Shown here: positions 1 through 64,000 of the stretch, in pieces
Position numbering within the stretch: the stretch's first letter is position 1
Layout of the letters: the number at the start of each line of letters is the position of its first letter
Assembly: GCA_961205875.1 (NCBI GenBank)
Contig: OY540818.1
Span: 11,754,761-11,818,760, forward strand
Direction: 5' to 3'
Length of the DNA: 64,000 nt
From: Sialis fuliginosa
Lineage: Eukaryota > Arthropoda > Insecta > Megaloptera > Sialidae
Notes under the pieces: generated by a model
The model's database searches: none
What the model was told of the DNA's origin: nothing
What the model saw: only the letters and a program-made list of their open reading frames with translations
Position numbers and translations under genes: made by a program

Positions 1-980
1 GTAAGTCCTTGTGACTGCACCAATTTTGAATGTAGGTAAACCAATCTGATGTCAACTAAAGTGCCAAGTTGTGGAATAATTAAATAAGACATATTACTTT
101 TAATATATATTTTTTAATTTAATTCAAGCAGGGGGGTAATTTTTTTTTGTAATGAACAATTTTTATGGGTACTTATTATTATGTATTTGTTATTGTGATA
201 GTAACATAAGCACATGACAATATTTCTGTAAGACAATGTTGTCTTTGTTTACTTTTTACTAATTGTTCATTGTAATTGTAAGTATGGTTTGCAAAAACCA
301 TAGAAAAAGATTGAAGGTAGATATAGAGTTAGCAATAATTGTAACAAGATATAAGGTATGCAAATGTGTTTATCACTTGAAGGAAAATAATATGCATGTC
401 AGGTATTGAAGAATATATTGGGGGTGTGATATCATTCTGAAGATCTTGATATCTGTGATTTAATAAGTTAACAGTTTACTACCATGAAGGCAATGTAAAT
501 AAAATTTTAGAATAATGTTTTGTATTAAAATATGCAATTTAAAAAAAAAAACAACTGTGCAAACATTAAAATGTAGAACTTACACTAAAATATACTTGTG
601 CTTTTACAAAAAAGTTGTTTATTACTTTTATATATACATAGTATATTTTACTACAAAAATTATAGTGACCTATTTATAGAAAATTGAATGCTCTACAAAA
701 AAGATTCTAACAAATTTTCACGTAAAATGTGTCGTTCTTGAGATATCTTGAAAAAATAACTATTTTGGGATGTCACACGATTTTGATGATTTTTAAATGG
801 GACTGTCTTCTCAACAGACCCAACCAACCAACCAAGTTTTACTAATATTGCTTACGTTGTTTATGCGTGTGATAAGGATTCAGAGGACAGACAGACACAG
901 AACAAAAAGTGTTTGTTTTTTTCTCATTTTAAAACGATCACAATTTGCAAGAAATCAAAATAAATAACCATGCAACTGAC
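1..980. other. Spermine synthase intron (to window edge), with a repeat fragment
   Basis: No exon of the spermine synthase catalytic domain was found here on the minus strand. The part around 700-905 is an interspersed repeat fragment. Its stretch GGGACTG ... GTGTGATAAGGATTCAGAGG, followed by a GACA-rich tail, is shared with 15860-15960. Confidence 0.6.
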
Positions 981-1095
981 CTGAGCTTGGGAAATATGTC
1001 ATAAATGTGCCCCTCTTCATAATCGGATAAACATGACTGCGCTCTAATGTACCTTCTAAAGTAGTCAGTATAATCTCTCTCATTTCACGTGAACG
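981..1095 (-). CDS. Sms: Spermine synthase exon 2, distal version (B), likely mutually exclusive with A
   Basis: This 115-nt exon lies about 1.1 kb downstream of version A on the minus strand, with acceptor TTTATAG|CGT and donor CTCAG|GTCAG. It reads RSREMREIILTTLEGTLERS, then HVYPIMKRGTFMTYFPSS(G). It has the same phases as version A (0 in, 1 out) and the same layout: Arg start, helix, P-I-x-K-R-G, Tyr, Ser-Ser-Gly end. Most other residues differ. Using both exons together would add 227 nt and break the downstream frame, so only one can be used per transcript. There is no stop codon inside. Confidence 0.7.
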
Positions 1096-2752
1096 CTATA
1101 AACACATAACACATGCAAAACTAATATATTTTACCTTATTACTGGTGTCCATCGGACAGAAGAATTATTTATTTAATACAGTACATATGTAAATAAGTAA
1201 CCAATAAAAGAAGAACTTTTTTTGCAAAATAGAGGTTTTGAAGCAGTAAAAAGTCCTTAATAAAAGTAATATTTGAAAAAAAAATTTATTTGTGGTTAAT
1301 TTCAAAGTGCTACTTTATTTTCACAGTTTAATTTATTTAATTAATAAACATGTTTGATGAAAACTCAGAATAAGTTGAAAATACTTAATTTTATTAATAA
1401 AACCTATATGTATTTTTACTGTAATAGCTAGTAGCATTTTGAAAACAAGTTATTATTATTTGAATATGTTTTTCAATGAATTATTATCTAATATAACATC
1501 TAATGTACAAATACATATTTTCAAAAAGTGGTACCTAAATAAGTAATATAGAAATAGTATATAAGCTTAAGAGGTCAAATCAAATCAGTAAGAATAAGTT
1601 GAAATTTCACACAATTTTAAATAATAAATGAAAAGTTTGTGTGCTGCGCCACTGATAAGTAAAACGACAAATACTCGAGTGCATGTGAGAAAAATATACG
1701 CGCGAGTGAAAAAGACAGGTTACAGTTGCCTGGAAAAAGTAACTACCTAACATCTTTAAAACATTATGTACATATTTGTAGAACTTCAGCAAGTGACAAA
1801 AAATTATGAAGCTTGTTTGACATAGTATTTGTATGTTTTTAGTACGTCATATGAAGTACTTTTAATATTTATATAGCAGTCTGAACAAGAAATCAGTTTT
1901 AACAACAAATGAAGCTTTGAACGATAAACTGATAAATATAAATACAAACATGCTTAAATAAAAAATAATTTGATATTGGTTTACTGTACACCAGCCTCTA
2001 TGAATATGAGTTATGAGACTATGCAGTACATACATTTACCTTTTGAAGTTTTTACAAAAAAATTTATTTTCATAATTGTATGTACTCCATAGTATGTGTT
2101 CATAGCGGCAGATGTAAGGCAGACCAATACCAACAATATATATGAACCCATTCATATTTCATTCCAGCAAAGAATATTTAACAAAGTGAAATCAATGTGC
2201 TAGTCAATGCTAGAATATTATTTATAATCCAACCTGAACTAGAAAGATATACATCTAATTTGGCACCTCTTTTGATTGGAGGGAACACTTTATAACGATA
2301 ACTATCTAGAGAAACACGAATTTTCTGTTCCAATAACTTGAACCGCTGTAAATATTAAAATTATTTATATCATCGTTCTAAACTGGACCACATAACTGTG
2401 TATTCACTTATTATAATGATTGCTTGTATGCATTAAAATCTAATTAATGAAAATTGTATTTTCATCTCACCTCAAAAGTAAGTAAAGGTTCTTGAGCTTC
2501 GCCTTTAAAATATTCAACGTTGATGGTAATTAAACCATGATCAAATATTCTGATCGTAACAAGACTTCCTCGTTCAGCTGAATAAATTTTAAATGAATTT
2601 CCTTCAACAGCCGAGTTGAATATCAACTTTAAATTTGGTAAAAAATCACGAAGTGTATTTTCGATTTTACTTATTGTAGATGCTATTTGTTTATCATTTT
2701 TCATTTGGAGAGGATTAACAGAAAAATCTAATAAAACAGTATTAACAGCCAT
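981..2752 (-). CDS. Sms: Spermine synthase, 5' part of the gene (partial; continues beyond the left edge)
   Basis: Spermine synthase transfers an aminopropyl group from decarboxylated S-adenosylmethionine to spermidine in the cytosol. Only the N-terminal region is in the window. Exon 1 is 2752 down to 2471 (94 codons, ATG at 2752-2750, donor GAG|GTGAG). It contains SLVTIRIFDHGLITINV followed by EYFKGEAQ, matching the N-terminal spermine-synthase domain in animals (pattern ...LRIYPHGL...DGDAQ). The second exon is one of two candidates, 2345-2234 or 1095-981. Both encode the linker that precedes the catalytic domain (P-x-I-x-R-G pattern) and both end in phase 1 after Ser-Ser. The aminopropyltransferase catalytic domain would start in the next exon, which I do not find between 1 and 980, so it lies outside the window. 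The gene is divergent from the RecQ helicase gene at 3583. The family assignment rests on the N-terminal domain only, but the match runs through exon 1 and continues into exon 2. Confidence 0.85.
1096..2233. other. Intron between the two alternative second exons of spermine synthase
   Basis: AT-rich, with no coding similarity seen on either strand. I looked for a third version of exon 2 and saw none. Confidence 0.6.
2234..2345 (-). CDS. Sms: Spermine synthase exon 2, proximal version (A)
   Basis: This 112-nt exon has an acceptor TTTACAG|CGG and a donor TCAG|GTTGG on the minus strand. It is entered in phase 0 from exon 1 and left in phase 1. It reads RFKLLEQKIRVSLDSYRYKV, then FPPIKRGAKLDVYLSSS(G). 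The segment PPIKRGAKLDVYLSSSG aligns with the conserved linker of spermine synthases (PPI-x-RG-x-x-x-D-x-Y). The aspartate and tyrosine positions are kept, so this copy looks closer to the vertebrate form than copy B. Confidence 0.8.
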
Positions 2753-3582
2753 CTCTTTTAATATTTTTAAACGACTTGGAAATGAATTAATTTTAATATA
2801 TTGATTTATGAATATTAATAAAGAACAGTAAACTAAAAAAGAGCTGGGAATTTACACCATAGATAAATTTACACTGACCGGTGAAATTGAAAAATAAATT
2901 TCAGAAATAGGTAGAATGAGACCGAAGCTAGCTTTAAATCGTACAGAATGACAACTCAGTAATTTTAATATTTTTTTTTTAATTTGAACCATTTGAACCA
3001 TAGAATTTGAACGAAATTTAATAATATGATTATTCTGTGTTTATATGTAGAAACGTTTTAATAAAAACCAGGTAAAAATATACGTTTTTGTCAGGGTTTT
3101 TGTTATATTATGTATATAATAAATCAATTTAATTAAAATATTTTTTTATGTAATATTCATGAAATCATAGACTTATAGTCTATGCATTAAATTGATAAAT
3201 GAAGTAAATTTTATTTTAAATTTGGTATGTTGGTGTCTGTGAAAGCTTCTAATCATTGTTAAGTTCACATCAATTCGATCTATTTGAAATGTTCGTTTTG
3301 AATATGACATATTTAAGTCATGTTTTTAATTTTTAATAATGTGTTTGTGATTTGATTATAGATAATTAAAATATTAAAGACTTTCATATTTTACATATTT
3401 TCGTAAATTCAAGTTAAAAAATAATAATTGTGAACTATTCAAATAATTAATTTTATTTGAAGAAATCATGTGTAAATCAAATGAAATATTTCAGTTTAAT
3501 CAGAGAACAAAGTTGAATAAACTTCTATAGTGTGTTCTGTAATGGTATAAATATTCGTAAATAGTAACAAAAAAACATTAAA
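2753..3582. promoter_or_regulatory. Divergent intergenic region of spermine synthase and the WRN-type helicase
   Basis: About 830 bp separate the two start codons, so both core promoters and 5' UTRs should lie here. Arthropod initiator-like TCAGT occurs on the minus strand at 2877-2873 (about 120 bp before the spermine synthase ATG) and on the plus strand at 3491-3495 (about 90 bp before the helicase ATG). The motif is short, so these start sites are guesses. No other gene is visible. Confidence 0.45.
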
Positions 3583-7116
<3,534 letters not shown>

Positions 7117-8405
7117 TGTTGTATCTGTTCTTTTCTTAATTACGTAATATTAAGTTGTTTATAGATATATTTTATTTTGTTGATATTTTCTATAATGTAT
7201 TTCACATTTCTTGTTATATTTTTCTACTCCATATTAAATTATTTTCATTAATTTTTCTTATTTTATTTTTACTATACCTTTTACAGTATGAATTCACACT
7301 TATGAAACATAATTTCACATTAATGAAAACAGATTTCACACAAATGAAATATAAAATCACATTAAAGAAAACTGATTTTGCACAAATAAAATATAATTTC
7401 ACATTAAAGAAAACTGATTTCACACAAATGGAAACAGAATTCACATATAGGAAAATTAATTAGTATAGTGTAGCATTTATTTATGAAAGGATTTATAAAA
7501 TTAAACAAGAAATTATACTTGAAGAACATACAAAAAACATTTTATTTATATACTCATATTTACATAATACTTAAGTACAAAACACAAATAATATAAACAA
7601 ATTTAACAAAAAATTGATTTACAATTCCTTCATTTAAATTACAGTCTATTCACAAATTTTTTTAACAAATACTATATTTTTTAGTTTTATTTTATAATAT
7701 ACTTTTACATTACATAAAATGAAACTGTAATTATAATTAATAATTGAAAAAAATCAATACCTAAGCTGAGATCAATTATAAGAAAATTGATATTTTTGTA
7801 ATTCTTTAAATAATGCTAAATTAATATTCTATTGGTAACAAAATCGATACATATACTAATTTCTTTAGTATTTATAATCATAAGTCATTTCTTAGCATCA
7901 AATATATATTTAAATAAACATTAAAATTAATGGTAACTATATTTCCATACATTTTTAGAGATACAACAAATAAATCTAAATTAACAAAAATTATGTCACT
8001 AGAATATATTTTCGATAACTCCTAATTATTTTTTTAATAAAATTGTGCACTCTAATAATAATAATTAACAAAAATTGATTATAAGTAATTTTGTTATTTT
8101 ATTTTAAAATTAACAGGTGTATAATATCAAGCATTTTGATTAACTGACTTATGCCACAGCCTGTATTAAATTTAATAATTAAAAAAATTGCTAAAAATGG
8201 CAAAAAATTGAGACTCGTTTATAAAATTCGATATAAAAACAATCATGAATCGTTTTGGTCTTATATATTTATTTAAAAGCAATTTTTGCTAAATGAACAC
8301 TATATACCTATTATTAACACTTTCTCAAGTAATAAATTATAATTTTCACAACCAAATTGAAGGCTTTAACAAGAAGATTTTATTAAAATATTAAGTGCAA
8401 TATAT
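7117..8405. other. 3' flank of the helicase gene; includes a 21-bp repeat, otherwise AT-rich
   Basis: Apart from the repeat at 7290-7457 I see no gene. The first AATAAA-like hexamer after the helicase stop lies inside the repeat (about 7385), so the 3' UTR may run through it. Confidence 0.5.
7290..7457 (+). repeat. Eight tandem copies of a 21-bp unit (minisatellite), open as a heptapeptide repeat
   Basis: Eight consecutive 21-bp units, each containing a TTCACA-like core followed by an ATGAAA-like core. Odd and even units alternate in sequence, so a 42-bp higher-order unit is also visible. On the plus strand the array is open and reads as seven-residue repeats such as NFTLMKT DFTQMKY, with an open stretch from 7155 to 7463 (102 codons). 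That stretch starts with a very hydrophobic segment coded by T-rich DNA. Coding status is unknown; it may just be 3' UTR of the helicase gene. Confidence 0.85.
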
Positions 8406-8607
8406 AGTAGTTATCGATAAAAATATACTTAAACTAAAATATACACCTTAACCACAATAAAACAATGTCACTCGACACGTGTTTCGACTTCACAAGAAGT
8501 CCTCATCAGGAGCCTAACAGTTCCAGACTCTAGTTAAGGTGTATATTTTAGTTTAAGTGACTAGAAACCACAGTTTCTCCGTTTTTCCAGTAGTTGATAA
8601 AAATATA
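8406..8607. mobile_element. Small foldback insertion with direct repeats and a hammerhead-like core
   Basis: The body is flanked by near-identical direct repeats, 8406-8427 and 8589-8607, which differ by a 3-nt gap. Inside are perfect 25-bp inverted arms at 8429-8453 and 8534-8558. The loop between the arms carries the ribozyme-like sequence listed separately. The direct repeats look like a target-site duplication. No open frame is present, so it would be non-autonomous. Confidence 0.7.
8468..8515 (-). ncRNA. Hammerhead ribozyme-like motif (minus strand)
   Basis: On the minus strand: CTGATGA (8509-8503), one extra G, stem II GACTTC/GAAGTC with a TTGT loop (8501-8486), GAAA, then the palindrome ACACGTGT as a very short stem III, followed by C. 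Stem I can form from GCTC before CTGATGA and GAGT after that C. This is the catalytic core order of a hammerhead (CUGANGA, stem II, GAAA, stem III, NUH). The predicted cleavage falls after the C at 8474. The extra G before stem II and the short stem III reduce certainty. Short palindromic stem III is known from animal hammerheads that work as dimers. Confidence 0.6.
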
Positions 8608-10679
8608 GTTACTCAAATAATATTTTCCAATCCTTTTCTAACTAAATTAATCTAAGAATTAAATTTACAAACAAATATTTGGTTATTAACACAATTAATC
8701 GATTGATAATTATTTTACTGAGTACTTCTTAATAAATAAAACGTCAACTTCTTTTTCATAAATTATTTATATTAATCATTTAATCATCACTATTATTAAC
8801 TAATCAGTCACGGTTTAAAACGTTGTGTCATAAAATTTAAATTCAAACTATCAAGTTAAAATTTACGTGTATAACAACAATAAATAAGTCAATAATTAAT
8901 TGCAATTAAACAAAAATTTCAAAACTGTTTTTTTAGCAGGTGTGTAAATTTTATTTGGCCACGACCTATTCATAATAACATGTTGCAAAACATCTTCATT
9001 AATTTTCTGCGCACTTTGTCAAATTGATACAATAAAAGTGCAAATCACAAAGTTTGTTGTGTGAGATAAATATTAATGTATTATTCCAAAAAATATTAAG
9101 ACCTGTGCCTCGTGAGCCAGCCTTGAGGAACACTTGAAATAATATTAGGGTCGGATTTATATGTTGGGGCCTCCTGGGAAGCTGTACAAGTGTTGGCTTT
9201 TAATTTGCCATTAATACAGTTATACCACAAGTTACGGCTCTTTGACTTATGTACAATTTTAATTGCCACCCTATCTGAAATCCGACACCAAAAAAATATA
9301 ATAACTCATTCAATACTTATGATAATTCCTCATTAACATTATTTCTTATGGCAACTGTCACATTTACAATTAATCAGTTTAAAACTAGATATAAGTACAA
9401 CGGTAAAGTTTCTCATATTCAGTATTGAACGTATTAAGTAATTCTGAATGAATAATTACTTTATTTCAATGGCACACAATTATCTTCATCAATGTATATA
9501 TGTAGAGTAAATCAATTAAAGATTTATACAAATGATAATATAAATAAATTAAATAAAAGGATATTACGGAGATGCCAAAAGTTATCAATAACGGGAGTGA
9601 CTGGACGAGTTATCAATAGGGAAACATCGTAGTACTAACCAATGTGTGTATTTTTTTTTCTTTTTAATAAAAGAAATAAATCTTGAGTTATGCTTGACAC
9701 ACTCTTAACATACCGTAAATAGTTATACTGATATCTTTATTTATACATGACTTTTTAATAGTATTTTATCATGTTGATAATATAGTAATAATTATATAAA
9801 TTAAAATCACAGACATTAATTTAAATAAATTAAAGAACACGGTTCAAATAAATTTATAATTAAAATTTCTATGGATTATTATTTGTGTACAATATATATA
9901 CACTCAACTAGCTTAAAATTCTAAAGCTTTATATTTTAAGGTAACACTCTTAGCAGCACACACATTTTAAATTTATTAATTTACTTCTAAGAATGTTATT
10001 ATTATTTTACATAATAATATATTTTAGTTTGCACTCCCAACTATGCTTTAATTAGTTTTACGTTTTTATTAAAAATTAAATTATGTATTAATATAATATT
10101 AGCCCGAACAAATGAAATTATTTAGGTAATCTTCTCACATGCAGTCTATTGTAGATTGAGTAGCCTTTTTTGTCTAAAATAATCCAGTTTAGCCACATGG
10201 GAACAATAGTAGACCGCATTCAACAAGAAAATCATTATTTACTGTTACAATGCTGTTTAAAATAATGCAATATAGTGCTAATTATCTGAATGATAGAATA
10301 TTGGTTAATGGATAATCGACATTGTTAATTTTTTAAATAAAATATCAAAGAAAGTACAAATAAATAATAATAATTTCATACACTCTTTATATTAATAACT
10401 ACATTTTTTGGAATTTACTTTTAGTTTCAATAATTATTACACATTATGCAATTGTAAAATAATCATATTTGCTTATATACTTGTGCGTCATTTACAATTG
10501 GTTAAAAAATTCACGAAATTTAGTAGAACTATGACAAACACATATTTAAATCGAGTATGGTTAGACTAACATGATATTAATAAAATTACATACATATATA
10601 TATTACGTACATGTAGTTAAATTATACATATAACTGGTTAAAAATATTTAAGAAACATTACCAATACTGTGTAAATAAA
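8608..10679. other. Convergent intergenic DNA between the helicase and the RING-CH ligase
   Basis: AT-rich, with no gene seen. It must contain the 3' UTR and poly(A) site of the RING-CH gene (minus strand) just below 10680. One possible transposon remnant lies at 9147-9290. Confidence 0.5.
9147..9290. mobile_element. Possible short hAT-like remnant
   Basis: The left end AGGGTCGGATTT and the right end AAATCCGACACC are roughly inverted to one another, and the interior is richer in GC (GGGGCC) than its surroundings. The target duplication is not clear. Confidence 0.3.
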
Positions 10680-12164
10680 TTATAAGAATAAATTTACTTC
10701 CTCGGATTTCAAATTTGGTAACGATTTAAATACATGTTTGTTTTTATTATTACTTTCTGATATATTTTGCACATCAACTAAAGATACTATAGAATGTTTC
10801 CCATTTTTTAAACGACTATTCGTATGTTCTATATCCAAAGCTAACATTTCTTGAATATTAATTTCTAACGGATCAAAACCAGGAGTTTCTAGCCTAAAAA
10901 AATTATCCTGTTTTGATGTACCGGGACAACTGTTAACGGCAGGTTTTCCTTGGACATTATCGTTGCTGTTACCGCTATCAGAACCGGATATGTACTTTTC
11001 ACAAAATACAAAAGTATTTTCAACTTCGTTAGATGAACCAGGCACATCGATTGTACTGCTTTTTTCACCGAATACATTATTTTTATCTAAGTCGAGTGAA
11101 TAGTTAAGGCTATTGTTTGAATTTGATATCAATGCCAGTGAGCAGTTATCTACATTTGTTAAATTGTTATTATAGTTAGAGGTAGTGTCAACACAACTCG
11201 CATTTAAGGGATTGCTTTCTATGTTTGCCACAACTTGAGCAGGTCTAACATTCGTTCTACTCGGGTATGATCCCGTATTGTTTGACGAACGTACCGACAC
11301 TCGGAAAGTTGGCGACGGAGGGGCAATCACTTTTTCTGGAGCGTTTTGAATTAAAATAATCCTAAAATGTATATTTGTTAATTCTGATAATTTGATTTAA
11401 TATTGTCATACTATTACCTATTGTGAGCTCTCCATCTATTACATAAGTGTAGATACTGACGACATTGTATATACATAAACACAGCTCCACCAGTAAAACC
11501 TACAGCAACCACAACGAGTTTTGTCCAAAATGGCCACGCTGAAAAATGAATACAAGTTATTGTTGATCTAAAAGTTAGTTTTAATACCTAAATTTTGAGT
11601 ATATTACCTATAAGTCCTTTCTGTACTTCTTCAGCAGCTCTATCAATAAGGACAAATAGAGACCACACTACACAAAGTGCAGCAACACAATGAAACAATA
11701 CGGCACAACATAGACGACGACGTTCAACACTAGACATTTCTAATCGACGCCACTGTAAGAAATAAATTATATTATTGCATTCTTTACACATTTTAACATA
11801 CATTACTACATATTAACGTTTATGCTATGAATAGACTTACTTCATTAAACGGTTTTATTTTCGTGTGCATTATAAAGTTAAATTTACATAATTCACACGA
11901 CCTAGTTTCTGAAGCTGTTAACCATTGTTGTAAACAAGCTTGATGAACATACTTTAAACTTCCCGAACAGTAACAAGGAGCCAATAATGGGTTCATATTG
12001 TCGGCTTCACAGTGGCATATCCGACATATATCATTGTTCGAAAAAGATATATTAGAACTCGATGAGCCCAATCGAGAACTGCCCTGAGTATACACAGGCT
12101 CTGTTGATGGAACTATCCAGTTTTCAACATCATTGTTTTTAACAGCTATTCTTTGTAATGGCAT
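10680..12164 (-). CDS. MARCHF8: MARCH1/8-type membrane RING-CH E3 ubiquitin ligase, four exons
   Basis: E3 ligase of endosomal and plasma membranes that ubiquitinates membrane proteins. Exons (minus strand): 12164-11841, 11752-11608, 11538-11418, 11361-10680. All are GT-AG with consistent phases, giving 423 residues. The RING-CH zinc finger is C4HC3: Cys47, Cys50, Cys64, Cys66, His74, Cys77, Cys90, Cys93, containing [10 protein letters not shown] first membrane helix spans about 122-144 ([11 protein letters not shown]). A second starts after [17 protein letters not shown] at about 164-183 and is followed by FMYIQC. A juxtamembrane Arg-rich stretch and the IQNAPEK motif (about 201-207) also match MARCH1/8. 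The C-terminal tail of about 215 residues is Asn/Ser-rich, with no recognised domain, and is much longer than in vertebrate MARCH8. The ATG at 12164 gives MPLQRI, like the vertebrate start. An AG just upstream (TTCATTAG) could be the acceptor of a 5' UTR intron. Orthology to MARCH1 versus MARCH8 cannot be resolved in insects. Confidence 0.95.
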
Positions 12165-13519
12165 GTTGTTTCTAATGAATTAAATGCATTAGATCAATCT
12201 AACTTCGGCAATATTAAATTGTTTAGTACGATTCTAGAGACGGTATCATTTTATTTATAATTCAGTCATAATTAACATGAGAAATATTATTAAAAACTAT
12301 AAAATTCACTAAAAAACACTTTTTTGGTAGTACACAACAGTCAGCTGTTTTCGATCTGTCATATTAAGTTTATTATGTTCATATGTAATTTTTTGAAAAT
12401 GAAATCAGCTTTATGGAGTACCATGTAAACGCTGTACTTTTGCTGGCAATGCAGAATACTGTACTTAAAGCTTACATAATCAATGATGCGTGGGAATTTT
12501 GAAGTAATATTAATTTTTTTTTAATATTAAAAATAATTATTTGATTGTTAAATATGATGATAAATGTAGGTACCTATTAATCTTTTTGTAAAACTTTTAA
12601 AAATTCGGTACTATACCACATTACCCCTGAATTTTATTATAATTTGATGAAAATATAAGTCAACATATAAAAAAATAAATATTTATTTCAAGCGACAAAA
12701 AAGACGAGTCGAGTCAATACTGGTTAAGAATAATAAGCCGATAATAAACCAATATTTGTTTGCTGAGATTAATGTTTATTTATCTTAAATAAATCAGCTA
12801 AATAAATATTTAAATTGTAGACATCTTATTTTATTGCGATACTTAAATTAATACAGAAAATATTTGTCGTCCAATATCTAACTTTGTGGCGACCAAATAA
12901 TAAAACAACAATATTTATTTATAAAATTATAAATGTATTATTTTTTTATAATATGCACCTATTTAATATAAGTCATTTTTATAAATTTATAGAAACATAA
13001 ATATTTACGTATCTGTAAAACCGCCATTTTCTGCATGAAAATCTTTTATTTGTTTGTAAAACAAATAAATACTTTTGTCGCATAAGTATTTTTATTAGCG
13101 TATCACATTATACTATACATGTGATCTGAATATCTTTTTTCCGACCTACGTCACAGTATTATTACTAAAGCCCTCCCCCAACCCACTCCCGCTGATTACG
13201 CCACTATTTAAAACAACAGGGGCTTTAAAGGTAAAAATAAAATCAAAATAAATAAATAAATAATTTTTTTTTCGTTAAGTGAAAGGTATATTGTGAGCTT
13301 TTGTCGTTGCAAAATCATTATTAATTTTGTTGAAATCCAACTCCTCAAGTAAATCACTTTTTATGCTGAGCAGTGTGACAGACGGTTTTATGTCATCGTT
13401 GTTCGCCTCATGTGGAGGTCAAAGGGCTTCAACCCTGTCTTAATATGAATTGTTATTTTTACAAAAAAAAATTTTAAAATATTATTAGAATGTTCATATT
13501 TATGTGCAACTCAAATATT
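12165..13519. other. Upstream flank of the RING-CH gene; no other gene seen
   Basis: It should hold the promoter and any 5' UTR exon of the RING-CH gene within the first few hundred bases. The string GATTACGCCACTATTT at about 13194 resembles the end of a hAT element without a visible partner. Confidence 0.45.
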
Positions 13520-13825
13520 TTAAGCAAAAATCAAAAATAGCATTTAATATTAATTTTCACGCTCAATTATAAAACTATAATACCTCTACGTCTTATTTTC
13601 TTGTATTTGAGTCGATTTTTGTATGACGAGTTGAAGTTCACTGCAGGAAGTTTCACAATTTTTTTTGAATTTTTGTATGTTAATTATATAGAAAATGACG
13701 TGAAAAGTTGAAATTTTCAAACCGCAGGTCTGTATCTTGAACTGTTCTCGAGATATAGCCTCTCAAAAACTTTAATTCATCAAAAATACAAGAAAATAAG
13801 ACATAGAATCATTTATTTACTATAT
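13520..13825. mobile_element. Deleted copy of the long-inverted-repeat hAT family found at 19454
   Basis: The sequence CTACGTCTTATTTTCTTG (from 13586), then TATGACGAGTTGAAGTTCAC and CTCGAGATATAGCCTCTC, are shared with both arms of the element at 19454-20414. This copy has one long arm plus a short inverted end (AAGAAAATAAGACATAGAAT near 13790-13810), so most of the second arm is missing. Homology runs from about 13520 to 13825. The outermost hAT ends are not present. Confidence 0.7.
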
Positions 13826-14188
13826 AACAGTAATAAAAACTATGTAATTATAAATGAAAATAAAACGCGAAAAATATACAACTTTTTCTTTCATATACAT
13901 AACGGAAATTATTGAATTTAGTGATTTGTGACAACAATAAAAATTTGATGTCACGAATTTTAATAAAATTGAAATATGTTGTTAAACTTAATGTAAAAAT
14001 AGATTTCTTATTTCCTATTAACAATTTTTCAAAAGGCAGATTTAAAAAAAGTGATCATTGCAAATATATTTTTTAAATGACCTGCTATTGTAGTGAATTT
14101 AAAAATCTAAAAATACCTAACAGTGTTGATACACCAATAAAATTTCAAGTGATGAATACAAATTTTTGTTTTTGTTTTACGATTTTTT

Positions 14189-14276
14189 GCTTATGCATGT
14201 TGGGGTCCCAGGCCCCTCTAGTTTGGGGGTCCTGTATCATGTATACACCTGCTATATCGGTAGCTACGCCTCTGCA
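14189..14276. mobile_element. hAT-type terminal fragment
   Basis: Ends with GTAGCTACGCCTCTG, a common right terminus of hAT elements (reverse CAGAGGCGTAGCTAC), preceded by a GC-rich GGGGTCC/GGCCCC stretch. I could not find a left end. Confidence 0.35.
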
Positions 14277-14399
14277 TTATATTTTAAAAAGACAAAGCAA
14301 ATAAAAATCAAATTATATTATCTAAAAAAATCTAATAGCACTAAATAAAGAACCTAAAGATTCTGAAAGCACAACCCACACAAAAGCCATTTGACTGAA

Positions 14400-14700
14400 A
14401 CACAGTGCAAGAGAGGAGAGAACAACAACATCGGAATGCAGCGCGATGCACCGCTGGTGGTGGCGGAGGCCGGTAGCTGTTGCTGGAGGAACATCCATAC
14501 ACACATACTCTTACACACACATGCATACATATCCACATATACACGCACCCACACACGCACATAATACCGCGTCGTCCTTGTGACGTAGCTCCGGTGCCGA
14601 GGTCGACGGCGGCGCGGCGATGGTGTTGGCGAGTGCGGGACGTGCGGAGGAAGGAGTGTACGTGCAGGGCCGTATCTAAACGGTTATGCTAGGGCGGGCG
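14400..14700. promoter_or_regulatory. GC-rich island with CA-rich microsatellite
   Basis: Unlike the AT-rich surroundings, this stretch is rich in G, C and CpG (for example near 14440-14480 and 14580-14690). It contains an interrupted ACACAC tract at 14500-14560. Several frames stay open, but they are simple consequences of the composition. It could be a promoter or untranslated exon. The CAGGGCCGTATCT at about 14666 also resembles a hAT left end. Confidence 0.35.
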
Positions 14701-14706
14701 ATAATA

Positions 14707-14910
14707 CAGCAAGTATTACTACAAGTCTTGAGGCTTCCGCGGTGATCTTGATATGGATCTTGGCTTTTGGGTGTAAGCCGCGTCGGTTTGGTCGTGTTAG
14801 TTATGTTTTAGATGATGTCCACTGCAATGTGTGACGAAACGTTGGCCGATAACACGACCAAACCGACGCGGCTTACACCTAGAAGCCAAGATCCACAGCA
14901 AGTACTACTT
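14707..14910. mobile_element. Second foldback insertion with direct repeats and a degenerate hammerhead-like core
   Basis: Direct repeats CAGCAAGTATTACTA (14707) and CAGCAAGTACTACTT (14896) flank the unit. Inside, 44-nt inverted arms at 14756-14799 and 14850-14893 match at all but two positions. The loop holds the ribozyme-like sequence. The layout is the same as at 8406-8607, although the arm sequences are unrelated. Confidence 0.65.
14806..14849 (+). ncRNA. Degenerate hammerhead-like motif
   Basis: TAGATGA (canonical CTGATGA), then a stem GTCCAC/GTG(T)GAC around a TGCAAT loop, then CGAAAC and the short palindrome AACGTT before GGCC. The GAAA box and stem II are good, but the first two bases of the CUGAUGA box are changed, so this copy is probably inactive. 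Confidence 0.4.
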
Positions 14911-16129
14911 ATGTATAATAAAAGCGAAATTACATGAGTTCACCAGTCGCACATTACACAGCCTAGGACCTCGAGGTAAAATGGTAGTCCGGTATATAAA
15001 TTAAGTAAAAAAAAATTATGTGAACCCTTTTTGCTCTTTAAACAATTTTGCTCTTCGGGCAATTAAAAACAAAAAAACACTGTGGGTGTGACCTTTGAGG
15101 TCCACACAACCAACATCCTAACATGGTATGACTATCAATACTTGAATACTGGTTTTTGATTGTTTCCATATAGTTTATGTGAATATGATATTTTAATAGT
15201 ATAGGGGCCTAAAATATCACTTAATACGCATCTAGATTTTTTTAAATCGATTCAAAAAGTATTTTAAAGTATGCCACCAAAATAAATTAGATCTGACAAA
15301 TCTTTTTGAAGAAATTCTGAAATCTAATTTTTTTTGGAACCCTAATGAAGTCAATAGCAATTTTTATTTGCAAGATTTCGTGCAGTAAAAATATGACACT
15401 CACGTATGTAATGCACGAACATCTTTCTGAAAATAGTGTAAATATACTATAATATAGTGACTGAAACAAAAATATGTTGAAATTTTTGATTTTCGGACTG
15501 ATTACAATAATTTAGGAAGAAAAATTATCGGGGTTTGCATTTTATGGCCAAGCCATTTTATTTTACTTTAATTATTGATTTTATGATGAATATCAAATAT
15601 TTATATTTTGAATAATTATTCAAAATCTTTAAAAACCGACAATTTCGACGAAACTCTTAATGAGAAAACTTGTCTTAGGCGGCGCAACGTGCGGCTTTAA
15701 TACTTGTAAAAACATCTGCCAAGTATATAAATTCACAATGTTCCCTTATGCTAAATTCACCAAATATACTTATTGTTAGTTAATTATTGAGTGTTCAGAT
15801 AAATTACCTGGCATTGGTTAACCATTTAGTTTTTAAACAATTTTGAAATGGAACCGTCCTTATATATAATATCAGTTCAATGGTTTATGAGTTATGTGTG
15901 TGACAAGAATTCAGGGGACAGATACACAGCTACACACATACAGACAGACGGACAGACACGAAACAATCTTGATCTGAAACGGAAAGATCAATTTAAAATT
16001 TTGAAATCGGAGAACAATTTTTTTATCTCAAAGCTTCTCATATCTTCAATATTGCGAGGAAGCAAATTAAATTTTCACGATTTTGTCATTTTAGCTTCTG
16101 AAATTTGATCAATTCTTATGTAGGTATCT
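14911..16129. other. Non-genic DNA with an interspersed repeat fragment
   Basis: The part 15860-15980 (GGAACCGTCC ... GTGTGTGACAAGAATTCAGG, then a tail rich in ACAGACAGACGGACAG) matches the repeat at about 770-905. Such tails are typical of 3' regions of non-LTR retrotransposons in insects. Nothing else is seen. Confidence 0.5.
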
Positions 16130-16510
16130 GAATATCGACGTGGGGCACGAATAACTTCGACGCCGGTCCCGTCCGCGACGACGACGTCGACACCGACGCC
16201 GCGGTATCGATCGAGCCCGAAGCGCCGCGCCGCGTGCACACACTGCGCGCTGTGAGAGAGCGCGGGCGTGTGTGTGTGTGTGCGTGTGTGTGTGTATGTG
16301 TGCGCCATGGCAGGTCGGCGAGAGTTCCCGCCACTCGGCAGTTATGCGTCTACCACAACGGTCAACTCAACTAGTGGCTTTGACAGCACCACACACCGGC
16401 TCAAAACGTCATACCATTGCACTGGCGACGTCTCAGACACCCCCCAGCCGGAGTGATTGTTGTATGTGCCATTGTTTACCGCTAGAACGCTCTGTACAAT
16501 ACAAATAACA
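16130..16510. promoter_or_regulatory. CpG-rich island with GT microsatellite; candidate promoter or first exon
   Basis: The most GC-rich stretch of the window (16140-16270: many CGACG and GCGCGC runs), followed by a GT/TG microsatellite at 16265-16302. An ATG at 16307 sits in a strong context (GCGCCATGG) and opens 49 codons (starts MAGRREFPPLG, ends TPQPE, stop TGA at 16454). I do not recognise the peptide. It could be the start of a gene, an upstream reading frame, or chance. No clear donor site follows. Confidence 0.4.
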
Positions 16511-17685
16511 AGACGGAAGTGTTGTTCCATGTGTGTTATTTTATAAAAAATTCTTTGTGTTTGTAAAAATGAGTGGATTTTAATAAAATTTATTTTAAAA
16601 TGATCAACATGATATATTACGGAAATGTCATTCCGATTTTTGAGTTTATAATCAAAACAACGATTTTCAAAAGTATATACAGAAACTAATATATTTTATA
16701 AAAAAATAAAAAATATGAACTATCAGATAATGTTATATCATTAAATAAATATAAATATAGTAACGGATACATATCAAATAGACTACCGTATATTTAATTA
16801 AGTGACTTATAAAATACATATCATAAATAACACCATAAATTATAGGATTTAAATGTATAGTATATACATATCATTAAAAGTATTAATAGATTTTAAACGT
16901 TGTTGATAATTACTAAGCGCGTACCTATAAGTGTGGTTATTGAAATAAAAAATAAATATAAACCTTTCGTTGAATGAAGTTACTTGATTTTTATATTTGC
17001 ATATGTGAGTGAGTTTATTATTTTTTGCTACAAGTGTTGAATTGTGAAGAAAGAAAACATCAAATTCATTTCTTGATCTTCTTGAGTATCACAAGGAGGT
17101 GTTGACAAACAGGTAAACAAATCAATTACATTAATTATTGCTTATTTTTAATATTAAAAAACACTTCTGGCAATTAGAATGAATGATATTACATAAAATA
17201 TTACATAGTATAGATTTAAGAAGTTACGTATCGAATTAGTTTTATAAATTGTTAGTTATGAAATCATAATATTTTTAATCGAAAATATATTTTATGAAAT
17301 ATACGAACTTAAATATCTTGTTTGTATATTTTAGTTAGATTTAAGATAATTGTATCTTTGTATGGCTTAAGTAAACACTTATTTTTCACATATTTTAATA
17401 AACAAATAAGGCACATTTTTTTAGCGAAATTGGAACTTTTTTGAAAATGTGCAGTTAAATAAAATTTTATTATAATTAAAATTAAATAATATCAAAATAT
17501 AATGCTGAGTAAAAGCCCGCCTGTTATTATTGTGGCCCGCGATGATAGTTTGCAGTTGCGTAGTAAGAAAAATTTTCGGGGCGGGAGGGGAAATAGATAT
17601 ATATGAGTTAAATTTTTTAAACCTGAGTATGAGGTTCTGTACTATTTTAAACTTTACGTAGAATTTTGTATTGAAGAAAACTATA
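16511..17685. other. AT-rich DNA, no gene seen
   Basis: No coding similarity on either strand. A GC-richer patch near 17515-17590 (GTGGCCCGCGATGATAG) resembles internal hAT sequence. Confidence 0.4.
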
Positions 17686-17993
17686 TAGTGCTGCACAAGA
17701 GACGAGACGAGAGTCAGATGTCTCGTCTCGATCTCGTTCCGTGAAAATTGAAGCCATCTCGTCTCGGTTTTGTTTCGTACACGTGATCGAAACCGAGACT
17801 GAGAAAAATCGGTTTAAAAATTATTTTTACCTTTTATTTTTATGAAATAAACATAGAATTTTCGAAATATAACAAATCTTGTAATTTTTTCTATAATTAT
17901 ACATTAAAGGCACGTTAATCTCGGTCTCGATCTCGTTTAGATACCGAGACCGAGACGAGACCGACAAAAATCTTGTCTCGGCGTGCTTCCCTA
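17686..17993. mobile_element. Short hAT-like element with GAGACGA/TCTCG repeats
   Basis: Left end TAGTGCTGCAC and right end GCGTGCTTCCCTA are imperfect inverted repeats. Just inside each end lie GAGACGAGACGAG and the complementary CTCGGTCTCG-type strings, giving several internal hairpins. The flanking 8-mers do not match, so the target duplication has decayed or the ends are misplaced. Confidence 0.5.
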
Positions 17994-18076
17994 TGAAAAA
18001 CAAATTTAAATGTATAAGTAAATAATATAAAAACCTTTTCAAGGAAAAAATAAAACCGACTTAAAAAAACCCAAAT

Positions 18077-18217
18077 AAGCACTGAAAAGTATATCTAATA
18101 ATTAAATTTTAGAGTTTTTGAAGTCGGTTTTCTTTTTTCTTTATTAAAATTTTTATTGGCTTAGCACCGACTTCAAAAACTGTTAAATTTAATTGTTAGA
18201 TATACTTTTAAGTGTTT
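18077..18217. repeat. Inverted repeat (arms about 52 nt)
   Basis: Arms 18077-18128 and 18166-18217 share AAGTATATCTAA, TTAAATTT and TTTTTGAAGTCGGT in opposite orientation. The CCGACTT motif also occurs at about 18056. This is likely the core of a foldback element or MITE. Confidence 0.65.
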
Positions 18218-18389
18218 TTAGTTTTTTTTTAAGTTTAGTTTTTTACTTTTTCTCTTTGAAGTCCATGGTCAGATTCTGATGAAATTTATATAGACCACCT
18301 CTAATAACTGCATATTTGTTGGAGTTTTGTCCGACAATACATAAAAAAATATATAAATATAAGTCCATAGTAAAATTTCGAAAAAAATT

Positions 18390-18485
18390 ACATGAGAGTT
18401 AAAGCAGGAGCATACTCTTTCAAACAAAAAAAAGTCATTTGAATCGTCGAAGTTATGCTCGAACATACATAAAAAATCGGTAAAA
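18390..18485. repeat. Interspersed repeat fragment shared with 22845-22935
   Basis: Common string TCTTTCAAACAAA followed by AAGT(C/T)AT, GTCG/GTCC, TTATGC and GAACAT at the same spacing in both copies. This resembles a 3' region of an insect retrotransposon; no reading frame remains. Confidence 0.5.
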
Positions 18486-19445
18486 AATTAACTCAGTTAT
18501 TATCTATTATAGCAAATATAAATTTCCTATCCAATAAACTTTTTAAACTTACACATAATATCAATAGCAAATGCTATCATCATCAGAATCTCAGAGACAT
18601 TAACTCTTATCAATTAGCAATTATATATTTTTATTCTTATTTTATTAATATAGACAATATTGTGTTCAACTGTCACATTGTTATCGTTGAATAGAAGTTA
18701 TGAAATAAAATGTATATAGATACCTACATAGATAAAGTAACCACTTTATCTATATGCAGATGTCCAAGATAAGCGTGAAATGCGTGGAGATTTCCTTAAC
18801 GGTAAGAGATACATGTTCGGTTAAATGAGATGAATTATTTGTAAGGAAGGGGTGGTATTATTACCTTAAAAAATGTTAATAATTCTATATAGTTTAGGCA
18901 GTATACCCAAAAATCTGAAAATTCGGAAATTATTTAGATGGTTATAACTTTTTTGTAAAAGTAGATATTTACTTTTTGTTTGCGGTTTCTTAATGCACTT
19001 TTATGTAGAATTGATTGGTATATTTAGAATTTTTATATCACTTTTAGTTTCCGAGTAGCAAGCCCTAACTTTAGTTTTTCTTATGGGCCACTATGTTGGC
19101 TATAGCATATTTGAACTTGTTTTTTTACTCTACAATGTACAATGCTATATTACTTGTCAATTTGTCATACTTACTATCGAAAAAAGTAAGAACATGTAAC
19201 AAAATCACAAATCAATTTTTCTTAGCGCGCATTAAAAACGTTGATATCTCGAAACGACAACTGGATAACAGTATCCAACTAGTGCAAAGAATAGCATATA
19301 AAATACACTATATTTTTAATTTAATCGAATCAAAAAATATATTTATTAAAGCTGATTGATTGATAAATATAATAGAAAAATATTAGATTTTTTTTATTAT
19401 AATGTAAAAATAACCTTAATCAAGTTATTTTCATTTTATATGTAT
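18486..19445. other. AT-rich DNA, no gene seen
   Basis: An 88-codon open stretch at 19093-19359 is AT-driven and has no recognisable domain, so it is not annotated as a gene. Confidence 0.4.
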
Positions 19446-19453
19446 CATATAAC

Positions 19454-20414
19454 CAGTGGCGAGGCGTGAAATTTTTAATAAGGGAAGCATATTTTGTCAA
19501 TCCTCCCCCTCCTATTAACAAAAAAAACTATGGAACACATTAAATTCAAGCTTTTACTTTTTAAAATAAATTATTATGTATTTATGTAGTATCTAAATAA
19601 ATGATTCTATGTCTTATTTTCTTGTATTTTAGTCGATATTTGTATGACGAGTTGAAGTTCACTGCAGGAAATATCACTAAAAAATTTCGAATTTTTGATT
19701 TCGTTAAAAGTATGTTTATTGTATAGAAAATGACGTGAAAAGTTGAAATTTTCAAACCGCAGGTCTGTATCTCAAACCGTTCTCGAGATATAGCCTCTCA
19801 AAGTTTTAGTTTTTTCAAATTTTTAGAGAAAAACGGCCTTAACTTTTGAACGCGTGGTCGGAATTGATTTTAGTTGACGGATTTGAAATCAGCGTGTCAA
19901 AATCTATATAATGGCATGTATAATACTTTAAAATCCGACAAAAAATTTTTGGTCAAAAATCGACATTTTTTTTTTCCAGTTTTAAGGTATTATACGTCTC
20001 ACATTTCATTATATAGATTTTGACACGCTGATTCCAAATCCGTCAACTAAAATCAATTCCGACCACCCGTTAAAAAGTTAGAGCCATTTTTCTTCAAATT
20101 TTTGAAAAAACTGAAACTTTGAGAGGCTATATTTCAAGAACGGTTGGAGATACAGAACTGCGGTTTGAAAATTTCAACTTTTCACGTCATTTTCTATATA
20201 ATTAGTATACTTTTAACGAAATCAAAAATTCAAATTTTAAAATTTTTTTATTGAAATTTCCTGCAGTGAACTCGTCATACAAATATTGATTAAAATTCAA
20301 GAAAATAAGACGTAGATGTATTATAGTTTTATAATTGAGCGTCTAAATTAATATAAAATGCTTTTTTTGATTAAAAGCACTGCTTCCCTTGCTTCCATGG
20401 ATGCTTTGCCACTG
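19454..20414. mobile_element. Non-autonomous hAT element with very long inverted repeats, intact target duplication
   Basis: Begins CAGTGGCGAGGCGTG and ends GATGCTTTGCCACTG. It is flanked on both sides by the 8-bp target duplication CATATAAC (19446-19453 and 20415-20422). Most of the 961 bp is two inverted arms. Strings such as GACGAGTTGAAGTTCACTG and GACGTGAAAAGTTGAAATT in the left half recur inverted in the right half, around a centre near 19970. There is no transposase frame. The perfect target duplication suggests a fairly recent insertion. Confidence 0.9.
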
Positions 20415-20422
20415 CATATAAC

Positions 20423-23400
20423 AGTTTAAAGTAGCTGGCCACCAAAATACTTTTATGGGTTAGAAATGGTTCGCGGGCCGCCAATCGGACAGCGCTGGCA
20501 TAGAAGATACTTAATAATATCATCAGTAAACAAACAGTTCGTCATTTTGAAAATTGACGTTAATTATATTGTCACTTTGTCAGTGACATAGTTATTGAAT
20601 AAATATAATGAAAAACTATATTTCCATTGATGTAGCGGATATATTAGACGTTTGATTGTCAAAATTACTTTTGTAATATGTATAGTTATTTCATGAGTTT
20701 GTTTTAAAAAGTGAATTTATATTATTGTTATACAATGCAATTAATTTACTTTATCAGTGCCTATGATATCTAACGATATCTAACGTTTATGTGCAAAATA
20801 AAATCGAATAATTAGCCACACGTATATTTATACCTATTGTTTGAAAACAGCTTTGGGGCGCAATTTCCATTTTCGTATTTTTCTACGCCTTTGCTTATAA
20901 TAAAATTGTTCGATATTTACGTAAAATTATTAATCGCCATTTAATCTAAAGATAGAATAACATAATTCTATGTGAACATATGAAATTGTACTTCTTTAGA
21001 CGCATTCAGGGTGAAATTTTAATATCGCAAAGGAAATAAAATGCGGAAACAATTTAACGACATGAATTTAGTTTAGGTGTAGATTTCTATTATGATAGTC
21101 GGTAAAACAGGTTTTTTGTTTTGTATTTGCACGCTAGATGTCATTACGTCAAAGAAGTTTAACTTCTAATGCGGGTACATAACTACACACACCCATTTTT
21201 TAAATGTGTGTAACTATGGAATTTAAAAATATAAATATTTACTGCTCAGTTGTTTTAATTGATAGCGTGATAATATATACCCTATAGCACATGGAACACG
21301 TTGGTTGAATATACCAGTTTTAGTTCTTTTATTGAAATAAAAGGACTAATGTTGGAACGGCCTTTATGAATAAGCAAATGGAAGAAATCAACGTTTGTTG
21401 AAAACTAGGGTTGTTATGGATATGGCATATCTGTTTTTTTTCCTGTTTTCAGTTTCGGATAGGGTTATTTGTTTATCTTAGTTTCGGTTAGATATGTATA
21501 TGGTGTCATGGAGTTTATTTTAGATGTTTTTATTCTACACAATTATTTACTACATTATATTGTAATACAAAAAAAACTTTTTTCTGGCTTGATTTACTAT
21601 TATTGTCACTGCTTATTCCTTATGTTACCTAACGTAACAAAATATATCCTAAAACCTGGCCAGAGAACATATCTATGAATAAAAAAAAAACACGTAAATC
21701 GTATAAGTGGTTCTCGGTGATAAGGGCACGGACGAACAGACAGACAGACTGTAAAAAGATTTTTTTTATAAATTTATTTTTCATGTTTCGTGTAAAAAAG
21801 TGTATTTGTTCTTCTTTGCGGACCGTGTTATTAGAGTTAAGTTACAGTTGTATTTTAGATTAAATTTGATCGATTTATATATTTTAATTGACGCAGATCG
21901 AAATTTTGAGAATATTAGTTCAAATTTCATATACGTAAATGGAATTATTTTTTTTCCCGGGAACGTATATACGAGTTACATTTAATTTATTAATTTTCTG
22001 TTAAAGTTAACTTTGCTTTTCAACAATATAGTATAGAACAATAATTTTATACTAAAGTTACGTCATTTTGCGTAAACGAGAGTTACTTTTATTATCATCA
22101 CAAACTCAAAGTAAGTCTCCAAGGAATTAACTCCAAATAAGATATAATTAACTTCGCATCAGTCAATTAACGTATTTCAGTAGGTGTTCATGTAGCCATC
22201 CCATTTTATAGGTAACAGACATTAATGTAATTAATTAATTAACAATGTTTCCGCACATGATATTAAATATTCTGTTTTAAGGTAAGAAACAAAATCAAAT
22301 TTGAGGGAAGGTTAAGATATTCATATATTATAAGCGACCTGTAAAATAAACACATACTGAGGATATTTTAATTACGTTTGTGGAGGTGGTATTTTTAAAT
22401 CAAAAGGTTTATTATTGTTGTGTTCATTATAAACAAATATATGATTTTAGAAGGTACGTGTGGGTGGAATTTCGAAATGGAAATTGTTACTATAGTTATG
22501 GTGTTGTTTTAAATATGTAGAAACGTGTTTATGGAGGCATATTATTTCTTGAAATTAAAGATGTGTATGTTTAAGCGTGGAGTGGGAGCTACTTTTGAAA
22601 TTTAAATTATCTGCTGAGCTATACAAATGTAATATGTATGAAACTCTAAAAAAATATTTTTGGTTGCTCTCAAGATAATATAAAATATGGTTATATTATA
22701 TACAGAACACATTATGAATGTGTTTCAAATTATTGAAACATTATTGGTTTTTACTTTTTAACTCGTTTTTTCATTATTTTATTGACTTTGATATGGCAAA
22801 TAAATTATTAAATTAATTCAATCGCGGAACGTGTGATTTAAACTGTTAAAGAGAGTATCGTCTTTCAAACAAAACAAAAGTTATCCAAATCAGTCCACGT
22901 AATACGAAATTATGCGTGAACATCGACAGTGGACAACCTTATTCTTTTTTGAAGTCAGTTAAAAAGAGAACATATTTTGTAATTCATATATTAAAAAACA
23001 ATATTGATTCTAAATTTGCATAGTCAAATTTCGAAGCACATTCTTTTTTCCTGAGTAACTAAATATTGTAAAATTATCCCCCCCCCCACCCAAATATCGT
23101 AGTATATAGTTTCTTTAATATTTATTAATATATATCATATTCTAAAAATAAATATCCGCCAACAAGAAATTTGGTAACACATTATGTTAATATATTTTCT
23201 TGTTAACAAGAATCATAAAAAACTTTTCTCTCGTGTTATTTTAAACATTGAATATTTTTCTTTCGCATAATTAATCAAAATTCATGATAAATACAGAGGT
23301 CCTTTACATAAAAGAAAACGTTGGGTTTTATTTTATTTTACTGTTCCATTCCAGGCAAGATAGTTTCAAAGCATAGAAAATATTTTAATTAAATATTGCC

Positions 23401-24676
23401 AAAGCTTAACGAGTGTTTTTGGGTTGAAAAACATATGTCTATTTCTCACACAGTAAAAATATTATGTTTGATATATTGTACAAGTACATACATATTTCTC
23501 GAATTTTGTGTGATGTACATATGTTTTATTTATCCAACAATTTTCTCTTATTATTATTAATTAATTAAATTTTCCAGAAATATAAAATTGATGTTTGAGT
23601 ACATTTAATTATCCAAAGATTTATTTTTTAAGAAAACAAACCTATGAATTCAATATAACGCAAAAAGTAAAAACAATTTGATGATTTTTGACACATGTTA
23701 ACAATTAAATATGTTGAAATATATTAATTGAAAATTGAAATATAAAGAAACATTTCACTTTCAAGAAATGTAAAATATCGAAATTAATTATGATTGTTGC
23801 TAACCTATTTATTTTTATTTTTTGATTTTCATACAAATTCTAAGACGGGACTTGGTGTTTCACGAGTCAATTTCCATTTTTGTATAAATTCGAATAAAAA
23901 ATCAATTCGCAGTGAATATGTATGTTGGGTGGGCATGTTTGGTGGGCATGTAGAATATTTTAGATCACTATGATTTTGTGAATATTAACCTGGTTAACAT
24001 CGGGTCCAATGCGCTAGTAAGTAATAAAAGAATGCAAATAGTTTTTTTTAGCAAATACCATTGACTTTTTAATTACATTTTTAGAAGTTCAGTGAGTGAT
24101 TGAGGTTAGGAATAATCAAATTCTTACAGGAAACATTACGCATATTTATTATGTGCGTAATCGAAATAACTATAATTAAATTAATATAATCAGTTAATGA
24201 TAATGATACTCCGTACATTGGCGTAGTTTGATTGAATTAAAGGGGGAGCTTTGGATTGGAATATTAATGTATAAAGTGTAACATGAGATTTTTCTTGATC
24301 TCAAATTGCTTTTACTTTCAGTATCTTCACTTTACGAAATAAAAATTAACTTGTAACGGCGGAAACTACCTGTTTTGACAAAAAGCTATTTAGGTAGTTT
24401 TTTGTTTAATGAAATGAAATTAGATTTCAAAATTACATAATCATCAAAAATACGGTTAATTGTTGAAAACGTACTTTCTCATTTCACATTTGATAATGTT
24501 TTAAATAACTATTCATTATACAAATTGCAAAATGTAATTTTTTAAATTTTATAGAATATTTTTAGAGCATTCAAAATTCTATAAAAATGGTAAGCATATT
24601 TTTTGTAAAAAAAACTAATCTGCTCCGGGTGTTAAAAATAGCCCCGGTTACCAGCCTTCCTTAGCCCGCCACTGCA
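20423..24676. other. Long AT-rich stretch with scattered repeat fragments, no gene seen
   Basis: The string GGGCCGCCAATCGGACAGCG at 20477-20496 looks like a hAT end without a partner. A repeat fragment at 22845-22935 matches 18390-18485. A short imperfect hairpin with arms TACACACA/TGTGTGTA lies at about 21180-21220. A run of nine C bases occurs at about 23078. At about 24218-24674, ends of the type CATTGGCGTAG and AGCCCGCCACTG suggest a decayed hAT element. Confidence 0.4.
22845..22935. repeat. Interspersed repeat fragment, second copy
   Basis: Matches 18390-18485 in order and spacing (TCTTTCAAACAAA, AAGTTAT, TCC, TTATGCGTGAACAT). Confidence 0.5.
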
Positions 24677-24684
24677 CACGTACA

Positions 24685-25102
24685 CAGGCCCGGATTTATA
24701 AATTTGCCGCCCCTAGGCAGTTGCGAAAATTGCCGCCCCCACCCCCTCGAAACTAACAGTTTACGTCATAGATGTCAAAATATAAAACTCAGGATCTTTT
24801 TTTTTGGTTGCGTCAGTTTCAAATTTTATAAATTTTTATAAATTTACATAAAACATAAAAACTAAAAACCTTTTTTTTTTTTAGTCATGCTTGAGTTACA
24901 TGTATAGAGAAATTATTGCTTATGGGTTGAAATTTTTACATCTCGATTTTCGGATGGCAAACTCATCGATAATGGAATCAAAATCAAATTCAATTCCCAC
25001 GAATATAACAAGTTTTCAAAGTTTCCACCAAAATTTGCCGCCCTTCAATTCTTGCCGCCCTAGGCAGCTGCCTACTCTGCCTGCATGGTAAATCCGGGCC
25101 TG
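24685..25102. mobile_element. Short hAT element, intact 8-bp target duplication
   Basis: Terminal inverted repeats CAGGCCCGGATTTA and TAAATCCGGGCCTG, flanked by the identical 8-mer CACGTACA at 24677-24684 and 25103-25110. Just inside, TTGCCGCCCCTAGGCAG and TTGCCGCCCTAGGCAGC occur in the same orientation near the two ends. The element is 418 bp with no transposase. Confidence 0.9.
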
Positions 25103-25110
25103 CACGTACA

Positions 25111-26267
25111 CACATACATGTTCAACAACACAAGTAAAACACGAAGAGCTGTCGGAAGAGGATCATTTCCGGTCGACATTATAAAAAAATAATAATACAT
25201 ACGAACCTATATAAAAATACAATTATTATCTACGAAATATCGTAAATAAAACATTGAAATAAATAGTTGGCACAGTAAACGCGACACATATTAGATAGCT
25301 CATAATTTAATCAGACGGGCATAATGATTTCTTAGAAACACGACGGGGACGTTTTAATAAGTACAAACACGGTTTGCATGTGCTCTATCTGCACCGCGCA
25401 CGACAACAATTACAGCCAGCAGCGGTATTTCACAACAATCAGCGGCTACAATACCTGTGGAACGCCCATCTACATATATCCACATACAGGTGTATAATGA
25501 ACATAATAGAATGGTATGAGTTAATGAAGACAAATTGTAAGACTTTACGGAAATATATATGTATTATTTTTATGTAGTATATCAGTGGTGTAACCAGGAG
25601 GTATGAGTAAAAGGCAGTAATAACATTTATTTTTCACATTACAGAAGGATATTTGAATCATTTATTATTTGCATGCAAAAACTATGATAAAGAAAGATGC
25701 TAACTCTGGAAAGAGTTAATGGCAAAAAAATTACTCCCACTGTACAACATAAGCTCTCTGTTGAGCACAATAGATATAGAAATACATATGTATATAAAAT
25801 AATTTACAACTTTATAGTTAATACAAAAATACAATTGTAACAGCCAGTGAGGATAATTTTGTAATACAGTCGTTGAGAATAGCGTCAGTGGCAGCTGGAG
25901 AATCAGAGGCATACGGGGCTGTATGGGAGAAATTCGACAACGACTGTATAGGCTATAAGATAGAAATAAGAACCTATTGTCTGTTTCTAGGACGTTACCC
26001 GTGGATGAAATGGGCTTCGTGACTGTTTCCTGCCCTGATTGCCCCAGGGCACTTCCCGATCCCCCCCAGTCATCCATGTCTGCTAGTGGCATAGTGACGT
26101 TAATAACTGGCTGTATATGAAAATAAATGCCAAAAAAAAACATTTTTTTCTAATTTTTGGTACCGTTTGGATTCTATAAACGATTTCTTACACGTTACTG
26201 AGGGAAGAAGAAATAAAATATGATATTATAATGAATTATGTTCACCTCAAATAATTTGCACCGTTAT
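25111..26267. other. No recognised gene; GC-richer segment around 25850-26110
   Basis: A 147-codon frame is open on the minus strand (26143-25700). It includes DMDDWGGSGSALGQSGQE but has no domain I recognise and ends in an AT-driven hydrophobic stretch. The GC-richer part may be an old repeat or exon. CAGTGGTGTAACCAGGAGG at about 25585 resembles a hAT left end. Confidence 0.3.
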
Positions 26268-26752
26268 CAGTGCCGGATTAGCCATGTAGCAGGAGTAGCA
26301 AATGCTACGGGCCCCGCAGCTTAGTGAAAAAATATCTCTTATTGGATTTACCACCTACCGTTCAATGATTAATACAGGGTGTCCAAATATACAGTAATTA
26401 ATAATTTAATTTTAGGGTTTCCGAATGTTTTTGAAAGCTTCGATCTTTGATTTTTTAAATCGATTTTTCTAAATTTGCCTACATTAAATTGAGAAAAATT
26501 TGTCTGTAAAAGTGCTGTTGTATTATACACTCCTCAAAAAAATTAAGGGATGATTAAAAAAAAGCAAAAAAATTCATATTTTCAATTATATCTCCGCGAA
26601 AAATTATTAGATTTGCAGGATCCAAAGCTCATTCAAAAGTTTGCACTTTCTAATTTTTGGGGGGTGACACTATTGATTTCCATTCTTGGTGCCACCTCAC
26701 TCCCCTCTTTATATCATTTGCTACAGGCCCCGCGCTGGCTTAATCCGTTATG
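26268..26752. mobile_element. hAT-like element with a damaged right end
   Basis: Left end CAGTGCCGGATTAGCC; right end GGCTTAATCCGTTATG. Inside, AGCAAATG and GGGCCCCGC (left) pair with CATTTGCT and GCCCCGCGC (right). The left flank ends ACCGTTAT, and CCGTTAT also occurs at the right end, as if the terminal bases between two CCG copies had been lost. Confidence 0.6.
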
Positions 26753-29700
26753 AAAGATTACCGGTATAATCATTGAAATTACATTACCGAACCGGTCTTC
26801 TTTGGTGATATGAACTATAAGTGGGACCTGAAAATGCTAAAAACTTTGATCCCATTTTTCTCAATTTTTATATTTTGCCTCTTACTGCCTTACCTAAACA
26901 TGGTAGTAGGTATAGGGATCATGAAAAATATATTATTTATAAATTGAGAATTCATTCTCAATTTACAACGTCGCGTTAGGTCTGTTATACCAAATAAAAC
27001 ATACTAATTCACCTTTTTGACTACAGTGATCACAATTGATTACAAATGTCACAATGTGTATATGGATGAATACGTTTGTAACTACCCTTCACCCCCACCC
27101 CCAACAGTTATTTTGTAAAGAGCAAAAAAGGTCATTCAATTGAACCTATAAAATGTTTTTTTTTAATTGAAGGAGCGATAAAAGGTTTATTTTCATAGAT
27201 ATACATTTGAAGATAGTGTATATAAAAAACTTTTCTATTCATATGTCCGTCCGATCATAAAATTACGGCAGTTAATTAAAGATATGGTATATATATACAA
27301 CAACTCAAATATATATACGTTCTATCAATGTAAGTATTTATTAAGATATATATCTTCCAACTTCCATAAACATGTTTCATTACGCTTGCTCCGGGATAAG
27401 CGATTTTCCGAGAAAAATAGAAATCCAATTTCAGGTTTTGTTAGTATTGACTGACTGCTCAATTTTGTGTATTTGCATTGTACATATGTATGTAGATACA
27501 CACATACTATGAGCTATATATGAATACATGCTGGTGTGTATGTACAGCTGTGAAAAATAATAAACATTGTACGTATACGTAAACCCGAAATAGTACGTTG
27601 CGAAAAATACATTGTTCAGTGTAAATATCTCTCATACAATATTGTGAATTGTAATAGACAAAAAATGTTTTCAAATAATGTTTTTGGATATTTCATAAGG
27701 TATTTCAAGTACGAAGTATTATAAGTCTAATTTACTGACTTCATGAACTAGAAGAATATAGATTTCAGTTCGATTAAATTAAAATGTCAAACACTAAAGA
27801 TATTCTGAATTAAGGGGTTACATCCAGTAATTTCTGAAAACAATACTTTTTTTAGGATTTTTTAGCATAATACCAAAAGCAATTAAATGAAATTTGGAGG
27901 GTTTATTGTCTCAAAACAGTAAATAAAATAAATATGATAGAGTATGGGATTTTTTCGACAAATTTTTCAAGTAAGAAATATAAAAAAATGTTCTCGGTAC
28001 AGTAATAGTAAAAGTATAAATAATTTACAAAATGAATTTCGTAAATAATTTCGAACAGAATTAAAAAAAAAAAAAAAATTCCCCAAAAGTAGAAATGTGT
28101 GTAATACAATACATCCAAAAGTATGGCATTTTATTTACGATTTTTTTTCCAAATCACATAAGAATATTTCGACTTTCAAAAAGAAAAGTTAAAATTTATG
28201 ATCATATTTGTGTCATATAATCTTTGTATTCCGTAGAAAACGAAACATCAGAATAAAATACTTGTGAAGAAAATTCGGTTTAGTGTAGGAACAAAACAGG
28301 GAAAAAGATAAGATAAAATATTTATTTTGTCTTTGCAGACCACTCAAATAAAACAAAACTGTGTAGGTGTTGTTCAAAAGGATATAGAAACTTCAGTAAA
28401 TTGTACATTTTGCTAGATCTCTACATATAGTTGTTATAAGGTTATTTATATGTACATTTAGTAGGTTACTCTATCTTCTCATACATACACCAGAAGTATT
28501 TCTTAAATTATATTTAACTCTAATATAATATTTTTACAACAAAGTTTTTATCAGTTAAAAATGTAAAAAAATATCATTACATAAGAATTTGAAACACGTG
28601 TGGATTTTTTGGGAAACCATAATAGCATAATAATACCCCGTGTATGCCTTAGTCGGTTTTTAAATCATCATTAATCTGTACAACGCAAAATTCGTTTATT
28701 AAAATAATTAATTTTAGGCATTTGAGTGAGGTTTAAAAAAAAACCAAATCGATTTGATTAAATAAAATGTTTTTAAAACACGTGAAAATATCGTTCATAC
28801 ATGAATTAAATAATTAGCATTTTATGGGGTGAAATTTTTTTATGTTAACTATATGGCCAATAATAATGTAACAAGGGTGTGAAGCGTGGGTGGTGAAAAT
28901 TGAAACAATTAAACAAATTGGTGGCGTTTTGAGACGCAGTTTTACCAACGGTTATTTAAATTAAAGTCGAAGTACCTAATCTATGGAATACACGTACATA
29001 ATATATACATTGGATCTGTATTGTATGTTGATTCGGTAAAATGTATTGATATAGGTAGATATTTGTGTTAGAATAATTTAATTATACTGTCAGAAGAAGA
29101 GAATATAACAAAAATTGAATACATATAGTGAAACTTTTACGCCAAGTTAGTCAAAAGTTTACCGTTATCATGTCAGATTTCGACGGACCCTTTAAAATTT
29201 GTTTATAGTACTTTCAAAAGAAAGGGTATAAAGTATAAATTTTTTTTTTTGAACAGTAAAAGATATAGAGTTCTAGAAAGTTCCATTTGAAAGAGAGAGA
29301 AAAAGTATATGGAAATCATATTATTGTGCAAAAAAGTTTAAATATAGTTTTCTAATAAGTTGTACTTTACATCAACCACAACTATTGTCCTTAATTTTTC
29401 TTTTTAATTGAGAAAACAATTTCATGTAAAATATCAATGCTTAGTTTTAATTTTTAATTACACTAAAAATAGGCATTAAGAGGATGATTAGTTTTATTTT
29501 CTTTGGAGCAAAGTATCGTCGATTTCGGGGCAATGTTTTCCTCACTCGAATAATTGTTGTTGAGTCAATTAAAAATTAACTTAGCACTTCAACTACGTAA
29601 TTACCTTGATTTATTATTTTCCACAAGAGCACAGTAGACAATTTACCGATGTATAATTCGTATATATACTAATGAATGTATTATCTTCAAACGTTGAAAC

Positions 29701-30192
29701 TAATAAATATTTTAACCTGGAAGGATAATTTTACTGTTACCTATCTATCTATGTACACATATTTATCTAATCGATATCAGAACTAATAACATTATCTCAA
29801 TCAACAAAATAATATTGTTTCCTGGTGTAAAGTTTCCCTCAAGTGAGCAAAATCACCAAACTTTACGGTATCTACAATCAGTCAGCGAAAACAAAATTAT
29901 TAAATGAGATGTAGGTAATTTGAATTAAATAATAATAATAGTATATAATAAAAAAAACTAATTAATAATACCTAGTTAAAGATTTGATTGACGGAATGCA
30001 ATCTGATATAAAATAAATACTTAAAATTTATTTAAATATTCCATACAGCCTTCGCATGTTACTTTTTTTATATTTTATACTACGTGAAAGGTACTTATAT
30101 AAAAGTATTAGAAATACACATTTTGAGAAATTTTTGGCCAAGATAGAGGTATACAAAAAATTGGGTTACTCCCTTTTGGGAAATTCAATGAG
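26753..30192. other. AT-rich DNA, no gene seen
   Basis: Only short AT-driven open stretches. A small imperfect hairpin near 29825-29880 has arms GTAAAGTTT/AAACTTTAC. Confidence 0.4.
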
Positions 30193-30215
30193 TTTATTGG
30201 GTTATACCCAATAAA
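30193..30215. repeat. Perfect 10-bp hairpin
   Basis: TTTATTGGGT and ACCCAATAAA around a 3-nt TAT loop. Confidence 0.8.
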
Positions 30216-30243
30216 TCCATATGAGGATTTCCTTTATTATAAT

Positions 30244-30706
30244 ATACATACAATTTACAACGAGTGTATAAAAATTAATAGTAGATCCAGGATGTTATTT
30301 TAAGCAAAAACTTTCTATAAACATGTGTCTAGAAATTCTATCTGAGGGAGCTACAGAATCTCCAAAAAAAATATTAGTTTTTATTTAATATCTAATGAAC
30401 CTATTGTGTTAAAGTTATAAAATTTGATAATTGGTTTAATTTTAATTAGTGTTATTGATTTTCAGTATCGATCAATAATCAATATAAGGTACAAATTTAA
30501 GGACCTAGTTACCTAAAACACTTCTGGGCTACTTATTTATACTAAATCATCAAATTTCATAACAGGTTTTACAACAGATAAAAATTAGTATATTTTAAGG
30601 AACTGTAACTACCTCACGAAGAATTTCAGGACACGTTTATATGCAGTTTTTTGCATAAAATAACATCCTCAATTTACTGTAAATTTTGTTGTAAATCATT
30701 CTGTAT
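30244..30706. mobile_element. Foldback element (MITE-like), relative at 51.7 kb
   Basis: Inverted arms: left ATACATACAATTTACAAC and AGATCCAGGATGTTATTTTA; right AAATAACATCCTCAATTTAC and GTTGTAAATCATTCTGTAT. The right arm also contains CTCACGAAGAATTT, shared with 51695-51710. There is no reading frame. The target duplication may be TA only. Confidence 0.6.
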
Positions 30707-32200
30707 AACAAAAAAGTGGTTATATCGTGTTTAAAAAAGGACAAGTGGAGCAATACAAATCCGCCTCTGCATAATTCCTTGTATAATATAAAGGGTGGGT
30801 GAATTTATGTGAGGTATATTGTTCATTGTGTCAACACAGTATCACAACTATTCATCGTGGGTTAGGTTTAAAGGTAAACACGAAAATCACAACTACGACG
30901 AATTATTTAAACGTATAACAAACTTGTCCATATAAGCTGTTTATATATTAAAGTTTACTTCAGGCAAATGTGAACTTAAAAATGTATACACTGACTAAAT
31001 ATTTGAATTTTTTTTTTAAACTATATAAAACTTTTTCAAGGTTTATACGTATATCTTTTAAAACTAAAGTAAGTTAAATTTTATATTGATAAATGTGTGT
31101 TGGTATATTGTTGACGTGTAAACTTTTTTTTATTAAATATTTATTTTATATATTGTTGTTTTTATTACATTTAATTAAAATTCGTATTTTATATCTTACA
31201 TTTATATTTATATATATTTACAGAGTTTAATCATGGTCCCACAAAAGGGAGGGGGAGTAACAGGGAAATTATATATTAGTGGTAAATATCAAAATCGAAA
31301 TAATTCTATAATTTCTTCTTTTTTAAAAAAAAAGTACCTATACTCATAAAATTAAACTGAATTAATTAAACAGAAAAACAAAAACAAATAACAAAAATTT
31401 CATGTATCGTACGCGAGTTTTGCCTTTCAAAATAAATTAATTTAGAAAAAAAGGAAGGTTTGTTAAAATGTTTTTTTTAGCATTTAAAAAAGTAAAAAAA
31501 AATGTAATGGCAAAAGTTATTTTTATTTTTCACGTAGAATCAGATCCTGAAAACAAAAAAGGCAGGTTCTCATTTTAAAAATTAAAAATCATCGCTATTA
31601 AAATTATATGTTTTATTTCGTGATAACCACAGTGTAAAATTCGTAAATCGACAAATCAATTTAATCATTTTGTATCTGAACTATCAATAATATACACTAT
31701 CACTATGAAAATAAAGGCACTCCTGCACAATGTACATACATACATATGTATACAACAAACATGTCTGTATAGATTTCAGGGTCGATTTGACGTAGCAAAT
31801 ATATCTTTTAAAATATCCGGAAGCGATCGGTGTTGTCTCCCGGCGTCGACCGGATGTTGAAGGTGTTGGATAATCGGAAGGAAGCAGTGGACATTGCCAG
31901 TAGTGCGATAACCACATTTGTACAAACGCGACCCCGATTGGAATGAGTTGGGGGGGTGGAAGTTGTGTTGGTGTTTCTGTTTACAATGCAGTGTTTTAAA
32001 ATCGGGTTTTGGATTTCAGACGTGTGCTTTTTGTTGCCGTTGTTATTTATTTAAACGTTGTATTGTTGTATAGTTATATGGTTATTTTAACATAAGCTAG
32101 AGCAGAGTTTCCTAACATATTTTCGTCATAGCATACTAATCATTAACCCTTTGAAGCATACATTTTTTAAATAATCGTATGATCATGAAAATTCTCATTT
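30707..32200. other. AT-rich DNA, no gene seen
   Basis: Nothing recognisable. A GC-richer patch lies at about 31800-31970. CAGAGTTTCCTAAC at about 32104 resembles a hAT end. Confidence 0.35.
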
Positions 32201-32202
32201 AA

Positions 32203-32400
32203 GGGTTTTTGGGGTCGCTGATTACGAATCCGCTATCAGATTTACGAAATTCAAGATGGCGGATTTAATTTGGAGGATACTGACATTTAAATCTTCGAGA
32301 ATATTGATAAAAATGTTTATTCTGGGGTTTTTGGGTTCGCTAATTACAAATACAATGTCAGATTCACGTAATTCAAAATGGTTTATCCAATATGGCTGAT
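32203..32400. repeat. Two diverged tandem copies of a repeat of about 120 bp
   Basis: Copy 1 from 32203 (GGGTTTTTGGGGTCGCTGAT ... AAATTCAAGATGG) and copy 2 from 32324 (GGGTTTTTGGGTTCGCTAAT ... TAATTCAAAATGG) share order and spacing. Confidence 0.7.
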
Positions 32401-34160
32401 ATCAATATGTAAATTCGAAAAATTCGATGAGATATTGAAAATTCAATACCCAAAAATACGCAAGAAAACATACTGCGGTTAAGAGTGCAAGAAGTTTTTT
32501 TGTAAGCCTAAATTTTATATTAAAAATGCTTTCGTGAGTCAATTTGAAAATTATTATGAAAATAGTATCTTTCTTCATGTATCCCTGACTCCTGACATAT
32601 TCTGTGACATTGCGCCCTATGCTCTGTGGTATTACCCTACTGTCATATTTACTCTGTTATATTCACACATCAAAGTTTCCTGTCAGAGCAATGCAATCCT
32701 TTCATGCTCGAAGCTTCAGGGCTGCCAACGTATTTTTTTCATAAAACAAAATGGATATCATATTAATTTTTTGTATTATAATTATAATATTATAATATAT
32801 AATAATATAATTATAATAATATAATATAATTTTTGTATATTATATAATTACTTATCAATAAAAAAATACCTATGTACTGTGAAATCTCCTCTAAAGGGGA
32901 AAACAATTAATTATCCTTTGTTAATTTAAAAAAATTCAGATAACTGGAAATTTGTTTATTGTTACTTAAGCTACTACGAAAAAAAACCTATTTATATAAA
33001 AACCTTTCGCATATAATCGGTATAAGATACAAAAAATAAAAAATAATAATTACAAGTTAACATTGTAATTTTTAATCTTTTCCATTGTTATAATGGACTA
33101 ATAAAATGCACAATACACCATGGGGATTATATTATAGCCCCAGCAGTAAGTGTATTTATAAAAAGAATACTAATTGTTAATTATTGTAGTTATTAAGCTT
33201 ATACAATAATTTTTAATGTTAAGAAAAATCTTTATTTGCTATAAAATATAAAACTACAGGTATTATGGGGCTTATAATTTTATAGCGTTTATTTATAGTA
33301 AATGCAGCTCTGTATGTAGTCTATAATATGAAATAACTGCAATTTTATAAATGTTTTTATGATAACTAAATAAGTTTTCTGAGTATTTTATGATGTTGAA
33401 AGTTAGTTTAATTTTTTTAAGTTAATGTATTTAAAGGTTGCGGGATAGAGGGTTAAAACGTTTACTATAAATTGGACTTTATAATCTATGTATATCTTGG
33501 TGTTTTATTTATTGCTCTACGAATCCATAGATATAAGCTTTCAAATTGTGACATATTTCGTTGTACTCGCGCTTTCGAAGTTATCACCTAATATCGCCGG
33601 GGAAGACGTAGTTCTACGTCAAAAAAAAAACAACAATTTTCTGCGATCTTGCAATTACGGTTGTTAATGTCATATAAATTTGATTTTCGCTTTTATATCA
33701 ATCGGGATTGAAATTATTTCAAATAGAGTAATCCGGTCAAAAATGAAAACCCCTAAAAACCTGTTTTATGTAATCTAGAGGTAACAAAAAACATTGTAGA
33801 AAATTTTTTCATACCCCAAAAGTTTATCCCGGGCTCATTTTTATTACTTTTCTAGTTTTTATAACTCACACGTTGAAACTTTGTATACAAACAACATGAC
33901 AGTTGGACAGAACATGGATTATGACGTCACAAACGCTTCAACCAATCACATCTCGTTTTAAATGGGAGCTGATTGTTACGACTTTTAATATTGAATAATT
34001 TAAAATTTAGCAATAAAAAAACAATCTGTTCAATGCTATTATTATTATTTAAGCCTAATCTTTGCAATTAAGTAATAAAAAAGTATGTACAAAATTTTCG
34101 GATTATTCTATTGTCTTAAGATATTTTGCAATTGTTAACCATCCATATGCTTAAAGTATA
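32401..34160. other. No gene seen; contains copy A of a dispersed repeat (33637-33698)
   Basis: TTTCTGCGATCTTGC and TGATTTTCGCTTTTATAT at 33637-33698 recur at 34642-34700. An AT-only microsatellite (TATAAT-type) is at about 32775-32835. Confidence 0.45.
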
Positions 34161-34400
34161 AATAGCACTCTTTATTACTATGTGGCGCCATGGGGGCTGT
34201 AGCCCTTTCGGCCAATATTTAAGGCATCCCTGTACCCTACGAGAGATATCTGCAGTGTACACTGTTGTTGCAATGGCAGGTCGAGGGGGGTGGTCGGGAG
34301 GTTAATTTTCTCTTCGCTTTCCCTGTACTTTGCCGCCGTCGCCGCATTACCGCAGTGGACGTGAAGAAAGATATACTTGCTTTATTTGTTTTATATGTCA
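34160..34400. promoter_or_regulatory. GC-richer island
   Basis: GC-rich compared with its flanks (GGGGGGTGGTCGGGAGG, GCCGCCGTCGCCGC). No reading frame of note. It could be a promoter, untranslated exon or old repeat. Confidence 0.25.
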
Positions 34401-34576
34401 CTGTTTATATGAAGATTTATACAAACTGATGCAAGTAAAAAGTAATACCACATAGTCTGTCTGATTCTGATGTGACTTGTAATTGGTTGGTTAGTTGTGT
34501 CTGGTTTCTGTATTAATTTTTATGTTAGTGTTCATTTTCATTTGTTTTCTTTGTTTTGTGAGTATGTGTTATATCT

Positions 34577-34762
34577 CAGGGGTTTCCAAACGTCCAATGA
34601 TAATTTTTGTGGCCACACATAAAATATATATAATAAAACTAATTTCTGCGATCTTGCGATTACAGTTAATGTCATAGAAATTTGTTTTTCGCTTTTATAT
34701 ATAAACTTTTTCTTCAATTAATTTAGTTTTTAGAGCATGCGGCCCGCGACACTCTTATATGA
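34577..34762. mobile_element. Probable hAT remnant
   Basis: Starts CAGGGGTTTCCAAACG, a frequent hAT terminus, and includes GCGGCCCGCGACACTC toward the right. It carries copy B of the dispersed repeat (34642-34700). The right boundary is uncertain. Confidence 0.4.
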
Positions 34763-36761
34763 TTTTTCGGGTCACATCGTGATCTGATTTTAAAATCATC
34801 GATTGTGAAAAAGCCATTTTCGAATATCTTATAAAACTAATTATACATTTTTAAATTTCAGGAACTATTTGATCGAAACGAATTATTAGAGATTGGAAAA
34901 ATAGTTTTTCAACTATTGCATAAAAATGCATTTATTGTAATTTTTATTACATATCTCCACCGTTTTCAGAAAACTGGTTTGATTGAACACAATTTGAAAT
35001 CAACTATTTGCAACTACCTTTCCAACAATTGTTAACTATTTGCGACACTTTTTACTGCTTCATTTGCACTAATTATTATTAAATCGTAAAAAAAACAATT
35101 TATCAACTATTTTCCGAAAAAAAATTCAACTAGTAACTATTTCATTGAAAATAACAAATATTTTTCCAATCTCTAAAAATTATATAAATATATAAAATAA
35201 TTTTTATATTTGAAATCTAGTAATAAAATTAAATAAATAAATAATATGTACCATACATGGAATATTTATTAATGTATATTTTTTACATACATAAATTCGT
35301 GTTAAGAGCGTGATCCGCTATGCGTGAGTGAAAAAAACCCAAGTATTTATGAGTGAAAATTACTTACACGCCCAGCTCTAGCTGAAAGAACCTGTAATAG
35401 TTCTTTGTTTCTAAAAATGTTTTGCAAGCTTTAAGTATGATATGTAATAAAAAGTCCAAGCTAAATCATCGATGATGGAAGGCCAAAAAAAAGTATGATG
35501 TGTATATCGTACGCTGAGAAATTTAAAAATTATTAAGGGATGTGCAGAGAAATTAAACTGTTACGAAAACAAATGACTTACAAGAAGAATTTGAACAATT
35601 ATAACATTTAAATTCATAACTGGGAAGGTATAAAGTTTCCGGGCTGCATTTTAGAAAACCTTGTATTATACTCTAGTGGCTCAAGGTTTAAAATTTTAGG
35701 GTAGATATGTAGGAAAATATAAAATATGCATTCGTACATTGCAATACTACTTTTATTAGGGTGCATTTTATGTTAAAAATATTTTATTATTCACAGTAAA
35801 AAATGTAAAATAAAACTGCGTACGAATTGCAGAAATATAATTTTATTTATTATAAAAAATGGGAAAGAGAGAATATTAAATTTAAAAGGTTAATTATAAA
35901 AGATCTTTAAGAATTTTATTAAATTATATTAAAAACGAAAAATGTTTCAAATTAAAATTTTAAGACGTAGAAAAAAAAAACAATTTATAAATTAATGTAC
36001 AAATGTAAATTACGGATATAATGCAAAAACAAGGTCATTTAAAAAAATCAATATTAAAACTCTTTCATGGTTGATTATATTTAATGAATACATGTGTAAA
36101 TTGCATTACTTGGAAAATATAGTCGTGATAAACGCAGGAAGTAATAATTACCTGAATGAAATATAAGTGCACATACCAGCTACATGAAATTATATTCGAG
36201 GAAATTAATCTACTATACTTAGAAATAATGAATAATGAATCATACTTAAGTTTAACTATATTTAAAAAGATGTATACACATATTATGAGTATGTATGCAA
36301 TGAGATAAATAATATTTTTAAATACCCCAGTGTCAAATCAGGTGTGCAATTTAGAGAACCAGAAATGTGAATTATTATTTTTGATTTTATATATTTATAT
36401 TTGAAATGGGCGATAAATTAAACATGATTTATTTTTAAATTCTTTATTAAGGTTTATAAAGATTTTGGTCTAGACCAAAACCTAATCAAACGCTTTCTGC
36501 AGGGTATCAATTTTAAATGACAGTTATGTGGTTTTTATTTATGATTTAGTCATTAGTTCATGCGCACTGTGTAGAAATCAGCAGTCTTAAAGCAGTGGTG
36601 ATTGGTATACATCACAGAAAGGATGGTAGCGTAACATTACCACTGTTCTAACCGCAAATAGGTATGTATGTAATGTACAGAATAAAAAGTTCATTCATGA
36701 AAATTTTTTTTTGTTGAAAATCTGTAATTTAAAAAAGGGCATTCGATCAGTAAAAAGAAGG
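34763..36761. other. AT-rich DNA, no gene seen
   Basis: No coding or RNA gene signal recognised. Confidence 0.4.
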
Positions 36762-36769
36762 GTTTGAAG

Positions 36770-37075
36770 CAAGGACTTGAACCTGAACTCGAACCCAAAC
36801 CTGAAACCCGAAAAAAACCGTATTTTACATTAACCTGAACCCGAACAGCTATATTTCAAAGTAAACGAACCTGAATCTGAATCCGAACCTTTTCATGGAT
36901 AACCCCTGCTAACCATATATTTTTAAAATGTTCAATAAATTTTTTAATATTTTTCTCCAATGATTTTTAAAAGAGATTATAAAATGTACTAACTGAGATA
37001 GTTTGCACCATGCTGAACAAAAACCTGAACCCGAATCGAACCCGAACCATAAATAAATTCCGGTTGAAGTCCCTG
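36770..37075. mobile_element. Short hAT element, intact 8-bp target duplication
   Basis: Ends CAAGGACTTGAACC and GGTTGAAGTCCCTG are inverted repeats. The 8-mer GTTTGAAG flanks both sides (36762-36769 and 37076-37083). The interior is a string of CGAACCTGAA/CCCGAAC-type words. The element is 306 bp with no reading frame. Confidence 0.85.
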
Positions 37076-37083
37076 GTTTGAAG

Positions 37084-38072
37084 TTATCTTAATCTAATAC
37101 TGGTTTCAACCAACATTAATGTCAGGGGAAAAATACATTAAACTAAAGTAATCTTATCTCAAAAATATAAATTTATGTTAGCAATGAAAAATGAATGGCC
37201 TTAAATCTTAAAATCAAAATAAAACCTCAACATTTATAATACAAAATATAACATACTACCCAACTATAAAAACTAAAATACCCATTGTAACTTTTTATAT
37301 ACTAAATAATAATAATAATAATAATAACATCCCAACAAACGACCTAAAACAAAAATCTTTTACAAAGCCATCGTGGCAACTGAGATGAAAAATCGTAAGA
37401 TGTAGAAAACACATTATACAAGCCGGCAAGCACTTCACAATTCTGGCCAGTGTTTTATGGCTTGGCCCGGCAGTATGTCAGTGAGGGGGCCTTAGTGGAT
37501 TAAACGTAGTGATTCAGTAGATTAACGAATGGTTTTATGGCTTAGGGCAAAACTAAAACCCCAAGTAACTGATATTACTTAATGATATTTAATGTGTAAT
37601 TCGCGTTAGCTCTTATCTTACTTTTTATATTACGAGTGTCTTTATTTACAGAAAAATGTCCGCACTAGACACATATTGCACAGTAAGCAAGGGCACAAAA
37701 CATTAACCTTTTCAATGCAGATTAATATTTTGCAGTATACGCGTTTTGTTCATATGTAGATATGATGATAATACTTCTTTATGACATGTTATCAAACAAA
37801 CGTAACATATTTGTATTTTTTTAAATACATATTTTGCAATTTTGGAAAATAATCTGCCAGCCACTGAAATGAGGACTTTTTTCTTCATATACCTACTTAT
37901 CAACGCGCAGCCCAAACTCTTACACTTAGAAACGTGAAATTCTATATATGTTTTCCTCTTATGACGTAAGCATCTACTGAAAAGTGATTTTTCCGAAATT
38001 CAACCTCTATAAGAAGGGAGTTAAACTTTTAAAATTGTATACGTTTACCTGAACAACTGCTAATGTACATAT
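37084..38072. other. No gene seen; AAT microsatellite
   Basis: (AAT)n tract at 37305-37327. The GC-richer patch TGGCTTGGCCCGGCAG at about 37460 is probably an old transposon fragment. Confidence 0.4.
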
Positions 38073-38074
38073 TA

Positions 38075-38688
38075 GGGTGTTTTTTATATTTGTTTTTATT
38101 TTTTCGGTCCCGCAGGCCTATGTTTTAGCTTCGGATCAAAAGTTAAAAAAAATATTTCAGACTCATAGATCAAACCTGTGGACGGCGCAAACCGAGTCTT
38201 TTTCCCATTTGATTAACATTGGAAAAATTACTTTTTTACTTATGCGTGAATATCTCGTTGAAAAATTTATTTATTTTAATTTCTTACAGCGGCATATCAT
38301 AGAGAATTTTTCTTACAAAAAAAAATCCCAAGTGCTCAATTCATAGATCGAATATTTTTAAAGACATGTTCGTTTAAACATTATCATAAAAAGTAAAATC
38401 TAATTTTTATGATAATTTTTAAATAAACATTTCTTCAAATTTATTGGATTTATGAATTGAGCACTTAATTCTCTATAAAATATTCCCCTGAGAAATTAAA
38501 AAAAGAATTTTTTTTCAACGAGATATTCACGCGTAAGTAAAAAAGTAATTTTTGCCATATTAATCAAATGGGAAAAAGACTCGGTTTGCGCCGTCCACAG
38601 GTTTGATATATGAGTCTGAAATTTTAGGACAATTAACTTTTGATCCAAAGCTTAAACATAGGCCTGCGGGACCGAAAAAAAAACACCC
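38075..38688. mobile_element. Mariner-like foldback element with arms of about 270 bp
   Basis: Flanked by TA on both sides (38073-38074, 38689-38690). The left end GGGTGTTTTTT and the right end AAAAAACACCC are inverted. Long arms share TTTTCGGTCCCGCAGGCCTA, GACGGCGCAAACCGAGTC and CAAGTGCTCAATTCAT (left) with their complements (right) around a centre near 38385. An 89-codon frame across the left arm is a by-product, as its mirror on the other strand shows. No transposase remains. Confidence 0.85.
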
Positions 38689-38690
38689 TA

Positions 38691-39824
38691 GTACATATAC
38701 TTGTATCATAAAGGTGAAGTTCAGGTAAAATACCCTTCTATTAAAATAAAAATACAAGTGTACTTTAATTAAAAGAACATTAATAAATTGTTCTAGATTA
38801 AGAGAACTAATATAGAAAATTAGATTTTATAAATATTATAAAAATGAAGAAAATGCAGGAGAAACCGTAAGCGGACCGCTAATACAATTATATTATTAAA
38901 AGTAAAAAAATAAATAATATATGAAAGTATATACATAGGTAATAATGCTGAAAATTTTCGAAATCTGTATTTGATAAAAATAACCTCGTTAACTCATTGC
39001 AAATCCATTAAAAGTGATATTTTTGTGTATAAGCATAGATGGGCGAAATTTTCATATAACATACTTTATTTAAGAAAAAAATCTGACAACCTATGTTATA
39101 CCGATGTTAACTCTTGTCATTTTTTTAACATATACTAAAACGCCTACATATATGTGCATTTAATATTTATTATGAATGGTATTATTCTTTGAAAAAAATA
39201 CTTTAATTAATTAAAAATATTTTTACATTGTAGTACAACAAAATCAATATAAATTTAATTCAATTAAGTACATTTCAAAGCATTATAAATTTACAATGTT
39301 TTGCTTTTTTATATTTTTATTTTTTGCATGTGACGAATAATTCCATAAATAAAGAGGCGAGAAAGAGTTTTTGCAGGAGTTTTAAGCCGGAGTGAAAATG
39401 TTAGATATATTTATCATTTGTTTAAAAATATTATTTCGTGAAGAGATAAACTTTACTAAATAAACATGTTTCTATGATGATTCAACCTGAAAAAATGGTA
39501 AAAAATCTGAAAAATCATATAATCACCTTTTATAAGCAAAACTAATTTCTAATTATATAAAAACACATTTTTCTAGCTAACTGATAAAAGATAGAAAGAA
39601 TGAATGATACATAAATTATAAAAAATAACGTTCTCTATACAATTTCTATGCAAAACTTTATTTTCTCTTATGAACCATTCGAAATATCAAACTTTGTAAA
39701 TTTTCGAAAATAGAAGGTTTTCTTTCCAGACGAAAATTAATCCCAAATACACTTGTATATAATATCCTACCCTTCATTTTTTGAGTAACAGCGTCTACAT
39801 ATAGACAGATATGATGGCAAAGAT
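38691..39824. other. AT-rich DNA, no gene seen
   Basis: Nothing recognisable. Confidence 0.4.
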
Positions 39825-40158
39825 AGCCGGAATGGATTCTGGGAAGATCAAAATGGATATTTCCATCAAAATTTCGTATTTAAAAAAATGTTTACAGTAC
39901 TTGCACTATATGTATAAAATAGAAATTGCCTTATAAGAAAGTAAAAAAAAAATCATATATAAATAACAATAAATAATATACTGTACTGTAGCCGGAATGG
40001 ATTCAGGGAAGATCAAAATGGATATTTCCATCAAAATTTCGTATTTAAAAAAATGATTTATGTTTACATTACATACTTCCACTATATGTATATAATAGAA
40101 ATTGCTTTATAAGAAAGTAAAAAACAAATCATATATAAATAACAATAAATAATGTATG
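39825..40158. repeat. Tandem duplication, two copies of about 165 bp
   Basis: AGCCGGAATGGATTC starts at 39825 and again at 39990. Both copies continue through ATGGATATTTCCATCAAAAT and AATAGAAATTGC to AAATAACAATAAATAAT. They differ by a few substitutions and a short insertion in copy 2. Confidence 0.9.
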
Positions 40159-43100
40159 TTGTTAAAAATTCTTCTTTTCAACGGGAGTAGAATTAATACG
40201 CGATCTATACCAATTTCTTAGTACCATCCATAAATTAAACAAGCAATTTACATTTAATTAACATAAATTAAATAATACTGTACTGTAGACAATTTCAGAA
40301 AGAAAATGCATTTGTATTATAATTTTAAAAGCGATCATTTTCATTTTGTTTACATATTTGATTTATAAAAACAGCTGAATGAAATAAAATGAGTATAAAA
40401 CATTGAACGTGTGGCATACGAGTAGTACAACACAGCGAATAGATATTGATTTTACCATTAAGTAGTTTTTATAATGTAGTTAACATACCTTATGGTATTT
40501 AGATATTTTTTGTTTGTTAAAAAAATGTTACGTTGTTTTTATAACGTTTTTATATACCGTTAAATTATTTAATTGGCATATTATGTACCATTGAACTGTT
40601 CATATTTTTTTGGTGTCTTGAAAAAGTGTTTTCTAATTTGTATGCAAACAATCTGTTTTTCCAGTTACAATTAATGGGAAGAGTTTTTGCACTTCGTTAG
40701 TTTAATTGGTTTTAAATATATACAATGTATAAGAAGTTGAAAAAAATGTGAATGCTGATATTATAATTAATAATTAGGCTTGTCAGTCATGCTTGATTAA
40801 ATCTTTGACTATTACGTAACGCAGCTTTTAAATTTTAATAATGTGAAAATTTTTCATTTCTTTCCATAATCAATTTTAATTTGATTTACATGCAGGCAGT
40901 TTTAAAAAAACTGTCATTTAATTTTTGGAAGCTGGAAATCAATTATATTTTTAATATATTTTTGTTACCTTTATAATGCTAGGGAAAATTTTTATTTTTA
41001 GCTGACATCATTTTATACTTATTGTTAGTTAAGATAGCTTTTTTTAGCTATTCTAAATTGTCTGAATTATAAAAAAAATGAAACCATTTCTTAATAAGAA
41101 TTATCCTTTTATTTCTTAAAGGGTTGATTTTTTCGACCCCAGCGTCACCTGGATCCAAAAAAGATAAAGCTAACTGAGCACCAAATGAACATATGGTGTG
41201 AATATGGCTTCAATACATCCAGTAGTTTAGACGCGATGATCTCGCGTCCATACGCATCAAAAACAAAATTTTTATTTATTGATAAAAATTTTCTCAGTAT
41301 CTGATTTGTTTATCAAAAAAGTGTAAAACTATTTCTATCTTCTATTTTATTACAGTCTTTTTTAAAACACATTGATTTTATTAATTTTGGTTAATGATTT
41401 TGGTGTTCACATGCTTAATTCATTAATGCACAATATTATCCAGCTAACGCTATCTGCTAGGTGTCAAATATAAAAGTTATAAATTTGCTCGATATTTTAA
41501 AGTAGTGGTAATAAATGTATAATAATGTAAATGCTATGCATTTTATGAGATACATTTGGCAGCATTTATTTTAAATCGCTGATTGTACTTATCGCGCATG
41601 CGTCAAGGTTATTATATGTATGATTTCATTCGCTACATCTGTGTTGTTATTTATATTTAATACCTAAGAGATAGCGTAAGCTGGATGCTAATTTACATGT
41701 GCACTCAAGCAAATTCTTTATAATACCGGACATAAGTATAAAGTGTTTTTTTACGGTTTCTCTTATACATTTTTAAGTTAAAAAACCAAAATCCATATAT
41801 TATTGGTAAAGTGTTGATTAAGTTATAAAAAAAATATAAACGTTAGATATACGTTCTATGCTATACATATTTATTAGGTTTATATTTTGTCTGTATATAT
41901 AAATACGATGAATAATATAAGAGAAGATATCACCTTTGTTTCTGAAATCAAAACTAACACTATCTCGAGAAAAAGTTTCTTTTTTGAAAGAACAAAACAG
42001 ACGCGAAGCTCGGTTAGAATAAACGATATCTCCACCCACTTAACACTTTTGTCCGGCAACAGAGACGCAGAACAGAGACAGACAGAGAAACACTGTGCAG
42101 CGAAAGAGCTTTACGATCAAAAGCTCGCAAGAAGTAGTGCACAAAAAATATTCGTTCCTCCCAGGAATAAGTGGACAAAAAGATGTTTCTAATGCTGTAC
42201 GTGTCCTTAGCTTTTGGCTGACACCAATCTGTCACTCGGGATGGATCCGTATCTTAATCACGATAAACATTCAACCGATGCGGTTAACCGTAATACATAC
42301 ATATGTAATACTTTGTACATATGTCATATGTGCCTTTTTTAAACGTGATCACCTTTTTATGGTCTCTTCTTTCTTAACTTTACTTCAAATGGTGGCGATT
42401 GAAGTATTTATACACACATTATAACAATTACATTAAATAACATATAGGGGAAAGTATGGTATATTGGACCACCCTTATATCTCGAAAAGTAGTTTTCTGA
42501 TTTCTTAAATGACAACACCGTGCGATAGGCGCCTAATTTCATTGCATATCGGCTATATTGTTTTCCTTGACAAGTTGAATGTTATTGTTTTGTTTCCGTA
42601 AATGTAAATAAGTGATTTTTGATGTAATTTTGAGTGAGGGTGTAGTTAGTACAAAGGTAAGTATACAGCGTTTTTAATTTATAGTTTGCAGTAGCAATTT
42701 ATCAACAATTAACTGTCATGGATTGATTGGCGGCTTTGATAGGTTATGTTTTTGTTAGATTTTTATTCTCACTTCTCACACTGTTAGTTAAAATGGACAT
42801 CACGCTGTTGCCATAGCTGGAATCATGAAACTTGTATCAATAATCCTAACATATGTATGTACATATTTCCTTTTAAAATTCATGTTATATTAGAATTTAT
42901 TTTATACACTTTGAGCATTAAACTTATTATTTTGTACAATAACATTTCTCCTTTTTTGCATTAATATATAAAAAATAATTTATTATCAACAATGTCAAGA
43001 CATTTTCAAATCAAGTGTCCTTGATTAGGCAATCTCTGCTAGTCCAATCTCATGTGGCGAAGCTGGGGGTATATGTAGTTTAAAACGGGGAATCAATCTC

Positions 43101-45876
43101 TGCCACAACGGGTTTTAAACAGAGAGACATACAAAAAGGACACCCGCTGCTAGAGCTATATTGCGTAATATTTTAATGCCAGGATCCTGGTATTGTATGA
43201 TAGTTAAAATGATCAAAATGTAAAAGGCCTATTATTTACTGTAAACTAAGATAACTTGTAACATATGTTTTATAACATTAATATATTTCACTCAAGAAGA
43301 AAATGTTTCGGAAAAAAGATTTAGTTGTATAATAGATATGTTTTGGCAGTAAACCAACAACCGGTGTTTACAGTTAGTTATTTAAACAACTGTAAAGTAG
43401 GTCAGTTAACAAGACTATATTAACTGCCTTATATAGTACCTACATAAATAGTTTCTTTCAACATCAACAAGTAGTGTTACTATTGTCAATGTTTTAATTC
43501 ACACCTTTTAATCGATGAAAATAGTTCAATATTTATTTTAAGTTTGTTTATAAAAACATCAACTTTGAATGATAATTGAAATTGAATGTATTCATTTATC
43601 AAATGTTATAATCAATCTACAAGTTATGTTGTCGTGTCTTTAGCTCAATTAGTAACGTCCTCTTTTTGTTAAGTTGATAATAATACAGTTAAAAAGTGAA
43701 TTGGAATAAATACTACAATTATATGATACGAAAGGACATGCGATAGTTTGAAGACTAATAAATATTTTAATAATTTTATCTGATAAAGAAATCGTAAAAA
43801 TGTATGTAAGTTAATAAAAAAAAATGCTCCTTATTATTCAAGAAAATTTTTGCTAATATGACTCCACTATGTACTACCTACATGCTGTAACGTTTTGGGT
43901 TCTATTGACTTTTGTTAATCTCATTTAACCCTTAATTGGTTAGGTAGATGGACCTGTAGGTGCTCGGAAACGTAAAACACTGCTACACTAAATAAATAGA
44001 TTTAATTATAACTAGACTTACACTATTTCTTTCACAAAACTTTCACTATAATATTACAAAAATGTGGCACTAATTCTAATACAAAACTGACACTATTTCT
44101 TTACAAAATTTGTATTATAATATTACAAAAAGGTGGTCGCTAACACAGGGCCTTACTTCTCCTTAGCTTGAATTACAGGGCTAAGGTAGCTACCTGTTTC
44201 ATAGATTCACTTAACAAAATTTATTGTGTAATTCACGACTCTGTGTGCACGACTGACTCAATAAATTCTCCCGGGGTCTCGCTAAAAAAATTGTTTTCTA
44301 ATGTTAACTAATTTCTACAAATAATTATACAATAACCCAAACGTATTGTTACAATGCGGTATTAAAGTTCAATTTCTGTAACACTAAAAACCCTAAATTT
44401 ATAAATTATATTCAAACGGAAACTCGAGCATAGACGTGAAATATTGACATCAATTACTAATAAATACAACGGAAACGGAAGGATGAACATCTATTTCACA
44501 GGTTCGTAATTCTGTCCTAGATTATCCTTTATACAGGGTTATTGGGTCACGTTTCTCCAGACATCGCGTGGCAGCATTTATTCCAGAATGGATTAACTTT
44601 TAATTGACGGAAATAAATTAGAAGATCTATTAGATATATGGGTCTATTTCACATATTGCTCTGTGCAATGCTGTTTGTTTATTGACGATACAAATGCTTT
44701 ATTGGATTTGTAAGAACGAAGTAGGTAGAACCTTGATAAAGTTAATTTCGTTTGATTATATTTTGTATTATTGATGTTCATTTGGTTCAAATAGGTTTTT
44801 ATATTACCTCCCCCCCACTTCTTTGCCCGCATTCTATTCGTTTTCATGAATATATAGTTTATAAAATCTAGTACCTTTTGTACTGTTAGTATAACACTTT
44901 TATAGTTAAACTTAAATAAATAAATTAAAAAAAAATTAGAAAATTTAGAAGAGTAAGTAGATTTATAATTATTATATTAATTTATATTTATTGCTATTTC
45001 TGTTTTTAAGGCTTATTTATTATTTTATAGCTTGAAATTTTCAATAATATATTTAATTTTATGTGGATCCATTAAACCTCCCTCCCCTCAATGCATTAAT
45101 CCGTAGTTTCACACTGCAGTAAATTATTAAAATGTTAATTTTTTTTGTTAAAACATTAGTATGCAATTTAGAGTAAATATAATGGCATTAATATGTTACG
45201 TTTGATGGATTATCAATAATGATAATAATAATGAATAAAATAGTGAACCACTAATTTCATCATATATCTTTAAATATTTGATAATGCTATGATATTGGTA
45301 TCGATTAGCAATATGATATAATGCAAATAGTAACTGCGTAAATTCACATGTGTGTACGTGCATTTCCCGTTAATCTACACTCTGTAACATAATTTTCATT
45401 CAGATAACATTGCATATGTTTTAATTCCCTATTTATGTGTGCAATATTTGGATTTTAAATTAATCGATGATTATAAATAACTAAGGAATATTTTTACTTT
45501 TTAAATAGTGACATATTTATTTTTTAGTTAATTAGTTCATTTCATTTTAAAAAGTATTTGAATTCTATACCTAGTGGAGTTATATTAGCGAAAATTTTCT
45601 TGAATAAAGGAAGGAGTAAATCTTTTTATTAACTTTTTCAAGGTGACTTCCCAAAGCCAATTTTTGGAACCTTTTTAAAAAAATATCCAGTTCTATTGGT
45701 CGAATTGTTAAAAAAAATTTTCTTCAGTATAAACATTATATACCTTTATAAAACTGATTAGTAAAAAACCCTGTAAGTTTATTATATAACCTAAAAAATA
45801 AAGATACCATTGAAAAAATCATAAAAATGATGTTATCCTCCAAACTGAGTATGTCAATTTTTTTTCTGCAAGTAGC
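40159..45876. other. Long AT-rich stretch, no gene seen
   Basis: 41140-41275 (ACATCCAGTAGTTTAGACGC) resembles a 3' fragment of an insect non-LTR element. A GC-richer area lies at 42000-42250, with several overlapping open frames of 70-109 codons in different frames on both strands; none has a recognisable domain. Another GC-richer patch is at 43020-43150. Confidence 0.35.
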
Positions 45877-45910
45877 TTACTGTTCAGTAGTTATAACTAC
45901 TGAACAGTAA
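45877..45910. repeat. Perfect 34-bp palindrome
   Basis: Left half TTACTGTTCAGTAGTTA and its exact reverse complement, with no spacer. It would form a perfect cruciform. Confidence 0.95.
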
Positions 45911-47835
45911 ATATAAAATATAAAATATATTTTATAATATTAAAACATTGTAAGTATGTACATTATAAACATTATTAACACAAAAACACATTTACTTTGA
46001 CTTATCTACTTTAATAATCAGTACAATACTACCTATTAAAATTTAAAACAACAAAATTAATAAATTTTCATCATTACATTACAAAGAACAAATAGAAAAT
46101 CTAATAACAAAGTTTGAAGTGTTAGTCGTATAAAATAATGACGGTTTCCTGTTAATTTAACAAACTATTTTTCATGTATTCGTCAAATAAGTTTAAGGAA
46201 CTCCCACGTTAATGTTGTCGACTTTTTAACACAATTATCCAATACAAAAGCACCGAAATAATTATAATTAGTCAGTGGTGTAGTTATGAAGTTTTATTTA
46301 CTTTTGGTTAATTATAATGCATAAATATTCTCCAAGGCAAAACCCAAAATGATTTTAAAAAATACAGGCAAGGATATTATTTTAAGTATTTAATTTATCA
46401 ATTACTGGTAAATTTTTCTTTTGTTTCGAAATCCCTTTTCTAACAGCTGAGTAGAAATATTTTCCGGAGGTTGCTGATGGGTCGATCATAGTAGGTGTAA
46501 ACGAACAAGTTTGCCTGGGTTTAGGATTTTTAGGTTAATATTACAATATTAATAGAAGAACATATTCGAGTTACATAATAAATAAATAAATAAAATTGGC
46601 AAGAGCTAGTTTATTTGGTTTCAGAATGACAGTTTTATTTTATGTTAACTTATACAAATACCTTATAAAAGTCTTGCTAAACTTTATCTATAAAGATATA
46701 GTTGATATCTAAAATTCACATAGATATGTAAATCTATGTAAATAATGCACAAGGTAACTTTTGTTTGAAAAGAAATATAAAGTAGAAATATCTGCACTCA
46801 TTCCTCTTATTTACACAGACAGTTTACAGTGGTGTTGTGTCGTAGACTATCTTTGGTCGTTTCTGACGTGAAACTTTGTTTATATTATTTTTGAATAATT
46901 TTATGCATATAAAATAAAATATAGATTCTAATTGTAAGCTAAATTTCAGGACTACATTACAGTTTTTAACACTATAAATAACATAATGTTGTTTACCAAT
47001 ATTACCTTATCTGAAGGTTTGATAATAGAAACAAATATATGTACGTCGTACGTGTGTTTTTAGTTTTCTGGAATACGGAGATAAATATTTACAGTGTATT
47101 ATTGTAAACAATGAAATCGAATAAATTGGTTATAATTTTATCTCAATGCTTGTTTAAATAATGAACACCAAATATAGGTATATTGACAAATTGTAGGTAA
47201 ATAAATATTTAGATATATAATATGTAACGTTTTGTTTAAATTTAAACAAATGTTTATACTTTTTTACACGTACATGAAATGCAGTAAAATTTAGTAATTC
47301 GAACTCAAATTTTAATGAAATTATACATGAGTCCTAGAATCACGCACGACCATTATTTCAATAACGTATGTGTATTTGTCTGTGAGTCTGTGAATGTTCT
47401 ACAACCAAAACGGTGTAACTTATGTATATTGTACATATGTACATGAAATTTTCAAGTTATGATTCTTGTATATTCTCCTATTTTGAAGAGCAGTACTAAA
47501 CCGGAAACGCATGTTTACTCAATTTTAGAATTTATCTAACTATATTTGAAACGGTGCGTAATACAAAAAATAGCTTTGAATCAAAGTTATAGATAATGTT
47601 AACATCTATACTAATTTATTTTTTATTGATTGTTCCACAAGTTTTTTAAGATATAATTAATTTTAAAAATTATCTAAAAATGTTCTAGCATTTTTTTAGA
47701 CATATTGAAACGTTTTCAATATATTCGATTCTGTATAATGAATTATAACCAAGTTTTGCGATGGTCACAGCAGTAATTAAAAAAATGATTTAAAATAAAT
47801 TAATTATAAGGTGTCACTGTCTATATAATATAAAG
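45911..47835. other. AT-rich DNA, no gene seen
   Basis: CAGTGGTGTAGTTATGAAG at about 46275 resembles a hAT left end without a partner. Confidence 0.35.
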
Positions 47836-48011
47836 CAGTGTTTCTCTAACCTTTGAAGTGGAGATACCCTAATTAAAAAAACAGCACTTGACTACCTGTT
47901 TTGCTGTGATTTTTATAATGTGATTTATATAATTTTTTAAAGCTTTCAAAATTTAAAAATGCGTGGGTATACTTCTGGTATATTTGAAGCACACTGTTTG
48001 AGAATTGCTGG
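47836..48011. mobile_element. Probable short hAT element
   Basis: Left end CAGTGTTTCTCTAACCTTTG and right end CACTGTTTGAGAATTGCTG resemble typical hAT termini. The flanking 8-mers ATATAAAG and GCATGAAG agree at five of eight positions. Confidence 0.45.
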
Positions 48012-48114
48012 CATGAAGTTGTACTCGTTTAATGTATACCTACATATAAAACATAATTATTTTATAATTATAACCCTTTGTTTGCACATGAAAAACAATT
48101 TTTAATCAAGTATA

Positions 48115-48365
48115 TCAATTTACAAATGTAAAAAATATGTCTACCACACACAAAATTGTGACAATCCCTTTATTACGACAACATAATTGCTTGTGTTTAA
48201 AACCACAATTGAATTTGACAATTCTGTTTACATCAAACAGGTCGGTTAACGGAATTAACGTCACATTTCGCAAATCTTCGTCCTTGGGATGACCTCTCAA
48301 CGTGTCACTTGCGTATTCATCAGGATCAACAATATCCACTAAGCGGTTGGCTAAATCCTCTAAAC
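48115..48365 (-). CDS. Possible exon of an unrecognised protein
   Basis: Minus-strand open frame beginning after a plausible acceptor (TGTTTCAG|GTTTAG at 48366/48365). It reads GLEDLANRLVDIVDPDEYAS, then DTLRGHPKDEDLRNVTLIPL and onward to a Cys-containing stretch (CGFKHKQLCCRN), with a stop at 48115-48117. Composition and codon choice look more like coding DNA than the surrounding sequence. I do not recognise the family. The frame is also open upstream of the acceptor. The candidate donors inside (for example TGTG|GTAGAC) are not decisive. It could equally be an old transposon fragment. Confidence 0.3.
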
Positions 48366-48517
48366 CTGAAACATGGCCCAAGTGCTTCCACGACCAGTGG
48401 CGTCCGATATGGAAAAATATAAATATATCGCATAACTTCTAACTCAAAAGGGTTCATAGTTCACATACATCAGGGGTTATTTTAGTGTCTATACTTAGTT
48501 GTGTATTCGGCCAAATC

Positions 48518-48668
48518 CTATTTTTATCCGAATCTATTTTGGATCAGGTTATCTAACCTGGTCCTGATCATGCTGTTCTATCCGAACCTGAACTGATTAT
48601 TCTATCCGCCCCGGATCAGGCTATCAAACCCGGCCCTGATCAGGCTATCAAATTCGGCACTGATCGGG
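48518..48668. repeat. 24-bp minisatellite, about six copies
   Basis: Units start at about 48518, 48542, 48566, 48590, 48614 and 48638. The best-conserved units are GATCAGGCTATCAAACCCGG and GATCAGGCTATCAAATTCGG, each completed to 24 bp. Older units have drifted. Confidence 0.85.
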
Positions 48669-48722
48669 AAAAAGTTTTTTTCATAGTTAGATACTATACC
48701 TATAATACTTAAATATATAGTA

Positions 48723-49579
48723 AGGTCATTGAGACAAATACGACCCACTTTAATTAAAAATGCTATATTTCAAGAAATAAGTAATTTATATTAAAAAGAT
48801 TATATTAATGATAAATTTTGGTTTATTATTATTAGTACGAAAATCAACATTTCTTAAATGATTTTTTCATTTTTGAGACAGCTTAAAGAAAATTAACTTT
48901 GGGCCTTATTATAATTAAACTATGGTAAATTTATTTTGCATGGGAATTATGTTTAAATCAATATTTGGCGTAAAGTTTGCTTAGTTGCAGATAATAAATA
49001 AATAATTAATATTTTTTTTATCCATAACGTACCGATGCTGCATCCATAGCAGCTGCTAAACTACGACAGACCACGTTATTTCTTCTTTGTAGATGATTTT
49101 TTTACATAGAATTATTACTAAATAAAAATGACATACCAATCTAGAACAAAATATGCGGTCATAAATTGTAATAAATAATTTAAAAAAACCAATTTCAAAT
49201 TTAGTGGGCCTTATTTTCCGTAAGGTACAACGGTAAATTTTATTTTATTTTATAAAACAGAAACTTAAAAAACAATAGAAATCAACTTGCACCATAAACT
49301 TTAAGATCGAACTATTAACTGAACAAATAAGAAATAGAAAATACATAAAACAATTTAACAAAAATTAAGATTATTTATTGGTTATTTTTATAAAATTGAG
49401 CATTCGTCACCATCTCTCGCAACAAACTCAGAGGTACCGAAAAGTAAACGCGGTGAGAGACTAGTCGAAGTCTAGTTAGCTTTGTATAAGTATCTTCTAT
49501 GTGTACATAAAAACCCAGACCAATCCAACTATTATAAATGTAATTTTTTTTACATGGGCCTTATTTGCCGCAGGTACCT
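48723..49579. mobile_element. Mariner-like non-autonomous element
   Basis: TA on both sides (48721-48722, 49580-49581). The left end AGGTCATTGAGACAAATACG and the right end CTTATTTGCCGCAGGTACCT are imperfect inverted repeats. GGGCCTTATT recurs inside (about 48903 and 49205). There is no transposase frame. Confidence 0.65.
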
Positions 49580-49839
49580 TACATTTTAACGTTTTTAGAA
49601 AATAAATGTGATTAAGTAAAATATGGAAATTAAGATTTTGACGAAAAAATTTACCATGATTGCTTCTGTATAAGTGTATGTATAAAAGGGGTTAGGATAC
49701 CAAAACGACATTTTTTTTGGTTTTATAAGTATAATTATACTTTAATTTTATTTAACATTCATCTATCTCAATATAAATCATTGATTTTAATATCTGTTTA
49801 TTAAAGTAGATTTAATTAATTCGGATACTAAACGATACA

Positions 49840-50060
49840 TAGTGACGGTGCCACTGTCCACCACCGCATTGAGCTCACATCCGTGTATCACGGAGGGCCG
49901 TAGGGCGATGTTTCACAGCGCCACTTGACGCTGCGATGTCATCTTGCCCTGTTGTGCACGATTATTCCTGCACAAGGGTGGCGCTGCAGGATTTAGTTCT
50001 TGCTCATTTTATACGTCACACAAGTGGTGTATGTGTGTGTGTAACGTGCCGGAGATGAGT
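49840..50060. promoter_or_regulatory. GC-rich island with an inverted repeat
   Basis: A sharply GC-richer segment in AT-rich DNA. AGCGCCAC (about 49918) and GTGGCGCT (about 49979) are inverted, and a GT tract follows at about 50028. It could be a promoter, an untranslated exon or a structured RNA. No open frame of note. Confidence 0.3.
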
Positions 50061-51650
50061 TTTAGGTTAGAAAACGTGTTAAAAATAAGGTTTTTAAAAT
50101 TCAAAATAAAATAACCGTTTTGATTTATTCGAATTATAGATTATTAGCGATTGGACCCGCTGTTACCCAGGGTTATTGATTCAATTAAACAAAGTAATCA
50201 TGATTTTTTTTAGACTTTTGATGTTAAATCTTAATTATCGAACTATTGGTGAAAACCGCATTGAAATTCATTTCAACATTCATTTTTATACATATATATA
50301 GAGATAGATCAAACATATAAAATAACATGACTTTAAAATGGCTTCTCAGTTTGTATTTGTACATAATTATTATAAATGAATCTGAGCAATAGTGCGTTAA
50401 GATTAAATTGGACTTCCTTATAAAGCCATTTATAAAATAAAGCGATCAATTCAATCAAATAAACAATTGAAAAAATCAATGTTCTTGTAAACATGGATGT
50501 TACATATACACGTGCAAAATAGAAAGCAATATTGTTGGAAGAATACAACTTTTATAGGATTGCCATAAATGGTTTTTTTAAAGTGTCATTTAAAATATTA
50601 AAATCACAGAATGTTGAATTTAATATCTAAATACCGTAGTTTTTAAAAAGTGATTAATTATAAAGAGGTATTTTGGTTCAACATCCATCATGATAGTTAA
50701 TGAAACTTAGTTATTGCATTGATAGCAACAGCTTCATGTGGCAAAAGCGGATGAATTTGCAAAATTAATACTTCATTTCATGATCGATGAATTGCATCAT
50801 TTCATACGAAGTACATCTTTGTTGCCTTTATTGCAATTGCATCTTTTTAGCCATTTTTAAAATTACACCTGCTATAAACTGATCTGGAAATGCTTTGTCT
50901 ACTTTACTACGGTTTTTAATAAATTGCATGGTACAATGTAAATAAAAAGCTGCCGGGAGTGCCACGAGACTTTCTTATACGCTGTAATAAGTGTACAGTA
51001 TACCTACGTGTTTGTTATTATCTAAAAAAATATTTTTTGCTAAATAATGAAAGAGGAAAATAAATTATAGATAATATTTTCTACATTTTTTTTAATTTGC
51101 ACCGTGTCAAAAATAATTCAACACATTAAAAAAATTTACAAAAGTAAACATCAGTTTCTGACTGTATAATCGTTTTAAAAAATAGGAGGCTTTCTCCCTA
51201 GATGAAAATTAATTACTGTACACGTATTTTACTAACATGATTAAAAAACGAAACTATAAATATGATGATAAGTATTTGGAGGTATATTTATGTTAACTTT
51301 TTATCTTATTTTTAATCATAGAAAAATAATATAAACTTATTTTGTGTAATTTGAAGCATCCGTATTAACTAAAATTCTGCAGTACTTTCTTTTGTTCGAT
51401 ATGTTTCGAAAACGGTTGATCTTATGACAAATAAATAAAGTATATTTTTGTATATTTTGTATCATATAATCTTCTACAAGTACCCAACTCAGGAAAAAAT
51501 TCAAGAACAAAAAAATACTAGATAAAAATCGGCGGGCCCACTGGCCTCATACACCCCTGGTCTAAATTATTATTATTTGATACTGGAAATCGATAACACT
51601 TATTAATACCAATTCCTGTATCAAATTTCAAAACTGTAGCACAATGGGTT
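50061..51650. other. AT-rich DNA, no gene seen
   Basis: GGCGGGCCCACTGGCC and ACACCCCTGG at about 51532-51560 resemble a hAT right end. Confidence 0.35.
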
Positions 51651-51804
51651 CTCTAGATATTAAATTAATACTAATTTTGGATAAAAGATTGTAGCTCCCT
51701 CACGAAGAATTTCCGGACATAGGTTCACATAAGGTTTTTTGCTTAAAATTACATCCTCGATCTACTGTTAATTTTTTTAAAACTAGTTGTAAATCATTCT
51801 GTAT
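51651..51804. mobile_element. Single-arm relative of the foldback element at 30244
   Basis: TAGCTCCCTCACGAAGAATT, then TTGCTTAAAATTACATCCTC and GTTGTAAATCATTCTGTAT, match the right arm of 30244-30706 in order and spacing. No opposite arm is found nearby. Confidence 0.65.
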
Positions 51805-54800
51805 ATTAAATGCCAACATAAAACCAGAATTAACTGTGCTATCGATTTCTAAAACCCAAGAGCTATAAACATAGACATAATATTATAATATTGCCAGCTC
51901 TACAATAATAATGCTAATAACTAAAATCGCACGGATTACAACATCACAAAACACGTGCGCCCACGATTGTCATCCCACTACTGATTCAAAACTCATTGTA
52001 ACGAGGGGGCGTTAACAATTACATAATGCACCCACCTGATTGAGTAACGGAGTAACAAACCCGAGGGCTTTGAAATACCAACCATTCTCGTTTAAAAGTT
52101 CAATTATCATCCTACGTGATTTTCTGGTTTATACGTATCTACAATAATTAAACATATTTGGGAAATATGATTTATTTATGTGAATTGAATCTTTTTACTT
52201 TATTTTTATAAGAGCTTTACCAACTTTTTTATTCGAAATCAAATAATTTGTATAATTCATTAGAAAATGTCAGTTCTATTTTAATCTTAATAAGTGCCTA
52301 ACCTAATTATTTTTAGTAATTACATCAATATCACAGTTACTATTGATTAACCTCTTTATTTTATACAAATTCAATAGAAAATGTACATTGTAATTTTTTC
52401 TCAATATGTACCTGACCTAATTATAACAGACAATATATATACTTGGTGTAAACATATCAATGCAATTAATACCATTGTTTAAATTTTTCATTTTTTTTCA
52501 ATTTCTATGGGGCAATATTAGTTACAAATTACTTGTCCCAATAATTCAATAAAAGGTGTTATAATAATACAATTTTGTGGGCTTCAATCTATGATAACAA
52601 ACTGAAAAAGATTGGGGACTTTTAATATAATAAACTAGATACCTACTTTATACAAAAATACCAGTGCAAAAAATCGATATGTAGATTGAAGTATTACTTA
52701 TTAATATTCGTTGGCAGTTTTTGATAAAATATAAAAATGAATTATAATAAAATACTGGTACTGATAAAGATTTTGTAAAATATATGATTTTAAAAACGAT
52801 ATGTATATGGGTTCTTAAATCTCGGTCATGTCTAAATTGTTAGATGTGGACGTGTTTGATATTTTAATTTGACATTTCATGTTCCTCTTTTGAATTTATC
52901 ATGTACATATTTTATATCATTCAATTAAATGTCATATTTTTTGTTGGAATTAATTCATTAATTAATAATATTAATATTTTCATATAATGAATTTTATAAT
53001 AAATCAAAGTAGTCATTCACAAATTTATTTTATTTTTCAGTTGATATTATGATGTATTATAAATATGTTTAACTAATAAATCTTAATATATTTATCTGTC
53101 AGTAAAATGTAAATATTTTTTAGTCAAGGTATGACATTTTATAGGCAATAAAATTCATATTCATAGTGCTTATCTGTTCCGACTTGACACAAAACTACTG
53201 AACTGATTTTGATGCGATTTTCACTATTCGAAAGCCTAAGATCCTTGAATAAGTTCAGATTGTATGCTAATTGAATAAGGGCAGGACCGTACAACGGAAA
53301 ATTTAAAATTTATATTTTGCAATAGAAATTCGTAAAATTGAAAAATAAATAAATTCAAAAGTAGTTGTGATATTGATGTAATTAATTAATTAAGGCAAGT
53401 ATTTTTAAAATAAAAACGATAGTGAATTACGGTTGTGATATTGAAGTAATTACACGAATACTTACGATACCTACGTTTTTAGAGTAGCCAGTTGCATAGG
53501 GATTCACTGATTTTGAAATACACGTGGGTGAAGTCGCAAAAAAAGTTTATAATATAGTCATTAAAAATAAGTTAAGTATCGTTTTAATTAAATATTTGCC
53601 ATTTAGCCCAGTTTTTAATTAAAAATATTAGCACATTTTTATAAATAATAATATAAAAAGTTAACTATATTTTAATATAAAAAAGATTAAACACAGACAC
53701 TTTTTTATTTTCATACAAATATAAATTTAATGAGTCGAGTTTTTTTTACTAGTTTTGATAAATTCTCGGATCTAGTCGAGAATGGTAAATATTATTTTTT
53801 GTTTGGCAAATAGCACGCATAGTTTAGAAATACAAACTCAAACAGAATAAGTTCAAGTACCGCTGCTTCACACTCCCAAGCTGTTGTTTAATTTGGGATC
53901 GTATTTTACGTATACCTATATTTTGTACATATTTACCTTCGGTTTGATTTTAGGTTTGCAGATTTTGATAAGTGATATTTACTTTATACGTGAGTAAATA
54001 CTCATGTATATATTTATTTTGTATGTAACATCCGTAAAAGTAATTTTATGTACAAGTATTTATACACTTCTTATTTTTGAATTATTACAATTAGATATGT
54101 ATATAATATATTATTATATTAGATATGTATAGTATGCAATATATAAGGTTATGAATAAGTTTTAAATTTTGAAACTGAATATCTTTTGAATACTTTATTT
54201 GATTTTAATAAAATTTGGTATAGATATTCAAGGCTATAGGTTTTTTCAAATTGTTTTAACTTATTAAAAAAATGTTTTTCTTGTAATTAATATTACCTCC
54301 ATGCTTTACAGATTGTTCTTATTGTCTGTACTATATTGTCTAAAAAATGCTCTATCATCAAGTTAAGAAATACTTTTAAAATTATTTGAAACGATTCACA
54401 AAAGAAAGAACTGTTTATAATAAGTTATAGAGAATCTTATTTTCAATAATTTATGTACCATTCAAGTTTTTATATCTTTTACCGGTTAGTCAGAAATATT
54501 TTTTTATTTATTATTAAAAACACGTATATTGTTGACTCTCTGTATTGCTATAAGAAAATCCTGTGGCACTCATTGTATGTATTTTTAGCATAGTAATACA
54601 AAGATTTATAGGATTTTCTTGTTTAAAGGCCTGTGTCTACGATTTGAGAACTCGGTTCAAAATCTAGTTCCGAAAAAAAAAATACTAGAAATCTTACCGT
54701 GGGAACTATCATTCGGGTGGAAATCTCGGATAAAAAACACGAAAAATGCGCCCTGTTTTTTTTATACTAGTTGCTAAGCTCACATGAGTTAAAATTCAGG

Positions 54801-55180
54801 CAACTAACCTTTTTAATGTCTTTATATTAAAGTTATCGTAAAAAGAAATACAACCGTAATTGTAAAATGACAGCTTACGATTATAATTCAACATTCATAA
54901 TGATACTTGAAGGTTGCAATTTAACTTTTTGTTTGTTTTCCATCTGAATTTACAGATGTTGATATTTAGCTAAAACTTCATAAGTTGACTGAAACATCAT
55001 CTATATGTAAAAATTATATCGGAAATCTTGTATCGTGGACATAGGCCTTGAATTTACAAAAACATATGCTTCGTCGAGACTCGAGACCTTATTTTCCGGA
55101 GTTAATCGCTCTGACACTCATACTGAATTCCAAACGATAACATCTGATTACACGTACACATGCTAATAAACAAGAATGAA
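51805..55180. other. AT-rich DNA with repeat fragments, no gene seen
   Basis: 53170-53290 (CTACTGAACTGATTTTGATG) resembles the 3' part of an insect non-LTR retrotransposon and is similar in layout to 59290-59360. Otherwise nothing. Confidence 0.4.
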
Positions 55181-55510
55181 TTCTATTTCGGCGCGGTGAC
55201 GTCGGTGCGTACGTTAACTATCACGCGCCACGCGAGTGTCGCCACGCATGTCAATAACTAGACACAGTGCAGTGTGTGTGCGGGGGTGCAAGGGTGCGTG
55301 TACCCTAGAGGGAGGGGGACAGGAGGTGCTTATGAATGTGTCATTTCATGTGTGTGAACCTATGGCGTTTAAGGAAGACGTGCGTTACAATAATGCAAAC
55401 AGTGGCGGAGATGTGGACTGCATTTGTGATATATGATACCAGAGTGGATCTGGGTGGATTCCTGGAATTACTGTACATTACCTGCTGCAAGGAGGGGGAA
55501 TAGTGTGAAT
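55180..55510. promoter_or_regulatory. GC-rich island; candidate promoter or first exon
   Basis: CpG-rich start (GCGCGGTGACGTCGGTGCG) with GTGTGTGTGCGGGGGTGC. A plus-strand frame from an ATG at 55332 gives 35 codons (starts MNVSFHVCEPMAFKED) and stops at TGA; I do not recognise it. A CRE-like TGACGTCG occurs at about 55197. Confidence 0.35.
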
Positions 55511-58500
55511 CTGAGCGGGATTCATTCTTGTGATGAATACATTATAAATAATATATAACTGTCAATGTTTTTTTTTTATACAATTCAGCGAATTATTTTT
55601 GGGAGACCAAGAGGGGCGGCAATTTGGAAACAATATAATAAGGCAATTTTATAAAAATTTCAATTGAAAAAATGTTTTAAAGTTATTTAATGTATTTTCA
55701 TGAATGACTTAATGTTATGACTGTCCCTTGGAAGGAAGGGGAGGCGGTGAAAAGAAAAAACTTGCCCAGGGCGCCAAATTCACTTAGGTCGACCTTGCCA
55801 AACATTTAAAAAACAAAGCCTTTTTAAATTTAATTTTTTACTAGAATGTATCGTGATCTAGTAACTTATATTTGTTTATTTAATAACAGTTAAGTAACAA
55901 TATATTTATACTTTCATTTTGGAAATGATAAACTCTTGTATTGTTGTCTAGATCCTACACAAAATTTTAAGACAGCCAGACATTGGGAAAATAATTAATT
56001 ACAAGATTTGACCAAAACAAACAATATGGCTACCATATTTTTTTTAATGTTTTAATTTACTCATTTGTGTCAGTATGCAGAGAAGATATTGATTGGCAAC
56101 ATAGTAGGCGTTGAAGTAATTACTGTTTATGAAAGTATATTGCAAAATTATACACTACTGTATTATGTATAATGTATCATAAATAATTATCGGTGCGCTA
56201 CTGTTTGGAAGTATAAATAGAATTCGAAAATCGATAGGTATTAAATTATAATAGTGCTATTATCAGTCATTAGCATATAGTAGGTGTAGGCGATGTTATT
56301 GTATTATTTTTATCAAATCTGCATTGGTTAGATGTATTATAATTTTGTACTATGATACAATTTCCCCGCGCACTTGGTCCGCGTGTATTTCGAAATCGAT
56401 AAATACCCGTACAACTAGCGGTTCTAAAAACTAGACACCATCTTCTATGCGACGTCATTATGTTCAACACAAAAATGGTTGTTTTTGAAACACATATCAT
56501 GTGATTATTTTATGTCAATTTGACAGATATCAGTGGAAATTATCAATCAAAATAAACGTACTGTATAAAATAAATTAACCATAATGTAAATGACAAAATA
56601 AATAGTTGAAAAATCCCCCGACCATTTTTTAATTTATCTTTGAGGACGTTGAAAAATGCTCTAAGCGCGTTAGAGTATCACTTTATACTGTTTAAACGTG
56701 AAAGTGCATGTTTTTTAATATGCTTCAATGCACTGCAACGCTTAAAAACGCTTTTTATAATCCTAATACGCCTGTTCCAATATGTTGATATCAAAGAGGT
56801 TCACTATATTATTTTTAAATTACTGAACATTATTTTCACACAATATAGAGTTTATTTTATCAACGCCACTATAAATTCATCATGTAAAAATACGATCGGT
56901 CTTAAAAAATAAACTTGAAAAGTCATTCCGTCAGTACAATGTTGTATACTTTTTATGAATACATTTATACGAGCATTTCTGGAAATTTAAATGTGACAAC
57001 ATCGGGCCGAAATGAAGGATGGCTTCCTTGAGGGAAGCTTCTCATTGAATCAGGGCACGTGCAAAGACAATATATCTTCAGCGCCCCCTGTTGGTTGTAT
57101 CCCGCGCTCTCTTTCTTACAAACATTTGCACTAAAACACGTCATTTTTAGAAAGATGTTACAAATTTTAGTTACGTCAGCATTCTTTTGGTTAACCTAAA
57201 TTATTTATTAATTTATTTTGCATTATTCGTATGTTATTAATGACCTCTTTTTAATTTCTTATACTGGCATCAGTTATGGCCGCTATAAGAGTAAAGTTTA
57301 CTGTATTTGTGATTGACGGGTTTCTTTTTTGTAATTATCATGGATTCATGTTACTAATAATACAAGTAACTCTTTATTTAATCAATTTAATAACTAAAGT
57401 CCGCAAATATAGTTTTTTTTTAATTATAGACTTTTATTTTGTTTATGTTTTTTTATCCAGTAATGAATAAAGTAAAATCAGTAATGAGCACGCAGTGATG
57501 GACACTTCCTAATGATTACAAAATTATAAGTACTACGACACAAAAGATATAAAAGAAAGAATCGTCAAGTTTGAAACAATGTAAAGCAGTTCAATAAATT
57601 GTACTAATAATTAATTTAAATGTCCACCATTTGGTCGATTGTCATCAAATCACGCTGTAAGTTAGTTAAATGTATATAGATTAATAATCAGAAATGGTAG
57701 TAATCAAATATCAACAAATATTTCTAATATTTTATTTAACTTAAAAATAACCATTACTGGGGTCATATCCAAGACTGGTGCCAGTACCTTATGTATATAA
57801 GTAAGTATTGTAAAGATGATTTTTTTTACTTATCCATTATTTATTTTGAAGAAGTTAAATAAACGCAGGTCTTTTTTAAACCATTCGCTCTGGGAAATTT
57901 AAATTTGTGTAAATTCAAACAACCTTTTGTTATGAAAGATAAAAGCATAATGGGATGATCTGCATAGGAAATTGATCTCATTTCAAATTCTTTTACATTA
58001 AAAATATTTGTTTTGTTCTTCTGTATCTTCCGTTTGCCTATTGTTTTGTAAAGTAATAATATTTCATTTATTGCTAATAAATTGGAAACATAGTTACAAT
58101 TATTATAGCTTTTGTATGGCTCATTTTACTTGTGTGTATTTATTTTGTTATAAAACTACATCGATATATTATACATACGATATTCTCGGGAACCAATTTA
58201 CCTTTGTTATTTTTGTGTATTGTACAAAGAACTACAATACATTCTAACAAGAAGTGTATTGATATTCAACAATTACTCATAAATAATAAAATGTTGTGGC
58301 CATCATAAGATTTTTTTAGGCATGCAATTAAACAATTTCAAAAATTGACAAGAGTAAATAATCTGTTTCTGGTTTAGTGATTCTTTTTAAAAATAAAAGA
58401 TGCGCGTATGTTGCATTCAAGAACATTAATGTTAAATTTTAATATTTGTAAGTTTCACCATTTTGGTTGTAGAGCGTTCAAAGACCGACAGACATACATA

Positions 58501-58987
58501 CGTGATTCAGGGACCCTCAATATATACGTACATTTAATTTATATATAAAAATAAGAGTGATTACTTCTAAAATTTGTATATTTCATTAAAGAAGATAATT
58601 CTATAAAAGAAGAATAGCAACTGTACCTACATTTATGTACTGTGCAATTGTATTTACATACCTACGCATTAAATTGATTGAAAATCTTCTTTGAACAAAT
58701 AGTTTTTGATGCATAAAAGATCTATGCTTTTTTATATTTATTACTGCAATCAAATACTTGTATTTCCATTTTAAAGAAATATTTATCAAAGAAGATTTAT
58801 AAAAACTGACAAGTAAAGAGTTTCGATTGGGAATGTAAAGAAAGGATCTTGTACAGTATTAGTTTTTTCATTTGTTTGAAAGATTACTTCAGAGACTGCA
58901 ATTTAAAAAGATTACAGAATAGTGAATGTTATTATAATTTAACAATCAAAAATATTCAAATGTAGATAAGATAATAATATGTATATA
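55511..58987. other. AT-rich DNA, no gene seen
   Basis: 55600-55800 has GC-richer ends (GAGGGGCGGCAATTTGG and CCCAGGGCGCC) like an old hAT element. A GC-richer patch lies at 57000-57120. Open frames of 60-90 codons are AT-driven. Confidence 0.35.
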
Positions 58988-59161
58988 AAGGCCTCTATAC
59001 ACCACCCAATCAGCAGGGTCGATTTGTAGTGGGGGTAAATCGGGTACTGTTATAGTAAGTAGTGTTTTTTTATATATAATCGCCCCGACTTGCCTATACA
59101 CGACCCAATTTGCAGGGATCCTGCAGATTGGATGTCAAATTGGATGGTGTATAGAAGCCTT
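58988..59161. mobile_element. Short inverted-repeat element (MITE)
   Basis: Ends AAGGCCTCTATACACCACCC and GGTGTATAGAAGCCTT are inverted repeats. The motif CTATACACGACCCAATTTGC recurs internally. It is 174 bp. The target duplication is unclear. Confidence 0.65.
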
Positions 59162-59645
59162 AACATAACAATATTTTTTTTATTTGGCTCATGTATCTTT
59201 ATACTTAATTTTCAAATCTTCAATCAAGTTTGTAAGTTTTTCGGTTTTTCGTAACGAAATTAAAAAGAGAATACTATCGGAATCAACACTATGCCTATCT
59301 GTTTGTCTGTCTGTCACAGCCTTCTAATTACTGAACCGTTTGATCTAGAAAACTAAGATTTGGTGTAATTGTAGTAAATGGTGGACCAATAATACACAGC
59401 AAGTGCATTACTCTAGGCACTCCCTGTCCATGTCTGGCTACGCCCATGATAACTAGTATTATTTATTTAACCTATTTAAAATTAAAATATTTGTAAAAAT
59501 TTTAGTAGGTAATTAGTAATTAAAAAATAAAATGCAATTAAATAAAACAGAATCTAAAAGATATTATTTATAACTCCAGTATTTATTTTAATGATAACAA
59601 AAATAAAGTACAAGAAAGAAACACAATTAAATTTAAGTAATATGC
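59162..59645. other. Repeat fragment and AT-rich DNA
   Basis: 59290-59360 (GTCTGTCTGTCACAGCCTTC, then ACTGAACCGTTTGATC) is a non-LTR-like 3' fragment. GGCTACGCCCATG at about 59435 resembles a hAT right end. Confidence 0.4.
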
Positions 59646-59867
59646 AAATAACGGTGACATCTGGATTTGTAAATTGATGTTTGATACGAGTTCAGCTTTA
59701 CCAGAACTCATTAATCTTAATGGGACATTCAAATTGAATGGGAACTTAGTTATTTGGGAGTTTGTAGCCTCGAATTGTTGACGCGGAATAATCTCATATA
59801 AAATTTTATTGATTAAAAGTGCTCGTGGTACCTTGATTTCTAAACATGTTCTTTGCACAGTAGACAT
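59646..59867 (-). CDS. Possible small gene or exon, unrecognised
   Basis: The minus-strand frame from the ATG at 59867 begins MSTVQRTCLEIKVPRALLIN and continues to about NLQIQMSP. After that it becomes a hydrophobic AT-driven stretch and stops at 59583. The first 70 residues have mixed composition unlike the surrounding DNA. I do not recognise a family. It could be a decayed coding fragment or a short exon. Confidence 0.25.
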
Positions 59868-61125
59868 TATTAGAGTATTTGTATTGATTGAAAAAGTTTT
59901 CGTTGAATATTAAGTAAACTGTGAGGGAATTATAAAACATATTATTATATTTATCTTTGAAATTCAAATATTTATTTAAAGAAATTCAGTTATATCTGTT
60001 TATTTTAATTTAATTATTCGATATAGGTATATGATAAAAACAATTGATAATAATTCAATATCCCACTACCTAAAAAAAGACAATATTCAAAGCAAAGTAA
60101 TTTCAATTTAAATCAACAAAATGAGACCGAACAAAAATTTTTATTTCAGTTTATAAAATAATGAAACAAGAATTAAAAACTCAAATTATATTTTCAAGTT
60201 TGACAGCTTTAGTGACCCTTTTTAGACAGTGAAGAACCAAAAACCTAGGTTTTTATGTTAGTTAGCTAACTCATGTTTTAATAATTTTTCTTTAAAAAAA
60301 CTTTTAATGAGACATATCAATTTTTATTTGCATATTGCTCAGGCCTCAAATTGTACGACCCTGCATTTGGCCCATTACCTAAAAAGGTTGTCCACATCAG
60401 TTAAGATTTAATAGGAAACAGTTCTATTTTTTAAATATAAAACAAATGATTTTAAAAATGTCTCCACAATTTAATCTTATTGGTAAAATAATACAAAAAA
60501 AAATATGTTCCTACAAATCCGATATTTTCGAGCTACATAACTGCAATATTATTTATATAAGAGATACGGAACACAAAAACACTCATTTGAGGGTTCTCTA
60601 ATTCCTTTTCTCTCATCTGTCCTTATACATTTTCTTTAAATATTTACACAATGGCAATGCTTGATTACGAACGACGTGTCGAAGTGCTATTACAAAAGAA
60701 TACACGCATTTGTACGTATAAAGGATGGTCAGAATGTATAGCATGATTTATTGTGTTTATTCAACGAATGTGATTTGTTATTTCTAGGATCAATAACATG
60801 TTTGGAAATCAACAAAATGTTTTTTTTTTACTTTCTTGTAAGGTCATATTATGAATGAAATATATCTATACCTATATTTTATAAGTAAGTATTGTTAATC
60901 AGATTTTATTTCAAATTCGAGATTTTAATAAAAATATCCATTTACATTTATTCAGCTTTAATTGGCCCGCGGCTAATCTATGTGTCCCCGTATTTAGAAA
61001 GGTAGAAATAGACAGAATAACCAAATATTAATAATTAATAAACTAGCAAATAAAATAAAATAAATCAAACACCTAAGTAAAATAAGTAACTGTATAAAAA
61101 CTGTATATTTGTCAGTATGTTTACT
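59868..61125. other. AT-rich DNA, no gene seen
   Basis: Nothing recognisable beyond a GC-richer patch near 60345-60400. Confidence 0.35.
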
Positions 61126-61520
61126 AGGGTGGTCCTTATATGGGGTAAGGACGAATTTTGACCGGGCCGCCCCCCAAATCAGCTCCAAATAATTCAAAAA
61201 GAATGTGGAAAAAGTTTCAACCCTCTATCTTAAAAAATGGCGATTACCAGAGGGGGGTGATTTTCCCATTTAAAATACACGTGTTTTTTCGATTTTTCAA
61301 AGACCTGCGTATTAGAGTGTCTTAAACTCTTTCTAAAAATCTAGAACACTCATGAAAGCATCCCTGGTACTCATATTCCATATCTTGATGGATAAAGTAA
61401 ACTTCTGATTCAACGTTGACAGCTATATGGGTCATTAGGTCATTTCATCAAGAGAAAATAAAAAAAAGCAATTTTTTGTACAATTTCTGGATAATTTTGT
61501 GAGAAAAACGTTTGACAATG
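61126..61520. mobile_element. Probable end of a TA-flanked repeat element
   Basis: Starts TAGGGTGGTCC, like the TA-GGGTG end at 38073, followed by GACCGGGCCGCCCCCC and then AT-rich sequence. No inverted partner was found in the window, so it may be a truncated copy. Confidence 0.35.
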
Positions 61521-63251
61521 AAAATATTGTAGACGTTTTCACTCGAAAACGACAAATCATAGAAGAGTGTAATTAAAATATTGAGGATTGGTTTTCGTCT
61601 GGATGAAAATGAAAACGATATTACAGATGTAATTTTATAACTTTTCGCATTGATTTTGAAACGGGGCGAACTAAATAATGTAAATATTTTTAATATTTAT
61701 GTTCCATTAATTTTTTTCTATTTTTATCAGTTTACACTATACACTCAGGTGAGCGTATAAGAAAGTCCCAAGACACTCATGGCAGCTTTTTTTAAATGTA
61801 CAGTAGTACCACTTTTAACGTATATACGGGACCTAACAACTTCTCAAAAGTCACCAACTTAAAACCAATAATTCTCATCACCAAAGGCTTAAAAGATTGA
61901 GTAATACTGCTTTAAACTAATGTCTACTAAAGGAGAAAGAAACCAAGGAGAAAATATATGTTTAGGGAGTATACATTAAGAGACGTTGTATTATATATTA
62001 GATAGAATAAATCAATCGCATGTCTCTAAGTACTTTCATATCCGATAAAAAGGTTTTTCATGAAAATTGTTATTTCGTAACTTTTTTGTTAACAAAAATG
62101 AAATTTCTTAGATTTTATTTGTTGATATTTTTTGAGTACCAATTCAAATTTAAAAGGAAGTGATATATATATGTATATTGGTAAAGTTTATTAAAGGTAG
62201 TCGTATAAAATATATAAGTATAAACAACATTGTTATACCTGATTTCTTTTATCTAACAAAAGCTACCAGTTTTTTTGTGTTAGCAGCTTGGTACACATTT
62301 GTTAATTAAATAGCAAATTTTGGATTCTGATTGGTCCATTTGGATATTTAAGCGTCTGGGACCAATATCAGATTTTGATAAAACCGAGGGTGAAAAATAT
62401 AATTCAATATAAAAAAAAAAGTACCATAGTATAAGGTAGTCTACAAAACTATAAAAAAAATACTCACACTAGTGTTTTATATCTAATACAGGCAATATTA
62501 AAATTCAGTTTGTATAGGCTTCTGCAAAGGTCAAAGTTAAGTTTCGCTTTACTGTAACAATAAATTATCATGTTTATATTGAATAATAATACTGGTAGAT
62601 GTTAAAGGTCGTCCAAACATTAAACCTTCTGAAGAGTAGGGCGTTAGTTAGATATATGTATGTATTATATTAGTACAAAAATTTACATTTATATGTATAG
62701 GATTGGACGACAGTTCAAAAGCTCTATTCCAGTATACATACTAACAAACATATGTTTGGAATTGCCTAATAGACTTTTAGTATTAGGTGTTATTATTTAA
62801 AATATATACTCTTTTATTTATGTCGGTATAAAAATATAATTTGATGTGTTTAAAGTCATTTTAGAGATTGGAAATTATCATAACATTTTTTTAATATTAT
62901 AAAAAACTGCTGAACCAAAAAAATGCAACGAAAAGTTCTATAAATAATTTATTTGTATTGTTTCGTTAATTCTAAGCATTTTTTTATTTTTTCAAATTTG
63001 TCTATAAATTGATTCTTTAGTAGATAACAATAAAAACAAAAATAAACATAAAATGTTTTGGTGCCCCCTAGAGTTTTTATAGGTTACGTCCATAAGAAAT
63101 TTGAACTACTATTTCCCCAAGTTACAAAAAAATTCAATTACTTTTGCGCGTGTTTTTTTATTGGATAAAAATCGTGATTAATTTTAGGCAGATTCAACTA
63201 ACATTACTTATTATCACAAATTAAACAATTCACCGATAGTTTAATCAGACT
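61521..63251. other. AT-rich DNA, no gene seen
   Basis: No coding, RNA or clear repeat signal recognised. Confidence 0.35.
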
Positions 63252-63647
63252 TTGTTCTTCTACACAATTCTAAAATTACATATAACTAGAAATGAACTAT
63301 ATGATCACCCTGTATCTAAGTATCGATTTATCCGGAGGATAGTTCCAGTGATTACACTACAAAACACATGTACATACATAAGACCATGTCGTGCCGTAAA
63401 AGTTTACAGACAAATTGGGGTTGAAAATGTACTCCGGCTACAAAAAAGTGCGAAGGAAGACATTGTTAGCGAGTTCGATGCTCGCCTGCAGTGTGTGGTT
63501 CTAATTTCTACCGAGAGAGGACACCACCGGAGCATTTATCAAAGGGAAATGGCTGTCAACGAGCGCTCGGATTTGTCTGACTTATCATTACTACATGTCT
63601 GCATAGGTTTTTTTTGTTTATCAGAATCATTACTTATACAACAGTAG
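63252..63647 (+). CDS. Possible exon, unrecognised (131-codon open frame)
   Basis: The middle (63340-63600) is clearly less AT-rich than its surroundings and stays open as RLQKSAKEDIVSEFDARLQC, then VVLISTERGHHRSIYQREMA. The start and end of the frame are AT-driven. No domain is recognised, and splice sites around it are not compelling. It could be a true exon, an untranslated first exon or an old insertion. Confidence 0.25.
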   Translation: MFFYTILKLHITRNELYDHPVSKYRFIRRIVPVITLQNTCTYIRPCRAVKVYRQIGVENVLRLQKSAKEDIVSEFDARLQCVVLISTERGHHRSIYQREMAVNERSDLSDLSLLHVCIGFFCLSESLLIQQ

Positions 63648-64000
63648 TTTTTTTGTTTTATTTAAAAAACCTAATCGTCGCTGACATATGAAATTAAATT
63701 AACTTATTGTGCAAAAGATTTTTGCTTTGAAATTGTATAATGCTTGTTTGTTTTTTTGTGATTTCAAACATTAAAGGAAAATCGTAATTGGTTTCTCATG
63801 TATTTTTTAAAACGTATGAAAAATGTATGCAAATGATTTTTATTAAAATTTGAATGTTTGTACTGTAATTCAAATGTCATGATTATTTTGTAATTCATTT
63901 CTTCGTTTATTTAATTAAGATGATACAATATTTTTAATGAAATTATTTTTACAATTTTTCACATTTTGTTAAAATATACATACACGGAAAGAAATTGTAC

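What the first reader, a model, noticed from the sequence alone, without database searches (positions are those of the whole stretch)
981..2345. Two alternative second exons of spermine synthase that cannot be spliced together
Exons A (2234-2345, 112 nt) and B (981-1095, 115 nt) both have good splice sites, enter in phase 0, leave in phase 1 and encode the same linker (P-x-I-x-R-G ... Ser-Ser-Gly). Together they add 227 nt, which breaks the frame, so use must be mutually exclusive. Their sequences differ in most other positions, so two enzyme forms with different N-terminal to catalytic-domain linkers are predicted. I do not know of a report of this.
Basis: partly seen in the sequence, partly recalled or inferred. 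Interest (0 to 1): 0.75.

Follow-up and report, generated by a model that had tools for sequence, protein, structure and literature searches.

The report
Alternative spermine synthase exon pair
An insect spermine synthase gene carries two old, strongly diverged copies of its second coding exon, only one of which can be used in any working messenger RNA, so the gene most likely makes two forms of this polyamine enzyme that differ where its two halves pair and join.

Summary
Exon 1 (2752-2471), exon A (2345-2234) and exon B (1095-981) lie on the minus strand with GT-AG sites; five more exons lie just outside the window. Exons 1-A-3-7 and 1-B-3-7 give intact 369- and 370-residue spermine synthases; A+B, or neither, hits early stops. 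A and B are homologous (13 of 37 residues; 0 of 5000 shuffles); overlapping sub-pieces aside, B is the best match to A among 374 splice-bounded candidates. Both look maintained rather than decaying. This is a pair of homologous mutually exclusive exons, a known kind; my searches found no description of one in spermine synthase. Corrections: the shared end is Ser-Ser-Asp, not Ser-Ser-Gly; P-x-I-x-R-G is exact only in A; A-B splicing is not physically forbidden, it destroys the frame; the segment is the dimer-interface edge plus interdomain loop, not only a linker. [quoted passage not shown] No RNA data and no other insect genome were available.

The parts
2471..2752 (-). exon 1 of spermine synthase, coding part (ATG at 2752), 282 nt, ends in phase 0, donor GAG|gtgaga
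   Evidence: aligned from residue 55 on to human 3C6K
2234..2345 (-). alternative exon 2A, 112 nt, phase 0 in, phase 1 out; RFKLLEQKIRVSLDSYRYKVFPPIKRGAKLDVYLSSS(D)
   Evidence: isoform A 369 aa, no internal stop
981..1095 (-). alternative exon 2B, 115 nt, phase 0 in, phase 1 out; RSREMREIILTTLEGTLERSHVYPIMKRGTFMTYFPSS(D)
   Evidence: isoform B 370 aa, no internal stop
2346..2470 (-). intron 1-A, 125 nt, GT-AG
1096..2233 (-). intron A-B, 1138 nt, GT-AG, too long for steric exclusion; holds short dispersed repeats (about 1542-1727)
1..980 (-). first part of intron B-3 (1263 nt in all). Exons 3-7 lie beyond the window edge, at L003 6717-6595, 6530-6444, 6380-6223, 6163-5972 and 5882-5727 (window coordinate = L003 coordinate minus 7000)

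Best explanation
A and B are the two copies of an old tandem exon duplication in a single-copy insect spermine synthase gene, kept as mutually exclusive exons. Pre-mRNA splicing joins exon 1 either to A or to B and then to exon 3; each choice gives a full-length enzyme with the same start and the same catalytic domain but a different segment of about 38 residues (human residues about 89-128: last part of the N-terminal dimerisation domain, the interface turn with Pro112, and the loop towards the central domain). Including both, or neither, shifts the frame into early stops, so exclusivity in productive mRNA is guaranteed at least by loss of frame (and presumably nonsense-mediated decay). Shown here: gene completeness, homology, splice sites, phases, frame logic, one locus, signs of constraint on both. 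Inferred: that both are used in cells, and that they tune dimer stability or activity rather than chemistry.
For: Both isoforms are complete and match human spermine synthase (Pfam PF01564 and PF17284 above cut-off in both). A-B: 13 of 37 identical residues, 0 of 5000 shuffles reach the score; A-human 0 of 5000, B-human 4 of 5000. Reciprocal best pair among 374 candidates, overlapping sub-pieces aside. Codon-position identity 18, 25, 13 of 37 at positions 1, 2, 3, position 2 reached by 10 of 3000 codon-shuffled controls; 3 of 13 identical residues use the same codon, so the split is old. Under simulated neutral decay to the same divergence 44 of 20000 copies keep frame and splice sites and 5 of 20000 also the protein match. 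Introns around A and B are 125, 1138 and 1263 nt against 59-89 nt for the four introns between exons 3 and 7; acceptors of A and B have the lowest pyrimidine fractions (0.53, 0.59 against 0.65-0.82 for the five others). One locus: all 7 reported matches to the full protein at E up to 1 are exons of this gene, and exon B matches once at E up to 10.
Against: No transcript data of any kind. No other insect genome could be reached, so conservation of the pair is untested (searches confirmed no relative). The N-terminal family PF17950 is below its cut-off in both isoforms (22.6 and 21.1 of 25 bits). The decay simulation and the donor matrix are crude (A used as ancestor, no indels; recalled frequencies). 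B fits human spermine synthase less well than A. Codon position 1 is as alike as observed in 145, and position 3 in 1154, of 3000 controls, so the coding signal rests on position 2 and on the score. No specific device enforcing exclusivity was found.
Confidence: 0.86

Rival explanations
1. Only one exon (probably A) is in general use; the other is a rare or vestigial exon whose reading frame survives by luck or recent loss.
For: A matches human spermine synthase better (41 against 19; 301 against 294 bits for whole proteins). No RNA evidence for either.
Against: At this divergence a neutrally decaying copy rarely keeps frame plus splice sites (44 of 20000) or frame, sites and protein match (5 of 20000). 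B has the better donor (10.63 against 6.74 with a recalled matrix). B keeps a human-like proline that A lost (Tyr-Phe-Pro-Ser-Ser-Asp against human Tyr-Trp-Pro-Thr-Ala-Asp; A has Tyr-Leu-Ser-Ser-Ser-Asp).
Confidence: 0.1
2. Poison-exon control: the A+B or skipped product is made on purpose to lower enzyme output by decay of the frameshifted mRNA, besides making two proteins or instead of it (as an addition it does not exclude the best explanation, so the odds overlap).
For: A+B and skipping both give early stops (after 134 and 105 codons), and the A-B intron is an ordinary GT-AG intron, so both are physically possible.
Against: Alone it does not explain why both exons keep family-like protein sequence; a poison exon needs no such constraint. 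No direct evidence.
Confidence: 0.1
3. Assembly error or merged paralogue: B belongs to a second gene copy.
For: None found.
Against: Exon B matches once in the 392 Mb assembly, all 7 reported matches of the full protein are this locus (counts are lower bounds for repeats), and only one set of catalytic exons follows.
Confidence: 0.02

Closest known systems
Homologous (tandem-duplicated) mutually exclusive exons as defined by Pillmann et al. 2011 (PMC3228551, passages seen) and Kassiopeia (PMC3923563, passages seen)
   Same: Neighbouring internal exons of similar length, same phases and splice-site type, detectable protein homology; here also loss of frame if both or none are used.
   Different: Not shown at RNA level here; exclusivity device unknown; the gene is a small metabolic enzyme (genes met in my listings: myosin heavy chain, Dscam, nicotinic receptor alpha6, SNAP-25, OGDH).
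[quoted passage not shown]
   Same: Spermine synthase with two protein forms that do not differ at catalytic residues.
   Different: The text does not say which exon differs; figures are not held and supplements could not be opened. It may or may not be the same exon pair.
Human spermine synthase SMS (PDB 3C6K)
   Same: Same protein family; exon A/B aligns to residues about 89-128, including Pro112 (Snyder-Robinson variant P112L; PMC4730321, passages seen).
   Different: The human variant list includes c.329+5G>A (PMC11203672, passages seen), i.e. an exon end at codon 110, inside the insect exon, so human exon boundaries differ here; no such exon pair is known to me in human (recall, not searched).
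Mutually exclusive OGDH exons 4a/4b (PMC7969005, start of abstract seen in the listing)
   Same: A metabolic enzyme whose property is set by mutually exclusive exons.
   Different: There splicing is enforced by distant branch points that restrict intron length; here the intron is 1138 nt and branch points were not tested.

Membership tests
Homologous mutually exclusive exons | adjacent internal exons of similar length | tested here: met
   112 and 115 nt, adjacent, same strand
Homologous mutually exclusive exons | same reading-frame phases and compatible splice sites | tested here: met
   phase 0 in, 1 out, GT-AG for both
Homologous mutually exclusive exons | protein sequence homology | tested here: met
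   13 of 37 identical, 0 of 5000 shuffles; reciprocal best of 374 candidates, overlapping sub-pieces aside
[quoted passage not shown]
   no RNA data; frame logic demands it for productive mRNA
Homologous mutually exclusive exons | hard exclusion by steric closeness or by U2/U12 mismatch (known devices, recalled; not required) | tested here: not met
   A-B intron 1138 nt; all junctions GT-AG, donors of A and B (gttggatt, gtcagttg) unlike the recalled U12 donor
Homologous mutually exclusive exons | competing RNA structures in the introns (one known device; not required) | tested here: inconclusive
   best duplex of intron 1 with intron A-B reached by 41 of 60 shuffles, with intron B-3 by 15 of 60; intron A-B against intron B-3 was not tested; no comparative data
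Spermine synthase (SMS) | best solved-structure match is spermine synthase, over N-terminal and catalytic parts | tested here: met
   3C6K 301 and 294 bits from residue 55 on, next best about 63 bits
Spermine synthase (SMS) | aminopropyltransferase domain PF01564 and tetramerisation domain PF17284 | tested here: met
   both above curated cut-offs in both isoforms
Spermine synthase (SMS) | N-terminal domain PF17950 (SpmSyn_N) | tested here: inconclusive
   22.6 bits (A) and 21.1 bits (B), cut-off 25; residues from 55 on align to human 3C6K
Spermine synthase (SMS) | spermine-forming activity | not testable with these tools
   needs an assay

The most novel reading that the evidence does not exclude
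Insects use an ancient splicing switch in spermine synthase: two forms that differ at the dimer-interface edge and interdomain loop, able to form homo- and heterodimers of different stability or activity, so that tissue- or stage-specific splicing sets spermine output from a single gene without a paralogue.
Probability: 0.3. Interest if true: 0.65.

Novelty: new member of a known kind. Interest (0 to 1): 0.42.

Why it matters
Spermine synthase has one locus here; its loss causes Snyder-Robinson syndrome in people and reduced viability, short life and poor locomotion in flies (PMC5668419). The swapped segment contains the position of a human disease variant (P112L, dimer interface, protein at about 20% of control in patient cells; PMC4730321). 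If insects naturally run two versions of that segment, they offer a ready experiment on how the dimerisation domain controls the enzyme, and a splicing-level control of polyamine balance. It would also mean that fly rescue with the RA form alone, the one fly form named as a rescue construct in the section I read, may describe only one of two enzymes.

Tried and rejected
Third exon copy: none among 374 candidates of 100-127 nt in the window and 37 kb beyond it. Retrocopy or paralogue that would record an mRNA form: none among the scored matches. Relatives in viral contigs with isoform A (5 pattern hits) or with an alignment of parts of both forms and human (82 pattern hits), and in bacterial/archaeal genome contigs (51 pattern hits): no relative confirmed, as expected for an animal gene; the second genome-contig scan was not used. 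Docking/selector pairing of intron 1 with the later introns: not above shuffles. Rfam in window 1-12000: 0 matches. A bacterial promoter scan has no bearing on an insect gene.

Literature: eight full-text searches aimed at alternative or exclusive exons in spermine synthase showed no paper describing them; 0 papers. (CG4300): 5 papers; I saw passages of all five and one section of PMC5668419; 9 papers, judged by listing only; 20 listed of 4,200; 15 listed of 39; both judged by listing only; 1 paper (pig placenta), listing only; 1 paper (PMC5668419); 54 papers, 25 listed, 0 of the 25 hold 'spermine synthase'. Searches were about exclusive exons in general and about P112L. Kassiopeia and Pillmann et al. 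do not contain 'spermine' or 'CG4300' in the main text. The Hatje and Kollmar 2013 paper (DOI from memory) and the 3C6K paper are not held, so a prior prediction in a supplement or database cannot be excluded.

Structure prediction was not run: the tool's description accepts only proteins read directly from the DNA, and the spliced isoforms are joins of exons.

Full report
What is there. The window is G000:C10:11754761-11818760 of a 392 Mb genome in 20 contigs. TTAGG/CCTAA tandem repeats stand at 3 of the 7 contig ends fetched, and contig C20 holds a cytochrome oxidase I frame that is open under the invertebrate mitochondrial code; with the low G+C I take it to be an insect, order not determined. 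The gene's remaining exons were not in the window. I fetched the flank and read five more exons at L003 6717-6595, 6530-6444, 6380-6223, 6163-5972 and 5882-5727. Splicing 1-A-3-4-5-6-7 gives 369 residues and 1-B-3-4-5-6-7 gives 370 residues, both ending at the same stop; 1-A-B-3 stops after 134 codons and 1-3 after 105. Exon borders 3-7 were set by eye from splice consensus and the human alignment, not from RNA.

Identity of the gene. phmmer against solved structures gives human spermine synthase 3C6K at 301 bits (A) and 294 bits (B); the next entries are other aminopropyltransferases at about 63 bits or less. Pfam PF01564 and PF17284 are above cut-off in both isoforms; the N-terminal family PF17950 is below its cut-off in both (22.6 and 21.1 of 25 bits). 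All 7 reported matches of the full protein at E up to 1 are exons of this gene, and exon B matches once at E up to 10. A locus on C8 holds three further PF01564 matches, presumably spermidine synthase.

Are A and B real and related? Protein alignment: 13 identical of 37, score 36, 0 of 5000 shuffles as good; A against human 0 of 5000, B against human 4 of 5000. I then scored every open AG...GT-bounded stretch of 100-127 nt with the right phases in 202,000 bases (both strands of 101 kb): 374 candidates. Leaving aside overlapping sub-pieces of A and B, B is the best match to A (36, best unrelated 9), A the best match to B (36, best unrelated 8), and the two top the list against human (41 and 19, best unrelated 5). 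No third copy appeared. Identity by codon position is 18, 25, 13 of 37 for positions 1, 2, 3; position 2 is that high in 10, position 1 in 145 and position 3 in 1154 of 3000 codon-shuffled controls aligned the same way, so only position 2 stands out. Of 13 identical residues 3 use the same codon, so silent sites look saturated and the duplication old. A crude neutral simulation (substitutions only, A as ancestor) leaves frame and splice sites intact in 44 of 20000 and also the protein match in 5 of 20000. So both exons look maintained.

The split codon is G|AT, so both forms read Ser-Ser-Asp. P-x-I-x-R-G is exact in A (PPIKRG); B has PIMKRG, and the A/B/human alignment there is ambiguous by one residue: MAFFT keeps Pro112 in B by opening a gap further on, while an ungapped alignment of the last 17 residues (6 of 17 identical between A and B) puts Tyr at Pro112 and Pro at Pro113. 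'Cannot be spliced together' should read 'cannot both be in a productive mRNA': the A-B intron is a normal GT-AG intron of 1138 nt.

What the segment does. Counting from Gln148, the exon aligns to human residues about 89-128. PMC4730321 (passages seen) places P112 at the dimer interface in a turn between two strands, and reports P112L protein at about 20% of control in patient lymphoblast lines. PMC11203672 (passages seen) places R130 and V132, just downstream, in the loop between N-terminal and central domains. The catalytic-domain exons are shared by the two insect forms. So the two forms should differ in dimer stability, interdomain geometry or regulation, not in chemistry; this step is inference. 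The human variant list in PMC11203672 includes c.329+5G>A, an exon end at codon 110, so the human exon boundaries differ from the insect ones here.

How exclusivity could be kept. Loss of frame is sufficient for productive mRNA. The A-B intron is too long for steric exclusion and the donors are unlike the U12 type (recalled). Pairing of intron 1 with the two later introns is no better than shuffles (41 of 60 and 15 of 60 reach it), a weak test without relatives. Features usual for regulated exons (recalled) are present: introns of 125, 1138 and 1263 nt around A and B against 59-89 nt for the four between exons 3 and 7, and the lowest pyrimidine fractions of the gene at the A and B acceptors (0.53 and 0.59 against 0.65-0.82 at five others). 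The donors of exon 1, A and B score 11.65, 6.74 and 10.63 with a recalled matrix, above the other four donors (1.2-5.83).

Known or new. Mutually exclusive homologous exons are a well-described kind, and the criteria of Pillmann et al. (similar length, splice pattern, frame, homology; PMC3228551, passages seen) are met. For spermine synthase I found no description in eight full-text searches aimed at it, most results being judged by listing only. But PMC5668419 (section 6 read) states that Drosophila CG4300 has two annotated transcripts, RA and RB, with isoforms PA and PB that share catalytic and binding residues, and names RA as the fly rescue construct. The differing exon is not named in the text and I could not see the figures or supplement, so the same pair may well be annotated in flies. 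I therefore rate this a new member of a known kind, moderately interesting, with high confidence in the exon pair and unknown expression.

Noticed in passing
window about 631-943: SINE-like dispersed repeat in the intron downstream of exon B: 39 further long matches of 77-86% identity across the genome, with only 40 of 5094 first-look candidates scored. 'SINE-like' is a guess from copy number and length.
   Followed up: partly
window about 1542-1727: Short dispersed repeats inside the A-B intron, 42 partial matches elsewhere in the genome.
   Followed up: partly
window 3583 and on, + strand: A DEAD-box helicase gene (PF00270 on an exon from about 3726; RecQ/WRN-like by recall) with a possible ATG at 3583, about 830 bases from the spermine synthase ATG and head to head, so the two may share a promoter region.
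   Followed up: partly
L003 5726-5622, minus strand: After the spermine synthase TAA stop the frame stays open for 35 codons; Drosophila CG4300 appears in a table of stop-readthrough genes whose extensions carry a nuclear localisation signal (PMC3840789, one passage seen). By my rough estimate such an open stretch arises by chance in about 1 of 20 cases at this composition, so this is only a lead.
   Followed up: partly
G000:C8:8719599-8722354 (L008, L010, L011): A separate aminopropyltransferase gene (PF01564 matches in three pieces), presumably spermidine synthase.
   Followed up: no
Drosophila CG4300 (literature): CG4300 is listed with a value of 2.7 in a table on somatic sex-differential expression during metamorphosis (PMC2656526, one passage seen); it would be worth asking whether the two isoforms differ by sex.
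   Followed up: no
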